From: Brevundimonas sp.
GTDB taxonomy: Bacteria > Pseudomonadota > Alphaproteobacteria > Caulobacterales > Caulobacteraceae
Assembly (NCBI RefSeq): GCF_004210735.1
Contig: NZ_SDZL01000001.1
Coordinates: forward strand, 29,381 to 93,380
Length of the DNA stretch: 64,000 nt
Direction: 5' to 3'
The notes under the pieces were generated by a model. The model had not been told where the DNA came from and did no database searches. It saw only the letters and a program-made list of their open reading frames with translations. Positions 1-64,000 of this stretch are shown here, one piece after another (position 1 is the first letter of the stretch; every line of letters begins with the position of its first letter). The position numbers and the translations under genes were made by a program.

Positions 1-25
1 CGGCGCGAACGGGGCTTGCGATCAT
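1..25 (-). CDS. possible start of an unidentified gene, cut by the window edge
   Basis: On the minus strand an ATG at position 25 is preceded by AAGGAG (33-38) with eight bases between. Only eight codons (reading MIASPVRA) lie in the window, so nothing can be said about function. It would be the next gene of the hybrid kinase-receiver-Hpt run that ends at 84. The call rests only on the start codon and ribosome binding site and could be chance. Confidence 0.25.
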
Positions 26-83
26 GGGGGCGCTCCTTGTCACCCAGCCAACGCGGCAGGCGCTTAAAGGCTCCGCTTGGCGA

Positions 84-368
84 TCAGCCGGTCATGCCCG
101 GCAAGGCCTCCAGCAGGGCGACCAGCGCCTGCAAACGATGCTCATCGGGTGGGCGCCCGGCCGCGAAATCGGCGTCCAGCGCCAATGCCGCCGCCCCGAT
201 ATCGGCGTGGCCGAATATCCCGGCGGACCCGGCCAGACCATGCACCGTACGCTCCAGTTCCGGGTCGGCGGGCGGCCGGGTCATCAGAGCCTTACGCAGT
301 ATGATCAGGTCATGCCTCGACCGCTCCCTGAACATGGCCCGAAGCGGGGCCAGCACATCCTCGGTCAC
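84..368 (-). CDS. Hpt (histidine phosphotransfer) protein
   Basis: This 94-residue protein is a single Hpt domain that would relay phosphoryl groups between receiver domains in a cytoplasmic phosphorelay. The phosphorylatable histidine is His43 in the motif HGLAGSAGIFG, the usual Hpt core (HxLKGSAxxxG type). The start is a GTG that overlaps the stop of the upstream receiver gene by four bases (GTGA), so the two are translationally coupled. With the hybrid kinase and the stand-alone receiver it makes up a complete kinase-receiver-Hpt set in one operon. The partner specificity cannot be read from sequence; the LuxR-type regulator at 8733 is an obvious candidate output. Confidence 0.85.
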   Translation of the reverse strand: MTEDVLAPLRAMFRERSRHDLIILRKALMTRPPADPELERTVHGLAGSAGIFGHADIGAAALALDADFAAGRPPDEHRLQALVALLEALPGMTG

Positions 369-751
369 GCGCGGCTCTCGGCCAGCACGTCACGGACGTG
401 CGCGCCCAGGGTCATGGGATCGAATGGCTTGGTTATGACCGACACGGCGCCCAGCGCGATATAGGCGTCACGCTCTTCCTTGCGGGTGCGGGCGGTCATG
501 AAAATCACCGGCGTCGCTTCGCAGCCCGGCAACCGACGCAACCGCTCCAGCGTACCGGGTCCATCCAGATCGGGCATCATGACATCCAGCAGGATCACGT
601 CGGGGCGGTATCCGCCCGTCAGAATATCCAGGGCGTCCTGGCCGGAGACGGCGCTTTGCACCGCCATTTCGGGGTCCAGCTCCAGCGACAGGGCCGTCAC
701 CTCGCGGATATCGGCCTCGTCATCGACATGCAGAATGTTCAACGGGGCCAT
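365..751 (-). CDS. single-domain response regulator (receiver only)
   Basis: The 128 residues form one CheY-like receiver: acidic pocket DDE near residues 10-12, phosphoacceptor Asp56 in LLDVMMPD, and Lys108 in ITKPFDP. There is no output domain, so it probably works as a phosphate carrier or sink, or by protein contact. It shares one base with the stop of the hybrid kinase gene (TAATG) and overlaps the Hpt gene by four bases, so all three are tightly coupled. The second receiver of the kinase resembles it in its opening residues (ILHVDD), which suggests a common origin by domain duplication. Confidence 0.9.
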   Translation of the reverse strand: MAPLNILHVDDEADIREVTALSLELDPEMAVQSAVSGQDALDILTGGYRPDVILLDVMMPDLDGPGTLERLRRLPGCEATPVIFMTARTRKEERDAYIALGAVSVITKPFDPMTLGAHVRDVLAESRA

Positions 752-3237
752 TACGCGCCCTCCTTACTTGATTGCCCGACCACGGCGGTCAGGCGCCGAA
801 CGGTGCGCGCAAGACCCGCCAGTGACGTGCGCGACTTGGTCAGCACGGCCTCGACCTGATGCGCCAGGGCAGCGTCCCCTTCCTGGGCAGAGTAAACGAC
901 GACGGGCAGTGTCCGCCCCGTCTCGTCGCCCAGATCGGCCAGCAACTCCAGACCCGAGCCATCCGGCAGGCCCAGATCCAGGATCACCAGGTCCGGCCAG
1001 TCCCGGGCCAGGGCGGCTCGCGCCTCGGCCAGACTGCCGACCCCGGTGATGATCGCCGTCCCCGACAGGGCCGAGGCCGTGACTTCCAGAATATCCGCAT
1101 CGTCATCGACGTGCAGGATGTGCGGCTTGGCCCGGCCCGGCGCCTCCAGCATGGAAGCGACCGCCTCGCGCAGGCGCACCTCGTCGAACGGCTTTTCCAG
1201 CCAGTCCACCACCTCCAGCGTCCGCCCCCGCGCACGACCTCGCGCCGTATCGCCAGAGATCACGACCACCGGCAGGTGGCGGGTCTCAGCTCCTGCCCGC
1301 AGCGCGCGGATCAGGCTGATGCCGTCGGCGTCGGGCAGATTCAGATCGACCAGCACGGCCCGGTATTCACCACTGCGCGCCGCGTTCAGGGCTTCGCGCG
1401 CCGTGGGGGCGATGTCGGCGCGATATCCGTCGCGCTCAAGAACCTCACGCAACAGTTCGGCGGCGTCGGCGTCGTCTTCGCAGATCAACAGGCGGGGTCC
1501 GTCCGTCGCGGTGACGACGGGCGCATCCAGCAGCGGCAGGTCCAGATGGAAGGTGGCGCCGTCGCCCGGATCGGATTCGAACCACAGACGCCCTCCGTGT
1601 CGCTCGGCTATCTCGCGCGAGATGACCAGACCCAGACCCGTGCCGCCTTTGGCGCGGGTGTCCGAACTGTCCGCCTGGGCGAACCGGCTGAAAATGCGCG
1701 ACCGGAACGCCTCAGGGATACCCGGTCCGCGATCACAGACACTGAGACGGGCGATCCGCTGTTCCGGTTGAACCACGACCATCACCTCTCCGCCCGTAGA
1801 CGAGAATTTGGCCGCGTTAGACAGCAGGTTCGTCACCACCTGGATCAGCCGGTCCGCATCGCCGCGCACCGGCGCCGAAGCCCCCTCCTGCAAACTCACC
1901 GTAACGTTCAGGCTGTCCGCCAGACCGCGCACGCCCTCGATCGACCGCTCGGCGATCTGACGCAGATCCAGCGGCTCTAGAACCAGACGCAGCTGGCCCG
2001 ACTCGATCTTTTCAATGTCCAGAATGTCGTTGATCAGCCGCACCAGCCGCTGGCTGTTGGCCTGGGCGATGCTGATCAGGCGGGCCGCCTTTTCCGGCAA
2101 CTCACCCGCCGCCCCGCCGGCCAGCAGACCCAGCGAGCCGGCGATCGAGGTCATGGGCGTACGCAGTTCGTGACTGACCGTCGAGACGAACTCGGTCTTC
2201 ATCTCCTCGACCCGGCGGCGTTCTGAAATGTCACGCACCACCGTCACGGTGTGCCATCCGCCCGACAGGCGCATCGCCGTCAGCGCCACATCGATCGGGA
2301 AGGTCACCCCGTCGCGGCGATGCGCCGTCAACTCGCGCACCATGCCGCCTTCCTTGACCGCGGCCTTGCTGAGTTCGGCCAGGGGCGTGCCCTGGGGGGA
2401 TGTCACCAGCATGTTGACGTCGGTCTGTTTCAGCTCGTCTGCGGAATAGCCGAACATGCGCTCCGCCGCCGGATTGACGGTCTCGATCGTGCCGTCCGGA
2501 CTGAAGGTGACGATGCCGTCAATGGCGCTGTCGAACACTGCCTGCTGTCGCGCAGCGATCGCCTCGAGTTCGCCCAACAGGCTGCGCCGCGTGCGAAGGT
2601 AGCGCCACACCAGGAACCCCACCGTCAGAGCGCCGACGACCAGCATCATGAACATGCCGGCGACCAGCTGTTCGGTGCGGTCGGATCGCGCCTCGGCCCG
2701 TTCAGTGCGGTATCGCAGGGCGGCGGCCTCGTTAAGGCTCATCCGGTCGATGACGATGCGGATTTGATCCATCACCGCCTTACCTTCCCCGCTGGACACC
2801 AGGCGCGCCGCCGCCTCCGCCCCTTGGATACGGCGCGCCTCGACGGGTTCACCCAGGGTGGCGATACGCAGCCCCGCCAGTGCGTTCAGCGAACGTAGGG
2901 CTTCCTTCTGATCCTGACGTGAATCGAACAGGGTCTCCAACCGCGTCAGATGATCGTCGAGGTCGCGTCGGGCTCGATCATAGGGCTCCAGATAGCGGGG
3001 CTGGCCGGTGATGACGTAGCCTCGCATTCCCGTTTCGGCATCCTGAAGCAGACGGAAGACGCTCTGGATCTGCGATCGTGTCTCATACGACTGCTCCACC
3101 TGACGGCGGGTCTCGCGGATACTGCGGAACTCATGCAGCAGTTCGAAGCCGATAAGCGCCAGCAGCAGCGGCGTGACGACCATGGCGACGAAGGCAACCA
3201 GGCGCAGACGGCGGTCGTCACTGTTCGGCGGCTTCAA
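751..3237 (-). CDS. membrane hybrid sensor histidine kinase, CHASE3-PAS-HK-REC-REC
   Basis: An 828-residue inner-membrane sensor. Order of parts: transmembrane segment about 13-33; CHASE3-like helical sensor domain about 35-185 (GMRGYVITG signature near 70-78); second transmembrane segment about 192-212; PAS domain 228-340; HisKA with His356 in SHELRTP; HATPase with an N box near 470-474 and GTGLGL at 532-537; receiver 1 with Asp631; receiver 2 with Asp754. Two receivers behind one kinase core, together with the downstream receiver and Hpt genes, imply a multistep phosphorelay. The start is a TTG with GGAG upstream; the first ATG in frame is inside the first membrane segment. It lies 66 bp downstream of the fibre genes on the same strand, so it may be cotranscribed with them. 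The signal it senses is unknown. Confidence 0.92.
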   Translation of the reverse strand: MKPPNSDDRRLRLVAFVAMVVTPLLLALIGFELLHEFRSIRETRRQVEQSYETRSQIQSVFRLLQDAETGMRGYVITGQPRYLEPYDRARRDLDDHLTRLETLFDSRQDQKEALRSLNALAGLRIATLGEPVEARRIQGAEAAARLVSSGEGKAVMDQIRIVIDRMSLNEAAALRYRTERAEARSDRTEQLVAGMFMMLVVGALTVGFLVWRYLRTRRSLLGELEAIAARQQAVFDSAIDGIVTFSPDGTIETVNPAAERMFGYSADELKQTDVNMLVTSPQGTPLAELSKAAVKEGGMVRELTAHRRDGVTFPIDVALTAMRLSGGWHTVTVVRDISERRRVEEMKTEFVSTVSHELRTPMTSIAGSLGLLAGGAAGELPEKAARLISIAQANSQRLVRLINDILDIEKIESGQLRLVLEPLDLRQIAERSIEGVRGLADSLNVTVSLQEGASAPVRGDADRLIQVVTNLLSNAAKFSSTGGEVMVVVQPEQRIARLSVCDRGPGIPEAFRSRIFSRFAQADSSDTRAKGGTGLGLVISREIAERHGGRLWFESDPGDGATFHLDLPLLDAPVVTATDGPRLLICEDDADAAELLREVLERDGYRADIAPTAREALNAARSGEYRAVLVDLNLPDADGISLIRALRAGAETRHLPVVVISGDTARGRARGRTLEVVDWLEKPFDEVRLREAVASMLEAPGRAKPHILHVDDDADILEVTASALSGTAIITGVGSLAEARAALARDWPDLVILDLGLPDGSGLELLADLGDETGRTLPVVVYSAQEGDAALAHQVEAVLTKSRTSLAGLARTVRRLTAVVGQSSKEGA

Positions 3238-3303
3238 CGTCGATCTCCGATACCGATGCGACAGACGGGTGCGGAGCCGTTTGGTTCCGTCAGGGTCCGG
3301 GCG

Positions 3304-3765
3304 TCATTCGTAGTCGATGCTTAGAGGCAGGGCTGTTACCGCATTCGAAACGCCGTCCAGACCCAGCAGGCTGAGCCGCCCCACCACCCGAAGCGTATCC
3401 CGCCCCTCGGCGTCCATGCGCGCCATTCCCGTGTCCGACACGTCGCCGGCGTTCGCGCTCCAGACGCTGACGCCCTCGACCACGGTCGCATCTTGCGACG
3501 CCGGCACGAAGCGAGGGACCCGCACGCGATAGGATTGACCGGCGTCGCCCGTGACCTGAATCACGGCGGGGGCGTCGGGCTGGCTGACGGGCGCGGTCGG
3601 CGACGGACGCAGGCTGGCCGTTCGGGCCAGACGCATCGGCTGGGTGGCGGATACGGCGTAACTGTCCACCACGCGCAGGCTGGCGTTCGCTGTCGCCTGC
3701 TGCGCCTGCGCGGCCGAAGCGCCTGCCGTGAGCGCCAGAAGCGCCAGCGAGATCATTCCACGCAT
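3304..3765 (-). CDS. secreted DUF4402-like fibre subunit (minor)
   Basis: A 153-residue exported protein with a Sec signal peptide (cleavage near AQAQQA, about residue 21). The mature part is beta-rich and follows the DUF4402 pattern seen in the main subunit at 7958: a 'TQPMRLART' entry strand, a central VTGDAGQSYRVRVP segment, and a C-terminal strand ending LPLSIDYE. Its start shares one base with the stop of the preceding subunit gene. It is the last gene of the chaperone-usher block. A minor or tip subunit is inferred from position; no adhesin domain is visible. Confidence 0.6.
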   Translation of the reverse strand: MRGMISLALLALTAGASAAQAQQATANASLRVVDSYAVSATQPMRLARTASLRPSPTAPVSQPDAPAVIQVTGDAGQSYRVRVPRFVPASQDATVVEGVSVWSANAGDVSDTGMARMDAEGRDTLRVVGRLSLLGLDGVSNAVTALPLSIDYE

Positions 3766-4307
3766 CAGAGAAGCTCCGCCGTGACGATATAGTTGAAGGT
3801 ATGTTCGCCGCTGGTCGCCCCCGCCTGCAGGACCACATCCATGCCCAGAGTGAAGCTGGCGCCGCCCAGGATGCCGATGGGCAGCAGATCAAAGGTCACC
3901 GAGCCCCCTTCGGTCGGGCGAGAGCTGCGGAAGCTGGTGCCGTACAGCGTGCCGACCCGGAACCGGGTGATGGTCGCGGGACCCGATCCGCCGGCGGGCT
4001 GGATCCGCACCCGAATGTAACGCAGGGCGCAGAGATCCTTCAGGTTCAGCAGCCCGCAGTCGAGGTTGATCGTGGGGATAGTCACCGTACTGGAGGACAT
4101 ACGGATCGCGTCCCCGCTGGTGCGCGTCACCACGCCTGAGGTGGAGATGGAGAAGGTCGTCGACGACGAGCCACGGATGGTCGATCCCAGGGTGGGCGCG
4201 GTCGAGGGCGAGCGGGTTACGGTCACCTGGGCCTGTGCGGCGGGCGCACTCATTACAGACAGGGCGAGCACGGCCAACGCTGCGGCGAGGAATGTCCGGA
4301 TCATCAT
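3765..4307 (-). CDS. secreted fibre subunit, DUF4402-like (minor)
   Basis: A 180-residue protein with a signal peptide (hydrophobic 5-20, cleavage near AQAQV). The mature part is Ser/Thr-rich and beta-predicted, with two cysteines in a short loop (LDCGLLNLKDLCALR) that could form a disulfide, and ends in a strand (FNYIVTAELL) as expected for a donor-strand-complemented fibre subunit. The gene overlaps the usher stop by four bases (ATGA) and the next subunit by one base. The family assignment is by general pattern and context; it could be a tip or initiator subunit. Confidence 0.6.
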   Translation of the reverse strand: MMIRTFLAAALAVLALSVMSAPAAQAQVTVTRSPSTAPTLGSTIRGSSSTTFSISTSGVVTRTSGDAIRMSSSTVTIPTINLDCGLLNLKDLCALRYIRVRIQPAGGSGPATITRFRVGTLYGTSFRSSRPTEGGSVTFDLLPIGILGGASFTLGMDVVLQAGATSGEHTFNYIVTAELL

Positions 4308-7018
4308 TGCGGCAACGCCTTCGTCAGTTTCACCACCACATCGTCAACGCGTACGAAGCCGCCCTGGGCCGGAACGACGACGCGCTGCGAGCGCGCCAGG
4401 GTCAGGCCCAGCACGCGTTCCTGTTCGGCGTCGACCATGACCTCGTATTCGCCGGGGGGCACGCCTTCGAAGAAGGCCATCCCGGCGTGGTCGCTGCGAG
4501 CGCTGAACACTTCACCGCCCTTGATCGGAACCAGCCGCACGCCCAGGGCCGCCAGCGGGCGCGCGGGGCCCGACGGACGCTCCAGCGCTACACTGACCTC
4601 GACCTCGGCGGCTCGGCGCATCGGATAGTCGATGACGGCGGTGCGCCCCGGGCGCGGCGTGATCTCGATCACGGGCGCGCCAGCCGTCAGGAAGGGATCG
4701 TCGATCGCCTCGGCGTTCAGCCGGACCAGCGCCTGGGCGCCGTCGCCCAGATTGCCCAGGCGGACTCGGCCGCGCGAGTCTGTGGGGGCGGCGCCGCCCG
4801 GAGTCTCGACCACCAGGTTGGGAACGGCGGGTTCGTCTGCCTGACGGACGCCATCGGCGTTCTCGTCGACCCAGGCGTTGACGGCGACGGCGCCGCCCTG
4901 GGCCGCGCCGGGGCGGACCATGCGATAGCGCCGGTCGAACGGATCATACCCAAAGCCGAAGCCCAGCTGGACGCCCAGCCGCCATTCACCCGAGCGGGTC
5001 TCGTAAGCGGCGTTCAGGGCCACATCGAACTGTTCCGCCCGGTGCAGGGCCGAGACCTGAAGCGCGGTCTCGCCGGTGTCCAGCGCCTTCACCGCGCCGA
5101 AGCGCAGGGTGTTGACGTCCGACAGCTGGACATCGGCGGTGGCGTAGGCGGTCTGAACCTTGGCGTCCGGCGAGATTTCGTAGGTCACCCCGGCGCGCAA
5201 CTGGGCGCGGGCGGCGACGATGGTGGCGATGTCGGTGGCGCCGACGAAGCGGCGGCGGTGATAGTCGACCCGCTTGTCATCCTCCATCGCCACGCTGCTG
5301 GAGACATAGAAGCGATTGACCGGCGCCGAGGCGCGGGCCTCGGCCGTGGTCAGGCGCGAGCCGTCGGTGCGCTCAAGCCGGCGCAGGTCCAGCGAGAAGG
5401 GGATGTTCAGGCTGCTGGGTCCCGAGAACTGGCCATCCAGGCGCATGTCCGTGGCGCGCTGCAGGGCCGCGTCGCCGACAACGCCCAGCTGCCGTGTCTC
5501 GTCGATGAAGCCGCCAGTGTATTCAGAGTGGCGCAGGACCAGCCCCATGTCGAACGGGCGCGCGGCCAGGCCCAGCGTCACACCGCGCCCGCCCTGATCG
5601 TCATAGGCGACGTCGACCTGGGTCGCGGCAGGACCCAGCGAACCCCGCAGGCCGGCGGTCAGCAGGCTGCGCGCGTCCTGGCCCTGGGGCGTATAGCGGG
5701 CGGCGCCGGCGCTGAGGGTCAGGCGCGAGGTCAGGCCGTAGTCGATCATGGCCGTCAGGCGCGGCTCGCCCGCCTCGGCGTCCAGCACGGGGCCGCCGAC
5801 GTCGATCAGGGGACGCCCCTGCTCGACCGCGCCCAGACGGACGACCACCTTGCCCTGCTCGATCTGGCCCGAGCCGAAATTGATCCGGCGGACCTCTTCA
5901 CGGGTCTGGCCATGCGAGCCGTAGAAAACCAGACGGATGGTGTTCAGCCCATAGGTCAGCGGCACGTCGAGGAACTCATATCGTCCCTGAAGGGGCGACA
6001 CCTGGGCGGCCTGCAGCACTTCGTTGACGTAAAGCTCGACCTCTTCCCCCACGGCCAGTTCGCCGCGCAGGTTCAGGGGCGTGGCCAGATCCAGCGCTTC
6101 CAGCGGGGCGGAGCTGTAGAAGACGCCGCGACCGCCGAAACCCGCCGCGCCGATGGGCATGGACGGCGTATAGACATCGCCGATCGCGGCGCGGGTGCCG
6201 CCCAGCGGGCCCAGAGCGCGGCCGTTCGGATCCTTGCGCGTCAGGGTCAGGCGGGCGTCCGTAACCTGACCGTCATCGTCAGAACCGACATAGGCCTCCA
6301 TCCCCGAGAACAGCAGGTCGCCGGCTGCGCGGATATCGAACCGGTGCGACTGCTGGCTGCCGTCGCGGGCGGCCTGAGCGCCGATGTTCACATCGAAGGC
6401 GGGCGGGGTGAACAGGCGGTAGGGGGTCTCGCGCCTTTCGGCGGGCGGCAGGCCGGGGCCCTGACCGACGCCGGTGCGACGCTGCTCGCGGGCGATGCGC
6501 TGCTGGAACGGCAGAGGCTCGGTCGGGGTGACCGACATGATCTGGGCGCTGATGTCCGTGCGGATACGAACCGGCAGAAGCTGCTCAAGCAGGTCGGTGC
6601 GAACGTAAAGCTCGTCGTCATAGATGACGGCCTGGTCCGGTCCCAGGGTAAAGGAGCGGCCCGCCAGGGTGGCGGTGCGGCTGTTCAGATCTACGGCCAG
6701 GGTGCGGTCAGGCGACAGGACCCAGCCTTCGGCCCGGCGCTGGGCCGGAAAGACGCCGACGGCCAGATCCAGCACGCGCGCGAACTCGCCCAGCGGCACG
6801 TAAACGCCCCGGCGGGACGAATAGACGTTCATGGATTCCGTCAGCTCGAAGGCGTCGGCCTTGACCTCCATCCACAGCAGGTCATCGGCGGTGAAGGGGT
6901 CAGGCTGGGCCGAGGCGACGAGGTTGCGAACGACCTCCTGAGCGTCGGCGGGGGTGGTGAAGGCCAGGGCGGCCAGTGCGCCCCAGGCGACGCCGGCAGA
7001 CCAGGGGCGGCGCGTCAC
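4304..7018 (-). CDS. outer-membrane usher-like protein of a chaperone-usher fibre system
   Basis: A 904-residue exported protein: signal peptide (1-26, cleavage near ADA-Q), an N-terminal periplasmic part (about 40-160), a long region of alternating strands typical of an outer-membrane barrel (about 210-720), then an SdrD B-like segment with the DENADGVRQADE calcium-loop-type motif and carboxypeptidase-regulatory-like beta domains to the end. Length and layout match ushers, which thread chaperone-bound subunits through the outer membrane. It lies directly behind the PapD-like chaperone with a GTGA overlap, which is the main support for the call. The sequence is far from the enterobacterial FimD type, so 'usher-like' is safer than a named family. 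Confidence 0.72.
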   Translation of the reverse strand: MTRRPWSAGVAWGALAALAFTTPADAQEVVRNLVASAQPDPFTADDLLWMEVKADAFELTESMNVYSSRRGVYVPLGEFARVLDLAVGVFPAQRRAEGWVLSPDRTLAVDLNSRTATLAGRSFTLGPDQAVIYDDELYVRTDLLEQLLPVRIRTDISAQIMSVTPTEPLPFQQRIAREQRRTGVGQGPGLPPAERRETPYRLFTPPAFDVNIGAQAARDGSQQSHRFDIRAAGDLLFSGMEAYVGSDDDGQVTDARLTLTRKDPNGRALGPLGGTRAAIGDVYTPSMPIGAAGFGGRGVFYSSAPLEALDLATPLNLRGELAVGEEVELYVNEVLQAAQVSPLQGRYEFLDVPLTYGLNTIRLVFYGSHGQTREEVRRINFGSGQIEQGKVVVRLGAVEQGRPLIDVGGPVLDAEAGEPRLTAMIDYGLTSRLTLSAGAARYTPQGQDARSLLTAGLRGSLGPAATQVDVAYDDQGGRGVTLGLAARPFDMGLVLRHSEYTGGFIDETRQLGVVGDAALQRATDMRLDGQFSGPSSLNIPFSLDLRRLERTDGSRLTTAEARASAPVNRFYVSSSVAMEDDKRVDYHRRRFVGATDIATIVAARAQLRAGVTYEISPDAKVQTAYATADVQLSDVNTLRFGAVKALDTGETALQVSALHRAEQFDVALNAAYETRSGEWRLGVQLGFGFGYDPFDRRYRMVRPGAAQGGAVAVNAWVDENADGVRQADEPAVPNLVVETPGGAAPTDSRGRVRLGNLGDGAQALVRLNAEAIDDPFLTAGAPVIEITPRPGRTAVIDYPMRRAAEVEVSVALERPSGPARPLAALGVRLVPIKGGEVFSARSDHAGMAFFEGVPPGEYEVMVDAEQERVLGLTLARSQRVVVPAQGGFVRVDDVVVKLTKALPQ

Positions 7019-7851
7019 GGGGCCAGAAGCGTCGCCGTGGCCAGCTCCGCCCCCTTGTTCGCGTCGTCGTCGCGATAGACGATCCGCACCGGCTCGCCGC
7101 GCGTGACGGTGTCGGGCAGCGGGATCAGCACGGTGCGGCGCGGCGTTTCCGGATAGACGGCGACCCCGCGCACGGCGGCGACCAGACGGTCGGAGGAGCC
7201 CTGACCGGCGTGAACCTCGACATCGCCATAGACGGAGTTGGCGCCCAGACGCACCAGATCCAGCGACAGGGCCGGACGGCCGCCCGTTTCGCTGGACGGC
7301 ACGACGGTCAGGTTCTCGATCCCCGCATGGGCGTCGACGGCCCCTTCGCGCAGGATGACCGGAATGGAGATGCTGAACAGGGCCACGACCTGAATCGACA
7401 GGCCTTCGTCGCCCATGGCGGCGGCCTGTTCGGCGGTGAAGCCGGTGGTTTCGGCCGGCAGGGCCGTGACGGTCAGATGGGTGCGGTATTCGCCCTGCCC
7501 CTGACCGGCCGGACGGGCGCGGACGCGGATCGCCTGGCTGGCGCGGGGCGCCAGGGTGATGCGGCGGGGCGTGTACTGGACGAAATCGGTCGCCGAGTTG
7601 AAGGCGATGTCCGCGCGATCGGCGGCAGCGACAATCTCGCCCGAGGGCAGCATGACCCGGTCGACCAGTTCGACCGTATAGGTCGCCTCGCGGTCACCCT
7701 GGTTGAAGATGTAGACGGTGGCGGAACGTTCGCCCTGATCGAAGACGACACGCTTTGGCGAGATGTTCAGATCCGCGCCGACCTGGGCGTGCGCCGCGCC
7801 GGCGGCCGAGAGCGCCAGGGCGATGGCGGGGACAATCAGACGCTTGAACAT
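7015..7851 (-). CDS. PapD-like periplasmic pilus assembly chaperone
   Basis: A 278-residue protein with a Sec signal peptide (1-22, AHA-Q). The mature part has two immunoglobulin-like halves: the first with LNISPKRVVFDQGERSATV, the G1-type strand and a basic 'SQAIRVRARP' segment where PapD-type chaperones hold the subunit C-terminus. It would cap subunits in the periplasm and hand them to the usher at 4304. It overlaps the usher gene by four bases and lies 106 bp behind the major subunit gene, the usual order for such operons. Confidence 0.8.
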   Translation of the reverse strand: MFKRLIVPAIALALSAAGAAHAQVGADLNISPKRVVFDQGERSATVYIFNQGDREATYTVELVDRVMLPSGEIVAAADRADIAFNSATDFVQYTPRRITLAPRASQAIRVRARPAGQGQGEYRTHLTVTALPAETTGFTAEQAAAMGDEGLSIQVVALFSISIPVILREGAVDAHAGIENLTVVPSSETGGRPALSLDLVRLGANSVYGDVEVHAGQGSSDRLVAAVRGVAVYPETPRRTVLIPLPDTVTRGEPVRIVYRDDDANKGAELATATLLAP

Positions 7852-7900
7852 ACACTCACCCGAAAACTACTGCGAACCAGACTAGGGGCGCCGCGCTCCC

Positions 7901-7915
7901 GCCGGGTTAACCGGC
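7901..7915. other. short hairpin between pilin and chaperone genes
   Basis: A GCCGG / CCGGC inverted repeat with a five-base loop sits in the 106-bp gap between the main subunit and the chaperone genes. A weak hairpin here could lower read-through so that the subunit is made in excess over the assembly proteins, as in other pilus operons. The stem is only five pairs and no T-run follows, so this is tentative. Confidence 0.3.
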
Positions 7916-7957
7916 AAGGTTTACGACGCCCCGATCAGCCTGGAAGACGATCCCGGC

Positions 7958-8479
7958 CTAGTTGTAAGCAGCCGAGACAGTGAAGGTTCCGGTGTAGACG
8001 CCCAGCGGGGTGCCGTTCGACACCGGCACCGTGCCGCCGACCTTGAAGGTCATGTTGCCCGAGGAGCCCAGGCCGTTGCTCAGGGTCTGGGTGGAGCCCG
8101 ACAGGTTGTTCGAGGTCGTGACCTGCAGGCTGTCCGAGCCGTTCACCAGCTGGAAGGTTTGCGGCACGGTGACCGAGACCGACTGGCCGCCTTCACCTTC
8201 GACGGTGAACTGGGCGGCGCCCGGGGTGGCGCCGGTCGCCAGACCGGTGATGCCGCCGGTGAAGGAACGTGCGCCGGCATTGCTGATGACGACCGTGCCG
8301 TTGCCCGAGGCCGGGCGGACGACGGTGCCGAACTGCAGGTCCGAGTTCTTGGTCACGGTCAGCGGGCGAACGATGGTGATCGAGCCGGTACCGGTGGTCG
8401 AGGCGGACTGGGCGAAGGCCGGAGCGGCGATGGCGACAGCGGCGAAGGCGGCGGCGGCGGTGAGGGTCTTGAGGAACAT
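7958..8479 (-). CDS. major fibre subunit, DUF4402 family
   Basis: A 173-residue exported protein. The start at 8479 is chosen because it gives a clean signal peptide (MFLKTLTAAAAFAAV..., cleavage AFA-Q) and is preceded by GGAGAA. The mature protein has DUF4402 features: the opening ITIVRPLTVTKNSDLQFGTV, a glycine-rich middle and the C-terminal strand YTGTFTVSAAYN with the penultimate tyrosine common in chaperone-usher subunits. As the first and separately spaced gene of the block it is the likely bulk subunit. A regulator gene is read divergently from 8733. Confidence 0.8.
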   Translation of the reverse strand: MFLKTLTAAAAFAAVAIAAPAFAQSASTTGTGSITIVRPLTVTKNSDLQFGTVVRPASGNGTVVISNAGARSFTGGITGLATGATPGAAQFTVEGEGGQSVSVTVPQTFQLVNGSDSLQVTTSNNLSGSTQTLSNGLGSSGNMTFKVGGTVPVSNGTPLGVYTGTFTVSAAYN

Positions 8480-8574
8480 TTGTTTTCTCCAACGAGGGGT
8501 GGGTTGCGTCGTTGGCGTCCAAATCATCCACGTTCCGGGCAAAGTCGACCAGACCGACCGCCAGAAAGGGCTAA

Positions 8575-8611
8575 ATCGAACCAAAGTTATAGGTTCGGAT
8601 CGAACAAAGTT
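8575..8611. promoter_or_regulatory. repeated CGAAC elements in the pilin/LuxR divergent promoter region
   Basis: Two near-identical direct repeats, ATCGAACCAAAGTT (8575-8588) and ATCGAACAAAGTT (8599-8611), lie between the divergent pilin and LuxR-type regulator genes. They also contain inverted arms CGAACC (8577-8582) / GGTTCG (8592-8597). Position and symmetry fit a regulator binding site, the neighbouring LuxR-type protein being the first candidate. Binding is inferred. Confidence 0.45.
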
Positions 8612-8732
8612 CCGCCCACAGGGTTCAATACGGCCACGCTTGCCCGTTGGAACGGAATTCGTCCCTAGTGACGTTAGACAAAAGTAGCGTTTGGCGGAGC
8701 CCCCGGTCCGTCGTTGATTTGGGTATGCGGAC

Positions 8733-9389
8733 GTGCGCTGGATCGTCCTGATCGTTGATGACCATCCGCTGGTCGGACAGGCTTTCGAGCTGTCCATCCG
8801 TGCGGCCTATCCCCATCTGGATGTGGGACGCGTGACCACCGCCGCCGAGGCCGAGGCCTATGCGCGGGCCCACGCCTCGCGGATCAAGGTCGTCATGCTG
8901 GATCTGATGTTGCCGGACGTGACGGGATTCGCCGCCTTGCTGCGTCTGCAGCAGCTGTTGCCGGACGCCAGGATCGCCATCGTTTCGGCTCGCACCGACG
9001 CCCATTCGGTGTCGATGGCGCGGGCTTTCGGGGTTTCGGGCTATCTGGGCAAGGGCGCGGCGGTCGATACGCTGGTCAACTCTGTCGGCGCCCTTATGCG
9101 GGGCGAGACGGTGTTCCCGGCGCAGACCCAGGCCCCGGCGCCGGACGTGGGCGAGTTCCATCGCCGACTGGCCTCGTTGTCCGCCGCGCAACTGCGCGTA
9201 CTGACCGCCCTGTCGGACGGGAAGTTGAACAAGCAGATCGCCGGGGACATGAAGCTGACCGAGGGGACGGTGAAGCAGCACGTCTCGGCCATCCTGAAGA
9301 AGCTGGCGGTGACCAATCGCAGTCAGGCCATCGTCGCGGCCCGCCCCTATCTGCAGGATCTGATCGGCAAGGACGAGTCGGCGGCCTGA
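8733..9389 (+). CDS. NarL/LuxR-type response regulator
   Basis: A 218-residue two-domain transcription factor: receiver (1-120) with the acidic pair D9-D10, phosphoacceptor Asp57 in MLDLMLPD and a conserved Lys in GYLGKGA; then a LuxR/GerE helix-turn-helix (about 145-205) with LSAAQLRVLTALSDGKLNKQIA and the recognition helix around EGTVKQHVSAILKKL. The start is GTG. It is divergent from the fibre operon and has no adjacent kinase of its own, so control of the fibre genes by the hybrid kinase/Hpt relay at the other end of that operon is plausible but inferred. Confidence 0.9.
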   Translation: MRWIVLIVDDHPLVGQAFELSIRAAYPHLDVGRVTTAAEAEAYARAHASRIKVVMLDLMLPDVTGFAALLRLQQLLPDARIAIVSARTDAHSVSMARAFGVSGYLGKGAAVDTLVNSVGALMRGETVFPAQTQAPAPDVGEFHRRLASLSAAQLRVLTALSDGKLNKQIAGDMKLTEGTVKQHVSAILKKLAVTNRSQAIVAARPYLQDLIGKDESAA

Positions 9390-9398
9390 TCGCCGCCG

Positions 9399-9430
9399 TT
9401 GCACTGCATCCCCAGAAAAAAACAGTGCAA
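9399..9430. other. inverted repeat after the LuxR-type regulator gene
   Basis: TTGCACTG (9399-9406) pairs with CAGTGCAA (9423-9430) around a 16-base loop that includes a run of seven A. A second partial arm, GTGCAAC, follows at 9434. It begins ten bases after the regulator stop. No T-run follows on the plus strand, so it may be a weak terminator or a protein binding site; the rest of the 226-bp gap to the next gene shows nothing clear. Confidence 0.4.
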
Positions 9431-9615
9431 GTCGTGCAACCGTACACTCCCGGCGGCGTCGGAGTTGCGGTGTGCGGGGCCGACGATGGGAAAGATCAGC
9501 GCCCATCATAGCGCGGTCCCCGGCGCGGGTGGCCGAATGCGCGATTCGGCCCGCAAACATCGACGTTGTCAGGGTTGGGAATGATGGCCGATCGGGTCGG
9601 ACCGGCGCCCGGCCC

Positions 9616-10668
9616 TTACTCTTCGAGCGGCGCGGGCGCGCGGGGCGCAGCCGGCGGCTCGTTGCGATAGCGGGGCGCGGGGGCGGGCTGGATTACACCC
9701 TGCCGCTCGATGAAGGCGCCGCGCGCGACATTGTGGGGATGGTCCGGCGCCTCGGCCATCGACAGGACCGGCGCGATGCAGGCGTCATGCGCCCCGGCCA
9801 TGGCGCACCAGTCGTCGCGGGTGCGGGTCAGGAAGATGGCCGTCAGCTTGTCCTTGAGCGCCGGCCACGCCGCCGGGTCGAACTGGGCGTCAAAGGCGGG
9901 ATCGTCTGCGACCCCGGCGACGGCGCGCAGGGCGGCGTAGAACAGGGGTTCGATCGCGCCGACCGCGATATGGCCGCCGTCCGCCGTTTCATAGGTGTCG
10001 TAGAAATGGGCGCCGGTATCCAGCAGATTGACCCCGCGCTGGTCGCGCCAGCCCAGGGTCTGGCGGAAGCCCCAGATCATGCTCATCAACAGGGCCGAGC
10101 CCTCGGTCATGGCGCAGTCGATGACCTCGCCCCGGCCGGTGCGGCGCGCGCCCAGCAGGGCGCTGACCATGCCGAAGGCCAGCAGCATGCCGCCCCCGCC
10201 GAAATCGCCCACCAGATTCAGCGGCGGTGTGGGCTTGTCCCCTGCCCGGCCGAAGGCGTGCAGGGCGCCGGAGATGGCGATGTAGTCGATGTCGTGTCCC
10301 GGAGCCTGGGCCAGCGGCCCGGTCTGGCCCCAGCCGGTCATACGGCCGTAAACCAGGCGCGGATTGTCGGCCAGTAGCACGTCCGGGCCCAGACCCAGCC
10401 GCTCCATCACCCCCGGTCGAAAGCCCTCGAACAATCCATCGGCGCCGGCGGCGAGCTCGCGCACGCGCGCCACGCCCTGCGGCGTCTTCAGGTCCGCCTC
10501 AACCAGCTTGCGGGATCTGGAGAGCGGGTCGCGCGGATCGGGCGCGGCGCCGGGGCGATGGACCTGGATGACCTCGGCCCCCTGATCCGCCAGCATCATG
10601 CCGCAGAAGGGGCCGGGGCCGATGCCCGCGATCTCGATGATGCGGATGCCCGCCAGCGGTCCGGCCAA
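9616..10668 (-). CDS. alpha-methylacyl-CoA racemase-type CaiB/BaiF family protein
   Basis: A 350-residue cytoplasmic enzyme of the class III CoA-transferase fold. Subfamily residues fit alpha-methylacyl-CoA racemases: GHDIDYIA with His125 and DFGGGGM with Asp155, matching the catalytic His/Asp spacing of bacterial MCR. It would epimerise 2-methyl-branched acyl-CoAs so they can enter beta-oxidation. The start is TTG with GGGGAGG six bases before it. It lies 100 bp behind the aldehyde dehydrogenase gene on the same strand; a functional link is not obvious. A related CoA-transferase activity cannot be excluded. Confidence 0.85.
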   Translation of the reverse strand: MAGPLAGIRIIEIAGIGPGPFCGMMLADQGAEVIQVHRPGAAPDPRDPLSRSRKLVEADLKTPQGVARVRELAAGADGLFEGFRPGVMERLGLGPDVLLADNPRLVYGRMTGWGQTGPLAQAPGHDIDYIAISGALHAFGRAGDKPTPPLNLVGDFGGGGMLLAFGMVSALLGARRTGRGEVIDCAMTEGSALLMSMIWGFRQTLGWRDQRGVNLLDTGAHFYDTYETADGGHIAVGAIEPLFYAALRAVAGVADDPAFDAQFDPAAWPALKDKLTAIFLTRTRDDWCAMAGAHDACIAPVLSMAEAPDHPHNVARGAFIERQGVIQPAPAPRYRNEPPAAPRAPAPLEE

Positions 10669-10768
10669 AGTCGCCCTCCCCGTTCGTCTGATTGACGATC
10701 AGTTGAGCCCGAAGCGGCCGCCGCGTCCAGCGGCGACCGCCCCTCGGGGAGCCTGATCGGAGGACCGC

Positions 10769-12319
10769 TCAGATGGGGAAGTCGACGCCCTGGGCCAGCG
10801 GCAACTCGGACGAATAGTTCATCGTGTGCGTCTGGCGGCGCATATAGGCCTTCCACGAGTCGGAGCCGGATTCGCGGCCGCCCCCGGTTTCCTTTTCGCC
10901 GCCGAAGGCCCCACCGATCTCGGCGCCCGAGGTGCCCAGATTGACGTTGGCGATGCCGCAGTCGCTGCCTGCCGCCGAGATGAAGCGGCCCGCCTCGCGC
11001 AGATCGGTGGTGAAGATGGCCGACGACAGGCCCTGGGGCACGTCGTTGTTGCGGCGAACCGCATCCTCGAAATCGGTGTAGCGGAAGACGTGCAGAATGG
11101 GGGCGAAGGTCTCCTCCATCACATTGGTCACGTCGGCCGGATGCTCGACCAGGGCCGGGCGCATATAGAATCCGCCAGCCAGTTCCAGCAGTTCGACGCG
11201 CTCGCCGCCCGAGACGACGGCGCCGGATGCGCGCGCCTTGTCCAGCGTGGCGACCATGCCGTCGCGAGCCGCCTCGTCGATCAGGGGGCCGACCAGAACA
11301 CCGGCCTGCATCGGATCGCCGATGGTGATGGCGGCATAGGCGGACTTGAGACGGGGAACCAGGGCGTCATAGACGCTGTCGTGGACGAACAGGCGGCGCG
11401 TGGTGGTGCAGCGCTGGCCCGCCGTGCCGGCCGCGCCGAACAGGATGCCGCGGATGGCCAGCTCCAGATCGGCGCTGGGGGCGACGATGACGGCGTTGTT
11501 GCCGCCCAGTTCCAGGATAGTGCGGCCGAAGCGGGCCGCGACACGCGGGCCCAGCACGCGGCCCATGCGGGTGCTGCCGGTCGCGCTGACCAGTTTGATG
11601 GCCGGGCTGTCGGCCAGGGCCTCGCCCACCTCACGGCCGCCGATCAGGATCTGATGCAGGCCCTTGGGCGCAGCGCCGAACCGGGCCGCCGCCCGCTCGA
11701 ACAGATACTGGCAGGCCAGGCCGCACAGGGGGGTCTTTTCCGACGGCTTCCAGATCACCGGATCGCCGCAGACCAGCGCCAGGGCCGTGTTCCACGACCA
11801 GACCGCGACGGGGAAGTTGAAGGCCGAGATGACGCCGACCGGACCCAGCGGATGCCAGGTCTCGGTCATGTGGTGGCCGGGCCGTTCCGAGGCGATGGTC
11901 AGGCCGTGCAGCTGACGCGACAGGCCGACGGCGAAGTCGCAGATGTCGATCATCTCCTGGACCTCGCCCAGGCCCTCGGAGGTGACCTTGCCGGCCTCCA
12001 GGCTGACCAGGGCGCCCAGCTCTTCCTTGTGAGCGCGCAGTTCTTCGCCCAGCAGGCGGACCAGTTCGCCGCGCACCGGGGCGGGCGTATCGCGCCATTG
12101 GGGGAAGGCGTCCGAGGCGGCGGCGATGGCGGTCTGAATCTCGGCGGGACGGGCCGCTTTCAGGCCGCCCAGGATCGAGCCGTCGATGGGGCTGCCGACC
12201 GGGATGTCGCCGCTGACCGCAATATGCCGGTGCAGGTCAAAGGCGTTCAGCACCCGATCCGCCACCGAGGCTCGGCCACCCCGGGCCGAAAGGCGGTCAA
12301 TGCCCGACAAGTCATTCAT
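10769..12319 (-). CDS. amaB: antiquitin-type aldehyde dehydrogenase (ALDH7, aminoadipate semialdehyde)
   Basis: A 516-residue NAD-dependent aldehyde dehydrogenase. Cofactor region FNFPVAVWSWN (167-177) and WKPSEKTP (190-197), general base Glu270 in LELGGNNA, nucleophile Cys304 in GTAGQRCTTTRR. The GQRCTTTRR context, the C-terminal GGEKETGGGRESGSDSWK stretch and the length fit the ALDH7/antiquitin group, which oxidises L-2-aminoadipate 6-semialdehyde (piperideine-6-carboxylate) in lysine breakdown. An Lrp/AsnC regulator gene lies 5.3 kb upstream on the same strand, consistent with amino-acid catabolism. The exact substrate is inferred from family resemblance. Confidence 0.85.
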   Translation of the reverse strand: MNDLSGIDRLSARGGRASVADRVLNAFDLHRHIAVSGDIPVGSPIDGSILGGLKAARPAEIQTAIAAASDAFPQWRDTPAPVRGELVRLLGEELRAHKEELGALVSLEAGKVTSEGLGEVQEMIDICDFAVGLSRQLHGLTIASERPGHHMTETWHPLGPVGVISAFNFPVAVWSWNTALALVCGDPVIWKPSEKTPLCGLACQYLFERAAARFGAAPKGLHQILIGGREVGEALADSPAIKLVSATGSTRMGRVLGPRVAARFGRTILELGGNNAVIVAPSADLELAIRGILFGAAGTAGQRCTTTRRLFVHDSVYDALVPRLKSAYAAITIGDPMQAGVLVGPLIDEAARDGMVATLDKARASGAVVSGGERVELLELAGGFYMRPALVEHPADVTNVMEETFAPILHVFRYTDFEDAVRRNNDVPQGLSSAIFTTDLREAGRFISAAGSDCGIANVNLGTSGAEIGGAFGGEKETGGGRESGSDSWKAYMRRQTHTMNYSSELPLAQGVDFPI

Positions 12320-12414
12320 GAATACAAAACCTTGAGCGCCGTCGTCCGAAACGAGGCAACAGAAAGGGAAGCCGTCGCGCCGTCACGCGCCGGGGCCCGA
12401 AATGCGGAGAGAAT

Positions 12415-12443
12415 GGGAGGGCGAGCCACAGGCCCGCCCTCCC
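12415..12443 (-). terminator. strong hairpin after TonB receptor gene
   Basis: GGGAGGGCG (12415-12423) pairs with CGCCCTCCC (12435-12443), nine G/C-rich pairs with an 11-base loop, 16 bp after the stop of the minus-strand TonB receptor gene. The sequence that follows on the minus strand is pyrimidine-rich but lacks a clean T-run, so termination is likely but not certain. Confidence 0.5.
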
Positions 12444-12458
12444 GTCTTCATCCGGGGA

Positions 12459-15293
12459 TCAGAACCGAACCGACAGACCGGCGTAGAAATACCGACCGAT
12501 CGTATCATAGGTGTTCGGATCCGTGTTCGACTCGATAGGCGAGGTCAGGAGGGGCGCCTCCTTGTCGAACAGGTTCTGGACCCCGCCGAAGACCTGGTAG
12601 CGCTCGCCGAAGTTATAGGCGGCGTGCAGGTGGTGATAGAAATAGGCGTCCACCGTCGGATGGGTGATGCCCGCGGTCGGATTGGCCGAGCCGTTCAGGA
12701 TGGCCGTGGCGTATTTCCGGTCCTTGAGCTCCGAGATGAACTCGGTGCGCCAGGTGACGCTCAGGTTGTTGCTGGCCCAGCCCAGGCTGCTGGTCAGACG
12801 CCATTCCGGGATCGCCGGTGTGTCGCCGCCGACAGTGCCCACGCGGTCGACTTCACGCGACTGGGGGTTGGGCTGCAGGGTGTTCTTCTGCACCCAGGTG
12901 CCCAGCAGGCTGGCGGTCATGCGCGCGGTGTCGCCACCCCAGCCCAGGTTGTCCATGTCCCAGCGATAGTTGGCCGCGAAATCGACGCCCGCGGTGTGCA
13001 GCTGAGCCACATTGGCCAGCGGCACGCCCCAGTCGATGATCTCGTAGGTCGTGGGCGAGCGGGTGAAGGTCTGGCAGTAGACGCTGTTGACGTCGTTGCT
13101 CTGGAAGCAGGCGTTCAGCACGCCGCCCGGACCGCCCGACAGACGCTCGATCGCGTCGTCGATCTTGATGTCATAGTAGTCGACGGTCAGGTTGAAGCCC
13201 GGAATGGCCGAGGGCGTGAACACGAAGCCCAGGGTCATGGTGTCCGAGGTTTCCGGGTTCAGGTTCGGGTTCGACACCAGGCGGGCCTCAAGCGCGGCGC
13301 CGTTCTGTTGATACGAACCGATGACGCCGGCCGGGATGCCTTGGGCGATACACAGGTCCGCGACCGCGCCGGTCGGGTTGGCGGTGGCCGAGCAGGGATC
13401 GATCATCGCCGGATAGGTGTTCACCAGGCCGCCGAACAGCTCATAGATGTTCGGGGCGCGGGCGGCGCGTTGATACAGGGCGCGCAGACGCCAGTCGCTG
13501 TTCAGCTTGGCCTCGCCGCCGGCCTTGTAGGTCCAGACCTGACCCGCCGACGAATAGTCCGAATAGCGGGCGGCCAGTTCCAGGCCGACATATTCGGCGA
13601 ACCCGACGTTGCTGAGCAGCGGAACGATGGCCTCGGCATAGACTTCGCTGACGTCATATTCGCCGCGCGTGGCGTTGCGCTCGCCAAAGCCGGCGGAGGC
13701 GAAGTCCAGCAGGACCGGGGCCGGGTTGTCGGCGCTTTCGACCGAGCGGTATTCCGCGCCCGCCGCGAAGCCGACGACGCCGGCCGGCAGGGTGAACAGG
13801 TCACCGGTGATCTGGGCCGCAGCGATCTTTTCCGTGATGTTGGTCGAGCTGATGTTGTCGACGCGCAGGAAGTCGATCAGTTCGGGCGACCAGGTGTCCA
13901 GGCTGGTGATCAGCACGCACTGCGGGTTGCCGCTGGCGCAGCGCGTCGGGTCGGTGATGCTGGGGGTCGAGGCTTCGACGAAGGTGCGGCGCGAGATGTC
14001 GCCGCGCTGGACTTCGGTCGTGGACAGGTGGCTGTAGCTGTAGCTGGCGGCCCATTCCCAGTTGTCGCCCAGCTTGCCTTCCAGACCCGTCAGGATGCGG
14101 TACATGTCGCGGCTGTAGGCGATCTCGCGTTCCGGGAACTCCATCGGCGAGGCGACACGCACGGCGAACGGCGCGGTCGGGTCCGGGCGCTGGGCCAGCA
14201 GGGCGGCCATTTGCGGGGTCACGAACGAGGCGTTGTAGGGAACGCCCGGGACGTTGGTCGTCTGGCGGGCGTTGACCGCCGTGCGCGACAGGACCGCCGC
14301 CGACTCGATGTGGTTGAAGCTGACCTCGGCGAAGGCGCGGACGCCGTTGTTGAAGTCATAGAAGCCGCGACCGAACACGTTGGTGCGGTCCAGCGGGATC
14401 TGGATGGCATAGTCGCCGGTCAGGTCGAAATTGGTGTCCGTGGCAGCGTTGAACAGACGCGGCACGCCGTTGTCGAGCGCGTAGTTGGTGTTGACGAAAC
14501 CGCCGGCGCCGTCCGAGGTCGGAATACCGATCAGCGTGCCGCCCAGACGGCTGAGCGTGCCGGTGCGGACGAAGCCCGAGCCGGTGTCGGTCAGGCCGTA
14601 GCGGGTCAGGTCGCGCGAGTTGGCGCGAACGGTGTCGCGGGTCTCGTAGTTGACGTGCAGCCAGGCGCCGGCGTTGTCGGTGCTGGCGCCGATGGTGCCC
14701 GCGACGCTCCAGGTCTGGCCGTCGCCTTCGCCCGAGATGCCGTAGCGGCTCTCGATCAGGGCGCCGTCGAAACGGTCGCGCAGGATGAAGTTGACGACGC
14801 CAGCCATGGCGTCCGAGCCATAGACGGCCGAGGCGCCGCCGGTGACCAGTTCGACCCGCTCGACCAGCGAGGCCGGGATGTTGTTGACGTCGACGATGCC
14901 CTTCTGGTTCGAGGCCATGAAGCGGCGACCGTTGACCAGGACCAGGGTCCGCTGCGGGCCCAGGCCGCGCAGGTTCAGGCTGGCGGTGGCGTCGGATTCG
15001 CCGGTGACGTTGGTGCCCTTGGTCGAGCCGGCGACCAGTTGCGGCAGGGTGTTCAGATATTCCTCGACCGTACCGGCCGAGGCGATCTTCAGATCCTCGC
15101 TGGTGACGGTGGTCACCGGGCTGGACGAGACCAGGTCCTGGCGGCGGATGCGCGAGCCGGTGACGACGACGTCGTCGACCGAAACGGCAGAGGTCTGCTC
15201 CTGGGCCATGGCCAGTTCAGGGGCGGCGACGATGAGGGCGCTGGCTGCCGCGGTCGCGGTCAGCGCAAGGCGCAGGGATGCGTTCACTCGCAT
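12459..15293 (-). CDS. TonB-dependent receptor (large, 944 residues)
   Basis: An outer-membrane active transporter. Signal peptide 1-30 (ELAMAQ-E), TonB-box-like segment SVDDVVVTGSRI (about 38-49), plug domain about 55-170 with NLRGLGPQRTLVLVNGRR and VYGSDAMAGVVNFIL, then a 22-strand-type barrel ending in the terminal aromatic motif YAGLSVRF. The plug form (GSRIRR, PQRTLVLVNGRR) is common in the large receptors of Caulobacterales, Sphingomonadales and Xanthomonadales that import peptides or other organics rather than siderophores. Directly upstream are a secreted TPR protein (81 bp away) and an M19 dipeptidase homologue, suggesting peptide-type substrate uptake; the substrate is inferred. Confidence 0.9.
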   Translation of the reverse strand: MRVNASLRLALTATAAASALIVAAPELAMAQEQTSAVSVDDVVVTGSRIRRQDLVSSSPVTTVTSEDLKIASAGTVEEYLNTLPQLVAGSTKGTNVTGESDATASLNLRGLGPQRTLVLVNGRRFMASNQKGIVDVNNIPASLVERVELVTGGASAVYGSDAMAGVVNFILRDRFDGALIESRYGISGEGDGQTWSVAGTIGASTDNAGAWLHVNYETRDTVRANSRDLTRYGLTDTGSGFVRTGTLSRLGGTLIGIPTSDGAGGFVNTNYALDNGVPRLFNAATDTNFDLTGDYAIQIPLDRTNVFGRGFYDFNNGVRAFAEVSFNHIESAAVLSRTAVNARQTTNVPGVPYNASFVTPQMAALLAQRPDPTAPFAVRVASPMEFPEREIAYSRDMYRILTGLEGKLGDNWEWAASYSYSHLSTTEVQRGDISRRTFVEASTPSITDPTRCASGNPQCVLITSLDTWSPELIDFLRVDNISSTNITEKIAAAQITGDLFTLPAGVVGFAAGAEYRSVESADNPAPVLLDFASAGFGERNATRGEYDVSEVYAEAIVPLLSNVGFAEYVGLELAARYSDYSSAGQVWTYKAGGEAKLNSDWRLRALYQRAARAPNIYELFGGLVNTYPAMIDPCSATANPTGAVADLCIAQGIPAGVIGSYQQNGAALEARLVSNPNLNPETSDTMTLGFVFTPSAIPGFNLTVDYYDIKIDDAIERLSGGPGGVLNACFQSNDVNSVYCQTFTRSPTTYEIIDWGVPLANVAQLHTAGVDFAANYRWDMDNLGWGGDTARMTASLLGTWVQKNTLQPNPQSREVDRVGTVGGDTPAIPEWRLTSSLGWASNNLSVTWRTEFISELKDRKYATAILNGSANPTAGITHPTVDAYFYHHLHAAYNFGERYQVFGGVQNLFDKEAPLLTSPIESNTDPNTYDTIGRYFYAGLSVRF

Positions 15294-15373
15294 GAGTGTT
15301 CTCCGTATCGTTCTGGAGGATCGGGCGCGCCGGGTGACGCGCCCGCTATGGGACGCTTGAACTCAGGGTCGGA

Positions 15374-16366
15374 TCAGGGACGCTGACGTCCGAACAGGTG
15401 GACCCAATCGGCCTCGGCCTGGATGCGGGCGAAATAGCTCCAGGTGTCGGTGTTCAGGGACCGGGCCAGGTTCTCGCGCGCCTTCTCGCGATCACCGATC
15501 AGCAGGTAGTAGTTGGCCAGGCTGTAGGCGGTGGACGCCTTGATGCCGTCGGCCGTGCTGAAGGCCTTGCCGCCGTCGACTTCCGAATAGACGTCGGCCG
15601 GATCACGCAGGTTCTTGAACAGCTGGATGCCGTCGAAATAGTAGTTCGACTCGATGTTGTTCACGAGGTCCAGCAGCGTGATGTCGAAGTCCTTCAGCAG
15701 CTTCTGACCTTCCTCGTAACGGCCGCCGCGGGCCAGCGAGAGGTAGAGCCAGTAGGTCGCGGCCGTTTCGTCCGACGCGCCCTGGATGCCCAGCGCCACT
15801 TCGCGCGACTGGCCGAACCACTTAGCGGCGTTGGCGTAGTCGTGCTTGGCGAAATAGGCTTGGCCCAGGTGGTAGTAGGCGTAGAACTGGACCACGTCGC
15901 GGGTGCTGGGGAAGTAGTCGGGGCCCAGACGCTCGCGCTCCAGCGGCATGCCTTCATACAGCTGAGCCGACTTCAGGCCGTCGGCGATGGATTCGTCGAA
16001 CATGCGCAGGCTGAAATAGCGGTGCGCGCGGTGACGCAGCAGCTTGGCCGAGTTCGGATAGCGACGCAGGCCGGCGGTATAGACCTCGGTCGCCTCGCGC
16101 ATCAGGCCGTTGTAGCCCAGCAGACGACCATACCAGGTGACGTTGTCGATCGAGGGATCGGCTTCGTAGGCGGCCTTGGCCTCACGCGTGGCGCGCTCCA
16201 GGGCGTCGGACGGGGCGGCGTTGACCGGGTTCGAGCCGATGGTGGTGTGCATCGGATCGCCGAACAGGGTGCGGCCCTGATAGCTTTGTTCCTGGGCCGT
16301 CGCGGCGCCGGCGCAAAGCAGCGACAGGGCGGCGGCGCCGGAGACGAGATACATCCTCATATTCAT
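15374..16366 (-). CDS. exported tetratricopeptide-repeat protein
   Basis: A 330-residue protein with signal peptide 1-24 (AATA-QEQ). The mature part is alpha-helical with TPR-like pairs, clearest at YGRLLGYNGLMREATEVYTAGLRRYPNSAKL, YYHLGQAYFAKHDYANAAKWF and ANYYLLIGDREKARENLARSL. No enzyme motif is visible. It lies between a dipeptidase homologue (46 bp upstream) and a TonB receptor (81 bp downstream) on one strand, so a periplasmic partner of that uptake system is a fair guess. Not recognised beyond the repeat fold. Confidence 0.75.
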   Translation of the reverse strand: MNMRMYLVSGAAALSLLCAGAATAQEQSYQGRTLFGDPMHTTIGSNPVNAAPSDALERATREAKAAYEADPSIDNVTWYGRLLGYNGLMREATEVYTAGLRRYPNSAKLLRHRAHRYFSLRMFDESIADGLKSAQLYEGMPLERERLGPDYFPSTRDVVQFYAYYHLGQAYFAKHDYANAAKWFGQSREVALGIQGASDETAATYWLYLSLARGGRYEEGQKLLKDFDITLLDLVNNIESNYYFDGIQLFKNLRDPADVYSEVDGGKAFSTADGIKASTAYSLANYYLLIGDREKARENLARSLNTDTWSYFARIQAEADWVHLFGRQRP

Positions 16367-16412
16367 CGAGAGTTCGCTTTCGTTTCTGGTTGTCGTTGTC
16401 GTTCGCCGCGCC

Positions 16413-17483
16413 TCAGCCGACGACGTCCTGGTAGAGGCGGCGCAGATTGCCGCCCATGATCTTGTCGATGTCCGTTGCGGAGAGCCCCAGCCCCTCCAGC
16501 CCCTGACGGACCGTCTCCATCCGGCGCGGACCGTTCAGCCCGTCCAGATAGAGCGGCCAGTCGTCGGGCTGGATCTGGGATCCCTCCTCCTGCAGCAGGA
16601 CGCGCAACTCCTCGGGTGTGTCGGGCACCACGCGGTGGTCGCGGTCGCTGCCTATGCAGACGTGATCGGCGCCGATCCGCTTCACCGCGTGGGCGATGTG
16701 CTGGAAATAGACGCCGAGATTGTCGGTCTTCGCATCCGTCAGGAATGTCCGGATCTGGGTGATCCCGACCAGTCCGCCCTTGTCGGCGACGGCGCGCATA
16801 TTGTCGTCGGTGGTGTTGCGACGATGGTCGCGCAGCGCCTTGCAGGCGGTGTGCGAGATGATCATCGGCCGCGTGGAGACGGCGATGGCGTCGGCCATGG
16901 TCTTCATGCCCGCGTGCGACAGGTCCAGCAGGACGCGCTCGGCCTCCATCCGGGCGATCAGTTCGCGGCCGAAGGGGGTGACGCCGGGATCGACCGCCTC
17001 GAAACAGCCGGCGCCCGCGGCGTTCAGCGTGTTGTAGGTCAGCTGGATGCTGGTGACGCCCAGAGCCTTGAGCCGGGCCACGCCGTCGGGATCGCGACCC
17101 GCCGGGGCGCTGTCCTGCAAATTGTAAAAGACGGCGATCTTGTTTCCGGCCACGGCGCGGTCGATGTCGGCGACGGCGCGGGCGCGGATGAAGCGGTCGG
17201 CGTTGGCCGCGTAGTAGCTTTCGTAGGCCTGATGGTCCTTCAGGAAGGCGTCGAACGCTTGCGCTTCCGCAACCTTGGGATCGGTCAGAGTGACGGCGAG
17301 GGCGCGGGTGCCGGCGGCGATGATCTGGTCCACCAGAGCCATGTCATAGGTGGTGCGCATCTCGCCCAGGGCGTCGAACACCAGCCCCTGCCCCGCCGCA
17401 TCGGCGCGACCGGCGGCGCAGCCCGACGCCATGGCGGCGGCGGATACGGCCAGGAACGAACGACGGTCCAGAAACAGCGACAT
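16413..17483 (-). CDS. M19 (renal) dipeptidase homologue with altered metal site
   Basis: About 356 residues. The start at 17483 gives a twin-arginine-like export signal (LDRRSFLAVSAAAMASGC) with a possible lipobox Cys22. M19 landmarks in the C-terminal half are present: DLSHAG, SHTACKAL, RNTTDDNMRA and HVCIGSDRDH. But the N-terminal HxD zinc motif (normally DGHND) reads FDALGEMR here, and the bridging glutamate segment (normally VEG) reads NLQD. So two conserved metal-binding places differ from active dipeptidases. It may be a divergent enzyme or a non-catalytic relative. It is cotranscribed with the TPR and TonB receptor genes by spacing. Confidence 0.75.
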   Translation of the reverse strand: MSLFLDRRSFLAVSAAAMASGCAAGRADAAGQGLVFDALGEMRTTYDMALVDQIIAAGTRALAVTLTDPKVAEAQAFDAFLKDHQAYESYYAANADRFIRARAVADIDRAVAGNKIAVFYNLQDSAPAGRDPDGVARLKALGVTSIQLTYNTLNAAGAGCFEAVDPGVTPFGRELIARMEAERVLLDLSHAGMKTMADAIAVSTRPMIISHTACKALRDHRRNTTDDNMRAVADKGGLVGITQIRTFLTDAKTDNLGVYFQHIAHAVKRIGADHVCIGSDRDHRVVPDTPEELRVLLQEEGSQIQPDDWPLYLDGLNGPRRMETVRQGLEGLGLSATDIDKIMGGNLRRLYQDVVG

Positions 17484-17603
17484 GACTCCCCCCGGCGACA
17501 CCGCCGCCTCTGGAGAGAGGCCTTTCGCTTCTTAAACGGAAGCGGTGCTGCGCTTTCCGTTTTGTAGTCTGATTTTATATTTTGGCAAGTCGCTGACGAA
17601 TTC

Positions 17604-17618
17604 TTTTACGTCTTGGCA
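17604..17618. promoter_or_regulatory. candidate Lrp/AsnC binding element before the dipeptidase gene
   Basis: TTTTACGTCTTGGCA lies in the AT-rich 162-bp gap between the Lrp-type regulator and the dipeptidase homologue. Nearly the same string occurs upstream of the regulator gene itself (18183-18196). The pairing of one copy before the regulator and one before its neighbour suggests an autoregulated site. Confidence 0.35.
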
Positions 17619-17645
17619 CGGAACGCTTTGAATTTGTCGCAGGAT

Positions 17646-18095
17646 TCAGGCGGCGCCGCGCATCTGGGAGTGTTTCTCGGCCAGGACCATATAGGTCTGG
17701 GTGCGGACCACGCCGTCGATGACCTCGATCCCGTTCAGGATGCCTTCCAGATCGTCGTAGCTCTCGGCCTCCAGCTCCACCAGAACATCGAATTGGCCGG
17801 TGACGGTGCAGACGTATTTGACGTGCGGAAAGCGCCGCAGGACGTCCACGATCTCGGTGGATTTCTTGGGATCGCGAGTCAGCAGGACAAAGGCCCGGAT
17901 CTGGGCGTTGGCGAACGTCGGTTGCAGTTCGACGGTGTAGCGGGCGATGGCCACCTGCTCCAGCTTGTCCATCATGTTCTGCAGCGTGGGACGGCTTACC
18001 TTCAGTTGCGCCGCCAGGGCGGTGACGGTCTGGCGGGCGTCCTGGCGCAGCAGGTTAAGAAGCGCATGCTCCTTCTCGGTAAGGGTCGGGCCCAT
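17646..18095 (-). CDS. Lrp/AsnC family transcriptional regulator
   Basis: 149 residues from the ATG at 18095, chosen because the winged helix-turn-helix begins at once (LTEKEHALLNLLRQDARQTVTALAAQLKVSRPTLQNMMDKLE, residues 5-46). The C-terminal half is the RAM ligand/oligomer domain (about 65-140) with VTGQFDVLVELEAESYDDLEGIL. Such proteins respond to amino acids and act on nearby transport and catabolic genes. It sits in a minus-strand run of peptidase-like, dipeptidase-like and receptor genes, its likely targets. A longer upstream reading has no good support. Confidence 0.9.
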   Translation of the reverse strand: MGPTLTEKEHALLNLLRQDARQTVTALAAQLKVSRPTLQNMMDKLEQVAIARYTVELQPTFANAQIRAFVLLTRDPKKSTEIVDVLRRFPHVKYVCTVTGQFDVLVELEAESYDDLEGILNGIEVIDGVVRTQTYMVLAEKHSQMRGAA

Positions 18096-18182
18096 GACGA
18101 TCTTTCGGCTGTCCGCAGCCGGTCCGGCGCGGGTATGGCGTTCGGTCCTGTGTGCACGTATCCGGCCGTATTGAAAAGCGCG

Positions 18183-18196
18183 TTTTACGTTTTGCA
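18183..18196. promoter_or_regulatory. candidate Lrp/AsnC binding element before the regulator gene
   Basis: TTTTACGTTTTGCA lies 88 bp upstream of the regulator start, in the gap behind the DUF885 gene. It resembles the element at 17604-17618. The A/T content stands out against the surrounding GC-rich DNA. Confidence 0.35.
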
Positions 18197-18207
18197 ACCT
18201 TGGCCGT

Positions 18208-19965
18208 TCAGCCGGCCTGCTGCGCGGCGATCCAGATGTCGATCTCGCGCTCCAGCACCGCCAGCGGCAATGAGCCGTTCAGCAGGACGGCGTCGTGGAA
18301 ATCCCGCTCGTCAAACCGGTCGCCAAGGGCCGCCTCGGCCCGGCGGCGCAGTTCGATCAGCTTCAGCTCGCCCACCTTGTACGACAGGGCCTGGCCGGGC
18401 CAGGAAACGTAGCGCTGCAACTCGACCTCGATGTTGACCGGCGACAGGGCGGTGTTCTCGGCGAAGCAGGCGCGGGCCTGCTCCATGGTCCAGCGCCGGG
18501 CGTGCAGGCCGGTGTCGGCCACCAGCCGGCAGGCGCGCCACATCTCGTAGGACAGACGGCCGAACTTCTCATAAGGGTCGCGGTACAGGCCCATCCCCTC
18601 GCCCAGCCATTCCGAATACAGGCCCCATCCCTCGCCAAAGGCGTTGACGTAGAGCGAGCGGCGGAAGGTCGGGACGGCCGCCTGCTCCTGGGCCAGCGAA
18701 ATCTGGATGTGGTGGCCCGGCGCGCCTTCGTGCAGCACCAGGGCGGGCAGTTCGTACAGCGGCCGCTCACGCAGGGCCGAGGTGTTGATCATCAGCCCGC
18801 CGGCGCGGCCCTGTTCCTGACTGCCCTCGAAATAGCGGCCGGTGGTGTAGCCCTCTTCGATCGCGGCGGGCACGGGGCGAACGCCATAGCTGAGGCGCGG
18901 CAGGGTGCGGAAATGGGCGGGCAGCCGGTCGTCCACCCGCTTGGCGATCTCGCTGGCCTTTTCCAGAAGCTGCTGGCGGGTCGTGGCGTAGAACCGGTCG
19001 TCGGTGCGCAGGAAGGCGCGGAAGGCGGCCATGTCGCCGGTGAAGCCGGCCTCGACCTTGACCGTCTCCATCGCGGCGCGGATGCGCGCGACCTCGCGCA
19101 GGCCCAGTTCGTGCACCTGGTCCGGGGTCATGTCGGTGGTGGTGTGGCTGCGCACCAGCCAGGCGTAATAGGCCTCGCCGCCCGGCAGGTCGGATACGGC
19201 CAGCGAGGCGCCGGCGCGGGGCAGATATTCCCCCTCCAGGAAGGTGACGAAGGATGCGCGGGCGGGGGCCACGGAGCGGGCGATAGCGGCCTGCCCCTCT
19301 TGCAACAGCGTGGCCTGGCGGGCGGCGGGAATGCCGGCGGGCAAGGCTTTCAGCGGGGCCAGCAGGGGATCGTCGGCCATCGGCGTTTCGGCGGCGCGGC
19401 GGGCGCGGGCCAGCACGCCCTTGGTCGTCACCATCGGCTGGACGAAGCCGGTCTGAACCCCGCGCCTGGCATTGGCGATATTGGCGGCGTACCAGGCCGG
19501 CACCTGATCCAGCAGAGCGATCCAGCGGCGGGCGTCCGCTTCGTTCGCGATACGGGCGGCGTCGGCGCGGTACAGCAGGGTGGTGTCGAAACCGCCGTCG
19601 CTGCTGAACGGCAGGCGCTCCTCATCGAAGGCGGCGCCGGCCAGCTTTTCGTCCAGCGTCCAGATCAGGAGTTCGCGGGTCAGCCGCTCGGAGGCCGACA
19701 GGGCGGCGGGGTCGACGCGGTCCAGATCGGCGCGGACGCGGGCGTAGCCGGCCTGGCGCGCGGCGATGGCGGCGGGGGTGACATCCGGCAAAGTCCACTG
19801 GGCGCCGACAGAGGCCGGATCCTCCAGCGGCAGGGCGATGGCCTCATAGGCCGCGACGGCCGAGGTCAGGCCTGGATCAGAGGGTTGGGCCGACGTCGGG
19901 GCGGCTGTGGCCAGCATCAGGGCCGCCACGCAGGCGGCGCCGCCGCGCCAGATTGTCTTGGTCAT
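18208..19965 (-). CDS. exported DUF885 family peptidase-like protein
   Basis: 585 residues with a signal peptide (1-26, PTSA-Q). The family hallmark HEGAPGHHIQ lies near residue 410, within a long helical fold related to zinc carboxypeptidases; the HExxPGHH string supplies two histidines and a glutamate for a metal site. Other family blocks include EGWGLYSEWLGEGMGLY and YVSWPGQALSYKVGELK. DUF885 proteins are widespread but few have a tested substrate. It lies in a run with a TonB receptor upstream (110 bp) and an Lrp regulator downstream, so periplasmic breakdown of an imported peptide-like compound is inferred. Confidence 0.82.
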   Translation of the reverse strand: MTKTIWRGGAACVAALMLATAAPTSAQPSDPGLTSAVAAYEAIALPLEDPASVGAQWTLPDVTPAAIAARQAGYARVRADLDRVDPAALSASERLTRELLIWTLDEKLAGAAFDEERLPFSSDGGFDTTLLYRADAARIANEADARRWIALLDQVPAWYAANIANARRGVQTGFVQPMVTTKGVLARARRAAETPMADDPLLAPLKALPAGIPAARQATLLQEGQAAIARSVAPARASFVTFLEGEYLPRAGASLAVSDLPGGEAYYAWLVRSHTTTDMTPDQVHELGLREVARIRAAMETVKVEAGFTGDMAAFRAFLRTDDRFYATTRQQLLEKASEIAKRVDDRLPAHFRTLPRLSYGVRPVPAAIEEGYTTGRYFEGSQEQGRAGGLMINTSALRERPLYELPALVLHEGAPGHHIQISLAQEQAAVPTFRRSLYVNAFGEGWGLYSEWLGEGMGLYRDPYEKFGRLSYEMWRACRLVADTGLHARRWTMEQARACFAENTALSPVNIEVELQRYVSWPGQALSYKVGELKLIELRRRAEAALGDRFDERDFHDAVLLNGSLPLAVLEREIDIWIAAQQAG

Positions 19966-20075
19966 CGCTCACCCCTTCGCAGTCTCCGAAAGGATGGATT
20001 GCCCGCTTGGGGGTGGAATGTCGATAAAGACGGCGGAGATGAAGCCGGGGCTCCATCTCCGCCAGTGGCCGGAAG

Positions 20076-22328
20076 TCAGAAATTGGCCGTCAGGTTCAGC
20101 GTCACCGTGCGCGGCGCGCCATAGAAGCCGATCACCGAGTTACCCGTGATCGCGCCTGCGAAATTATAGCCGCCCGCGCGATAGCGTTCGTCGGACAGGT
20201 TGCGACCGCTCAGTCCGATGCGATAGCGCCCGCTTTCGGCGGTCCACAGCAGGGTGGCGTCGTACAGCCAATAGGCCCCCTGATCGAGCAACGGCAGGGC
20301 CTGCTCGAACATCTGGGTCGCGCCGCGATACGAGGCGGACGGGGTGAAGATCACCGAGCCGCGGCCCTGACCCAGATCGACGCTGTAAGGCAGGGCCAGG
20401 TTGGCGGTCCAGTCGGGTGTGTTCTGGAAATCGCGCTCGTCGGCCAGGTCCTCGCGGACGCCGGTCGTGGTGTTCAGGGTGACGAACTCGTTGAACCGGG
20501 CGTCCAGGTAACCGAGCGTCAGGCGGGCGGCCAGGTTCCGGGTGATCCAGGCCTGGGCCTCCAGCTCCCAGCCCCAGATTTCGCTGGAGCCCGCATTGTC
20601 GACGAAGCTGGCGACCGAGGCCGGCGGCACGAAGATCTGCGAGGTGATCTGCTGGTCGGTGTATTCCGACTTGAACAGGGCGGTGGCGAAGTTGATGCGA
20701 CCGTCGGCCAGCGAGCCCTTCAAGCCCAGTTCGTAGGTGTCGACCAGTTCCGGGGCGTAACCGTTGACGGTTTCGGGATACAGCGAGGCGTCGCCGCGCA
20801 TGTCGAAACCGCCCGACTTGAACCCGCGCCCGTACGAGGCGTAGCCGGTCAGGTCCGGGGTGAATTTGTAGCTGGCGCTGACCCGGGGCGTGAACTCTTC
20901 ATAGGTGTCCGACGCGGTGTAGTCGGTATTCGGCGGGCCCGCCGCGATGGCGCCGGCGTTGCCGAAGAACGGGCTCTTGATGCCCAGATAGACCTGACGC
21001 AGCTGGTCGACCGTCTTCTTGTCGCGGGTCCAGCGGCCGCCGACCGAGACCGAGAACTGATCGGTCACGTCGTAGCTGAAGTCAGCGAAGGCGGCGATGC
21101 TGCGCGTGTCCACGCTGCCGCCGGTAAAGGTCGTCATGCCCGCCGGGGCCGGCGGCGCGGCCAGGGTCACAAGCCCCAGCACGGTGTCAAAGGCGCCCTC
21201 GGCCGAGGCGTCCATGTAGAACAGGCCAGCCACGCCCTGCCAGCGCTCGCCCTGGAACAGCAGCTGGAATTCCTGGGTCAGCTGTTCGTCGGCGTAGTAG
21301 CCGGGGATGTCGAGGATCGGCTGGGGCAGGCCGTCGAAGTCGATGCCCGCGCCCGAGGTGTCGCCGTCGCGCCAGGCGGTGACCGACTTGAAGGTCACGA
21401 TGTCGTTCATCCGCCATTCGCCGGTGAAGGACAGACCGCGCGTGCGGACGCTGGAGTCGTCGCCGATCCCGGCGTTGGTGTCATAGACGTCGGCCGGGCT
21501 GGGGGCCAGAATCCGGTAGCCGTGACGGGCGTTGGAATCGTCCTGGGTGATGTCGCCCGACAGACGGAAGAACAGGTCGTCGTTCGGGGTCCATTCGACG
21601 CTGACGCGGGCCGCCGTGACATCCTTGTTGTAGTGTTCGGCGCCGGTGTTCAGGTTCTGACCATAGCCGTCGCGGGTATAACGGGCCACTGCGCCGCCGA
21701 TGCGCAGCGCCTCGGTGATCGGGGCCGAGCCCGAGGCGATCAGGTCGATCTGGTTGTAGCTGCCATAGGCGCCCTTGAGGGTCAGCTCCGGATCCTGGGC
21801 CAGACGTTTGGTGACGTATTTGATCGCGCCACCGATGGTGTTGCGGCCATACAGCGTGCCTTGCGGGCCGCGCAGGACCTCCAGCCGCTCAATGTCGAAG
21901 ATGTCCAGCACCGCGCCCTGAGGACGGGCCACATAGACGTCATCGACGTACAGGCCCACGCCCGGCTCAAAGCCCCACAGCGGGTCCTGCTGGCCCACGC
22001 CGCGGATGAAGCTGGTCAGGGTCGAGTTGGTGCCGCGCGCGATCTGGACCGTGGCGTTCGGCGTTTGTTGCTGCAGGGCGGTGATGTCGGCCGCGCCGGT
22101 CTGTTCCAGACGCTCGCTGCTGACGGCGGTGACGGCGACCGGCACGTCCTTCAGCGATTCCTCGCGGCGACGCGCCGTGACGACGATTTCATCGACGGCA
22201 TAGGCCTGAAGCGCGTCCGCCTGAGTGGGCTGGGCCTCCTGGGCGAACGCCGGCGCGGCGGCCATCGGCGTGACCAGCATGGCGCCAGCCATCAAAACAC
22301 GACGCAACTGTCCTGTGGTCTTGGTCAT
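20076..22328 (-). CDS. TonB-dependent receptor (FecA/CirA-like plug, 750 residues)
   Basis: The start at 22328 gives a clean signal peptide (LMAGAMLVTPMAAAPAFA-Q). TonB-box-like segment AVDEIVVTARRREE, plug with VPVAVTAVSSERLEQTGAADI, FIRGVGQQDPLWGFEPGVGLYVDDVYVARP, RLEVLRGPQGTLYGRNTIGGAI, then a barrel that ends in VTLNLTANF. This plug form is typical of the many sphingomonad and caulobacter receptors for organic substrates. The gene is divergent from an esterase-tetR pair, with two palindromic operators between them, so it is probably controlled by that TetR protein. The substrate may be an ester that the esterase cleaves; this is inferred. Confidence 0.9.
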   Translation of the reverse strand: MTKTTGQLRRVLMAGAMLVTPMAAAPAFAQEAQPTQADALQAYAVDEIVVTARRREESLKDVPVAVTAVSSERLEQTGAADITALQQQTPNATVQIARGTNSTLTSFIRGVGQQDPLWGFEPGVGLYVDDVYVARPQGAVLDIFDIERLEVLRGPQGTLYGRNTIGGAIKYVTKRLAQDPELTLKGAYGSYNQIDLIASGSAPITEALRIGGAVARYTRDGYGQNLNTGAEHYNKDVTAARVSVEWTPNDDLFFRLSGDITQDDSNARHGYRILAPSPADVYDTNAGIGDDSSVRTRGLSFTGEWRMNDIVTFKSVTAWRDGDTSGAGIDFDGLPQPILDIPGYYADEQLTQEFQLLFQGERWQGVAGLFYMDASAEGAFDTVLGLVTLAAPPAPAGMTTFTGGSVDTRSIAAFADFSYDVTDQFSVSVGGRWTRDKKTVDQLRQVYLGIKSPFFGNAGAIAAGPPNTDYTASDTYEEFTPRVSASYKFTPDLTGYASYGRGFKSGGFDMRGDASLYPETVNGYAPELVDTYELGLKGSLADGRINFATALFKSEYTDQQITSQIFVPPASVASFVDNAGSSEIWGWELEAQAWITRNLAARLTLGYLDARFNEFVTLNTTTGVREDLADERDFQNTPDWTANLALPYSVDLGQGRGSVIFTPSASYRGATQMFEQALPLLDQGAYWLYDATLLWTAESGRYRIGLSGRNLSDERYRAGGYNFAGAITGNSVIGFYGAPRTVTLNLTANF

Positions 22329-22408
22329 CTCATCCTCCCGCGCGGTCGTTAGGTCGCCGCTGATCACTGTTAGGGCGGACGGTGTGTCGAATGGCGACGC
22401 CTGTCAAC

Positions 22409-22432
22409 ATCATTCATTCAAGCATGAATGAT
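22409..22432. promoter_or_regulatory. TetR-type operator 1 (inverted repeat)
   Basis: ATCATTCAT (22409-22417) and ATGAATGAT (22424-22432) form a perfect inverted repeat with nine-base arms and a six-base spacer. The core TTCAT-N6-ATGAA recurs at 22469-22486. It lies between the divergent TonB receptor and esterase-tetR genes. Confidence 0.7.
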
Positions 22433-22468
22433 CATTGCCCTCGACGGCTCGACAGGCTCGATGAGGTT

Positions 22469-22486
22469 GTTCATTCTTTGATGAAC
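22469..22486. promoter_or_regulatory. TetR-type operator 2 (inverted repeat)
   Basis: GTTCAT (22469-22474) and ATGAAC (22481-22486) with a six-base spacer repeat the pattern of operator 1. Centre-to-centre distance to operator 1 is 57 bp. It lies 35 bp before the esterase start, where bound repressor would block transcription. Confidence 0.7.
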
Positions 22487-22521
22487 GATAACGAGGGCGC
22501 CATCGCCCCGGGAGGGGTGTC

Positions 22522-24045
22522 ATGGCCATATCGACGGCAGCGACAGGCGACCATCCACTGGCGCGCACCGTGTGCGGCGAGGTGCGCGGACGCATCGAGG
22601 GCGAGGCAAAGGTGTTCCGGGGCCTGCCCTATGCCGCGCCGCCGGTCGGTGATCTGCGCTGGCGCGCGCCCCGGCCCTATCCTGCATGGCAAGGCGTGCG
22701 AGAGGCCGCCGCCTTCGGGCCCGCCCCGCCCCAGGCCGGGCCCGCCGACGTGCCCGACATCGTGGCCATCGGCGGCGCGCCTGAGCCGACGTCCGAGGAT
22801 TGCCTGACGCTGAACGTCTGGGCGCCGCGCAATGCCGCCGAGGCCGCGCCGGTCATGGTTTGGCTGCACGGCGGATCGAACCGGATGGGGGCGGGATCCC
22901 TGCCCTTTTATAATGGTCAGGCCTTTGCGCGTGACGGCGTGCTGCTGGTCACCGTCAACTATCGGCTGGGGCACCTGGGTTTCTTCGCCCACCCTGCCCT
23001 GACGGCCGAGGCGGCGCCCGGCGAGCCGCTGGGCAACCACGGCCTGCTGGATCAGATCGCGGCGCTGGAATGGGTGCGCGACAACATCGCGGCCTTTGGC
23101 GGCGATCCCGCGAACGTCACCCTGTTCGGCGAGTCGGCGGGCGGTATCGACATTCAGGCGCTGATGACCGCGCCGCGAGCACGCGGCCTGTTCCACAAGG
23201 CCATCGTGCAGTCGGGCGGCGGATGGCTGCCCGCAACCCCGCTTAAGGTCGCCGAGGCGCGCGGCGTGGCCGTCGCTGCGGCGCTGGGGCTGGGGAACGC
23301 CGACGCGGCGGCGCTGCGCGCCCTGCCGGCCGAACGCCTGACCGGGATCGAGGGCGCGTTCGGACCGGTGATCGACGGGAGGTTGCTGGACCGCGACCCG
23401 ATCAGCGCCTTCGCCGCCGGCCGCTTCGCCGACATCCCCTTCATCATGGGCGTGAACAGCGGCGAAGACTCGCTGCTGAACTACGGCGGCGGGCTGAAGC
23501 GTTTTGGCCAGATGATCAGGCCGAACGCCGCCCTGGCCCGGCTGTATCCCGAAGCGGAGGGCGACGAAGAGAGCCTGATCCGGCTGGGATTCCGGGACTT
23601 CGGCTTTGCGGCGCCGGCGCGCTGGGTGGTCGGTCGCCCGCGCCGGTCGAAGGCCTGGCTCTACGCCTTCGACTACGTCGAGGAAGCCCGTCATCCGGAT
23701 GTGCGGCGCGCCGACCACGGGGCCGAGATCGCCTTTGTCTTCGACACCCTGGACGACAGGCCCGGCGCCCCGCCGCCCGCGACCAAAGCCGACCGCGCCG
23801 TCGCGACGGCCCTGCACGCGCGCTGGATCGCCTTCGCCCGTGATGGGGATCCGGGCACGGACTGGCCCGCCTGGGGCCCGGCTGACGACTGGATGGTGTT
23901 CGGCGCCAGGCCCGGCGGCGAGGCGCGGCGGGGCTGGTGGAAATCGTCGCTGGACCACCACGCGCGCAAGGCGAACCTGTTGATCCCGATACTGCGTTTG
24001 CGGGATCGCGCCCGGCGGGTATTCTCGGCTATGCAGGGGCGATGA
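22522..24045 (+). CDS. type B carboxylesterase, cytoplasmic
   Basis: 507 residues, alpha/beta hydrolase of the carboxylesterase type B family. Early block FRGLPYAAPPVGDLRWRAP (32-50), SEDCLTLNVW (91-100), oxyanion HGGSN (116-120), nucleophile Ser205 in GESAGG, and an acid/histidine region near ADHGAEIAFVF. No signal peptide is visible, so it acts in the cytoplasm. The ATG has GGGAGGGG upstream. It overlaps the tetR gene by four bases (ATGA), and so is cotranscribed with the regulator; the divergent TonB receptor completes an uptake-hydrolysis-regulation set. The natural ester is unknown. Confidence 0.88.
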   Translation: MAISTAATGDHPLARTVCGEVRGRIEGEAKVFRGLPYAAPPVGDLRWRAPRPYPAWQGVREAAAFGPAPPQAGPADVPDIVAIGGAPEPTSEDCLTLNVWAPRNAAEAAPVMVWLHGGSNRMGAGSLPFYNGQAFARDGVLLVTVNYRLGHLGFFAHPALTAEAAPGEPLGNHGLLDQIAALEWVRDNIAAFGGDPANVTLFGESAGGIDIQALMTAPRARGLFHKAIVQSGGGWLPATPLKVAEARGVAVAAALGLGNADAAALRALPAERLTGIEGAFGPVIDGRLLDRDPISAFAAGRFADIPFIMGVNSGEDSLLNYGGGLKRFGQMIRPNAALARLYPEAEGDEESLIRLGFRDFGFAAPARWVVGRPRRSKAWLYAFDYVEEARHPDVRRADHGAEIAFVFDTLDDRPGAPPPATKADRAVATALHARWIAFARDGDPGTDWPAWGPADDWMVFGARPGGEARRGWWKSSLDHHARKANLLIPILRLRDRARRVFSAMQGR

Positions 24046-24716
24046 GCGACACCGCGTCGAAACCCCGCGTCACCAAGCCCAAGGCCCAGCGCCGCGAAGA
24101 GACCACCGCCCGCATTCTGGACGTGGCCGAGGGCCTGTTCGCGCGCCACGGCCTGCATGGCGTGACCTTGAAGGCTGTGGCCAAGGAAGCGGGCGTCGAT
24201 ACGGCGCTGCTGCACTATTATTTCGATGACAAGAACCGGCTGTTCTCGACCGTCTTTGGCCGGCGGGCCGAGGTGGTGAACCGGCTGCGGCTGGACAGCC
24301 TGGATCGCTATGAACGCGAGCGGGGCGACGCCATGACGGTGGGCGGCGCCATCGACGCCTTCCTGCGCCCGCTGTTCGTGCTGTTCGAGGGCGGCGATCG
24401 CAGCTGGCTGAACTATGCGGCCCTTGTGGCCCAGGTGAACAACACGCCGGTCTGGGGCGGCGACACCATGCACCAGCATTTCGACCCGGTGATCCACCGG
24501 TTCATCGCCGTGCTGAAGCGGATTTCGCCCGAGACGCCGGACCGGCAGCTCTATTGGTTCTATCACCTGCTGTCGGGGTCGCTGACCCTGTCGCTGGCGC
24601 AGACGGGACGGATCGACGTGCTGTCCGGCGGCCTGTGCAAATCGTCAGAGATGGCGGCCATCTGCGACGCGATGGAGGCCGTCTTCGCCGGCGGTTTCGA
24701 GGCGATCCGCGGCTAG
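24042..24716 (+). CDS. TetR/AcrR family transcriptional regulator
   Basis: 224 residues from the ATG that overlaps the esterase stop. The N-terminal helix-turn-helix (about 18-65) reads EETTARILDVAEGLFARHGLHGVTLKAVAKEAGVDTALLHYYF, a textbook TetR domain; the rest is the helical ligand and dimer domain (FVLFEGGDRSWLNYAALVAQ). Two TTCAT-N6-ATGAA palindromes at 22409-22486 are its likely operators, giving control of its own operon and of the divergent receptor gene. It converges on the reductase gene at 24718 with one base between stops. Confidence 0.9.
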   Translation: MSDTASKPRVTKPKAQRREETTARILDVAEGLFARHGLHGVTLKAVAKEAGVDTALLHYYFDDKNRLFSTVFGRRAEVVNRLRLDSLDRYERERGDAMTVGGAIDAFLRPLFVLFEGGDRSWLNYAALVAQVNNTPVWGGDTMHQHFDPVIHRFIAVLKRISPETPDRQLYWFYHLLSGSLTLSLAQTGRIDVLSGGLCKSSEMAAICDAMEAVFAGGFEAIRG

Positions 24717-24717
24717 A

Positions 24718-25290
24718 TCAGGCGTCGCGCGGCAAGACCGAGGTCACCCGGGCGATGAACAGGTGGAACGCCTCCATATACTGACGAAGGAATTCCTCGG
24801 TCGCGGGCACGGTGACGTCGCCGTCGTCGGTGATCAGGCCGGGCTTGAACTGGATGTAGGCCTCGGGCGCATTCATCTGGGGCGCGTTGAGGAACCCCAG
24901 CACGCTGCGCAGGCTCTGCTGGGCGATGGCGGTGCCGATGGCGCCCGGCGAGGTTCCGATCACCGCCGCCGGCTTGCGCGCAAAGGCGTTGGAGCCATAC
25001 GGGCGGCTGGCCCAGTCGATCGCGTTCTTGAGCCCGCCCGGGATGGAGCGATTGTATTCCGGCGTCACGAACAGGACGGCGTCCGACTTCTGGATGTCGG
25101 CCTTGAACGCCCGCGCCTCGGGTGGGAAATCCGCGTCGTAGTCGTAGCTGTAGATCGGCAGGTCACCAAAGCCGATCTCGTGGAACTGCAGCTTTTCCGG
25201 CGCCAGCTTGATCAGGGCGCGCGTCAGTTTTCGGTTGATCGATTCCTTCGCCAGTGAGCCGATCAGATAGCCGACCTTGTAGGTTGTCAT
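24718..25290 (-). CDS. NADPH-dependent FMN reductase family protein
   Basis: 190 residues with a flavodoxin-like fold: opening YLIGSLAKESINRKLTRAL (phosphate-binding loop GSxxxxSxNR type) and the family block FVTPEYNRSIPGGLKNAIDWASRP (about 75-98). Members reduce FMN, quinones, azo dyes or chromate with NAD(P)H in the cytoplasm. No signal peptide. It lies 79 bp downstream of the esterase at 25370 on the same strand, but a shared role is not evident. The precise electron acceptor cannot be read from sequence. Confidence 0.87.
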   Translation of the reverse strand: MTTYKVGYLIGSLAKESINRKLTRALIKLAPEKLQFHEIGFGDLPIYSYDYDADFPPEARAFKADIQKSDAVLFVTPEYNRSIPGGLKNAIDWASRPYGSNAFARKPAAVIGTSPGAIGTAIAQQSLRSVLGFLNAPQMNAPEAYIQFKPGLITDDGDVTVPATEEFLRQYMEAFHLFIARVTSVLPRDA

Positions 25291-25369
25291 GACGGTGCGC
25301 CTTTCCGCGTCTGGCGCTCAAACGTGCGCCGGAGGGTCCAGGTTGCGGCGGCGGTAGCGCCCCGTCGGC

Positions 25370-26953
25370 CTAAGTCCCCGGCTGGACGTAGGGGATGCGC
25401 GCGAAGAAGCGGCGCTCGTCCCTGCGCGGATCGTCGGCCATGCGGCTGTCGACGTCGAACAGCATCGTCTGGCGACGCTCCAGCCCATAGGGCGCCCAGC
25501 GCGGCAGGCCCGGATGGTTCGGATCGCCCGACCGCGCCAAGGCGATGAAAGCGTCGGCCATCCGGTCGGCGACCTCCTGTGCGCCCGGCCCGCGCGTCCG
25601 CGAGCCCTCGGCCGCGACATTGTCGAACACTAGCGGGATGTCCGCCGTGTGAAAGGCGCCGCGACGGCCGTTGGCCAGTTCGCCGGGGAAGTCCAGTTGA
25701 TAGACCCAGGTCGGCGCGCCCCCGACCAAGGCGACAGACGCGGCCCGGGTCTCGGCCTCGATGATCGCGCCGCGCCATGACCGGGCGGCGGTGGTGGCGT
25801 GGATCAGCACCTGATCAGGAGACCAGTCGGGATGCAGCCGCCGGTACTCGGCGATCACCGCCTGGGGCGACACGTCGATGCGCAGGATGTCGGGCGTCAG
25901 GCGCGCGGGTAGCGTGTCCCAGGTCAGGCCGGCGTTGCGGGGATCGTTCCCCATGAAGGCCAGGGTCTCTTCCCGCGTATTACCGATGATCATCGGGATA
26001 TGCGCCGACTGCGGGGGAGCGTCCGGATAGAAGGGATGGCGATGCAGCACCTGGTCATCCAGCACTGGGCCGAAATACAAACCGCCATAGCCCAGTACCG
26101 GGTCCTGTATTTTCGCGGCCTCCAGCAGGCGTTCGACCGGCAGGGCCGCCGCCTCGGCCGCGCGATCAGGCGTCAGGTTCAGCGCGTCCAACCAGGCGCG
26201 GGTGCGGCGCTCGGCGTTGACGGGGCCGGAGGCCGTGACCTGCTGGCCGCTCATGGTTGCGACGGCGTGGAACAGGCCGCCCGCGGCGGGTGTAGCCATC
26301 AGGGTGGCGATCTTGGCCCCGCCGCCTGACTGGCCGAACAGCATGACCCGGCCGGGATCGCCGCCGAAAGCCGCAATGTTGTCGCGCACCCATTGCAGCG
26401 CCAGGATCAGGTCCAGCTGACCGACATTGCCCGACGCCTCGAACCCCGGCGTCAGCCGCGCCAGCGAGGCGTAGCCGAACAGGTTCAACCGGTGGTTCAG
26501 CGTCACCACCACCACGTCGCCGCGCCGGGCCAGCCGCGTTCCATCGTACAGCGGGTCCGAACCCGAGCCGGTCGCATAGGCGCCGCCGTGGATATAGACC
26601 ATCACCGGCCGCCGCGCCCGATCGGCGCCTGGCGTCCAGACGTTCAGGAACAGGCAGTCCTCGGCCTGGTTCGGCTCATCCCCGTTCTGGGGACAGGCGG
26701 CGCCATAGGACAGGGCCTGGACCGGGCGATCCCACGGCGTCGGCGGGACCGGCGGCTGGAACCGGCGGGCGCCAGTGTCGGCGCCGTAGCGAACCCCTTT
26801 GAAGATCGACACGCCGCCGTCGCGAAAGCCGATCACCGGGCCATGGCCGGTTCGGACACGGAGCGCGGCCGCATCGGCGTGGACGCCGCCGGCGCTCAAC
26901 AACAGGGCTGTCGTGGCGGCCAGACCGGACAGAGCATGACGGCGTGTGGGCAT
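25370..26953 (-). CDS. exported type B carboxylesterase
   Basis: 527 residues with an export signal (MPTRRHALSGLAATTALLLSA region; the RR pair allows Tat). Carboxylesterase type B blocks: FKGVRYG, AEDCLFLNVWTPG, oxyanion HGGAY, nucleophile Ser in LFGQSGGGAK (Gln before the Ser, rather than the Glu of the cytoplasmic esterase at 22522), and HTADIPLVF near the catalytic His. Only distantly like that other esterase. It lies 69 bp downstream of a hexuronate-type MFS gene at the edge of the pectin module, so removal of acyl or aryl groups from plant polysaccharide pieces is a reasonable guess. Confidence 0.87.
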   Translation of the reverse strand: MPTRRHALSGLAATTALLLSAGGVHADAAALRVRTGHGPVIGFRDGGVSIFKGVRYGADTGARRFQPPVPPTPWDRPVQALSYGAACPQNGDEPNQAEDCLFLNVWTPGADRARRPVMVYIHGGAYATGSGSDPLYDGTRLARRGDVVVVTLNHRLNLFGYASLARLTPGFEASGNVGQLDLILALQWVRDNIAAFGGDPGRVMLFGQSGGGAKIATLMATPAAGGLFHAVATMSGQQVTASGPVNAERRTRAWLDALNLTPDRAAEAAALPVERLLEAAKIQDPVLGYGGLYFGPVLDDQVLHRHPFYPDAPPQSAHIPMIIGNTREETLAFMGNDPRNAGLTWDTLPARLTPDILRIDVSPQAVIAEYRRLHPDWSPDQVLIHATTAARSWRGAIIEAETRAASVALVGGAPTWVYQLDFPGELANGRRGAFHTADIPLVFDNVAAEGSRTRGPGAQEVADRMADAFIALARSGDPNHPGLPRWAPYGLERRQTMLFDVDSRMADDPRRDERRFFARIPYVQPGT

Positions 26954-27022
26954 GGCTATGCTCCCGAATTGGAAAGGGGCGCCCGCCTGAAACGAGCGCC
27001 CCCATAGTCCGCCGACCGGTCC

Positions 27023-28324
27023 CTAGACCTTGGCCGGGGCGTAGTCCGGCGTGATGAAATGCACCACAACCAGCGCGATCAGATAGGCCGAACCGGCGAC
27101 GATGAAGATCGGCGTGTAGGTGCCGATGCTTTCGAGCACGTAGCCGGCGTATTTGGCCATCGCCATACCGCCGATGGCGCCGACCATGCCGCCGATCCCG
27201 ACCACCGAACCCACGGCCGAACGCGGGAAGACATCGCCCGGCAGGCTGTACAGATTGGCCGAAAAGCCCTGGTGCGCCGCCGTCGCCAGACCGATGATCA
27301 GAACCGCGACCCACAGCTGGCTGGCCATGGCGGCGAACATCACCGGCACCGCCAGAAGGGCGCAGATCAGCATGGTGGTCTTGCGCGCGCGGTTGACGCT
27401 CATGCCCCGGTGCATCAGCCGCGAGGACAGCCAGCCGCCGCCGACCGAGCCGACGTCGCTCATCAGATAGATGATGACCAGCGGGATGCCGAAGGTGCGC
27501 AGATCCAGACCGTGCGTGCGGCCCAGGAAGTCCGGCAGCCAGAACAGGAACATCCACCAGATCGGGTCGATCAGGAATTTGCCCAGGGCGTAGGCCCAGG
27601 TCTCCTTGACCGTCAGCAGCTTGGTCCATTTGACCTTTTCGACGGGGTCGGCCGGATCCTGTTCGATATAGGCCAGTTCGGTGGGGCTCAGGCGCTTCTG
27701 CTCACGCGGGGTGCGATAGACCAGCAGCCAGATCGGCAGCCAGATCAGGCCCAGAACGCCGGTGATGATGAAGGCCATCTGCCAGCCGAACGCCAGCACG
27801 ATGCCGGGCACGATCAGCGGCGTGACGATGGCGCCGATATTGGTGCCTGCGTTGAACAGCCCGGTGGCCAGGGCGCGTTCCTTCTTGGGGAACCACTCGG
27901 TCACGGCCTTGATGCCGCCGGGGAAGCCCCCGCCCTCGCCCACACCCAGGACGACACGGGCGGCGATGAAGTGGCTCATCTCGCGCGCGCCGGCGGTGAA
28001 GATGTGACCGATGTGCCAGATCAGGAAGGCCGCGCCGAAGCCCCAGCGCGCGCCCACCCGGTCGATGATCCGCCCGAACGCCAGATAGGAAACGGCATAG
28101 GCGGCCTGGAACCAGAAGATCAGGTCCGCATACTGCATCTCGGTCCAGCCGAACTCGGCCTCGAGCGTCGGCTTCAGCACGCCGATCATCTGGCGATCGA
28201 CGTAGTTGATGACCATGGCCGCGAACAGCAGCCACATGATCAGCCAGCGGTATTTGCCGGGGGACGGGGCCGTCACCGTGATGGGCGGCCCCTCCTTTGG
28301 TGCGGCGGTCGAAGCGTCACTCAT
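27023..28324 (-). CDS. MFS transporter, hexuronate (ExuT-like) type
   Basis: 433 residues with 12 predicted membrane segments. Family marks of the anion:cation symporter group: YRWLIMWLLFAAMVINYVDRQMIGVL in TM1, FGRIIDRVGARWG loop, VLGVGEGGGFPGGIKAVTEWFPKKERALATGLFNAGTNIGA. These resemble ExuT-type carriers for galacturonate and glucuronate. The position beside KduI, KduD, KdgK and a pectate lyase supports import of (unsaturated) galacturonate across the inner membrane. I saw no clear copy of the TGACACCGGT operator right before it; it may be transcribed from the divergent control region at 29325 with the gene at 28413. Confidence 0.85.
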   Translation of the reverse strand: MSDASTAAPKEGPPITVTAPSPGKYRWLIMWLLFAAMVINYVDRQMIGVLKPTLEAEFGWTEMQYADLIFWFQAAYAVSYLAFGRIIDRVGARWGFGAAFLIWHIGHIFTAGAREMSHFIAARVVLGVGEGGGFPGGIKAVTEWFPKKERALATGLFNAGTNIGAIVTPLIVPGIVLAFGWQMAFIITGVLGLIWLPIWLLVYRTPREQKRLSPTELAYIEQDPADPVEKVKWTKLLTVKETWAYALGKFLIDPIWWMFLFWLPDFLGRTHGLDLRTFGIPLVIIYLMSDVGSVGGGWLSSRLMHRGMSVNRARKTTMLICALLAVPVMFAAMASQLWVAVLIIGLATAAHQGFSANLYSLPGDVFPRSAVGSVVGIGGMVGAIGGMAMAKYAGYVLESIGTYTPIFIVAGSAYLIALVVVHFITPDYAPAKV

Positions 28325-28412
28325 GGTTCAGACCCATTCCCTTGGTTTCCTCGACCCGTCCCGCCTTCTTTGCCGTGATAGCGGCGTGCGGGTTCGCGTC
28401 CTGTATCGAACT

Positions 28413-29249
28413 CTAGCCTTGCGACGGATGCGGCGCGGCCGGCACGATCACGCACCGGATTTCGCCCACACCCTGGAATACGCACGTCGAAACACTGCCG
28501 ACGAACACCTGATGGACACCGGTGACGGCGCCGGTCGAGATCAGGGTTCCGGCCGTCAGCGGCCGGCCCCAGCGGGCGCAATGCTCCAGCAGGAAGCGCA
28601 CCGATTCCAGCGCCCCGCCCGCCAGTGAGGTCGCGCCGCCGCGACCGACGCTTTCGCCGTCGATCACCGTCTCGACCGCGATGTCATCCAGCCGGGCGCG
28701 CCAGTCGGTCAACTCAGGCCCGATCACCAGCCCGCCGTTGTTGCCGAAGTCGGAAGCGACCACGGCCGAGCCGAGGTCGTTGATGGTGGACAGCGGACTA
28801 CCCGCCAGCTCCACCCCGATGAAGACGGCGTCGATCAGGGCAGCGGCCTCGTCGATGGTCCAGTCAATCTTGGCAGGATCGGCGTCGGCGCCGATGCGGG
28901 CGATGAACTCGGCCTCAACGGCGGCAAATCCACCTTCGATAGCCGGCAGCGGCGTGGGCGCGTCGCCCGCCGTCCAGACATTCCCCGCAAAGATAGCGCC
29001 CGCCACGCGATGAACGCCCAAAGTCACCTGCTGAGCGGGGCCGACGCCGCCGACCTTCCAGCCCGCGACGCGGTCAGGATACCGGGCGATGGCGGCGGTC
29101 TGGATGGCGTAGGACCGGGCGATGTCCTGCGGAACCTCACCCGGGAAACCGGGCACGGCGACGGCGTTCAGGCGGGCGGCGACGAACGCCTGGGCCACGG
29201 CCTGATCGGCGCTGAGCGTCGGCGCAGAGGTGACGGGAGCGGCCGTCAT
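28413..29249 (-). CDS. 2-keto-4-pentenoate hydratase / FAH-like protein
   Basis: 278 residues from the ATG at 29249, chosen because the longer reading runs into the operator region. The fold is that of fumarylacetoacetate hydrolase and 2-oxopent-4-enoate hydratase: AGWKVGGVGPAQQVTLGV, AVEAEFIARIGAD (metal-binding Glu pair), FIGVELAGSP, SDFGNNGGLVIGPE. Enzymes of this family act on keto acids in aromatic and sugar-acid breakdown. It is divergent from the lacI-type regulator with one operator copy between, so it probably belongs to the uronate regulon. The reaction itself is uncertain. Confidence 0.75.
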   Translation of the reverse strand: MTAAPVTSAPTLSADQAVAQAFVAARLNAVAVPGFPGEVPQDIARSYAIQTAAIARYPDRVAGWKVGGVGPAQQVTLGVHRVAGAIFAGNVWTAGDAPTPLPAIEGGFAAVEAEFIARIGADADPAKIDWTIDEAAALIDAVFIGVELAGSPLSTINDLGSAVVASDFGNNGGLVIGPELTDWRARLDDIAVETVIDGESVGRGGATSLAGGALESVRFLLEHCARWGRPLTAGTLISTGAVTGVHQVFVGSVSTCVFQGVGEIRCVIVPAAPHPSQG

Positions 29250-29324
29250 GCGCGGCGTTCCTGCGATGCGAACTGGTTGATCAACTGACGCCCCATTGGA
29301 AAACGCCGGATAATGATCGGCGAT

Positions 29325-29338
29325 GGAAACCGGTGTCA
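29325..29338 (-). promoter_or_regulatory. LacI-type operator A (TGACACCGGTTTCC)
   Basis: One of five copies of a TGACACCGGT element in 29.3-35.2 kb. It lies between the divergent hydratase-like and lacI genes, 82 bp before the regulator start, as expected for autoregulation. The core ACCGGT is palindromic. Confidence 0.7.
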
Positions 29339-29419
29339 ATCCACCTTGAAAACACCCCATGGCGCCGGTCGCCGGGTGGGTCTATGGCTTAGGGTCAACG
29401 AGAATATGGGGAATCGCCT

Positions 29420-30469
29420 TTGTCTGACGACGATTCGCGGCCGGCGAAATCGGGCAAGCGCGCCACCATCAATGACGTGGCCCGCGTGGCCGAGGTCTCG
29501 AAGAAGACCGTGTCCCGCGTCATCAACCAGTCGCCGTTCGTGCGCCAGGACACGCGCGACCGCGTCCAGGCGGTGATCGACGAGCTGGGCTTCATCCCCG
29601 ATCCGCAGGCGCGGGGGCTGGCGTTCCGCCGCTCGTTCCTGGTCGGCATGATCTATGACCAGCCCAGCCCGACCTATGTGGTCAACATGCAGCAGGGCAT
29701 TCTGGACGCTCTGAAAGGGTCCGGCCTGGAGCTGGTGGTCCACCCGTGCAGCCGCACCTCGCCCACCCTGCTGGAGGACATTCGCGGCTTCGTCGAACGT
29801 CAGCGGTTGTTCGGCGTCATCATGCCCCCCTCGGTGTCCGAGGACGAGGCGGTGATCGCACTGCTGCGCGAACTGGACTGTCCCTATGTGCGGATCGCCT
29901 CGGTGGCGCTGGACGAACCCCAAGCCATGGTCGTGACCAACGACTGGATGGGCGCGGCCGAGGCGGCGCGGCATCTGGCTGACCTGGGCCACAGGCGTAT
30001 CGGTCTGGTGCGCGGCCTGACGCTGTTCCGGTCGTCGGCGGTGCGAAGCAAGGGCTTCATCGACGCCCTGGCCGACCGGGGCGTGCCGCTGGACCCGGCC
30101 TACGACATCCAGGGCGCCTATACCTTCGAGTCGGGTGTCGAGGCTGGGCATGCCCTGCTGTCCCTGCCCGAACCGCCGACCGCCATCTTCACCCTGAACG
30201 ACGACATGGCGCTGGGCGTGATGCAGGCGGCGCGCGAGCGGGGGCTGGAACTGCCGCGCGATCTGTCAGTCGTGGGCTTCGACGACCTGCCCATGGCGGC
30301 GCGGGTGTGGCCCAATCTGACGTCGGTGCGCCTGCCGATCCGGGACATGGGCCGGATGGCGGCCGAGAAACTGCTGGCGCCCATGCGCGGTGTCGATCCG
30401 GCCAAGCTGGTCCAGCCCGAGGTGCGACCCGCCCTGGTGGTCCGCCACTCGGCTATCCCGAACCGGTGA
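29420..30469 (+). CDS. LacI family transcriptional regulator of the pectin module
   Basis: 349 residues. N-terminal LacI helix-turn-helix (about 15-70): ATINDVARVAEVSKKTVSRVINQ and VIDELGFIPDPQARGL, followed by a periplasmic-binding-protein-like ligand domain (VGMIYDQPSPTYV..., PTAIFTLNDDMALG, LSVVGFDDLP). The start is a TTG with GGGGA before it; no ATG lies in frame before the DNA-binding domain. It opens the kduI-kduD-kdgK-pectate lyase-receptor run, and the TGACACCGGT elements before its own gene and the following transcription units are its likely operators. The inducer is probably a keto-deoxy-uronate intermediate (inference). Confidence 0.9.
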   Translation: MSDDDSRPAKSGKRATINDVARVAEVSKKTVSRVINQSPFVRQDTRDRVQAVIDELGFIPDPQARGLAFRRSFLVGMIYDQPSPTYVVNMQQGILDALKGSGLELVVHPCSRTSPTLLEDIRGFVERQRLFGVIMPPSVSEDEAVIALLRELDCPYVRIASVALDEPQAMVVTNDWMGAAEAARHLADLGHRRIGLVRGLTLFRSSAVRSKGFIDALADRGVPLDPAYDIQGAYTFESGVEAGHALLSLPEPPTAIFTLNDDMALGVMQAARERGLELPRDLSVVGFDDLPMAARVWPNLTSVRLPIRDMGRMAAEKLLAPMRGVDPAKLVQPEVRPALVVRHSAIPNR

Positions 30470-30507
30470 GCCTATCCGTCACGGCGAAACGCGCTTGCCC
30501 CGACGTC

Positions 30508-30521
30508 TGACACCGGTTACC
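30508..30521 (+). promoter_or_regulatory. LacI-type operator B (TGACACCGGTTACC)
   Basis: The second copy of the shared element, 72 bp before the kduI start codon in the lacI-kduI gap. Confidence 0.7.
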
Positions 30522-30593
30522 AAACTGGAGACAGGCGGGCGCTGAAAGCCCCCGGGAAGATGATTCCGGCGACCGGAATCCAGGAGGACCAAG

Positions 30594-31439
30594 GTGTACG
30601 ACAAGGTTTATCACGCGACCCATCCCGACATGATGGAGGGCGCCTCGAACGACCAGCTGCGTGATCGTTACCTGCTGGGCGGCCTGTTCCAGCCGGGCCG
30701 GGTCAGCCTGAACTATTCCCACAACGAACGCATGGTCATCGGCGGCGCCATGCCGACCGACGGCGCGATCAGCCTGCCCACCCATTCCGAGCCGCCGTCC
30801 CTGGCCGGTCAGCCGTTCCTGGTGGCGCGCGAACTGGGCGTGGTGAACATCGGCGGCGCCGGTTCGGTGACCGTCGACGGTCAGACGATCGCCCTAGATT
30901 TCCGCGACGGCCTGTATGTGCCGATGGGCTCGGCCCAGGTCAGCTTCGCCTCGACCGACGCGGCGAAGCCGGCGAAATTCTATCTGATCTCGACGCCCGC
31001 CCACGCCCGCTATGACCTGGCCAAGATCTCGATCGCCGAGGCCGTGCCGCTGGAGATGGGGTCGCTGGAGACGTCGAACGAGCGGACGATCTATCAGTAC
31101 ATCGTCCCGGCCAAGGTGAAGTCCTGCCAGCTGCTGCTGGGCGTGACGGTGCTGAAGCCCGGCAGCGTGTGGAACACCATGCCGCCGCACCTGCATGACC
31201 GCCGCTCCGAGGCCTATCTGTATTTCGGCCTGGGCGAGAACGACCGCGTCTTCCACTTCATGGGCGAGCCGGACAAGGCGCGTCACATCGTGATGGCGGA
31301 CGGCGAGGCGGTGATGAGCCCGCCGTGGTCGATCCACATGGGCGCCGGTACGTCCAACTACACCTTCATCTGGGGCATGGGCGGCGAGAACCTGGACTAT
31401 ACCGACATGCACAAGCTCGACATCTGCCAGTTGAAGTAA
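30594..31439 (+). CDS. kduI: 5-keto-4-deoxyuronate isomerase
   Basis: 281 residues, close to the usual KduI length (about 278). It converts 5-keto-4-deoxyuronate, formed from unsaturated galacturonate, to 2,5-diketo-3-deoxygluconate. Family blocks are clear: an RYLLGGLF opening, [28 protein letters not shown], and the zinc-site cupin region [17 protein letters not shown] with [20 protein letters not shown]. The start is GTG with AGGAGG upstream. It is followed after 12 bp by kduD. Confidence 0.95.
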
Positions 31440-31451
31440 GGGGCGACGGCC

Positions 31452-32210
31452 ATGGCCAATCCTTTTGACCTGACCGGCAAGGTCGCGCTGGTGACCGGCG
31501 GCAATACGGGCCTGGGCCAGGGCATCGCCCTGGCGCTGGCCGATGCCGGCGCGGACATCGTCTCGGTCGCGCGGCGCCCGTCCGACGACACGGTCGGCAA
31601 GGTGCTGGCCAGGGGGGGGCGGGCGATCTCGGTTCAGGCGGACCTGACCTCGATCGAGCCGGTCGAGCGCATCCTGGACGAGGCGACGGCCGCGCTGGGT
31701 CCGGTCGACATCCTGGTGAACAACGCCGGCATCATTCGCCGCGCCGACGCCGTCGACTTCACCGAGCAGGACTGGGACGACGTGATGAACGTCAACCTGA
31801 AGGTGCTGTTCTTCCTCAGCCAGGCGGCGGTGAAGCGGATGATCGCCGACGGTCGCCGGGGCAAGATCATCAACACCGCCTCGATGCTGTCCTATCAGGG
31901 CGGCATCCGCGTGCCGTCCTATACGGCGTCCAAGAGCGGCGTGGCGGGTCTGACCAAGCTGATGGCCAACGAATGGGCGAAACACGGGATCAACGCCAAC
32001 GCCATCGCCCCCGGCTATTTCGCCACCGACAACACCCAGGCGTTGCAGGATGACCCGGTGCGGTCCAAGGAGATCCTGGGCCGCATCCCGGCCGGGCGCT
32101 GGGGCGATCCGGCGGACCTGGGCGGGGCGGCGGTGTTCCTGGCCAGTGCGGCCAGCGACTATGTGCAGGGCGTCACCCTGCCCGTCGACGGCGGCTGGCT
32201 GGCGCGGTGA
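31452..32210 (+). CDS. kduD: 2-keto-3-deoxygluconate 5-dehydrogenase (short-chain dehydrogenase)
   Basis: 252 residues of the short-chain dehydrogenase family. Dinucleotide loop TGGNTGLGQGIA, NNAGII, catalytic Ser in TASML and the YTASK motif (Tyr-x-x-x-Lys), with the C-terminal block APGYFATDNTQAL. It reduces 2,5-diketo-3-deoxygluconate to 2-keto-3-deoxygluconate, the step after KduI. The gene order kduI-kduD-kdgK supports the assignment over the many other SDR enzymes. Confidence 0.93.
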   Translation: MANPFDLTGKVALVTGGNTGLGQGIALALADAGADIVSVARRPSDDTVGKVLARGGRAISVQADLTSIEPVERILDEATAALGPVDILVNNAGIIRRADAVDFTEQDWDDVMNVNLKVLFFLSQAAVKRMIADGRRGKIINTASMLSYQGGIRVPSYTASKSGVAGLTKLMANEWAKHGINANAIAPGYFATDNTQALQDDPVRSKEILGRIPAGRWGDPADLGGAAVFLASAASDYVQGVTLPVDGGWLAR

Positions 32211-32231
32211 TCCCGCGCTAGCGTCCAGATC

Positions 32232-33257
32232 ATGACCATTCTCTGCTTTGGCGAGATGCTGCTGCGTTTCAGCCCCCACCAGAATGAGCTGCTCATGCAG
32301 TCGCCGGCCCTGACCGCGCGACCGGGCGGAGCCGAAGCGAACGTCGCCGTATCTTTGGCCCGGTTCGGCGCCCCGGCGGCCATGGCCACGGTATTGCCCG
32401 ACAACGCCCTGGGCCACGCCGCGCGGGATGAGGTGCGCAAGCACGGGGTCGATACGTCACGCATCGTGTTCAGGCCGGGCCGCATGGGTCTGTATTTCCT
32501 GACGCCGGGCGCGGTGCGGCGCCCGTCCGAAGTGCTGTACGACCGGGCCGGATCGGCCTTTATTGAGCATGTCGCCGACGCCTTTGACTGGGACGCGCTG
32601 CTGGACGGGATCGAATGGCTGCACGCCTCGGGCGTGACGCCCGCAACCGGGCCGAACGGTTCGGCGGCCGCCGTCGCCCTGATCGAGACGGCGGTGCGCA
32701 GGGGCGTCAAGGTCAGCTACGACGGCAATTTCCGCGGCAAGCTGTGGGAACAGTGGGACGGCGATCCGCCCGGAATCTTGGGCCGGATGCTGGCCGGTGC
32801 GACCGTCGCCTTTGCGGACGAGCGGGACTTCGGTCTGGTGCTGGGCCGGTCTTTCAGCGGCGCCGGTCCGGACGAACGGCGCCGTCAGGCCGCCGCCGCG
32901 GCCTTCGCCGCCTTCCCCAGGCTGGAACGGATCGCCTGCACCCGCAGGGTCCAGGAAAGCGTCGCAGATCAGGCCCTGTCGGCCGTCATGCTGACGCGCG
33001 GCGAGGCGGGGATTGTGATCGAAACGCGCGCCGACGCCATCCACATGACGGGCGTCATCGACAGGGTCGGCGGCGGCGACGCCTTTGCGTCGGGCGTTCT
33101 GTTCGGCCTTTGGAGCGGCTGGGACGATCAGCGCGCGCTGGACTTCGGCTTGGCCGCCGCCGGGCTGAAGCATTCGGTGCCGGGGGATTTTAACCTGTTT
33201 TCCGCCACCGAAGTTCAGGCCGCTATGGGCGACGGTGGTTTCGACATTCGCCGCTGA
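32232..33257 (+). CDS. kdgK: 2-keto-3-deoxygluconate kinase (PfkB family)
   Basis: 341 residues. PfkB family: opening CFGEMLLRFSP, the first signature GGAEANVAVSLARFG, and the second signature around DRVGGGDAFASGVLFG with the catalytic Asp of GGGDAF. It phosphorylates 2-keto-3-deoxygluconate to KDPG, which enters the Entner-Doudoroff pathway. The KDPG aldolase gene is not in the window. It lies 21 bp after kduD, so one operon. Confidence 0.92.
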   Translation: MTILCFGEMLLRFSPHQNELLMQSPALTARPGGAEANVAVSLARFGAPAAMATVLPDNALGHAARDEVRKHGVDTSRIVFRPGRMGLYFLTPGAVRRPSEVLYDRAGSAFIEHVADAFDWDALLDGIEWLHASGVTPATGPNGSAAAVALIETAVRRGVKVSYDGNFRGKLWEQWDGDPPGILGRMLAGATVAFADERDFGLVLGRSFSGAGPDERRRQAAAAAFAAFPRLERIACTRRVQESVADQALSAVMLTRGEAGIVIETRADAIHMTGVIDRVGGGDAFASGVLFGLWSGWDDQRALDFGLAAAGLKHSVPGDFNLFSATEVQAAMGDGGFDIRR

Positions 33258-33301
33258 GCGTCGCTGACATCATCGTGACCGGCAGGGCTCCGCCGATTGT
33301 A

Positions 33302-33315
33302 GGAAACCGGTGTCA
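33302..33315 (-). promoter_or_regulatory. LacI-type operator C (TGACACCGGTTTCC)
   Basis: The third copy, identical over 14 bases to operator A, 71 bp before the pectate lyase start. Confidence 0.7.
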
Positions 33316-33386
33316 GGCATGTTTAGCTTTACCGTCGAAGCGGCCGCGCAGAGCCGCACGGCGTCGTACCGAGGGGAGAGTTCGCC

Positions 33387-35027
33387 ATGTCCGTACCGAT
33401 GAATCGCCGCGCCCTGCTGGCCGCCGGGGCCGCCCTGTCGTTTAGCGCCGTGGCCGCCCCCGCCCTCGCGCAAGCTGCCCCCGACCGGGCCGCCATCCTG
33501 GCGACCATGAAACGCGCCACGGCCTTCATGACCGACAAGGTCGCCGTGGGCGGCGGCTATGTCTGGAACGTGCTGCCTGACTTCTCGCGCCGGTGGGGTG
33601 AGTTGGAGGCGTCGCCGACGATGATCTGGGTCCAGCCGCCGGGGACGGCGACCGTGGGCCACGCCTATCTGGACGCCTATCACGCTACCGGCGACGAGCA
33701 GTTCTATGACGCCGCCAAGTCCGCCGCCGACGCCTTGATCGCGGGCCAGCATGCGCGCGGCGGCTGGAACTATGTCATCGACACGGCGGGCGAAGAGGCG
33801 CTGAAGCGTTGGTATGCGACCTATGGCGCCAACGCTTGGCGGATGGAGGAATTCCATCGCTACTACGGCAACGCCACTTTCGACGACGCAGGCACGGCCG
33901 AGGCGTCGCAACTGCTGCTGCGGGTCTATCTGGAAAAGCGCGAGCGGAAATATCGCGCGCCGCTAATGAAGGCGATTCAGTTCGTGCTGGACGCCCAGTA
34001 TCCCAACGGCGGCTGGCCCCAGCGCTATCCCTTCGTCGAGGACGGCGGGGTCCACGGCAAGCCGGACTACACCCCCTACATCACCTTCAACGACGACGTG
34101 GCGGGCGAGAACCTTGAGTTCCTGATCTATGCCTACCACGGTCTGGCTGAGCGCGGCCGGGGTGACGCGCGGCTGCTGGACGCCATCCGACGCGGCATGG
34201 ACATCTTCGTGGCGACACAGCAGCCGATGCCTCAACCGGCGTGGGGCCTGCAGCATTTCCCGGACACGTTGAAGCCGGCGCCCGCCCGCAGTATCGAGCC
34301 CCAGGCCTTCGCCACTCATACGACGGCGACCAATATCCGCTCGATGATCGGCTTCTATCGGCTGACGGGCGACCGGAAATACCTGCAGCGCCTGCCTGAG
34401 GCGCTGGATTGGCTGGATCAGGTCAGGACGTCCCAGGCCCTGATCGCGCCGGGCCGCACCCATCCAACATTCATACTGGAAGGTGCTAACACCCCGGTCT
34501 ACATCCACCGGCGCGGGTCAAACATCACCAACGGCCAGTATTACGCCGACGCCGACCCGAGCAATCTGGTGGTTCACTACGGCTCGTTCCGGAACCTGGA
34601 CACCGCCGCCCTGCGCCACGACTACGAAGCCGCCGCCGCCCTGTCGCCGCAGGACGCCAGCCGCGATTCGCCGCTGAAGGCGCGACCGGGATCGCTGAGC
34701 CTGCCGACATATTTCACGCTTCAGGATGTCGATGTCTGGGACATGTCGTCGGACGCTCGGCGTCTGACCAGACCGGCCCCCGGGCGGGCGGCGGAGTTGG
34801 TGTCGGGGTTGAATGCGCGCGGCTACTGGCCGTCGCCGCTGACCACAATATCCAACCCCTACATCGGCCCCGGACCCGCCGCCGTGACGGGTGGAGAGTT
34901 CCAGTCCACGCGTGTCGGCGACCTTTGGGACACCTCGCCCTACACCACCGATTACCCCGTCGAATGCATCTCGACCCAGGTTTTCATTCGGAACCTGGGC
35001 GAACTGATCGAGGCGCTGGAGGGGTGA
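33387..35027 (+). CDS. exported pectate lyase, PL10-like
   Basis: 546 residues with an export signal (MNRRALLAAGAALSF..., the RR pair allows Tat; cleavage ALA-Q). The catalytic region resembles polysaccharide lyase family 10: an alpha-helical fold with FVLDAQYPNGGWPQRYP (about 191-207) and YTPYITFNDD (about 226-235), the latter holding the acidic calcium-binding residues. It cuts polygalacturonate by beta-elimination, giving the unsaturated ends that KduI and KduD process. Much of the C-terminal 200 residues has no assigned role. The ATG has GGGGAGAG upstream, and an operator copy lies in the promoter region. Confidence 0.85.
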   Translation: MSVPMNRRALLAAGAALSFSAVAAPALAQAAPDRAAILATMKRATAFMTDKVAVGGGYVWNVLPDFSRRWGELEASPTMIWVQPPGTATVGHAYLDAYHATGDEQFYDAAKSAADALIAGQHARGGWNYVIDTAGEEALKRWYATYGANAWRMEEFHRYYGNATFDDAGTAEASQLLLRVYLEKRERKYRAPLMKAIQFVLDAQYPNGGWPQRYPFVEDGGVHGKPDYTPYITFNDDVAGENLEFLIYAYHGLAERGRGDARLLDAIRRGMDIFVATQQPMPQPAWGLQHFPDTLKPAPARSIEPQAFATHTTATNIRSMIGFYRLTGDRKYLQRLPEALDWLDQVRTSQALIAPGRTHPTFILEGANTPVYIHRRGSNITNGQYYADADPSNLVVHYGSFRNLDTAALRHDYEAAAALSPQDASRDSPLKARPGSLSLPTYFTLQDVDVWDMSSDARRLTRPAPGRAAELVSGLNARGYWPSPLTTISNPYIGPGPAAVTGGEFQSTRVGDLWDTSPYTTDYPVECISTQVFIRNLGELIEALEG

Positions 35028-35083
35028 TATCCCGGCTGCGGGCGCAGTCTTGCCTCAAATCAAAAACTGTGCGTAGCTTTACA

Positions 35084-35097
35084 TGACACCGGTGGCA
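35084..35097 (+). promoter_or_regulatory. LacI-type operator D (TGACACCGGTGGCA)
   Basis: The fourth copy, upstream of the TonB receptor of the pectin module. It is 33 bp (start to start) from operator E, so two dimers could bind side by side. Confidence 0.65.
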
Positions 35098-35116
35098 TAG
35101 CGCGACAAATGCGAAA

Positions 35117-35130
35117 TGACACCGGTTCCC
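35117..35130 (+). promoter_or_regulatory. LacI-type operator E (TGACACCGGTTCCC)
   Basis: The fifth copy, 64 bp before the TonB receptor start. Confidence 0.65.
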
Positions 35131-35194
35131 GCGATCGCGGAGGCTGGAACGGGGACGCACGATCTCCGAAAGGCCCAACTGGGAGGAGGACCAT

Positions 35195-37930
35195 ATGACC
35201 CATCACGCTACCCGTGCACGCCGTGCGTTGACCCTGGGCGTCTCGCTCGGCGCCCTGGCCTTGGCCACGGCCGGGACCGCCGTCGCGCAAGAGGCGCCGA
35301 CCACCACCGTGGACGAAGTCGTCGTCACCGGCTTCCGCGGCAGCCTAGCCCAAGCCCTGAATGTGAAACGTCGCGAGGCGGGCGCCGTCGACGTGATCGT
35401 GGCCGAGGATATCGCCAACTTCCCCGACCAGAACCTGGCCGAGGCCATCCAGCGGGTGCCGGGCGTGACTATCACGCGCGACGCCGGCGAGGGCCGCAAC
35501 ATCTCGGTGCGCGGTCTGGGGCCGGACTTCACCCGCATCCGCATCAACGGCATGGAGGCCCTGGGCACCACCGGCGGCACAGACAGCTCGGGAGGCACCA
35601 ACCGGGGGCGCGGCTTTGACTTCAACGTCTTCGCCTCGGACCTGTTCAACAGCATCACAGTGCGCAAGACCGCCTCGGCCGATACCGAGGAAGGGTCGCT
35701 GGGCGCGACCGTCGATCTGCGCGCCGCCCGCCCGTTCGACTATGGCGAGGGCCTCACGGTCGCCGTCTCGGGTCAGGCCGGGTACAACGACCTGGCGCAG
35801 AACATCGACCCGCGCGGCGCCTTCCTGATCTCCAACACCTTCGCCAACGGGACCTTCGGCGCCCTGCTGTCGGTCGCCTATTCCAGCCGCGAAGCGCTGG
35901 AAGAGGGCCACAGCACCGTCCGCTGGCAGGGCGGGAACGTCGGCACGGGGCCGGGCGCGGTCAACGCCTTCACGCCGCGCCTGCCCCGCTATGGCGTCCT
36001 GGAGCATGACCAGGACCGCCTGGGCGTCACCGGTTCGCTGCAATGGCGGCCCAGCACGGCGACCGAGCTGAGCCTGGACATTCTGTACGCCGACTTCAGC
36101 GCCACGCGTTACGAGCACTTCCTGCAGGCGCCGGACTTCAGCGGCAGCGGCGCCGGCGGCCGCGCCGGCATCAGCGTTCGTCCCGGCTATGTCGTCGAGG
36201 ACGGCGCCCTGGTTTACGGCGTCTTCGACAACGTCGACCTGCGCTCGGAATCGCGCTTCGACGAACTGACGACCCAGTTCACCCAATACACCCTGAACCT
36301 GAAGCACGAGTTCTCGGATCGCTTCCGTATCGACGCCCTACTGGGGTCCAGCAAGTCGGAGCACGACAACCCGATCCAGACGACGCTGCTGTTCGATCAC
36401 GCGGACTCGGACGGCTACACCTACGACTATCGTCAGAACCGCAATCTGCCGCTGATCAGCTATGGCGTTGATGTGCTGGATCCGGCCACCTGGACCCTGT
36501 CGCAGATCCGGATGCGTCCGCAGACGGCCGACAACACCTATGACACGGGCCAGTTCAACGCCGTGTTCGACCTGAACGACACCTTCACCCTGCGTGGCGG
36601 CCTGTTCCTCAAGAACTATACCTTCGAGACGACCGAGCGGCGGCGCGATCCGGCCTCCTGCGGCCTGGCCCCGACCGCCAACGCCGAAGGCTGCCTGCCG
36701 GCCGGCGTCGGCGCGACCCCGATTTCCGACTATAGCCGCCCGGTCGGCCTGTCGGATCAGTGGGACATTCCGTCGGGTTCGCAGCTCAACTGGCTGATTC
36801 CCAACTATGGCGCGGCTGCCGACCTGTTCGGCTTCGACGGCTATGCGTTGAGCTGGCAGCCCGCCAGCGGCAACAACCGCTCGGTCGAGGAGAAGACGCG
36901 GGGCGGTTACGTCCAGGTGGACTTCAACACCGACATGGGCCTGCCCGTGCGTGGCAACGTCGGCCTGCGCTACATCGACACCGAGCAATCCTCGACCGGC
37001 TATCAAGTCGCCGGTGGCACGCCGACCCAGGTCACGGCCGAGCGCAGCTATGACGACTGGCTGCCGTCCGCCAACGTGGTGATCGAAGCGACCCCCGACG
37101 TGCTGATCCGACTGGCAGCTGCCAAGGTGATGGCCCGACCGGGCCTGGGCAGCCTGACACCCGGCGGCACCGTCTCGGTGTCCGGCAACAACCGGTCGGT
37201 CAACTCGGGCAACCCGCTGCTGGAGCCGACCAAGGCCACGAGCTATGACGCGGCCATCGAATGGTATTTCGCCCCGGAGTCGATCCTGTCGCTGGGCGTC
37301 TTCCACAAAACCATTGACAGCTTCGTGGCCACCGACTCGGTCACCCGCCCCTTCACCGGCAACCCGTTCGGCATTCCCGACAGCGTCGCCGTGGCCGCGT
37401 GTGGATCGGTCGCCGGCTGCTCGCCGACCGAGGATTGGGTGTTCAACCAGCCGGTCAACACCGACGGCGGCGACCTGACGGGCTACGAAATCTCGTACCA
37501 GCAGCCGTTCACCTTCCTGCCGGGGATCTGGTCGAACTTCGGGGTGATGGCCAACTACACCTATGTCGACTCGGAAATCGAATATCCCAGCGGGGTCGTG
37601 AACACCCTGACCGAGCTGTCCAAGACGGCCTACAACGGCACGCTCTATTACGAGGACGACCGGTTCAGCGCCCGCATCTCGGGCACCTATCGCGACGGTT
37701 ATCTGACCCAGGTTCCGGGCCGTAACGGCAATGCGATCGAAGGCGTCGTCGACACCTTCAACGTCGATGCCTCGGCGTCGTGGAACCTGACCGAGCAGTT
37801 CACCCTGACGCTGGAAGGCATCAACCTGACCGACGAAGTCCCGACCCAGTATGTCGGCGACGGGCAGCTGGTCTCGGTGCACCACCACACGGGCCGTCAG
37901 GTGTTCGCGGGCTTCCGCTACAAGTTCTGA
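35195..37930 (+). CDS. TonB-dependent receptor for pectin oligomers (Xanthomonas/Caulobacter carbohydrate type)
   Basis: 911 residues. Signal peptide 1-31 (GTAVA-QE), TonB-box-like DEVVVTGFRGSL, plug with EDIANFPDQNLAEAIQRVPGV, ISVRGLGPDFTRIRINGMEA and FDFNVFASDLFNSITVRK: the form of the Xanthomonas-Caulobacter receptor subfamily often tied to sugar uptake. The barrel ends with FAGFRYKF. Two operators lie before it, and a strong terminator (37954-37990) ends the unit. Import of oligogalacturonides from the pectate lyase is inferred from the neighbourhood. Confidence 0.9.
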   Translation: MTHHATRARRALTLGVSLGALALATAGTAVAQEAPTTTVDEVVVTGFRGSLAQALNVKRREAGAVDVIVAEDIANFPDQNLAEAIQRVPGVTITRDAGEGRNISVRGLGPDFTRIRINGMEALGTTGGTDSSGGTNRGRGFDFNVFASDLFNSITVRKTASADTEEGSLGATVDLRAARPFDYGEGLTVAVSGQAGYNDLAQNIDPRGAFLISNTFANGTFGALLSVAYSSREALEEGHSTVRWQGGNVGTGPGAVNAFTPRLPRYGVLEHDQDRLGVTGSLQWRPSTATELSLDILYADFSATRYEHFLQAPDFSGSGAGGRAGISVRPGYVVEDGALVYGVFDNVDLRSESRFDELTTQFTQYTLNLKHEFSDRFRIDALLGSSKSEHDNPIQTTLLFDHADSDGYTYDYRQNRNLPLISYGVDVLDPATWTLSQIRMRPQTADNTYDTGQFNAVFDLNDTFTLRGGLFLKNYTFETTERRRDPASCGLAPTANAEGCLPAGVGATPISDYSRPVGLSDQWDIPSGSQLNWLIPNYGAAADLFGFDGYALSWQPASGNNRSVEEKTRGGYVQVDFNTDMGLPVRGNVGLRYIDTEQSSTGYQVAGGTPTQVTAERSYDDWLPSANVVIEATPDVLIRLAAAKVMARPGLGSLTPGGTVSVSGNNRSVNSGNPLLEPTKATSYDAAIEWYFAPESILSLGVFHKTIDSFVATDSVTRPFTGNPFGIPDSVAVAACGSVAGCSPTEDWVFNQPVNTDGGDLTGYEISYQQPFTFLPGIWSNFGVMANYTYVDSEIEYPSGVVNTLTELSKTAYNGTLYYEDDRFSARISGTYRDGYLTQVPGRNGNAIEGVVDTFNVDASASWNLTEQFTLTLEGINLTDEVPTQYVGDGQLVSVHHHTGRQVFAGFRYKF

Positions 37931-37953
37931 ACCAGACGACCCTGAACCTTCAA

Positions 37954-37990
37954 AGACGCCGGCGCCCCGCGCCGGCGTCTCTTTCTTTTT
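37954..37990 (+). terminator. rho-independent terminator
   Basis: AGACGCCGGCG (37954-37964) pairs with CGCCGGCGTCT (37970-37980), 11 perfect pairs with a five-base loop, followed by a T-rich tail. It lies 24 bp after the TonB receptor stop; on the other strand it lies directly behind cheE and may serve both units, as an A-rich stretch precedes the stem. Confidence 0.9.
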
Positions 37991-37994
37991 GGAC

Positions 37995-38444
37995 CTAGCG
38001 GGCCGCCTTGCGCACCAGCATGGCCAGGCCGTCCAGCACGGCGCGGCTGCCTTCGGTGTCGCGGCAGTCGTCGTCCAGGATCACCCGCAGGGCCCGCACA
38101 TGAACCTCGACCGGCGGCCAGTCCCAGCGGCCGGCCTCGATCATCCGACTGCCGAGTTCGCACAGGCTGAACATGGCGCCGTGCAGGGGGCCGGTGTCGA
38201 AATAGCCCGCCATGTCCAGCATCGACGCCGCCAGGTCATAGACGCGCTGGCCGCCCTCGCCACGGGCGGCGACCGCGGCCTCCAGCGCCGCCAGCGTCTC
38301 GTGCACAGACGCCATGGCGGCGCCGCGATGGCGCTCGACCCCCGCCTCGGCCCTGATGACCGCATCAGCGACCGTGCGGCCGCCGGGCGCGGACATCTTG
38401 CGCGCCAGATTGGTGCGGTATTTGAACGTCCTGGCGTCGGTCAC
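37995..38444 (-). CDS. cheE: CheE-like chemotaxis protein of unknown role
   Basis: 149 residues, mostly helical, with no catalytic motif I can recognise. The start is GTG, overlapping the stop of the upstream response regulator by four bases. The name is taken from position: it is the last gene of a chemotaxis operon whose order matches Caulobacter crescentus, where cheE ends the cluster. Role in signalling or receptor arrays is not settled as far as I know. Confidence 0.65.
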   Translation of the reverse strand: MTDARTFKYRTNLARKMSAPGGRTVADAVIRAEAGVERHRGAAMASVHETLAALEAAVAARGEGGQRVYDLAASMLDMAGYFDTGPLHGAMFSLCELGSRMIEAGRWDWPPVEVHVRALRVILDDDCRDTEGSRAVLDGLAMLVRKAAR

Positions 38445-39043
38445 AGGGCCACCCGCTTGGGTTTGAAGAAGCTGTCGATGTCGGACTGATCCATGTTCGC
38501 CTCGACCGCCGCGCCGACATGGGCGGACAGGTCGTCATGGCGGCGGCCGGGCATGTTCAGCGGCGGCCCGAAATTGTTCACCCGGCGGTCGGGCCCGACA
38601 TAGTTCGCCGACTGGACGAACACCCGCTCGTCGCTGGCCAGCCACACGATGCGCTGCAACAGGACCGCCGGTGTCAGGGGTTTGGCGACGATGAAGCTGG
38701 CGCCGCAGTCACGGCTCTTGGCGACCTGGGACTGCGATGCATGGCCCGTCACCATGACCACCGGGATCATCGAGATCGGCTCGCCGGTTTCGCGACGCAG
38801 CCAGCGCACGAAATCATAGCCGTCCATGTCGGGCATGGCGCAATCGACCAGGATCAGGTCGATCTGGCGACGCTTGATGATGTCCTTGGCGGCGACGCCG
38901 GACATGCAGCGTATCTGCTCGCGCACGCCAAAGCCCTGGACGATCGAGCTGAGGATATCGAGTGACTGGGCGTTGTCGTCGATCAGCAGGACCGTGGTCT
39001 CTTCCAGGTTCACGCGATCGCTTTGTCGGGGGGCGCGGCTCAT
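38441..39043 (-). CDS. CheY-type response regulator with C-terminal tail (cheYIII position)
   Basis: 200 residues: a receiver domain (about 16-135) with acidic residues D22-D23, phosphoacceptor Asp67 in LILVDCAMPDMDG and Lys in IVAKPLTP, followed by a 65-residue tail holding VGPDRRVNNFGPP and PGRRHDDL. The tail is longer than in plain CheY and ends in DSFFKPKRVAL; its job is unknown. It takes the third CheY place of the Caulobacter-type operon, between cheU and cheE, with four bases of overlap to cheE. Confidence 0.85.
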   Translation of the reverse strand: MSRAPRQSDRVNLEETTVLLIDDNAQSLDILSSIVQGFGVREQIRCMSGVAAKDIIKRRQIDLILVDCAMPDMDGYDFVRWLRRETGEPISMIPVVMVTGHASQSQVAKSRDCGASFIVAKPLTPAVLLQRIVWLASDERVFVQSANYVGPDRRVNNFGPPLNMPGRRHDDLSAHVGAAVEANMDQSDIDSFFKPKRVAL

Positions 39044-39047
39044 GGGT

Positions 39048-39386
39048 TTAATCGAACAGGATCAGGTCGCCATCCGCCGCGCGCGCGGGCGCAGGGGCCG
39101 CGCCGTGCAGGCGATCGGAGAGATCGGACAGGGAGACGGTGGCCAGGGCCGTGGCGGCGGACCGTCCGTTCCCAAGTGCGGCCAGGACATCCGCCAGGGC
39201 GGTCAGCCGCTGTGAGGCGGCGTCGATCGACTGGGCGCGGATCAGAACCCCCGGCCGCTCGTCCGGCGCGGATCGCGCGGCCAGCAGCTGTGCGAGGTCG
39301 GACAGCCCCTCGACCTCGCCGATCAGGCCGGTCAGTTCGCCGGCGATCCGCAACAGGAGTTCAGGCTGGGTCAGGGCGTCGGTCAT
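39048..39386 (-). CDS. cheU: CheU-like chemotaxis operon protein
   Basis: 112 residues, predicted helical (LLLRIAGELTGLIGEVEGLSDLAQLL), ending in a short acidic tail DGDLILFD. No known domain is evident. The start shares one base with the cheD stop (39386). Named by position in the Caulobacter-type order cheD-cheU-cheY-cheE. It resembles small helical phosphatase or adaptor-like proteins only in a general way, so no reaction is proposed. Confidence 0.6.
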   Translation of the reverse strand: MTDALTQPELLLRIAGELTGLIGEVEGLSDLAQLLAARSAPDERPGVLIRAQSIDAASQRLTALADVLAALGNGRSAATALATVSLSDLSDRLHGAAPAPARAADGDLILFD

Positions 39387-39955
39387 CAGAACAACTCCAC
39401 CGCACCCGCGTCCGGCACGACTGGCGGCGGAAGGACAGTCTTCGCCTCAGGCAGGGCGGCGTTGTCGGTCACGGCGCGTTGCAGCGCGCGGCCGGTCGTC
39501 GGCCAGTACTGCACCCGGCGTCCGCCCGACCCGCGCAGACTGCCACCGACAAGGCGAATGCCCTCGTCGCGCAGGAATTGCTCGGCGAAGTCGGCGTTGG
39601 CGCCGCCGACATCGCGCAGGGTGTCGAACATGCGACCGCCGCCGAACAGCTTGGCCTCCAGCCGCTCGCGGCGCGCGCCCATCTTCAGGCAATCATTGAT
39701 CAGCACTTCCATGGCGTAGGCGCCGTAGCGACGGGCCGCGTTCGCGCCCGTTCCGACGCCGTCGGGCAGCAGGAAGTGGTTCATTCCTCCCACACCGATG
39801 ACGGGATCCCGCAGACACATGGCCACGCAGCTGCCCAGCACCGTGGTCAGCATGACCGAGGCGTCCCCGGTCACGACATGCTCGCCCTGCCCGACATGGA
39901 CACGGCGCATCCCGGCGTTTGCGTGGGCGACATCTGCGTGGGCGGCCAGGGTCAT
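39386..39955 (-). CDS. cheD: chemoreceptor glutamine deamidase CheD
   Basis: 189 residues. CheD hydrolyses specific glutamines of chemoreceptors to glutamates in the cytoplasm. The catalytic pair is visible: Cys43 in [14 protein letters not shown] and His60 in [10 protein letters not shown], with the family block [31 protein letters not shown]. The C-terminal end carries a short extension (AVELF). It overlaps cheY (four bases) and cheU (one base). Confidence 0.93.
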
Positions 39956-40341
39956 GTCAGCGGACCGAACACGGTCTCCAGCTTTTCCTTCAGCTGGGCG
40001 ACGGTGAAGGGCTTCACCAGATAGTTGTTGACCCCGAACTGCACGGCGCGCTGGACCAGTTCGCGGTCGGCCCGGCCGGTCAGCATGATGAAGGCCGCGC
40101 GCGAGGTCGGCGGATGGGCGCGCACCGCCCGCAGCAGGCCCAGCCCGTCCAGGTTCGGCATGTTGAAGTCCGAGATGATCAGGTGCGCCGGCCGGGCGAT
40201 CATCTCGCGCAGGGCGATCTCGCCGTCGGCCGCCTCGCGGAACTCACGGAAACCCAGGTCCTGCAGGCTGGTGCGGATCAGGGCGCGCATGGACGCCTGA
40301 TCATCGACGATGAGGGTGTGGATGGCGGAAGCGGCGGGCAT
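39952..40341 (-). CDS. cheY: CheY response regulator (cheYII position)
   Basis: 129 residues from the ATG at 40341; a longer reading back into cheB has no support. Receiver domain with DD at 13-14, phosphoacceptor Asp58 in [13 protein letters not shown], the Thr of MLTGRAD and Lys of YLVKPFT. It matches motor-binding CheY proteins in being a single domain with an ASMRALI helix and NMPN loop. It follows cheB by eight bases and overlaps cheD by four. Confidence 0.92.
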
Positions 40342-40349
40342 ACGTATCC

Positions 40350-41390
40350 TCAGGCAGCGGTCTGGGGGGCGCGGGGGGCGTCCGAGCAAAGGTCAAGGAT
40401 GGCGGCGGGAAGTCGGCTGAGCGGCAGCTGGCGCTCGACGGCGCCGATCTCGAAGGCGGCGCGGGGCATGCCGTAAACGACGCTGGATGATTCATCCTGC
40501 CCCAGGGTGCGGGCGCCGGCCTGACGCATCTCCAACAAACCCTGAGCCCCGTCGCGGCCCATGCCGGTCAGGATCACGCCCGTCATGGGGCGACGCAGCC
40601 GCGCGACCGAGCGGAACAGCACATCGACCGAGGGGCGGTGGCCGTTGACCGGATCGGCGATCTTCAGGTGGCAGCGCGGCGTGGCGCCGCTGACCTCAAG
40701 ATGCGCTTCGCCGCCCGGCGCCAGATAGACGGTCCCGCGTTGCAGCACATCGCCGTCGGCGGCCTCACGCACGGTGGCGGCGGAAATCTTGTCCAGGCGC
40801 GCCGCGAAGCTGCGGGTGAAGGTCGCCGGCATGTGCTGGGTGATGACCGTCGCCGGGCAGTCCGCCGGGAAGGCGCCCACTATGCCCATCAGGGCCTCGA
40901 CCCCGCCGGTGGAGGCGCCGATGGCCAGAACATGGTCGCGCGCGGCGCGGTAATCGGTGGCGACATGCGCCGGGCCGGTCGCGGCGCCTGCGCGGACGCG
41001 AGAGCGGGCCGCGACCTTCACCCGCGCCGGCAGGTCAGCGAAGGCCTCGGCCGCGGTCATGCCGGCGCCCGGCTTGCCCACCGCATCGACGGCGCCCAGC
41101 TCCAGCGCGGCCAGGGTGACCTCGGCGCCCTTCTGGGTCAGGGTCGAGACCATGACCACCGGCATCGGGCGCAGGCGCATGATCTTTTCGAGGAATTCCA
41201 GCCCGTTCATATTGGGCATCTCGACGTCCAGGGTGATGACATCGGGGTTCAGCGCCTTGATCGCGGCGCGCGCCTCCAGCGGATCGGCGGCCGAGCCGAC
41301 GATCTCGATCTCGGGATCGCGCCGCAGGGCGGCCGCGATCAGGCCGCGCATGGTCGGGGAGTCGTCGACGATCAGGACGGAGACGGTCAT
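40350..41390 (-). CDS. cheB: chemoreceptor methylesterase/deamidase CheB
   Basis: 346 residues: receiver (1-120) with D9-D10 and phosphoacceptor Asp55, a linker, then the methylesterase domain (about 150-335) with the catalytic triad Ser160 (GASTGG), His186 (TQHMP) and Asp280 (TGMGRDG). Phosphorylation by CheA activates demethylation of receptors for adaptation. It overlaps cheR by four bases. Confidence 0.96.
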
Positions 41391-42253
41391 GCGGCCATCC
41401 GGTAGGTCGTCAGGCCATCCGGGATCAGGCGCGATGCGGCCGGGCCGCTGACCCGCTCGGAATGGCCGATGTAAAGGGTCGCGTCCGGCGTCATGACCGG
41501 CAGGAAGCGGTTCCAGACCCGTTCCTGGGTCGCGTCATCGAAATAGATCACGACGTTGCGGCAGAAGACGACGTCGAACCGGCCGCGCATGGGCCAGTCG
41601 CCGATTAGGTTCAGCTCGCGGAAGCTGACCAGTTTGCGCAGCGCCTCGCCGGCGGCATAGCGGTTGGGGCCGTGTTCAGGCGACTTCTCGAACCAGCGGT
41701 GACGTAACAGGGCGGGCGCCGGCGACAGCGTCTCCTCGGAATAGACGCCGGCCCGGCCCTCGGCGACCATGTTGGGGTCGATGTCGGTGGCCAGGATGCG
41801 CACGTCCAGATCGGCGGCGCCGGGCAGGACCGACAGCACCGTCATGGCCATGGAGTATGGCTCCTGACCGTTCGAGCAGGCGGCTGACCACAGCCGCACC
41901 CGGCCGCCCTTGCGCGCGCGCTCGGCCAGGCCCGGCATCACCACATCGCGCAGGTGATCGAAATGGTGCGGCTCGCGATAGAAGCGGGTGACGTTGGTGG
42001 TCAGGGCGGCGGTCATGGCCTGAAGCTCGTCCACCCCCTCAACTCCCTGGATCAGGGCGCAGTAGTCGCGGAAGCTGCGCAGCCCCAGCACACGCAGCCG
42101 CTTGGCCAGGCGCGAATAGACCAGCGCCGCCTTGCCCTCGGTCAGGGCGATGCCGGTGTGGCTGTGCAGGATCTGGGCGATGTGGCGGAAATCCTCGGCC
42201 GTGAAGACGAACTCGCCTTCGACCAGGGCGCCGCGCCCGGCGGCGCTGGTCAT
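41387..42253 (-). CDS. cheR: chemotaxis protein methyltransferase CheR
   Basis: 288 residues from the ATG at 42253, which overlaps the cheW stop (ATGA). The N-terminal helical domain (about 15-85) is followed by the SAM-dependent methyltransferase fold: [17 protein letters not shown] (SAM loop, CxxGxEPYS type), [11 protein letters not shown], and the [12 protein letters not shown] block. It methylates receptor glutamates using S-adenosylmethionine. The receptor at 45521 carries a C-terminal tether motif for it. Confidence 0.95.
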
Positions 42254-42711
42254 GCCGCCTCGGCCTCGGTGTCCGGAACCAGCCATTCCAGTTCCAGCAG
42301 GCTGACCATGCGGCCCTCGATGGCGAAGATGCCCTTCACGAAGGCGCGGACCTGTTCGCTGGCGACCTCGGGCGTGGCCTGAACAGCCTCGTCGGTCAGC
42401 TGGATGATGTCCGACACCGCGTCGACCAGCAGGCCGACCGAACGGCCGCCGATGCTGGCGACCATGATGACGTGGCGCGCAGTCGGCTCGGCCGTGGCCA
42501 GACCCAGGCGCGCGCCCAGATCGATGATCGGCAGGACGGCGCCGCGCAGGTTGATGACCCCCTTCACGAAGCCCGGGGCGCGCGGCAGCGGCGTGGCGGG
42601 CGTCCAGCCGCGGATCTCGCGCACGGACATGATGTCGACGCAGAATTCCTGGTCGCCGATGCGGAAGGCGATCAGTTCGCGCGCGGGGGCGTTGGCGGAG
42701 GTGTCGGACAT
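42250..42711 (-). CDS. cheW: chemotaxis coupling protein CheW
   Basis: 153 residues from the ATG at 42711, two bases after the cheA stop. The CheW beta-barrel fold is seen in [22 protein letters not shown], the arginine block [23 protein letters not shown] and [12 protein letters not shown]. It links receptors to CheA in the membrane array. Confidence 0.96.
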
Positions 42712-42713
42712 GA

Positions 42714-44879
42714 TCAACTCGCGAGTTTGAAATCAGGCCGCGCCGACTTGCGGCGGGCGTTGGCGATGATGCCGTCGACGTCGAGGATCAGGGCCACCCG
42801 GCCGTCGCCCAGGATGGTGGCGGCGGCGACGCCCTCGACATGGCGGTAGTTGGTCTCGAGGCTCTTGATGACGACCTGGCGCTGGCCCTGGATGGCGTCG
42901 ACCAGCAGGGCCGCGCGGGCGCCGCTCTCGGTCTCGACGACCATGGCCACCCCGGTTCCGGGCGTCAGCGGCGCGTCGCGGAAGCCCATGGCCACGCCGA
43001 TGTCGATCAGCGGCACGAACTGTTCGCGGAAACGGATCACCGGGTCGTGGCCGCCGACGTGGTGCACGTCCTCGGGACGCGGCGTCAGGCTCTCGACGAT
43101 GGCGGTCAGCGGCGCCACCAGCGTCTGGTCGGCGGCGGTCACCACCATGCCGTCCAGCACCGCCAGGGTCAGCGGCAGGCTGAGGGTGAAGATCGACCCC
43201 TTGCCCGGCGTCGAACTGATGGAGATGCGGCCACCCAGCGACTGGATCGAGCGGCGCACCACGTCCATGCCCACGCCCCGGCCCGAGATGTCGGACACGG
43301 CGTCGGCGGTCGAGAAGCCGGGCAGGAAGATCAGGTTGTCGATCTCGTCATCGGTCAACACGGCGTCGGCGGCGATCAGGCCGCGCTCTTCGGCGATACC
43401 GCGCACGCGGGGACGGTTGATGCCGCGTCCGTCGTCGCTGATCTCGATCACGATCCGGCCCGAGCGATGCAGGGCGACCATGCGCACCGTTCCCTCGGCC
43501 GGCTTGCCGGCGGACAGCCTGTCGTCGGGCGTCTCAAGCCCGTGGTCGATGGCGTTGCGGATCATGTGGGTGATGGGTTCCGCCAAGCGCTCGACCACGG
43601 TCTTGTCGACCTCGGTCGCCTCGCCTTCGGTGACCAGGCGGACCTTCTTGCCGGTCATATCGGCGACCTCGCGCACCAGACGCGGCATGCGCTGGAACAC
43701 GGACTTCACCGGCTGGGCGCGGATGGCCATGACGCTGTCTTGAATCTCGCGCGTCAGCAGCTCCAGATCCTCCAGCCCCGCCGTCACGCCGGACGAGCGG
43801 ATCAGGCCGCTTTCGCTGACGCGCTGAGCCAGCATGGCCTGCTGGATGACCAGTTCGCCGACGACATTGATCAGGCGATCCACCCGCTCCAGATCGACAC
43901 GGATGGTGACCGGGGCGGGCGTCGCCGGTGCGGCCGGTTGCGCGGCGACGGGCGCCGCAGCGGCGGGCTCTGGCATGGCCGAAACCGGCGCGGGCGCCGG
44001 CTCGGGCGCGACCGCCTCGGCGCCGGCGCGGGCCAGCAGTGCGGCGATGTCCAGATCGGGTTCGACCGCAGCGGCGTCGTCCAGGGCCGCAGCATCCTGC
44101 GCCGGTTGGACCGACAGGTCACAGTCCGCCTCGACGAAATCAAAGACCTCGCGCACCGCCGCCTCGCCCGCTCCGGTCTCGACCTCGATCGTCCACGACA
44201 GGCAGGAGACTTCGGGATCCAGTTCGGCCAGGTCCGGCAGGGCGGACCGGTCCAGCGAGACCGTGACCGGGCCCAGGCGCGACAGCTCGCGCAACAGCAG
44301 GCCCGTCTCATTGGCCTTGGCGTACATCTGCGAATGGGGATGGAAGACGACGCGCCAGCGACCGGCCTCGACCACCACCGGAGCGGGCTCGAACGCGCCC
44401 ATGTCAAAGACGACGGGCTGGAAACCGAACTCGTCGGCCTCGGGCTCGGGCGCCTGGACCACCGGCGCCGCGACGGGCATGTCGCCGTGGGTCAGGGCCT
44501 CAAGCTCGGCCACCAGACCGGCGGAGCGGGCGGGATCGACGGGAGCCCCCTGCCCGCGCGCGGCGGCGACATGGTCGGCCAGCACGTCGGCGGCGCGCAG
44601 CAGGGTCTTCACCGTCACGTCGTCGCACGGCTTTCTACCCGAGCGGATTTCGTCCAGCAGCGTCTCGAAGACGTGGGCGAAGCGCACCAGATCATCCAGA
44701 CCGAACGCGCCGGCCCCGCCCTTGACCGAATGGACGGCGCGGAAGACGGCGTTGACCGTCTCGTCATCGGCCGCGCCGGTCTCGATGGCCAGCAGGCCGC
44801 TTTCGAGATCGCCCAGCAGTTCTTCGCATTCCTGGAAGAAGACGCCCTTGATGGCTTCGAACGGGTCGGCGGCGGTCAT
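42714..44879 (-). CDS. cheA: chemotaxis sensor kinase CheA
   Basis: 721 residues. P1 phosphotransfer domain (1-105) with His50 in [13 protein letters not shown]; a variable region with a P2-like segment (about 170-265, [13 protein letters not shown]...); a Pro/Ala linker (about 285-325); dimerisation helices P3; HATPase P4 with the N box [19 protein letters not shown] and [18 protein letters not shown]; and the CheW-like regulatory P5 to the end. It autophosphorylates in response to receptors and passes phosphate to CheY and CheB. The linker and P2 are Ala/Pro/Glu-rich. Confidence 0.96.
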
Positions 44880-44880
44880 G

Positions 44881-45246
44881 TCAGGCGGCCACCCGCCGCA
44901 CGGCGTCGACCAGCTTGGCCGGGTCGAACGGCTTGACGATCCAGCCCGTGGCGCCGGCGTCGCGGGCGCGCTGCTTCTTGGCGGCGTCGCTCTCGGTCGT
45001 CAGGACCAGGACCGGCGTGGCGCGGTAGCGGGGGTCGGCGCGGACGCCCTCGATGAAGCCGAAGCCGTCCATGCGGGGCATGTTGATGTCGGTGATGACG
45101 ACATCCGCGCCCTCGGCGCTCAGCGTCTCCAGCCCGTCGATACCATCCACCGCCTGGATGACGCGGTAGCCCGCCTCGACCAGGGCCAGTTGCAGCATGT
45201 CGCGCATGGTGCGGGAATCGTCGACGGTCAGAACAGTTTTGGTCAC
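44881..45246 (-). CDS. cheY: CheY response regulator (cheYI position)
   Basis: 121 residues, single receiver: D9-D10, phosphoacceptor Asp53 in VITDINMPRMDGFGF, Thr in LTTESD and Lys in WIVKPFDP. The start is GTG overlapping the cheX stop by four bases, and the stop lies one base from cheA. Of the three CheY-type genes in the operon this one is nearest to the classical form. Confidence 0.95.
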   Translation of the reverse strand: MTKTVLTVDDSRTMRDMLQLALVEAGYRVIQAVDGIDGLETLSAEGADVVITDINMPRMDGFGFIEGVRADPRYRATPVLVLTTESDAAKKQRARDAGATGWIVKPFDPAKLVDAVRRVAA

Positions 45247-45521
45247 GCGCGCTCTCCTGATTCAAACGCCGCTGTCGGCGCGCCGAACCGGTTCCATTGA
45301 TCGACCAGAGCCTCAGAGACCGGGGCCAGCGTCAGCGCCACCCCGTCCTTCGCCCAGGTCTGGCGGGCCGAGAGCAGGACCTGCAGACATAGTCCGCCCA
45401 GGCGCTCCACGGCCGAGCCGTCGATGGCCGTCGCCTGCCCCCGGAGGGCCAGCAGTTCGGCCCGCAGCGGGGCCGCCTGCTGGATGTCGAGCACCGCCGG
45501 CAGGGTGACGACGGCCGTCAT
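45243..45521 (-). CDS. cheX: STAS-domain protein in the cheX position
   Basis: 92 residues with the STAS fold (anti-sigma-antagonist type): VVTLPAVLDIQQAAPLRAELLAL, then AIDGSAVERLGGLCLQVLL, where the Ser of DGSAVERL is in the place of the phosphorylated serine of SpoIIAA-like proteins. It sits between the receptor gene (one-base overlap) and cheY, the cheX place of the Caulobacter operon. This STAS protein is not the CheX phosphatase of Thermotoga and spirochetes, though the name is shared. Function unknown. Confidence 0.75.
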   Translation of the reverse strand: MTAVVTLPAVLDIQQAAPLRAELLALRGQATAIDGSAVERLGGLCLQVLLSARQTWAKDGVALTLAPVSEALVDQWNRFGAPTAAFESGERA

Positions 45522-47440
45522 CAGAACTCCTCCCAGCCGTCTTCGGCGGGCGACTGTTCCGACTTCAGCGCCGCGCCGCCGCGACCGACGGTCTTGAGCG
45601 AGGTCACCGGGCGCAGCGCAGCGCGGCCGGCCGGGCGCGGTGCGGCGGCGGCCGTCACGACGCCGGTCTGGAAGCGCGCCACCGACGAGGCCAGGGTCTC
45701 GGCCTCTTGCGACAGCGAGTGGCTGGCGGCGGTCGATTCCTCAACCATGGCGGCGTTCTGTTGGGTCACCTGGTCCATCTGGTTGACGGCGGTGTTGACC
45801 TGCTGAAGGCCGGTCGCCTGCTCCTGGGCGGAGGCGGCGATTTCGGACACCAGCCCGTCGATCTCGGCGACCCGGCCGACGATGCGTTGCAGCGCCTCGC
45901 CCGTCTGGCCCACCAGGCTGACGCCGCTGTTGACCTGATTGCTGGAGGCCGAGATCAGAACCTTGATCTCCTTGGCCGCTTCGGCCGAGCGCTGGGCCAG
46001 GGCCCGCACTTCCGATGCGACGACCGCGAAGCCACGGCCGGCGTCGCCGGCACGGGCCGCCTCGACGCCCGCGTTCAGGGCCAGCAGATTGGTCTGGAAG
46101 GCGATTTCGTCGATCACGCCGATGATCTGGCTGATCTCCCGGGCGGAGGTTTCGATGGCGTCCATGGCGCTGACGGCGTCGCGAACCACCACGCCGCTGG
46201 TCTCGGCGTCATCCTTGGCTGCACGAACCGTGGCCGAGGCCTGACGTGCGCCGGAGGCGGTCCGGTTCACCGTGGCGGTGATCTGGTCCAGGGCGGCGGC
46301 GGTCTCTTCCAGACTGGCGGCCTGCTGCTCGGTGCGGCGCGACAGGTCGTCGGCGGCCTGGCTGATCTCGCCAGCGCCCGAGCGGATGGCCGAGACGTTG
46401 GCGACCACCACCGACACCGCCTGCTCCAGCTGGGCGATGGCGCTGTTGAAGTCAGATTTCAGCTGTTCGGCGCGCGGGGCGACCGTGACCGTCATGCGGT
46501 GCGTCAGGTCACCCTCGGCCATGGCGGTCAGCCCTTGACCCAGGGCGGTCATGGCGACGCGGTCCTCTTCGGCGACGCGGGCCTTATCGGCCTCGACACG
46601 AGCGCGCTCGACTTCGGCCTCGCGGCGGTGCTGTGCGGCCTCGGTCTCGATGCGGACCTTTTCGATCGCGGCGTCGCGGAAGGCGATGATAGCGCCACCC
46701 ATCTGGCCGAACTCGTCCTTGCGGGTCGCGCAGGGGACGTCGATGGAGGTGTCACCCGCCATCAGCCGCTTCATGTGACCAATCATGCGGAAGACGGGGC
46801 CAGTGATAGCCCGCGACACCAGCCAGCCGGCGGCGATCGCCAGCAGCAGGGCGGCGGCCAGCCCGACATACAGCGCCATGCCGGCGGCGCTGGCGGTCGC
46901 TTCCTGCTGGGCCCGCGCGCTGTCGAGCGCCTTGGTCTGGATATCCCTGATCGCGGTCAGCGAGTCCTCGACCGCGCCGATGTAGGTGTCAGCCGAACCC
47001 TGGCGCCCCACCATGGCCACGGCTTGGGCGCGGGTGGCCGGATTGACGGCCAGGGCTCCGCCTTCCGTGACGACCTTGTCGAACCATTCGTTGGCGGCAG
47101 CGTCCGTCTTGTCAGCCAGGGCCCGCACCTCGGCGGAGCCGCCCGAACGCAGCTCCTCGACGCCGGCCTTGAAGTCGGCGCGGTGAGCATTCAGCCGCTC
47201 CAGATAGAAGGGATCGCCCGAGACCAGATAGCCACGGAAGCTGTTTTCCTGCCGCGCCAGCTTCAACTCGACGGCGGAAATGACCCGGATGTCTTCGTTG
47301 GCGCCGCTGCGGACCTTACCGGCGGCGTTCAGCGCGTTCAGGTTCCAGATGATAACGGCGCCCATGGCCACGATGGCCAGGAGTACGGCGGCGAAGGCGA
47401 CGGCCAGCTTTCGGCTGATCGGCAGATTGGAGAAGGACAC
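45521..47440 (-). CDS. methyl-accepting chemotaxis protein (McpA-like)
   Basis: 639 residues. TM1 about 11-32, periplasmic four-helix-type sensor (about 33-185), TM2 about 187-210, HAMP (about 210-263), a second HAMP-like helix region with the Glu/Arg-rich coiled coil (about 263-345), and the signalling domain with the hairpin tip [21 protein letters not shown]. The last residues, DGWEEF, match the xWxxF tether for CheR/CheB. The start is GTG with GGAG upstream. It heads the che run, like mcpA in Caulobacter. Ligand unknown. Confidence 0.93.
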
Positions 47441-47463
47441 GACGTTGCTCCTGCGATGAGCGA

Positions 47464-48180
47464 TCAGAAGGAAAGGGACAGGGCGCCGACCAGGCGGCCC
47501 TCGTAGGATTCACCGAAGCTGTGGCCGTCGGTGTCGAACCAGCGCACATCCACGGCGACGCGGTCGGTCAGCTTGCGCTTCACCCCGACGTTCCAGGCGA
47601 CGTATTCGGCGCCGCCGTCAGCGCTGCGATCGGCGACGGCGGCTGTAGCCCTGGTCCGGGTATCCAGCGACACACCGGCCTGCGCCTCGATCCACCAGGC
47701 CTCGCGCGTGGCGGCGAAACCATCGGGCGTATAGTTGATCCGCAGGCGGGTGCTGACCGCGCCGACCTTGCGGGCGATGTCGGCCTGATATTCCATGTAG
47801 TTGGCGTCGACGCCGGCGCGCGTGCCGGGCAGGTCGCGATTGATGATCGACAGATCCAGATCAAAACCCGCCACGTCCGGGCGATAGCCGATGGCGCTGA
47901 CGATCTCGGAGTCGGAACCCTGGGACAATTTCGCGGTCGAGGCGAAGACACTGGCGTAGACGGCGCCGCGGCTGACCTCGACCGAGCCGAAGACGCTGGG
48001 GTCCCCGGCGCTCTTGCCCAGGCCCTTGCCCACATATTGGCTGGCGACGCCGACCTGGCCCTCGACCGCGATCTCGCCGGCGGACGCCGTGACGGGCAGG
48101 AACAGGGCCGTCGCGATACCGACGGCGAGGCCCGCGCAAATCACGGGCGAGTAACAGGAGACACGCATTCTGCGGTTCAT
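47464..48180 (-). CDS. TorF-like outer-membrane porin
   Basis: 238 residues with a signal peptide (about 1-35, TASA-GEI). The mature part is a beta-barrel of alternating strands with the family opening [25 protein letters not shown] and ends in a terminal strand LVGALSLSF with C-terminal Phe. This is the pattern of the TorF / TIGR02001 family of putative porins. It lies only 23 bp ahead of the chemoreceptor gene on the same strand, so it may head the che transcript; a shared ligand route is speculative. Confidence 0.72.
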
Positions 48181-48226
48181 TTCATTCTCTCACGATGAGA
48201 CCTGAAATGGCGACCGAACCCCGATA

Positions 48227-48709
48227 TTATCCATGAATCCGGCGGTAGGTAGGAATACGTAGGCGGGCCTGCATCGCCCGACCGAAGCTTTGCCAACCTG
48301 CGGCGGGCGCCGGCCTTGATGCGGCCCGAACGCGGCCCACGGCGGCGATGGCGACCATCAACGTCGGCAGACTGATGGGCTTCGGGAACCAGCCATTGGC
48401 CCCTGCCCCTTCCATCCGTTCGCGCAATGCGGCGTCGGTTTCGCCGGACACGACGAAGATGGGCAGATCGTCAAATCCCGGATCATCGCGCACCGTGCGC
48501 ACCAGGTCCCAGCCGGTCAGCTTCGGCATTTGATAATCGGTCAGGATCAGATCGATGCGCGAGGTCGAGGGATCGCCCAGGATCGACAGCGCGTCGAAAG
48601 CGGATCCGGCTGTCAGGGTACGATGTCCCGCCGCCGCCAGAGCGATGTCCAGCAACGCCCGCACCGGCGCGGAATCGTCGACGATCAGAATGGTCAGGGG
48701 ATGGTCCAC
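48227..48709 (-). CDS. single-domain response regulator
   Basis: 160 residues: receiver (about 5-125) with D11-D12, phosphoacceptor Asp58 in LILTDYQMPKLTGWDL, and Lys in WFPKPISLP; then a basic 30-residue tail (AMQARLRIPTYRRI). The start is GTG. The DYQMPKLTG loop is close to CheY-type regulators. It lies 46 bp upstream of the porin gene on the same strand and could form part of the chemotaxis transcript. Output unknown. Confidence 0.85.
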   Translation of the reverse strand: MDHPLTILIVDDSAPVRALLDIALAAAGHRTLTAGSAFDALSILGDPSTSRIDLILTDYQMPKLTGWDLVRTVRDDPGFDDLPIFVVSGETDAALRERMEGAGANGWFPKPISLPTLMVAIAAVGRVRAASRPAPAAGWQSFGRAMQARLRIPTYRRIHG

Positions 48710-48883
48710 GGCGCCTCACTCTCGAGGCTCAATTTCGTCGCCGAACGCGAACAGGCGGTAATCGCCGGACTACGCACTACCCCCTAGGGGCCGCTACCTA
48801 TACGCTGACGCAAACAGTCAACGATTCCCGGAGCGGGCGCAGAAACCGTAACCGGTGGGCAGGAAGCCTTCGGAAGAGTTCAT

Positions 48884-50335
48884 ATGCTGAGCGCGCGAAA
48901 CTTCCCGTTCGGGAGGGCGGTCCGTCCGTTGTGGCTCGACTATGGGATCGCGCTGGGCGCGTTTGGCGTCTCCCTTCTGGCGCGTATTCTGCTGGAAGGG
49001 CTGGGCGACTTCTACTATCTGCCGATGGTGCCGGCGGTCATGTTGACCGCCATCGTCACCGGGCGGCGCGGCCCCACCCTGCTGACGGTCATGCTGGCCA
49101 TCATCGCCAACGTGCTTCAGGTCAGCCGCGTCGATGTGATCGACACGACGGCGAACGCCCTGCTCTTCTTCGTCGTGTGCTGGATGGTGGCGGGGATGTG
49201 CTGGCGCCTGCGCGACGCCCGGCAAAGGGCCGGCGACCTGTCCCGTCGCCTGGCGCGGCGCAACCAGATGCTGGACGGCATTCTGGACTCGGCGCCCGTC
49301 GTGACCATCGATCGTCTGGGCCGCATCCGTTTTCTGACCCGTCCGGCTCGCGCCATCCTGGGGGTGGCCGAGGGCGCCGCCGTCGGCGATCCCCTGGCCG
49401 CCTATGTTGAGGGGTTTGTCGTGCCCAGGACAGGCGATCCCGGGGCAGGCGATCCCGGGGACCATGAGACGATCTGGACCGGACGACGCGGCGACCGCCC
49501 CTATCCCCTGCGTATCCAGACCGGACTGATGCCTGACGATCTGGACGGCCATCACGCGACCCTGTTCCTGACCGATCTGACCCAGGCGCAGGCGGCGGAC
49601 GATCGCGCGCGCGAACTGCACACCCAGCTCAATCGCGTGTGGCGTCTGAACTCACTTGGCGAGATGGCCGCCTCTCTGGCCCATGAACTGAACCAGCCGC
49701 TCAGCGCCGCAGCCAACTATCTGCACGCCAGCCAGACCGAGGTCGAGAAAGCCGGTCTGGCGGGCCAGAGCGCCGGACGGACCATGGGGCTGGCCAAGGC
49801 GCAGCTTCTGCGGGCCGGCGCGATCATCCGCCGGATGCGCGAACTGCTGGCTCACGAAAGCCGCAGCATGGGGGTCGAGCGGGTCGCCGCCATGGTCGCC
49901 GACATGCAGGGCATGCTGGGCATGATCGAACGCAACGCCGGGGTCGTCATCGAATACCGGATCGACGACCGCGAAGACATCGTCCGGGCCGAACGGATCC
50001 AGTTCCAGCAGGCCATGGTCAATCTGATCCGCAATGCAGTCGAGGCGCTGGACGGGCGCGACGACCGGCGGGTTCGCGTCACGGGGGCGGCCGTCGGCTC
50101 CGACCTGTACCAGCTGACGGTCGAGGACAGCGGCAGCGGCATCGAGACAGGCAAGCTGGACACCATCTTCCGCCCGCTGATGACCACGAAAAGCGCCGGC
50201 ATGGGACTGGGCCTGTCGGTGACCCGCACCATCGTCGAGAGCCACGGCGGAACCCTGGCGGTCGGCCGGAGCGAGATGGGGGGCGCCGCCTTCTCGTTCA
50301 CCCTGGCGCGTGAACACGAACTGGAGGAGGCCTGA
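48884..50335 (+). CDS. FixL-like sensor histidine kinase
   Basis: 483 residues. The N-terminus holds about four predicted membrane segments (about 16-110, MASE-like), then a PAS-like domain (about 128-250, ILDSAPVVTIDRLGRIRFLTRPA), HisKA with the phosphorylated His in SLAHELNQPLSAAANYLHA (the FixL/DctB HELNQPL form), and HATPase with the MVNLIRNAVEAL N box and GMGLGLSVTRTIVESHGG. No heme-ligand signature of true oxygen-sensing FixL is evident. The stop touches the FixJ-like gene (TGA then ATG). A 15-bp tandem duplication at about 49431-49460 encodes a doubled GDPGA. Confidence 0.9.
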   Translation: MLSARNFPFGRAVRPLWLDYGIALGAFGVSLLARILLEGLGDFYYLPMVPAVMLTAIVTGRRGPTLLTVMLAIIANVLQVSRVDVIDTTANALLFFVVCWMVAGMCWRLRDARQRAGDLSRRLARRNQMLDGILDSAPVVTIDRLGRIRFLTRPARAILGVAEGAAVGDPLAAYVEGFVVPRTGDPGAGDPGDHETIWTGRRGDRPYPLRIQTGLMPDDLDGHHATLFLTDLTQAQAADDRARELHTQLNRVWRLNSLGEMAASLAHELNQPLSAAANYLHASQTEVEKAGLAGQSAGRTMGLAKAQLLRAGAIIRRMRELLAHESRSMGVERVAAMVADMQGMLGMIERNAGVVIEYRIDDREDIVRAERIQFQQAMVNLIRNAVEALDGRDDRRVRVTGAAVGSDLYQLTVEDSGSGIETGKLDTIFRPLMTTKSAGMGLGLSVTRTIVESHGGTLAVGRSEMGGAAFSFTLAREHELEEA

Positions 50336-50947
50336 ATGGATCGGTCGGTCTTTGTTATCGATGACGATGAGGCTGTGCGGAACTCCCTGCTGACCCTGCT
50401 GCGAAGTCAGGGGATCACGGCGCGGGGTTTCATCAGCGGCGCCGACTTCTTTCGTCGCCTGCCCCAGGGCGACGTCGCCTGTGTCATCACCGATATCCGC
50501 ATGCCCGACATGGACGGCGCCGAAGTGGTCCGGCGACTGGCCGAACGCGAGGGAACGCCCTGGCCCGTCATCGTCATCACGGGCCACGCCGACGTCCCGA
50601 TGGCAGTCAGCATGATGAGGGCAGGCGTCGTCGATTTCATCGAAAAGCCCTTCGACCCCACGCGACTGCTGGAATCCGTCCAGGGCTGCATGGCGCTGTT
50701 GATCGACCGCCGCAGCAGAGAGGAAGCCCGGACCGAGGCGTTGACCCACCTGGCTGAACTGACCCCGCGCGAACGTCAGGTGTTCGACGGGTTGGTGCAG
50801 GGCCTGTCCAACAAGGAAATCGCCCTGCAACTGGAGCTCAGCCCGCGCACGGTCGAGATTTTCCGCGCCAAGGTCATGGCCAAGATGCACGCCGACAGCC
50901 TGGCCGCCCTGGTGCGCACAGGCCTGACCGCAGGGCTGTCCGACTGA
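50336..50947 (+). CDS. FixJ-like response regulator
   Basis: 203 residues: receiver (1-125) with D10-D11, phosphoacceptor Asp53 in VITDIRMPDMDG and Lys in FIEKPFDP, an interdomain helix, then a LuxR-type helix-turn-helix (about 140-200, LTPRERQVFDGLVQGLSNKEIALQLELSPRTVEIFRAKVM). This is the FixJ/TtrR form. It directly follows its kinase gene with no gap, so a cognate pair. Targets are not visible. Confidence 0.93.
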   Translation: MDRSVFVIDDDEAVRNSLLTLLRSQGITARGFISGADFFRRLPQGDVACVITDIRMPDMDGAEVVRRLAEREGTPWPVIVITGHADVPMAVSMMRAGVVDFIEKPFDPTRLLESVQGCMALLIDRRSREEARTEALTHLAELTPRERQVFDGLVQGLSNKEIALQLELSPRTVEIFRAKVMAKMHADSLAALVRTGLTAGLSD

Positions 50948-51057
50948 TGAACAGACGGCCAGGCACAGACTGACGTTGCGCCGGTTAACGCTGCTGCGGG
51001 ACCAACATGGCTTCCCACGCGGGATCGCCGTGATAGGCTCGATGAAAATCACGGCAA

Positions 51058-53541
51058 ATGGGGAATACGCTGGTGTCTGTTAAAATTGGATCGTCTGTAC
51101 GGCTCCTGCTGAGCTGCTCGTTCATAAGCCTGATGGCGTCGGCGGGCGGCGCGATGGCGCAGACCGCCCCGATCGTGCAGCCTGGCGCGCCCGGTCAGGC
51201 GGCGCGGACGCTTAGCGCCGATGAGGCGATCCGGATCGCCGACAACCGCTTTTCCACGGACGATGTGCGGTTCATGCAAGACATGATCGTGCACCACCAC
51301 CAGGCCGTGCAAATGGCCGCCCTGGTGAAGGGTCGGACCAACCGGCAGTCGCTGATCGACATCGCGGGCCGTATCGACGCCTCGCAGGCGGATGAGATCA
51401 ACTTCATGCGGGCCTGGCTGACCGAACGCGGTCAGACCGCGCCCAATCCGGCCGATCCTCACGCGGCGCACGGCGCCGGACAGCATCAGGGCCATGGCGC
51501 GGCTCACACCATGGCGGGCATGGCCACGCCGGAGCAGATGGCGGCTCTCACCGCGGCCAGCGGCCCCGCGTTCGACCAACAGTTCCTGACGCTGATGATC
51601 GCGCACCATGAAGGCGCCGTGGAGATGGTCCGCAAACTGCTGGCCCAACCGGGTTCGGGCTATGATCCAGTCCTGTATAAATTCGCCAACGACGTGACCA
51701 ACGAACAGCAGGCGGAAATCCGCCGCCTGGCGACCCAGCTGCGCGAGCTGTCGGCCGATCCCCGCTCAACCCTCAAGGCGGGTTTCCGGGACGCCGGAGA
51801 GGCGATCAGCAACCTGAACCTCGTCGCCTCGCTGCCCAAGCCGACGGGCTTCTATGATCCCGAGAACCCGGCCGGTCTGCCGCCGCCCGTTCCCACCGCA
51901 GCCCAGTCGGCTGCGGCGCAGGCCAATGGCGGGCGTTCCGAAGAGATCGACGGCCAGTTCGGCACCCGGTCGCCCTTCCTCAGCTTCGCCAACACCGACA
52001 TGGCGTTCGCCGGCGACATGCTGGCCGTCGGCAACTATCACGGCTTCAACCTGTATCGCCTCGGCGGCGACGCACCCCAGCTGATCAGTTCGGTCGTCTG
52101 CCCGGGGGGACAGGGTGACGTCTCGATCATCGGCGACCTGCTGATCATGTCGGTCGAGCAGACCAGCGCCCGCGTCGATTGCGGTCGCCAGGGCGTCAGC
52201 GCCGACGCCAGCCCAGAGCGTTTCCGTGGCGTGCGCATCTTCAATATCAGCAACCCTGCCCAGCCGGTACAGGTCGGCCAGGTGCAAACCTGCCGCGGCT
52301 CGCATACCCACTCGATCGTCTCGGGTGACGGGCGCAACGGCTCGGTTATCGTCTACAACTCGGGCACCGCCTCGATCCGTGACGAGAAAGAACTGGCCGG
52401 CTGCATCGGCGAGGTTCCCGGCGACGACCGCACCGCCCTGTTCCGCATCGATGTGATCGAGATTCCGGTCGCCGATCCGTCCAGAGCCCGGATCATCGAT
52501 AGCCCGACCGTCTTTGCGGACGATGAAACCGGCCAGATCGCCGGCCTGTGGCGCGGCGGCGATCACGGCGACAACACCCAGGACACCAGCCGCACCGACC
52601 ATTGCCACGACATCACTGTCTTCCCGTCCGGCAATCTGGCGGCCGGGGCGTGCTCCGGCAACGGCGTGATCTTCGACATCACCGACCCGCGCAAGCCCAA
52701 GCGGATCGACGCCGTGACCGACACTGGCTTCGCCTACTGGCACTCGGCCACCTTCAACAATGACGGGACCAAGGTCCTGTTCACGGATGAATGGGGCGGG
52801 GGCGCACGCCCGCGGTGCCGGGCCCAGGATCCGCAAAACTGGGGCGCCAACGCCTTCTACGACATCGTGAACGGCAAGCTGGAATTCCGCAGCCACTACA
52901 AGCTGCCGGCCGCCCAGAACGATCAGGAGAACTGCGTCGCCCACAATGGTTCGATCATCCCCGTTCCCGGGCGCGATATCTTCGTCCAGTCCTGGTACCA
53001 GGGCGGCATCTCGGTGATTGATTTCACCGACTCGGCCAAGCCGGTCGAGATCGCTTATTTCGACCGCGGCGCGCTTGATCCCAAGCATCTGGTGCTGGGC
53101 GGCTACTGGTCGAGCTACTGGTACAATGGCCGTATCTACGCCACCGAGATCGCGCGTGGACTGGACATCCTGTCCCTGCAGCCCAGCGACTACCTGACCC
53201 AGAACGAGATCGCCGCCGCCGGTCTTGCCGACCAGGGGGCTCGCTTCAATCCGCAGCAACAGGTTCCCGTGACCTGGCCGGCCCATCCGTTGGTGGCGCG
53301 CGCCTATGTCGATCAACTGCAGCGCGGGCAGGCCCTGCCCGCCTCGGCGGTCACCGATCTGACCGGCGCCCTGGACCAGGCCGCCGCGCGCATCGAGAGC
53401 GGCGCCAAGGACCCGCAACTGGCGACCAGCCTGGACGGTATGGCCCGGGGCCTCGCCGCCACCGGCGATGACGCGGCGACCGCCCGACGCAAGACCGCTC
53501 TGCGCGAGACCCTGACAGGCATCGCCGCGAAACTACGCTAA
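51058..53541 (+). CDS. exported DUF305-LVIVD repeat fusion protein
   Basis: 827 residues with a signal peptide (about 12-35, GGAMA-QT). Two DUF305-type segments lie in the first 235 residues: FMQDMIVHHHQAVQMAAL (about 78-95) and FLTLMIAHHEGAVEMVRKLL (about 177-196), separated by a His-rich linker (DPHAAHGAGQHQGHGAAHTM). From about 300 on are LVIVD-like beta-propeller repeats (DMAFAGDMLAVGNYHGFNLYRL, GVRIFNISNPAQPVQVGQ, GGISVIDFTDSAKPVEIAYF). The His-rich part suggests metal binding; the propeller suggests surface or periplasmic binding. It begins 110 bp after the FixJ-like gene, in the same direction. Confidence 0.85.
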   Translation: MGNTLVSVKIGSSVRLLLSCSFISLMASAGGAMAQTAPIVQPGAPGQAARTLSADEAIRIADNRFSTDDVRFMQDMIVHHHQAVQMAALVKGRTNRQSLIDIAGRIDASQADEINFMRAWLTERGQTAPNPADPHAAHGAGQHQGHGAAHTMAGMATPEQMAALTAASGPAFDQQFLTLMIAHHEGAVEMVRKLLAQPGSGYDPVLYKFANDVTNEQQAEIRRLATQLRELSADPRSTLKAGFRDAGEAISNLNLVASLPKPTGFYDPENPAGLPPPVPTAAQSAAAQANGGRSEEIDGQFGTRSPFLSFANTDMAFAGDMLAVGNYHGFNLYRLGGDAPQLISSVVCPGGQGDVSIIGDLLIMSVEQTSARVDCGRQGVSADASPERFRGVRIFNISNPAQPVQVGQVQTCRGSHTHSIVSGDGRNGSVIVYNSGTASIRDEKELAGCIGEVPGDDRTALFRIDVIEIPVADPSRARIIDSPTVFADDETGQIAGLWRGGDHGDNTQDTSRTDHCHDITVFPSGNLAAGACSGNGVIFDITDPRKPKRIDAVTDTGFAYWHSATFNNDGTKVLFTDEWGGGARPRCRAQDPQNWGANAFYDIVNGKLEFRSHYKLPAAQNDQENCVAHNGSIIPVPGRDIFVQSWYQGGISVIDFTDSAKPVEIAYFDRGALDPKHLVLGGYWSSYWYNGRIYATEIARGLDILSLQPSDYLTQNEIAAAGLADQGARFNPQQQVPVTWPAHPLVARAYVDQLQRGQALPASAVTDLTGALDQAAARIESGAKDPQLATSLDGMARGLAATGDDAATARRKTALRETLTGIAAKLR

Positions 53542-53910
53542 AAACGACCCCGCGGCGGCGCAGCCTTCATCGGCGCGCCGCTGCGGACGCCCGTTCAGGG
53601 ACAACCCCCAAATCGCCAATTCCTTCGCCAAGAACCTTCAGGTCAGGCATCCGCGCGCTGGACGACGGGATGGCGCGCACCGAGTGCTTGATCCGCAGTC
53701 CGAACCTTTGATCAGGCATGTCCTGACGCGTAAGTCTCGAAGCAGACTCCCGACCGACCTGTCCAGCCGCGCCTGACGCCGGGTGGCGCGCCACCATCGG
53801 CCTCTATGCCGCAGGCGACGCGGCGGGGTTCGGTGGCTGGCGGATTACAGGGTTACAATGCGCTGGAGGACGCCTTCCTGGGCGGGTCTGACAACAACAC
53901 GGGGAGCGCC
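53542..53910. other. gap without a convincing gene
   Basis: These 369 bases between the DUF305-LVIVD gene and the transporter gene hold no reading frame I would call. GC-rich inverted stretches right after 53541 (around GCGGCGGCGCAGCC) could end transcription but lack a T-run. Reading frames on either strand show no recognisable protein. Confidence 0.5.
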
Positions 53911-54807
53911 ATGGATTCGTCATTGGTCATGATCGGTCTGCCGACCGCGCTGGGCATCATCATGTTCGGCCTGGGGCTGGACCTGACGCCGTCAGATTTC
54001 GTGCGCGTGGGGCGCCAGCCCAAGGCGGCGGGCGTCGCCCTGGCCTGCCAGTTGCTGCTGCTTCCCGTCGTCTGTTTCGGCCTTGTGCTGCTGTTCCGCC
54101 TGCCGCCGCTTCTGGCGGTGGGGATGATGCTGCTGGCCGCCTCGCCAGGCGGCACCACGGCCAACCTATACAGTCATCTGTTCCGGGGCGACGTGGCCTT
54201 GAACATCAGTCTGACCGCTATCAACTCCGTCATCGCCGTGATCACCCTGCCGATCATCGTCAACCTGTCGGTGGCGTATTTCCAGCCGGGCGACATGCAG
54301 GTCGGCCTGCAACTGACCAAGACCATTGAGGTGTTTATGATCGTGCTGGTCCCGGTCGCCTTGGGCATGCTGGTACGTGGCCTGAAGCCCGGGTTCGCCA
54401 AGGCCATGGACAAGCCGGTGCGGATCGCCTCCATCCTGATCCTGACGCTCGTGATCCTCGGCGCCGCGGTCTCCAGCTTCGATGTGCTGATGGATAATGT
54501 TCAGGCGCTGGCCGGGATCACGGTCCTGTTCTGCATCCTCAGCCTCGGCCTCGGCTTCATCGTGCCGCGCTTGCTGCGGATCGAGCGCAAACAGGCCATC
54601 GCCAGCTCTTTCGAGGTCGGGCTGCACAACGCCACCCTGGCCATAGTCATCGCCCAGTCGGTGCTGAACAGCCCCGAAATGACCCTGCCCGGCGCCGTTT
54701 ATGGGGTGTTGATGTTCCCCATCGCGGCCGCCTTCGGTTTCCTGACCACCCAGCGCAGCGACTCAACCGCTGACGCCTTAGCCACCAGACGGCTCGATCA
54801 AGATTGA
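53911..54807 (+). CDS. bile acid:sodium symporter (BASS) family transporter
   Basis: 298 residues from the ATG at 53911; the longer reading adds a 35-residue N-terminus with no membrane character. About nine or ten membrane segments, with family blocks MFGLGLDLTPSDFVRV, LLAASPGGTTANLYSHLFRGDVALNISLTAINSVIAVITLP and SFEVGLHNATLAIVIAQSVL (the unwound-helix residues that bind sodium). Members carry organic anions with sodium; substrate unknown. It stands alone. Confidence 0.88.
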   Translation: MDSSLVMIGLPTALGIIMFGLGLDLTPSDFVRVGRQPKAAGVALACQLLLLPVVCFGLVLLFRLPPLLAVGMMLLAASPGGTTANLYSHLFRGDVALNISLTAINSVIAVITLPIIVNLSVAYFQPGDMQVGLQLTKTIEVFMIVLVPVALGMLVRGLKPGFAKAMDKPVRIASILILTLVILGAAVSSFDVLMDNVQALAGITVLFCILSLGLGFIVPRLLRIERKQAIASSFEVGLHNATLAIVIAQSVLNSPEMTLPGAVYGVLMFPIAAAFGFLTTQRSDSTADALATRRLDQD

Positions 54808-55197
54808 GACGATCGTCGCCTGCACGCGGAAATCAGCCCTCCGTCTGATCCTGCCAGAGCAGCCCGCCGCACAGAGGTAGCGCGCCCCCGTCCAGTGTCT
54901 GGGCTCGACCGCCGCTCAAGCCTGAAACCGGCCTCGGGTGTCTTCAACAGCAGATTATAGCCCCAGTCCGCGGACCGATCGCCTAGCGTTCACGATCTCA
55001 CACACCTGATAGGCGTTGTCCTTGTCGGCGGCGGGCCGCCCTGGGGCGCGCATCGTGCGGACGGATTACATCCTGCGCGAGGTCATGCCGAACGGCGTGC
55101 CTAGTGGACGGTCCGGTCCGGACGAACAGATCAATGACCGAAGCCGCTTGTGCTTGCGGTTCTCGTCGCAGCTTAGTAAACAAGCCTATCTACACAA
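54808..55197. other. gap without a convincing gene
   Basis: These 390 bases between the BASS transporter and the TetR gene hold only short frames without family marks. The last 30 bases are AT-rich (TTAGTAAACAAGCC...) and probably hold the promoter of the TetR gene. The minus-strand frame at 54998-55183 is not supported by any motif or ribosome binding site. Confidence 0.5.
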
Positions 55198-55827
55198 ATG
55201 TCATTTAGTTCGATGTCAACTGATGAAACAATCGTGCCGCGCCGTCGTCGCCGGTCCCCTGACGAAGCCCGGCGCGAGGCCATCATCACCGCGCGCGCGC
55301 GGCTGATCTCAGGCGGGCCTGACGCCGTGACCCTGTCCGCGGTGGCGAAGGACATCGGCGTCACACACGCCAACCTCATCCACCATTTCGGCTCCGCTGC
55401 GGGGTTGCAGTCGGCGCTGATGGGTTCGATGGTGGCTGACCTGAAAGGCGCGCTGGATGACGCCGTAGCACGCCTGCGCACCGATCAGGGCGCGCCATTG
55501 GATCTGGTGAACGCCGTCTTCGACGCCTTTTCCCAGGGCGGCGCCGGCTGCCTGGCCGCCTGGATCTCCTTATCCGGCGACCTGTCGCATCTGGAGCCCG
55601 TCCGCGCGGCGGTGCAGGATTTGGTCCAGGCGATCTGCGACAAGATGGGCGGCGACGGACAGTCGCGCGAACGCGTTGGTTCCGCCGTCCTGTTCATCGC
55701 CCTCAGCGCGTTCGGCGAAGCGCTGATCGGCCCACCGCTACGGGACATGCTGGCCCAACCAGAGGACGCGGGCCGTAAGGTGGTCGCCGGCCTGTTGCCG
55801 AGCTTCCTGATCATGCCACCGCCTTAG
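55198..55827 (+). CDS. TetR family transcriptional regulator
   Basis: 209 residues. TetR helix-turn-helix at about 22-70: EARREAIITARARLISGGPDAVTLSAVAKDIGVTHANLIHHF. The rest is a helical ligand domain (TDQGAPLDLVNAVFDAFSQGG...). The start may be 55198 or the in-frame ATG at 55213; neither has a clear ribosome binding site. No divergent partner gene is adjacent, and its target is not visible. Confidence 0.85.
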   Translation: MSFSSMSTDETIVPRRRRRSPDEARREAIITARARLISGGPDAVTLSAVAKDIGVTHANLIHHFGSAAGLQSALMGSMVADLKGALDDAVARLRTDQGAPLDLVNAVFDAFSQGGAGCLAAWISLSGDLSHLEPVRAAVQDLVQAICDKMGGDGQSRERVGSAVLFIALSAFGEALIGPPLRDMLAQPEDAGRKVVAGLLPSFLIMPPP

Positions 55828-55929
55828 CAACACAGCGGTTCGACGCTTGGCTTCCTGCTCTTGCCGCAACCTCTGCGCAACTCGGTTCACATTAGCCCGT
55901 TGCTTCTCCATCAACCGATGGAGTGAACT

Positions 55930-56517
55930 ATGAACCGCTATAGAATCGCCATGTCCGCTGCCGCAGGGGCTCTGCTTCTGACCGCCTGCAACCAGCAAGA
56001 AGCCGGACAAGCCGTCGACAAGGCGCAGGACGCCGTTTCCACCCCGGTGGGCCAGACCTCAGCAGCCACCATGGGCGCCAACATGGTCAGCGCCTATGTG
56101 CCGAACGCCGCCATGGGTGACATGTACGAGATCCAGGCCGCGGATATCGCCCTGGAGCGGTCCAAGAACGCCGAGGTTCGCGAACTGGCTCGGATGATCA
56201 AGGCCGACCACACGGCGGCCAGCGAAGCCTTCAAGGCAGCCGCGCCCCAAGCGGCCCCGGACGTCCAACTGCCGACACAACTGGATGAGCGTCGCAAGGG
56301 CCTGATCGACAATCTGCGCTCAGCGGCCGAGGCCGATTTCGACAAGGCCTATATCGATCAGCAGGTTGCAGCCCATCAAGAGGCCGTCACTCTGCATCGC
56401 GGGTTCTCGGACAATACGGACGCGCCGCCCTTGGCGCTGCACGCCCGCACCGTTCTGCCGAAGATCGAGGCGCATCTGGAGAAGGCGCAAGCGCTTCAGT
56501 CCTCTCTGACGCGATAG
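55930..56517 (+). CDS. DUF4142 lipoprotein
   Basis: 195 residues with a lipoprotein signal (AAGALLLTAC, lipidated Cys20). The mature part is a DUF4142 four-helix, ferritin-like bundle: YVPNAAMGDMYEIQAADIALERSKNAEVRELARMIKADHTAA, then DKAYIDQQVAAHQEAVTLHRGF. Members are envelope proteins of unknown function, often seen with stress responses. The ATG is preceded by GATGGAGTG. Three bases before the next gene, so probably cotranscribed with it. Confidence 0.88.
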   Translation: MNRYRIAMSAAAGALLLTACNQQEAGQAVDKAQDAVSTPVGQTSAATMGANMVSAYVPNAAMGDMYEIQAADIALERSKNAEVRELARMIKADHTAASEAFKAAAPQAAPDVQLPTQLDERRKGLIDNLRSAAEADFDKAYIDQQVAAHQEAVTLHRGFSDNTDAPPLALHARTVLPKIEAHLEKAQALQSSLTR

Positions 56518-56520
56518 AAC

Positions 56521-56979
56521 GTGCCCCCCAGGCTGAAAGTGTTCCAGTGGTCTGATGGCTTCCACGCCTTCACGGTGGCGGCGAGCTCAAGGCCCAAGGC
56601 GCTGGCGGCCTGGGGTGTCTCGCAGGATCTGTTCGCCACGGGCCTGGCCACAGAGATCACACGAGGTCCGGATTTTAAGGCCGCGCTCGAAAGCCCGCAG
56701 ACGGTCATCGCGCGCGGCCTGTCGGTCGACGTCGGGCGAACCAGGACCAAACCGGTGGCCCGGTCGATGGATCAGGCCAGAAAGGCAATCAAGGCGGCGC
56801 AGATGAACCTGGACCAATGGCAGGCCGCTGCGGATCTGGAACAGACAGAAGTCGCCGTTCGCATCGCCGCGTTGGAGGCTGAACAGAAGGTCATGAGCGA
56901 ACGACACGACGTCGAGCGTGGTCGACGGAAGGCACGGATCGCCACGCTTCGCCTGAAGGCTGAAGCAAAGGGCCTCTGA
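56521..56979 (+). CDS. small basic hypothetical protein
   Basis: 152 residues from a GTG three bases after the DUF4142 stop. The opening LKVFQWSDGFHAFTVAASSRPKALAAWGVSQDLFATGLA resembles short conserved proteins I have seen in Caulobacterales and sphingomonads, and the C-terminal half is a charged coiled-coil-like helix (ARIAALEAEQKVMSERHDVERGRRKARIATL). No function is known to me. The frame is supported by codon use and tight spacing. Confidence 0.65.
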   Translation: MPPRLKVFQWSDGFHAFTVAASSRPKALAAWGVSQDLFATGLATEITRGPDFKAALESPQTVIARGLSVDVGRTRTKPVARSMDQARKAIKAAQMNLDQWQAAADLEQTEVAVRIAALEAEQKVMSERHDVERGRRKARIATLRLKAEAKGL

Positions 56980-57037
56980 GCGCGGAACTCTAGGACGCGC
57001 CCGTCGCTTCCTGAGAGGAAGTCGAACGGAGAGAGTC

Positions 57038-57277
57038 ATGCGTTTTTTTGATGTGACGGTGGGACGAGACGGTGAGGAGCGAACGGTTCGCGTGCCCTCT
57101 CCCACTTCGGTGCAGGCCGGCGACGCCGCCATCGCCCTGATGAAACCCGGCGAAGCCATTCTGTCGATCAACCAGGCCGTGGACGACGGCCTTCATCACG
57201 CCGACGGGCCGCCGCCCAAGACTCAAGCCGAGGAACTTGCGCCCGTCACCTCTGGCTCGGCCAGCGTTGATCGCTGA
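57038..57277 (+). CDS. small conserved-looking hypothetical protein
   Basis: 79 residues. The ATG has GGAGAGAG close before it. The sequence MRFFDVTVGRDGEERTVRVP and GDAAIALMKPGEAILSINQAVDDG reads like a compact beta-alpha domain of a regulator or dodecin-sized protein, but I do not recognise the family. It follows the coiled-coil protein by 58 bp and converges on the hemolysin III gene. Confidence 0.6.
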   Translation: MRFFDVTVGRDGEERTVRVPSPTSVQAGDAAIALMKPGEAILSINQAVDDGLHHADGPPPKTQAEELAPVTSGSASVDR

Positions 57278-57356
57278 TCTGTACTGCCGGTCGGGACGGC
57301 CGTCGGCGATGGAGATCAGCGATACGCTCAAATCGTAGAGCGCGCTGCGGCGCGCG

Positions 57357-58010
57357 TCAGGCGATGACAGCCAACAGAACCGCAACCCAGTGGACGGCCG
57401 CCGCCGCCACGACGTGGCCGTGCCAGATGGCGCGACGGAACCGCAACGCCTTGCGCGCGTAGAAGCCGACGCCGACCGAATAGAGCAGCCCTCCAACGGC
57501 CAGGAGAATGAGCGGCGCAAGCCCCAGGCTCTCGATCAGGGGCTGGACAGCAACCACCATCAACCAGCCCAGCGCCAGATAGACCGGAATCCAGAACCCG
57601 CGCCCCAAACCGGGCAGGAGCAGTTTCGCCATGGCGCCGAACAGCGCCGTCGCCCACACCGCTCCCGTCATCCCCCAAGCCCAGACTCCAGTAAGATGCT
57701 GGGTGGTGAAGGGTGTGTAGGAGCCCGCGATCATGATGAAGATACCGGCGTGGTCGAACCGTCGCAGCAGCGGCTGAAACCGTGCTGGCGCGAAATTATA
57801 GGCCGTCGACAGGCCCAGCATGATCAGCAGCCCGCCGGCGTAGATGCCTGCCGCGGCCAATCTTCCAATATGGCCAAAGCCGATCGCCAGCCCCAGCAGC
57901 ATCCCCCCGCCGACCAGCGCGAGCGCCAACCCCACCAAGTGAACGACAAGATCGGCCAAGCGCGCCTTGGGGTCGTCGTAGTGTTTCAGAGAGGGGTCGA
58001 GGTCGGTCAA
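57357..58010 (-). CDS. hemolysin III / TrhA family membrane protein
   Basis: 217 residues with about seven membrane segments. PAQR/hemolysin III marks: ADLVVHLVGLALALVG in TM1, STAYNFAP with the family Ser, FDHAGIFIMIAGSYTPF with the conserved DH pair, and HGHVVAAAAVHW near the C-terminus; these His/Asp/Ser residues form the metal site of the superfamily. Bacterial members affect membrane homeostasis. It lies on the minus strand as a single gene. Confidence 0.9.
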   Translation of the reverse strand: MTDLDPSLKHYDDPKARLADLVVHLVGLALALVGGGMLLGLAIGFGHIGRLAAAGIYAGGLLIMLGLSTAYNFAPARFQPLLRRFDHAGIFIMIAGSYTPFTTQHLTGVWAWGMTGAVWATALFGAMAKLLLPGLGRGFWIPVYLALGWLMVVAVQPLIESLGLAPLILLAVGGLLYSVGVGFYARKALRFRRAIWHGHVVAAAAVHWVAVLLAVIA

Positions 58011-58236
58011 GAGACAAGTCCGGTGTGGTTCACAACCCGGCTACACCGACCGGGACTTTCAGCCAAGGAGCCAGAGATTGTACCGTCTTGCCGGCCCAGC
58101 GCAGATGTCAGGGGCCAGAGTCGTCATATATTCCATCGCGCTGTCGTCGATGGGCGGGATCGGCTGGTGCGGCGCTTGCGGATCTGCCGGCGCCTGATCC
58201 AGCCGTCGCCGTCAGCGTTTCAGCGGGCCGCAACGC

Positions 58237-58271
58237 AAAACCCCCCGCGGCTTATGGCTGCGGGGGGTTTT
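58237..58271. terminator. bidirectional rho-independent terminator
   Basis: AAAACCCCCCGC (58237-58248) pairs perfectly with GCGGGGGGTTTT (58260-58271) around an 11-base loop. The T-run on either strand makes it active both ways. It marks the left border of the accessory island, just before the copy of the tRNA end at 58278. The 58011-58236 stretch to its left has no gene I can support. Confidence 0.88.
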
Positions 58272-58277
58272 GTGATC

Positions 58278-58291
58278 TTGGGTGCGGGAGC
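58278..58291. repeat. 14-bp direct repeat of the tRNA-fMet 3' end (left copy, att-like)
   Basis: TTGGGTGCGGGAGC here equals 63746-63759, the last bases of the initiator tRNA gene (CCA end and acceptor arm) plus one flanking base. The two copies bound the 5.5-kb accessory island. An attachment-site origin is inferred. Confidence 0.6.
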
Positions 58292-58352
58292 CCGCATTGG
58301 TCGGCGTAGTACAGCTCGAACAGTGGACGTCTCCGCGTGACAACGGTGGCCC

Positions 58353-58587
58353 GACGTCGAGGAGTTGCTCGCCCAGCGCAGCATCGAGGTCAGCTATGAG
58401 ACGATCCGCTGCTGGACGAAGAAGTTCGGACCGCAGATCGCCGGCGGCTGAAGGACCGCGCTCCCTACCCTTCCCCGCGCTGGCATCTGGGTGAGGTCGT
58501 CTGCGCAATCGGCGGCAGACTGATGTTCCTTTGGCGCGCGGTCGATGATGAAGGCGAGGTTTTGGATCTCGTCATCCAGCGTCAGGG
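58353..58587 (+). pseudogene. IS6-family-like transposase remnant
   Basis: The plus strand reads DVEELLAQRSIEVSYETIRCW then KKFGPQIAGG and a stop, and after a frameshift continues PSPRWHLGEVVCAIGG, LMFLWRAVDDEGEVLDLVI. These are the helix-turn-helix and the first catalytic-core part (DE..EVLD) of IS6-type transposases, which normally read LSYRDVEELLAERG and PRWHLDEM..IGG..YLWRAVD. One frameshift and loss of both ends make it dead. Its right end cuts into the nucleotidyltransferase gene. No terminal inverted repeats were found. Confidence 0.75.
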
Positions 58588-58951
58588 CGTCGTCCACCTC
58601 GGCCTGGGTGTGGACGATGAAGTTGACCGGCGTGCGCAGCCGCTCGCCCGACGACAGCTCCGCCAGCAGCCGCTTCTCCGCCGTGCTCCAGAACTCCAGC
58701 ACGTCGGCGTGCTTCTCGTCCGCCACCACGACCAGCAGATCGTAGTCGCTGAAGTAGCGCCCGACCGCGTCTTCGACCCAGTCGCCCCGGGCGTAGCTGC
58801 CGTACAGGATGATGCGGAGGATTTGCCCGTTCTTCAGGTGCTTGGCCCAGCGGGTCGAACGCTCCTCGTCGAAGCCCGCCGTCAGCACCTCCACCACGAA
58901 CGCCAGTTCGGCGCGCTTACCGGCCGGGAGATGATCGAGGGAGCGGGGCAT
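58588..58951 (-). pseudogene. nucleotidyltransferase (MNT-type), C-terminally truncated
   Basis: From the ATG at 58951 (MPRSLDHLPAGKRAELAFVV) the frame runs through the polymerase-beta-type nucleotidyltransferase site LYGSYARGDW and SDYDLLVVV (catalytic Asp pair) to about VDDAL, then passes into antisense of the IS6-like remnant. Related proteins go on with a second helical half (HEPN-like) that is missing here. So the conserved catalytic motif is intact but the protein is cut by the insertion. Full relatives are tied to toxin-antitoxin or genome-defence loci; here it is most likely a relic. Confidence 0.7.
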
Positions 58952-59157
58952 GCGTCCGGTCTGACGGCGCGACCGTGTCTTGGCAAGCCGCGCCTCTTCC
59001 CGGCCTGCGCTGTTGAACTCCCGCCTGATCACCATGCCCGAGTCTCACCGATTGGCGGCTGCCCTGCAAGCGCCCGAGGCGCTGCACCGGGTGAACGACC
59101 GCTTGATCGTGCGGCGGGCTTAACGACCGGCCGGCGGGGCACGGTTCATCTTCTTCG

Positions 59158-59751
59158 TCAGGAGCCATCCGGCAATCGCGGATAAACAGCGATGCCCTCA
59201 ACAGTGATCGACCGAGGAATATTACACTTCGGCATGTATTCTATAAAACAACTTTCTTCGAGATGGCCGGGGTTGAGCAAAAAAATGATCTCAGTGCCTG
59301 TCCAATAGCGAGCGTATTTTCCAGCGTCTGAAAGCCCCGAAACCACGCGCCCATTGGGCCACGCATCCATCACACGGCCAAGGTCTGAACCAACTCCCAA
59401 CCCGTAAGGATCACGCACCAGAGAAGAGCGGGTCTCAAAGTTGTAAACGTGCGATCTTCCGTTCGACAAGACCCCATCGAACCCAATCTTGACATTGAGT
59501 TCATCCGCAACCTTAACAACCAAGAAATTGTAAGGATCGCCTTCTCGCAATCCCTCCCCCGCTTCCACGACTTCAAACGAATCCGAAATAGATGCAAAGG
59601 TCTCGTCTATCGGAATCCCAAAGACGTCATCGCTCCCAGGCGTCAATACATAATATAATGGCTCGACGCTTTCCGATTTTTGGGCGCAGGAAGTGATCGA
59701 ACTCACGGCAATAAAAAATACTGCCAACGTTGCACTGAACATTTGTTTCAT
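59158..59751 (-). CDS. lipoprotein, likely immunity protein to the M15-type Rhs toxin
   Basis: 197 residues, AT-rich against its surroundings. A lipoprotein signal ([14 protein letters not shown], lipidated Cys at about 22) puts it in the periplasmic face of the envelope. The mature part has no family I recognise: [29 protein letters not shown]..., three further Cys. It overlaps the toxin stop by four bases (ATGA), the arrangement of Rhs toxin-immunity pairs. A periplasmic immunity protein fits a toxin that attacks the cell wall from the periplasm. Function is inferred from context. Confidence 0.6.
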
Positions 59752-60914
59752 CGTCCCGGTCCCGAACGCCTTTGCCAGTTAAAATAGAACTGGGTTCCAG
59801 GGCCCACATCACGTAGGTCAACGTGAACGCCTTTGCTGTTTCCGTAATCGTTAACTCTCTCGAATTGGCCGGAGTGGTAGGCTGCCGCAGCAGTTTCGGC
59901 TCTACTGTATCCAGTGATGCTGATGTCGGCGGCTTGGTCTGAGTTAGTAGTCAAGTGAGCGCTGTTTGCCGCTCCGCCAACACGGCGATTCTGTTCCGGG
60001 GTTCGGATGCCGCTTGTGACGTTGACCGTCGTCCCTTCTTCTTCGCTAAATTCGAGCAATCTGTGCTGCATCTCTGGCGTCACCACAGCAGGCGCTCCGT
60101 TCGCGCTCTGATTCTGCGGCAAGAGTCTGATCGAGCCCTGTTCAACAGTGGCCGTTCTCACAGTCCCCCGCTCCTCAGTACGTACTGTTTCGCTTCTGCT
60201 CACTGTCACGGAGCCATCAGAATTCGGCGTTCTCGCAATACTGCAGTCCCGATCACCCTCTTTGCAACCTATCATCCCCGTCGGGTCCGTCCGGTTCACC
60301 GGATCGTTTGCGACATACGCGTACAGGTTGACCTGATCCTCGTAGCCGATGGGATCGGTCTGCAGGAACCGTCCGAGGGTGGGGGAGTAGATCCTGGCCT
60401 TGTAGTGGTACATGCCCAGTTCGGGCAGCCAGGCCTGGCCGGTGTACTGGAAGCGGCCGGTGTTGGCTGAACCGGGGATGCCGTACTCGTCGTAGGTGTT
60501 GGTCGCTGTGACCGCGCCCGTGGCGTCGGTGCGGGCGACGATCGAGCCCTGATGGTCGGTGTAGAGGTATTGCGGCGTCGTGACCTCGGCGCCCTCGTAC
60601 CAGACCAGCGGCGTGTCCGCCCTGTCCCCGTGGACGTAGCGGCGCAGCATGACGCCGGCGGCGTCATACTCGGCCGTCAGCTTGTCGCCGTCGTACAGGT
60701 AGGTGGTGGCCGGTACGGTCGTGCTGGAACTGCGGAACAGTCGGCCCAGCGGATCCCAGGTCAGGCTGGCCCCGCCCGGCCCGCTGATCAACCGGTTCTC
60801 AACGTCATAGACATAGGTCCCCGCGCCATCCGAGGTCAGGTTGCCGTTGGCGTCATAGGTGAAGGCGGCCGACCCTGCCGTCAGATACTGGTTCAGCCCG
60901 TTGGCGGTGCCCAT
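59748..60914 (-). CDS. orphan Rhs tip with C-terminal M15-like peptidase toxin domain
   Basis: 388 residues. The first 200 are the end of an Rhs core: [59 protein letters not shown], and the family closing block [30 protein letters not shown] then [12 protein letters not shown], where Rhs toxins begin. The variable tail has the peptidase M15 pattern ([18 protein letters not shown] and GVHVDLRD: His, Asp and His zinc ligands), with a short insertion between the first His and Asp. A peptidoglycan peptidase toxin is the best reading. The rest of the Rhs gene is absent upstream; whether the ATG at 60914 (GAGG nine bases before) is used is unsure. Confidence 0.72.
60277..60815 (-). repeat. Rhs core repeat, copy 1 (539 bp)
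   Basis: The Rhs closing region here aligns without gaps to 62020-62558 at a constant offset of 1743 bp, with substitutions scattered mainly in third positions. The repeat ends at its 5' side (right) exactly where copy 2 stops at the recombinase remnant. The 217 bp between 60915 and 61131 hold no gene I can support. Confidence 0.85.
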
Positions 60915-61131
60915 AGCAGACGACCTCGTCGCCGAGATCGAGAGGCTGCTCGGCGTCGTGCCTTTGGCTCGAAAATTGCCGAGCGGCGCGGTTTAATTCA
61001 AACGAGCGAGGCTACATGGCAGGCAGGGGATCGTTGTCGAAATGTTCGACGTCGTCCTGAGCCCCCAGGCTGGCTGAAATTAGTTGCTTAGGCGATCGAC
61101 AGCGGGCCCTAGCGTGACGGGGGACCGAGCT

Positions 61132-61494
61132 CTAATCTAGTATTGGAGGCACCGTATCCACTGATATAGGCCATCCTAGCAGTTTAGAGCTAACAACGAT
61201 ATAGAACGGACCGGCCGACAATGGGGTCGTAAACTCCTTCACTCCGTCTCGATCCATAATCTGATATGTACTTCCCGATGTCAGACAAATTTCCTCAATA
61301 GAGGAAATTTCGTTGTGCGGATCTCTATCGTTGAGTTGCCCGCTCCATATTTCCCGACCATTCAGGGCGATAGCGGCGGTCGAGCGCTGGTAACCAGTAA
61401 AGTATACATAAGATTCTTGGCACCCCCCGCCGGGGGTTGCACAGGACGAAACACACAGGCCTAGACCTATAAGAATTATACGCCTGGTCACCAT
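61132..61494 (-). CDS. lipoprotein, likely immunity protein to the metallopeptidase Rhs toxin
   Basis: 120 residues, AT-rich. Lipoprotein signal [13 protein letters not shown] with lipidated Cys at about 18. The mature part (beta-rich: [22 protein letters not shown]...[13 protein letters not shown]) has no family I recognise. It overlaps the toxin stop by seven bases. Like the lipoprotein at 59158 it is an envelope protein placed directly after a toxin, so immunity is the natural reading. Confidence 0.55.
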
Positions 61495-62558
61495 ACGTAG
61501 CGCCCTTCAATCTGCGAGAATTGGGACTGAGTTACTTGTTGTGTCTGCGAAGGCCCAGCGTGCTGTGATTGGGTCATAAGAGTAGGAGGTTGTCCACTGG
61601 GCGTGTGCATAAGGCCAGCGGCATGGCCGAACTCGTGAGCGGACGTACGACGGAATGCGTTTCGCATTGACGCGTCCGTCATGAATCCGCCGATCTCAAT
61701 AGTGTTGGATCCTTGGTTCCACATGCCGGCGTCGCCAATTCTTCTATTAGTAATGCTAATTCCGTGCTCAACCCCCTCCCGCTTTCCGACACGGATTTGG
61801 GCATCCATCTTATACTCTACGGTATTTCCATCTTCATCAGTAAATGATTGATTGAAATTTTCTTCAATTGAGTTAGCCATATCTTCAGCAAGATCGTTCA
61901 ATGAACGCTTAGTATTTCCCCCTGCATTACTTAACGCGGCGGTAAATACAACGCTAACCACGGTATGCGTTTTCCCGCCCTCACTAGTGGTTACTGTACG
62001 AGTGGCCGAGATTTCAGTACCCGTCGGATCTGTCAGATTGACCGGATCGTTCCCCACATACGCATACAGGTTGACCTGATCCTCGTAGCCGATGGGATCG
62101 GTCTGCAGGAACCGGCCCAGGGTGGGGGAGTAGATGCGGGCCTTGTAGTGATACATGCCCAGTTCGGGCAGCCAGGCCTGGCCGGTGTACTGGAAGCGGC
62201 CGGTGTTGGCCGCGCCGGGGATGCCGTATTCGTCGTAGGTGTTGACGGCGGTGACCGCGCCGTTGGCGTCGGAGCGGGCGATGATCGAGCCCTGGTGGTC
62301 GGTGTAGAGGTATTGCGGCGTCGTGACCTCGGCGCCCTCGTACCAGACCAGCGGCGTGTCCGCCCTGTCCCCGTGGACGTAGCGGCGCAGCATGACGCCG
62401 GCGGCGTCGTACTCGGCCGTCAGCTTGTCGCCGTCGTACAGATAGGTGGTGGCCGGCGTGGTCGTGCCGGCGCTGCGGAACAACCGGCCCAGCGGATCCC
62501 AGGTCAGGCTGGCCCCGCCCGGCCCGCTGACCAGCCGGTTCTCGACACCATAGACATA
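61488..62558 (-). pseudogene. Rhs tip with C-terminal HExxHxxGxxH metallopeptidase toxin domain, 5' truncated
   Basis: About 356 codons of open frame remain. The Rhs part ([12 protein letters not shown] to [11 protein letters not shown]) matches the copy at 60277. The toxin tail has [13 protein letters not shown] (HExxHxxGxxH, the metzincin zinc site with catalytic Glu), preceded by [24 protein letters not shown]. At 62558 the Rhs homology ends abruptly, and further upstream on this strand lies antisense of the recombinase; no native start is left. It might still be expressed from a chance start, but it is best treated as a broken gene. Confidence 0.7.
62020..62558 (-). repeat. Rhs core repeat, copy 2 (539 bp)
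   Basis: Partner of 60277-60815, no gaps. The right end is a recombination border: recombinase coding starts within three bases. Confidence 0.85.
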
Positions 62559-62560
62559 CC

Positions 62561-63823
<1,263 letters not shown>

Positions 63824-63920
63824 TCGAAGATGGGAGTTTGGAATGTGAAGGAAGAAGGGTTCGAGAAGAGGGCTCAAGCAACGCGAAGCGCGTTAGCCCA
63901 ATAGACATTGCAATCCGCCA

Positions 63921-64000
63921 GGTAGACCCGGCGGCGACCTACTCTCCCGCGCCTTAAGACGAAGTACCATCGGCTCTGGAGGGCTTAACGACCGAGTTCG
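63921..64000 (-). rRNA. 5S rRNA, 3' part
   Basis: The minus strand reads CGAACTCGGTCGTTAAGCCC, the universal 5S core, then GATGGTACTTCG and GCGGGAGAGTAGGTCG. The 3' end is about 63921; the 5' part lies beyond the window. About 97 bp of spacer separate it from the tRNA. It shows that a 16S-23S-5S-tRNA-fMet operon lies to the right. Confidence 0.95.

Follow-up and report, generated by a model that had tools for sequence, protein, structure and literature searches.

A 5′-truncated Rhs cassette of Brevundimonas with an M15-type peptidase tip and a candidate lipoprotein immunity protein

Rhs toxins with tips directed at the cell wall have been described previously. In the part of Zhang et al. (2012; PMC3482391) covered here, such tips are L,D-peptidases accompanied by Imm16 and Imm57, and Imm65, the partner of Tox-JAB-1, is called the only apparent lipoprotein immunity protein of the collection. 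According to the same part of that paper, these L,D-peptidase toxins combine, as does the locus reported here, an Rhs core, a tip predicted to be directed at peptidoglycan, and a downstream immunity gene, and a subset of their immunity proteins is secreted or membrane-bound; unlike our tip, they have a thiol peptidase fold. The terms "M15" and "VanY" are absent from the first 300,000 of the 357,715 characters of the text.

M15-type domains themselves occur in predicted interbacterial effectors, as in our locus: Acinetobacter Tpe14 (PMC6833914), the WHIX effectors (PMC12135965), and Neisseria LysM1 (PMC10210955). In the available parts of these papers, most neighbors of WHIX effectors carry signal peptides, and all three systems are linked to a T6SS and are not built on Rhs cores, whereas our locus has an Rhs core and no T6SS was found with it (see below). 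The teneurin-like YD-shell toxins, for the part of PMC13018210 covered, share with our locus a YD shell, a toxin at its C terminus, and, directly after it, a gene that is diverse and was shown in one case to confer immunity; one of their tips inhibits growth only with a signal peptide. Their tips and partners are other ones, however, and the copy studied here is an orphan end. Finally, the X-Tfe/X-Tfi pairs of Xanthomonas (PMC6536674), in the portion of the paper covered, include lipoprotein immunity proteins for periplasm-acting toxins, as we propose here, and a cytosol-acting nuclease whose partner has no lipoprotein signal. These toxins are delivered by a T4SS and, in that portion, involve no Rhs protein, in contrast to ours.

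Wall-directed Rhs tips, lipoprotein immunity, and M15-type T6SS effectors are known, and the combination of an M15 tip, an Rhs core, and a lipoprotein is new as far as we could find. In a full-text literature search, mainly of openly accessible papers, we met no account of an Rhs core that bears an M15 tip and is paired with a lipoprotein, and no paper was found in the literature search on signal-peptide-bearing YD-repeat/Rhs toxins of Alphaproteobacteria. Here we describe such a combination in a stretch of 64,000 nucleotides from Brevundimonas sp. (contig NZ_SDZL01000001.1), hereafter the window, in which all positions are counted unless another contig is named. We think that the locus is probably a 5′-truncated Rhs cassette that joins a wall-cutting M15-type tip to an anchored lipoprotein immunity protein, and that it now serves as a store of both.

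Architecture of the truncated cassette

The open reading frame at 59748-60914 (minus strand, 388 aa) consists of an Rhs core remnant and a variable tip. The remnant (residues 1-214; 60273..60914, minus strand) contains the closing domain with its DPIG...DPTG motif and matches TIGR03696 (Rhs_assc_core) at residues 141-214 with an E value of 4.1e-23. The tip (residues 215-388, 174 aa; 59748..60272, minus strand) diverges after DPxG: the DNA homology between the cores of the two cassettes of the window stops where the tips start. A gene for a predicted lipoprotein follows on the same strand (59158-59751), and the tip stop and the lipoprotein start overlap by four bases in the ATGA at 59748..59751, read from the sequence. 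A preliminary description of this DNA had reported the coordinates (59158..60914), the Rhs closing motif, the variable end, and the four-base overlap, all of which we recovered.

Only the end of an Rhs gene is present at this locus. The genome (2.83 Mb in 165 contigs, 95.7% complete) has a single Rhs match in a long open frame, an intact gene for a protein of 1444 residues on contig C125. DNA homology between the window and this gene covers 60276-60909 and ends at most 5 bases from the ATG at 60914, so the start of the truncated frame adjoins a rearrangement point. The frame is a 5′-truncated orphan from which the N-terminal export/delivery part is absent, a truncation that the preliminary description does not mention. 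The intact C125 protein starts, by eye, with a signal-peptide-like segment and matches no PAAR family, and its partner bears a signal and is not a lipoprotein by the stricter or the wider of the two rules given below. Type IV secretion-like genes lie upstream on C125 (by eye), and downstream of the intact gene is a short stretch of Rhs core (L005, 13108-13236) that is likely another displaced end. Orphan or displaced Rhs ends with immunity genes, possibly reattached through recombination, are described in the part of PMC8125069 covered here, and the anatomy of the window cassette is that of a displaced end of this kind with its immunity gene. From the core through the tip to the lipoprotein gene, GC content falls from 66.2% to 55.8% and 49.2%, and GC3 from 88.8 to 56.3 and 52.3, which fits the expectation for an acquired cassette.

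The tip holds an M15-type zinc peptidase domain (59817-60080). PF08291 (Peptidase_M15_3) matched residues 279-366 of the frame with an E value of 1.3e-12 and 48.2 bits, above its curated cut-off of 23.2, and gave an E value of 3.3e-13 on the tip alone, in agreement with the assignment made in the preliminary description. The predicted zinc ligands are H320 (59955-59957), D330 (59925-59927), and H364 (59823-59825), all within 59823..59957 on the minus strand, and each is invariant in 10/10 aligned tips (window included). Similarly, His, Asp, and His are modeled as ligands in YcbK of Klebsiella, an M15_3 protein, in the part of PMC3927764 covered. The zinc-ligand spacing of M15 peptidases had also been ascribed to this tip, and here only half of the claim stood: the His/Asp/His residues are present, but the His-Asp distance is 10 (H-x9-D) and not 7, the distance that is typical of M15 peptidases, as in 1lbu, although not obligatory, so the M15 spacing in its strict sense is not found. 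Among the 10 aligned tips, the distance is 10 in five (the window among them), 7 in three, including the tips of both relatives discussed below, 9 in one, and 12 in one; it thus exceeds 7 in 7/10, window included. With the tip profile, 1lbu, a D-Ala-D-Ala (muramoyl-pentapeptide) carboxypeptidase, is also recovered at E 0.0022, and the H...AAD segments line up. Judging by these likenesses, the tip would likely cut peptidoglycan in the periplasm.

The partner gene (59158..59751, minus strand) encodes a predicted lipoprotein of 197 aa, our candidate immunity protein, with a signal at residues 1-21 and the lipobox I-T-S-C22 read from the sequence (Cys22 at 59686-59688). Signal and lipobox are also called by both the stricter and the wider rule, and the lipobox Cys is invariant in 5/5 aligned lipoproteins (window included), which upholds the exported lipoprotein proposed earlier. 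As had been stated, it belongs to no known family: neither Pfam nor NCBIfam gave a match. A protein search over 5.8 billion sequences yielded a family of five members, its own sequence included; in the order, the lipoprotein profile matched 1/299 genomes, the window's own, and no viral contig carrying the lipoprotein was found. The further suggestion of a new immunity family holds insofar as these few sequences are unnamed, but the counterparts in relatives make up a small family of their own, and its kinship with the first is suggestive only (see below). We predict that the lipoprotein represents an unnamed immunity family. LRV_FeS (Pfam) matched 11/18 lipoprotein rows, at best with an E value of 1.2e-4 in a row other than the window's, and this was read as a chance match to a cysteine pattern.

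The structure model of the window lipoprotein (7 sequences) had a pLDDT of 62, with residues 121-190 being fair (block means of 82-86, one block 69). Its top Foldseek match was the E. coli lipoprotein YfeY (PDB 2qzb) at a sub-threshold E value of 0.067; an identity of 9-13% and scores that reach no safe threshold make YfeY a lead only. The model of the counterpart family (13 sequences) had a pLDDT of 55, and among the 50 matches listed for it the best was 8chu (E 0.1) and none was YfeY. Because of the low pLDDT of both models, the sub-threshold YfeY match, and the lack of a YfeY match from the counterpart family, we dropped a fold claim for the lipoprotein.

Recurrence in two relatives

At E 1e-6 or better, the profile of the M15 tip matched 14/298 genomes of the order, 3 of them strongly and 11 weakly. 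The strong matches are the own genome and two others (E 8.7e-41 and E 1.1e-31), namely those of Ponticaulis koreensis DSM 19734 and of a Hyphomonadaceae MAG. The 12 places with weak matches (E values from 1e-9 to 7e-7) may hold M15 proteins of the ordinary kind. At a threshold of E 1e-12, searches of 385 genomes in the class, 398 in the phylum, and 199 in the family yielded no match beyond the own genome; among the matches listed, no more than 9 or 18 candidates had been scored in any one genome. In 3/3 strong loci that were read (window, Ponticaulis, and MAG), a gene for a predicted lipoprotein comes next after the tip in the same order, and the two overlap by exactly four bases, so related loci do hold the same kind of pair, as the preliminary description required.

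The Ponticaulis Rhs protein is full length (1488 aa) and begins MSALTRRLLLTMVMVVSLFSVDAVAQS, which is signal-peptide-like by eye; it matched neither PAAR nor any other T6SS family. Its tip matches Peptidase_M15_2/DUF882 (E 2.5e-8, 34.3 bits against a cut-off of 27), scores just under the M15_3 cut-off (22.0 against 23.2 bits), and weakly resembles the model of the endopeptidase MepK, with 23.3 bits (E 4.7e-5) where the cut-off is 185. The Hyphomonadaceae tip scores 29.3 bits on PF08291 (cut-off 23.2). The lipoproteins of the two relatives are homologous, as a profile made without the Ponticaulis protein finds the latter at 40.3 bits (E 4.7e-11), and because a homologous lipoprotein is common to both, the two loci are not independent. 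As a control, the neighboring Rhs gene of the Hyphomonadaceae MAG, which carries another tip, has a partner without a signal. The other Rhs gene of Ponticaulis (L136) has a lipoprotein-like partner, and its tip has no Pfam family.

The sequence comparisons are suggestive only of a relationship between the window lipoprotein and this counterpart family. A profile of the five window-type lipoproteins ranked the Ponticaulis lipoprotein as the top non-member (10.5 bits, E 0.051), above all 3,000 shuffles. In the reverse search, the scores of 4.9-7.3 bits were no better than those of shuffles, the best of which reached 8.1, and hhalign between the two families gave probabilities of 0.9-30%. That the lipoproteins of the window and of the relatives are barely alike would suit an unrelated or helper protein that merely lies downstream of the tip and confers no immunity. 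However, position, orientation, and four-base overlap are identical in three genomes, the low GC is common to tip and lipoprotein gene, and partner type tracks tip type (9/9 and 9/9, next section). We therefore find a bystander or helper quite improbable and keep to the lipoprotein as a candidate immunity protein.

The relatives also help in deciding how such a toxin would travel. Many studied Rhs toxins are T6SS cargo, and M15-type T6SS effectors exist, as reported in the covered parts of PMC6833914 and PMC12135965, so one could take the locus for a fragment of a T6SS Rhs effector. Nevertheless, a search of the window genome and of both relatives for the gene of the T6SS sheath protein VipB (PF05943) gave no match (3/3 genomes); the same search, run on 14 control genomes, matched in E. 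coli. In addition, the intact Rhs proteins of C125 and Ponticaulis have a signal-peptide-like start and no match to a PAAR family. A T6SS origin is very unlikely on these grounds, and a cassette derived from a probably exported Rhs protein is the reading we retain.

Partner type across Rhs tips of the order

The survey sample comprised 100 further Rhs cores of the order, namely the 79 best-ranked and 21 hand-picked lower ones among the matches listed; some were from the same genus, and some loci overlap or are near copies. Four tips shorter than 60 aa were dropped and 96 kept, 8 of which had no downstream ORF. Six tips from the window, C125, and the two relatives brought the set to 102. Lipoproteins were called by rules of our own making, the stricter rule first and the wider one set after the N-termini had been seen. 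By the wider rule, the partners of the 96 survey tips were lipoprotein-like in 20 cases, exported or membrane proteins of other kinds in 30, and neither in 46 (including the 8 without an ORF). Two of the 20 (L133 and L138) look like membrane proteins, and by the stricter rule 12/96 tips had a lipoprotein partner. An exact four-base overlap start was seen in 16/96. With a base rate of 20/96, lipoprotein pairing alone is not rare, and the 3/3 found for the M15 tips is weak when taken alone (about 0.01 if independent); since other Rhs tips have lipoprotein partners as well, also under the stricter rule, the M15 pairing exemplifies a local rule.

What sets the partner apart is the nature of the tip. 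Nine of the 102 tips are of peptidase or hydrolase type (three M15, one M23, two M91, two alpha/beta-hydrolase, and one metzincin-like), and their partners are exported in 9/9 cases, being lipoproteins in 9/9 by the wider rule and in 5/9 by the stricter one, under which the partners at L059, L060, L062, and L098 show only a signal-like segment. When the window and the M15 tips are set aside, exported partners accompany 5/5 peptidase or hydrolase tips. Conversely, the partners of the nuclease-type tips (two Tox-GHH and one each of LHH, CDI EC869-like, ribonuclease, GH-E, HINT-HNH, Ntox10, and Ntox50) have no signal by either rule in 9/9 cases. Tip families were taken from the best 25 of 31 Pfam families, with DUF4258 (one member) and six others left out of the tally. 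Matches below the Pfam cut-offs underlie both alpha/beta-hydrolase tips, the metzincin-like tip, and the GH-E tip (E 0.0038), and the M10, M43, and reprolysin matches in the tip survey were taken as the window's second tip. Fisher's test gave 5e-4 for 5/5 against 0/9 and 4e-5 for 9/9 against 0/9, values that assume independence of loci that are only partly independent. In these small numbers, partner type follows tip type, the pattern to be anticipated if the partners served for immunity at the site of tip action. Immunity location likewise follows toxin location among the Xanthomonas T4SS effectors in the part of PMC6536674 covered.

The survey also bears on what the tip cuts. M91 and metzincin-like peptidases are not known as wall enzymes, and such tips in the survey also have exported, lipoprotein-like partners. 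Together with the unusual His-Asp spacing, this leaves some room for a zinc peptidase whose substrate is an envelope protein, or for a processing enzyme, in place of a peptidoglycan hydrolase; the lipoprotein would still be its inhibitor. Both profile relatives, 1lbu and, weakly, MepK, act on peptidoglycan, however, and we consider such a peptidase improbable and a wall-cutting tip the better explanation.

By rule, about half of the downstream partners in the survey (50/96; loci L057-L156) look exported or membrane-bound, which points to many envelope-acting Rhs tips without a Pfam family. The partner-address rule (9/9 and 9/9, small numbers) could assign compartments to many such family-less tips. 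If the proposed pairing is true, Rhs toxins gain both an M15 tip and a lipoprotein immunity family that has no name yet, and the pairing suggests that Rhs toxins of the order work without a T6SS and that the partner's address (exported lipoprotein or cytosol) foretells where the tip acts. It would also provide a testable new pair among the weapons that bacteria are thought to use on their neighbors, and a proteinaceous inhibitor of an M15 peptidase would be a handle on wall enzymes of the M15 class.

A broader claim can be formulated. The lipoproteins of the window and of its relatives may be two branches of one unnamed immunity superfamily that plugs M15 peptidoglycan peptidases, possibly with a YfeY-like fold, and the order may possess a Sec-exported, T6SS-free Rhs weapon in which each envelope-hydrolyzing tip travels with its own lipoprotein antidote. 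Taken jointly, we hold these propositions only tentatively.

Proposed role and surroundings of the cassette

In intact relatives, it is likely that the entire Rhs protein is directed to the Sec pathway by its N-terminal signal-peptide-like segment, as we infer from one M15 relative (Ponticaulis) and from the own genome's C125 gene, both judged by eye. Other Rhs toxins release the tip by cleavage at the DPxG motif. The M15-type tip would be expected to be freed at the same motif and to act on neighbors, in which it would cut peptidoglycan, while the lipoprotein, anchored in the membrane, would block the tip in the producer's own periplasm. The producer's wall would meet the tip during export, and this would explain an exported, membrane-bound antidote. 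As the export/delivery part was lost from the window copy, the latter is most likely a stored cassette and not a working weapon here. Its lipoprotein would remain protective, and the core segment left in the cassette, which closely resembles that of the neighboring cassette, could recombine the tip back onto an intact Rhs gene.

This neighbor (61132-62750) is likewise an orphan Rhs cassette, carries a lipoprotein gene of its own, and is arranged in tandem upstream of the M15 cassette. Its 5′-truncated Rhs frame (61488..62750, minus strand) matches TIGR03696 with an E value of 4.2e-23 and ends in a metzincin-like zinc peptidase tip (61491-62015, minus strand), for which the Pfam matches are below cut-off (M43, 0.001; M10, 0.0013). 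A predicted lipoprotein of 120 aa (61132..61494, minus strand) overlaps this second tip by seven bases, or by four with a GTG start. Between the two cassettes, the core DNA at 62020-62558 is 92% identical to that at 60277-60815 over 539 bases.

It is also conceivable that recombination left nothing but a dead remnant, that is, an untranslated and unexported tip beside a functionless lipoprotein gene. The truncated frame, which may be unexpressed, starts at most 5 bases from the end of its homology to the intact Rhs gene and bears no export signal, and a recombinase ORF without a catalytic-domain match, a nucleotidyltransferase gene, and an apparent transposase fragment are nearby; the whole segment may be decaying. 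However, both tips and both lipoprotein genes are open, and their conserved residues, lipoboxes, and overlaps are kept, which argues against long decay, as this should have broken some of them. The copy seen today is most likely either a tip kept in store together with an antidote that is still of use, or such a remnant, and of these we regard the remnant as unlikely, albeit well worth considering, and favor the store.

A serine-recombinase ORF (62645-63790, plus strand) has Recombinase and zinc-ribbon matches, no resolvase-domain match in Pfam, and a start that overlaps the truncated 5′ end of the second cassette. On the other side, a nucleotidyltransferase-like ORF (58394-59035, minus strand) overlaps an apparent transposase remnant (58340-58560, plus strand, by eye), and DNA similar to the 58340-59150 region is annotated as a HEPN domain protein in three plasmid records. 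The DNA at 58300-63800 matches 394 plasmid records, none of them over 80% of the segment and the top ones at the Rhs cores; a tblastn search for the M15 tip on plasmids gave no match. Finally, a tRNA-Met and a 5S rRNA match lie at 63747-64000, where the end of the window is also the contig end (C102:93380), and the array is probably located beside an rRNA operon at an assembly break.
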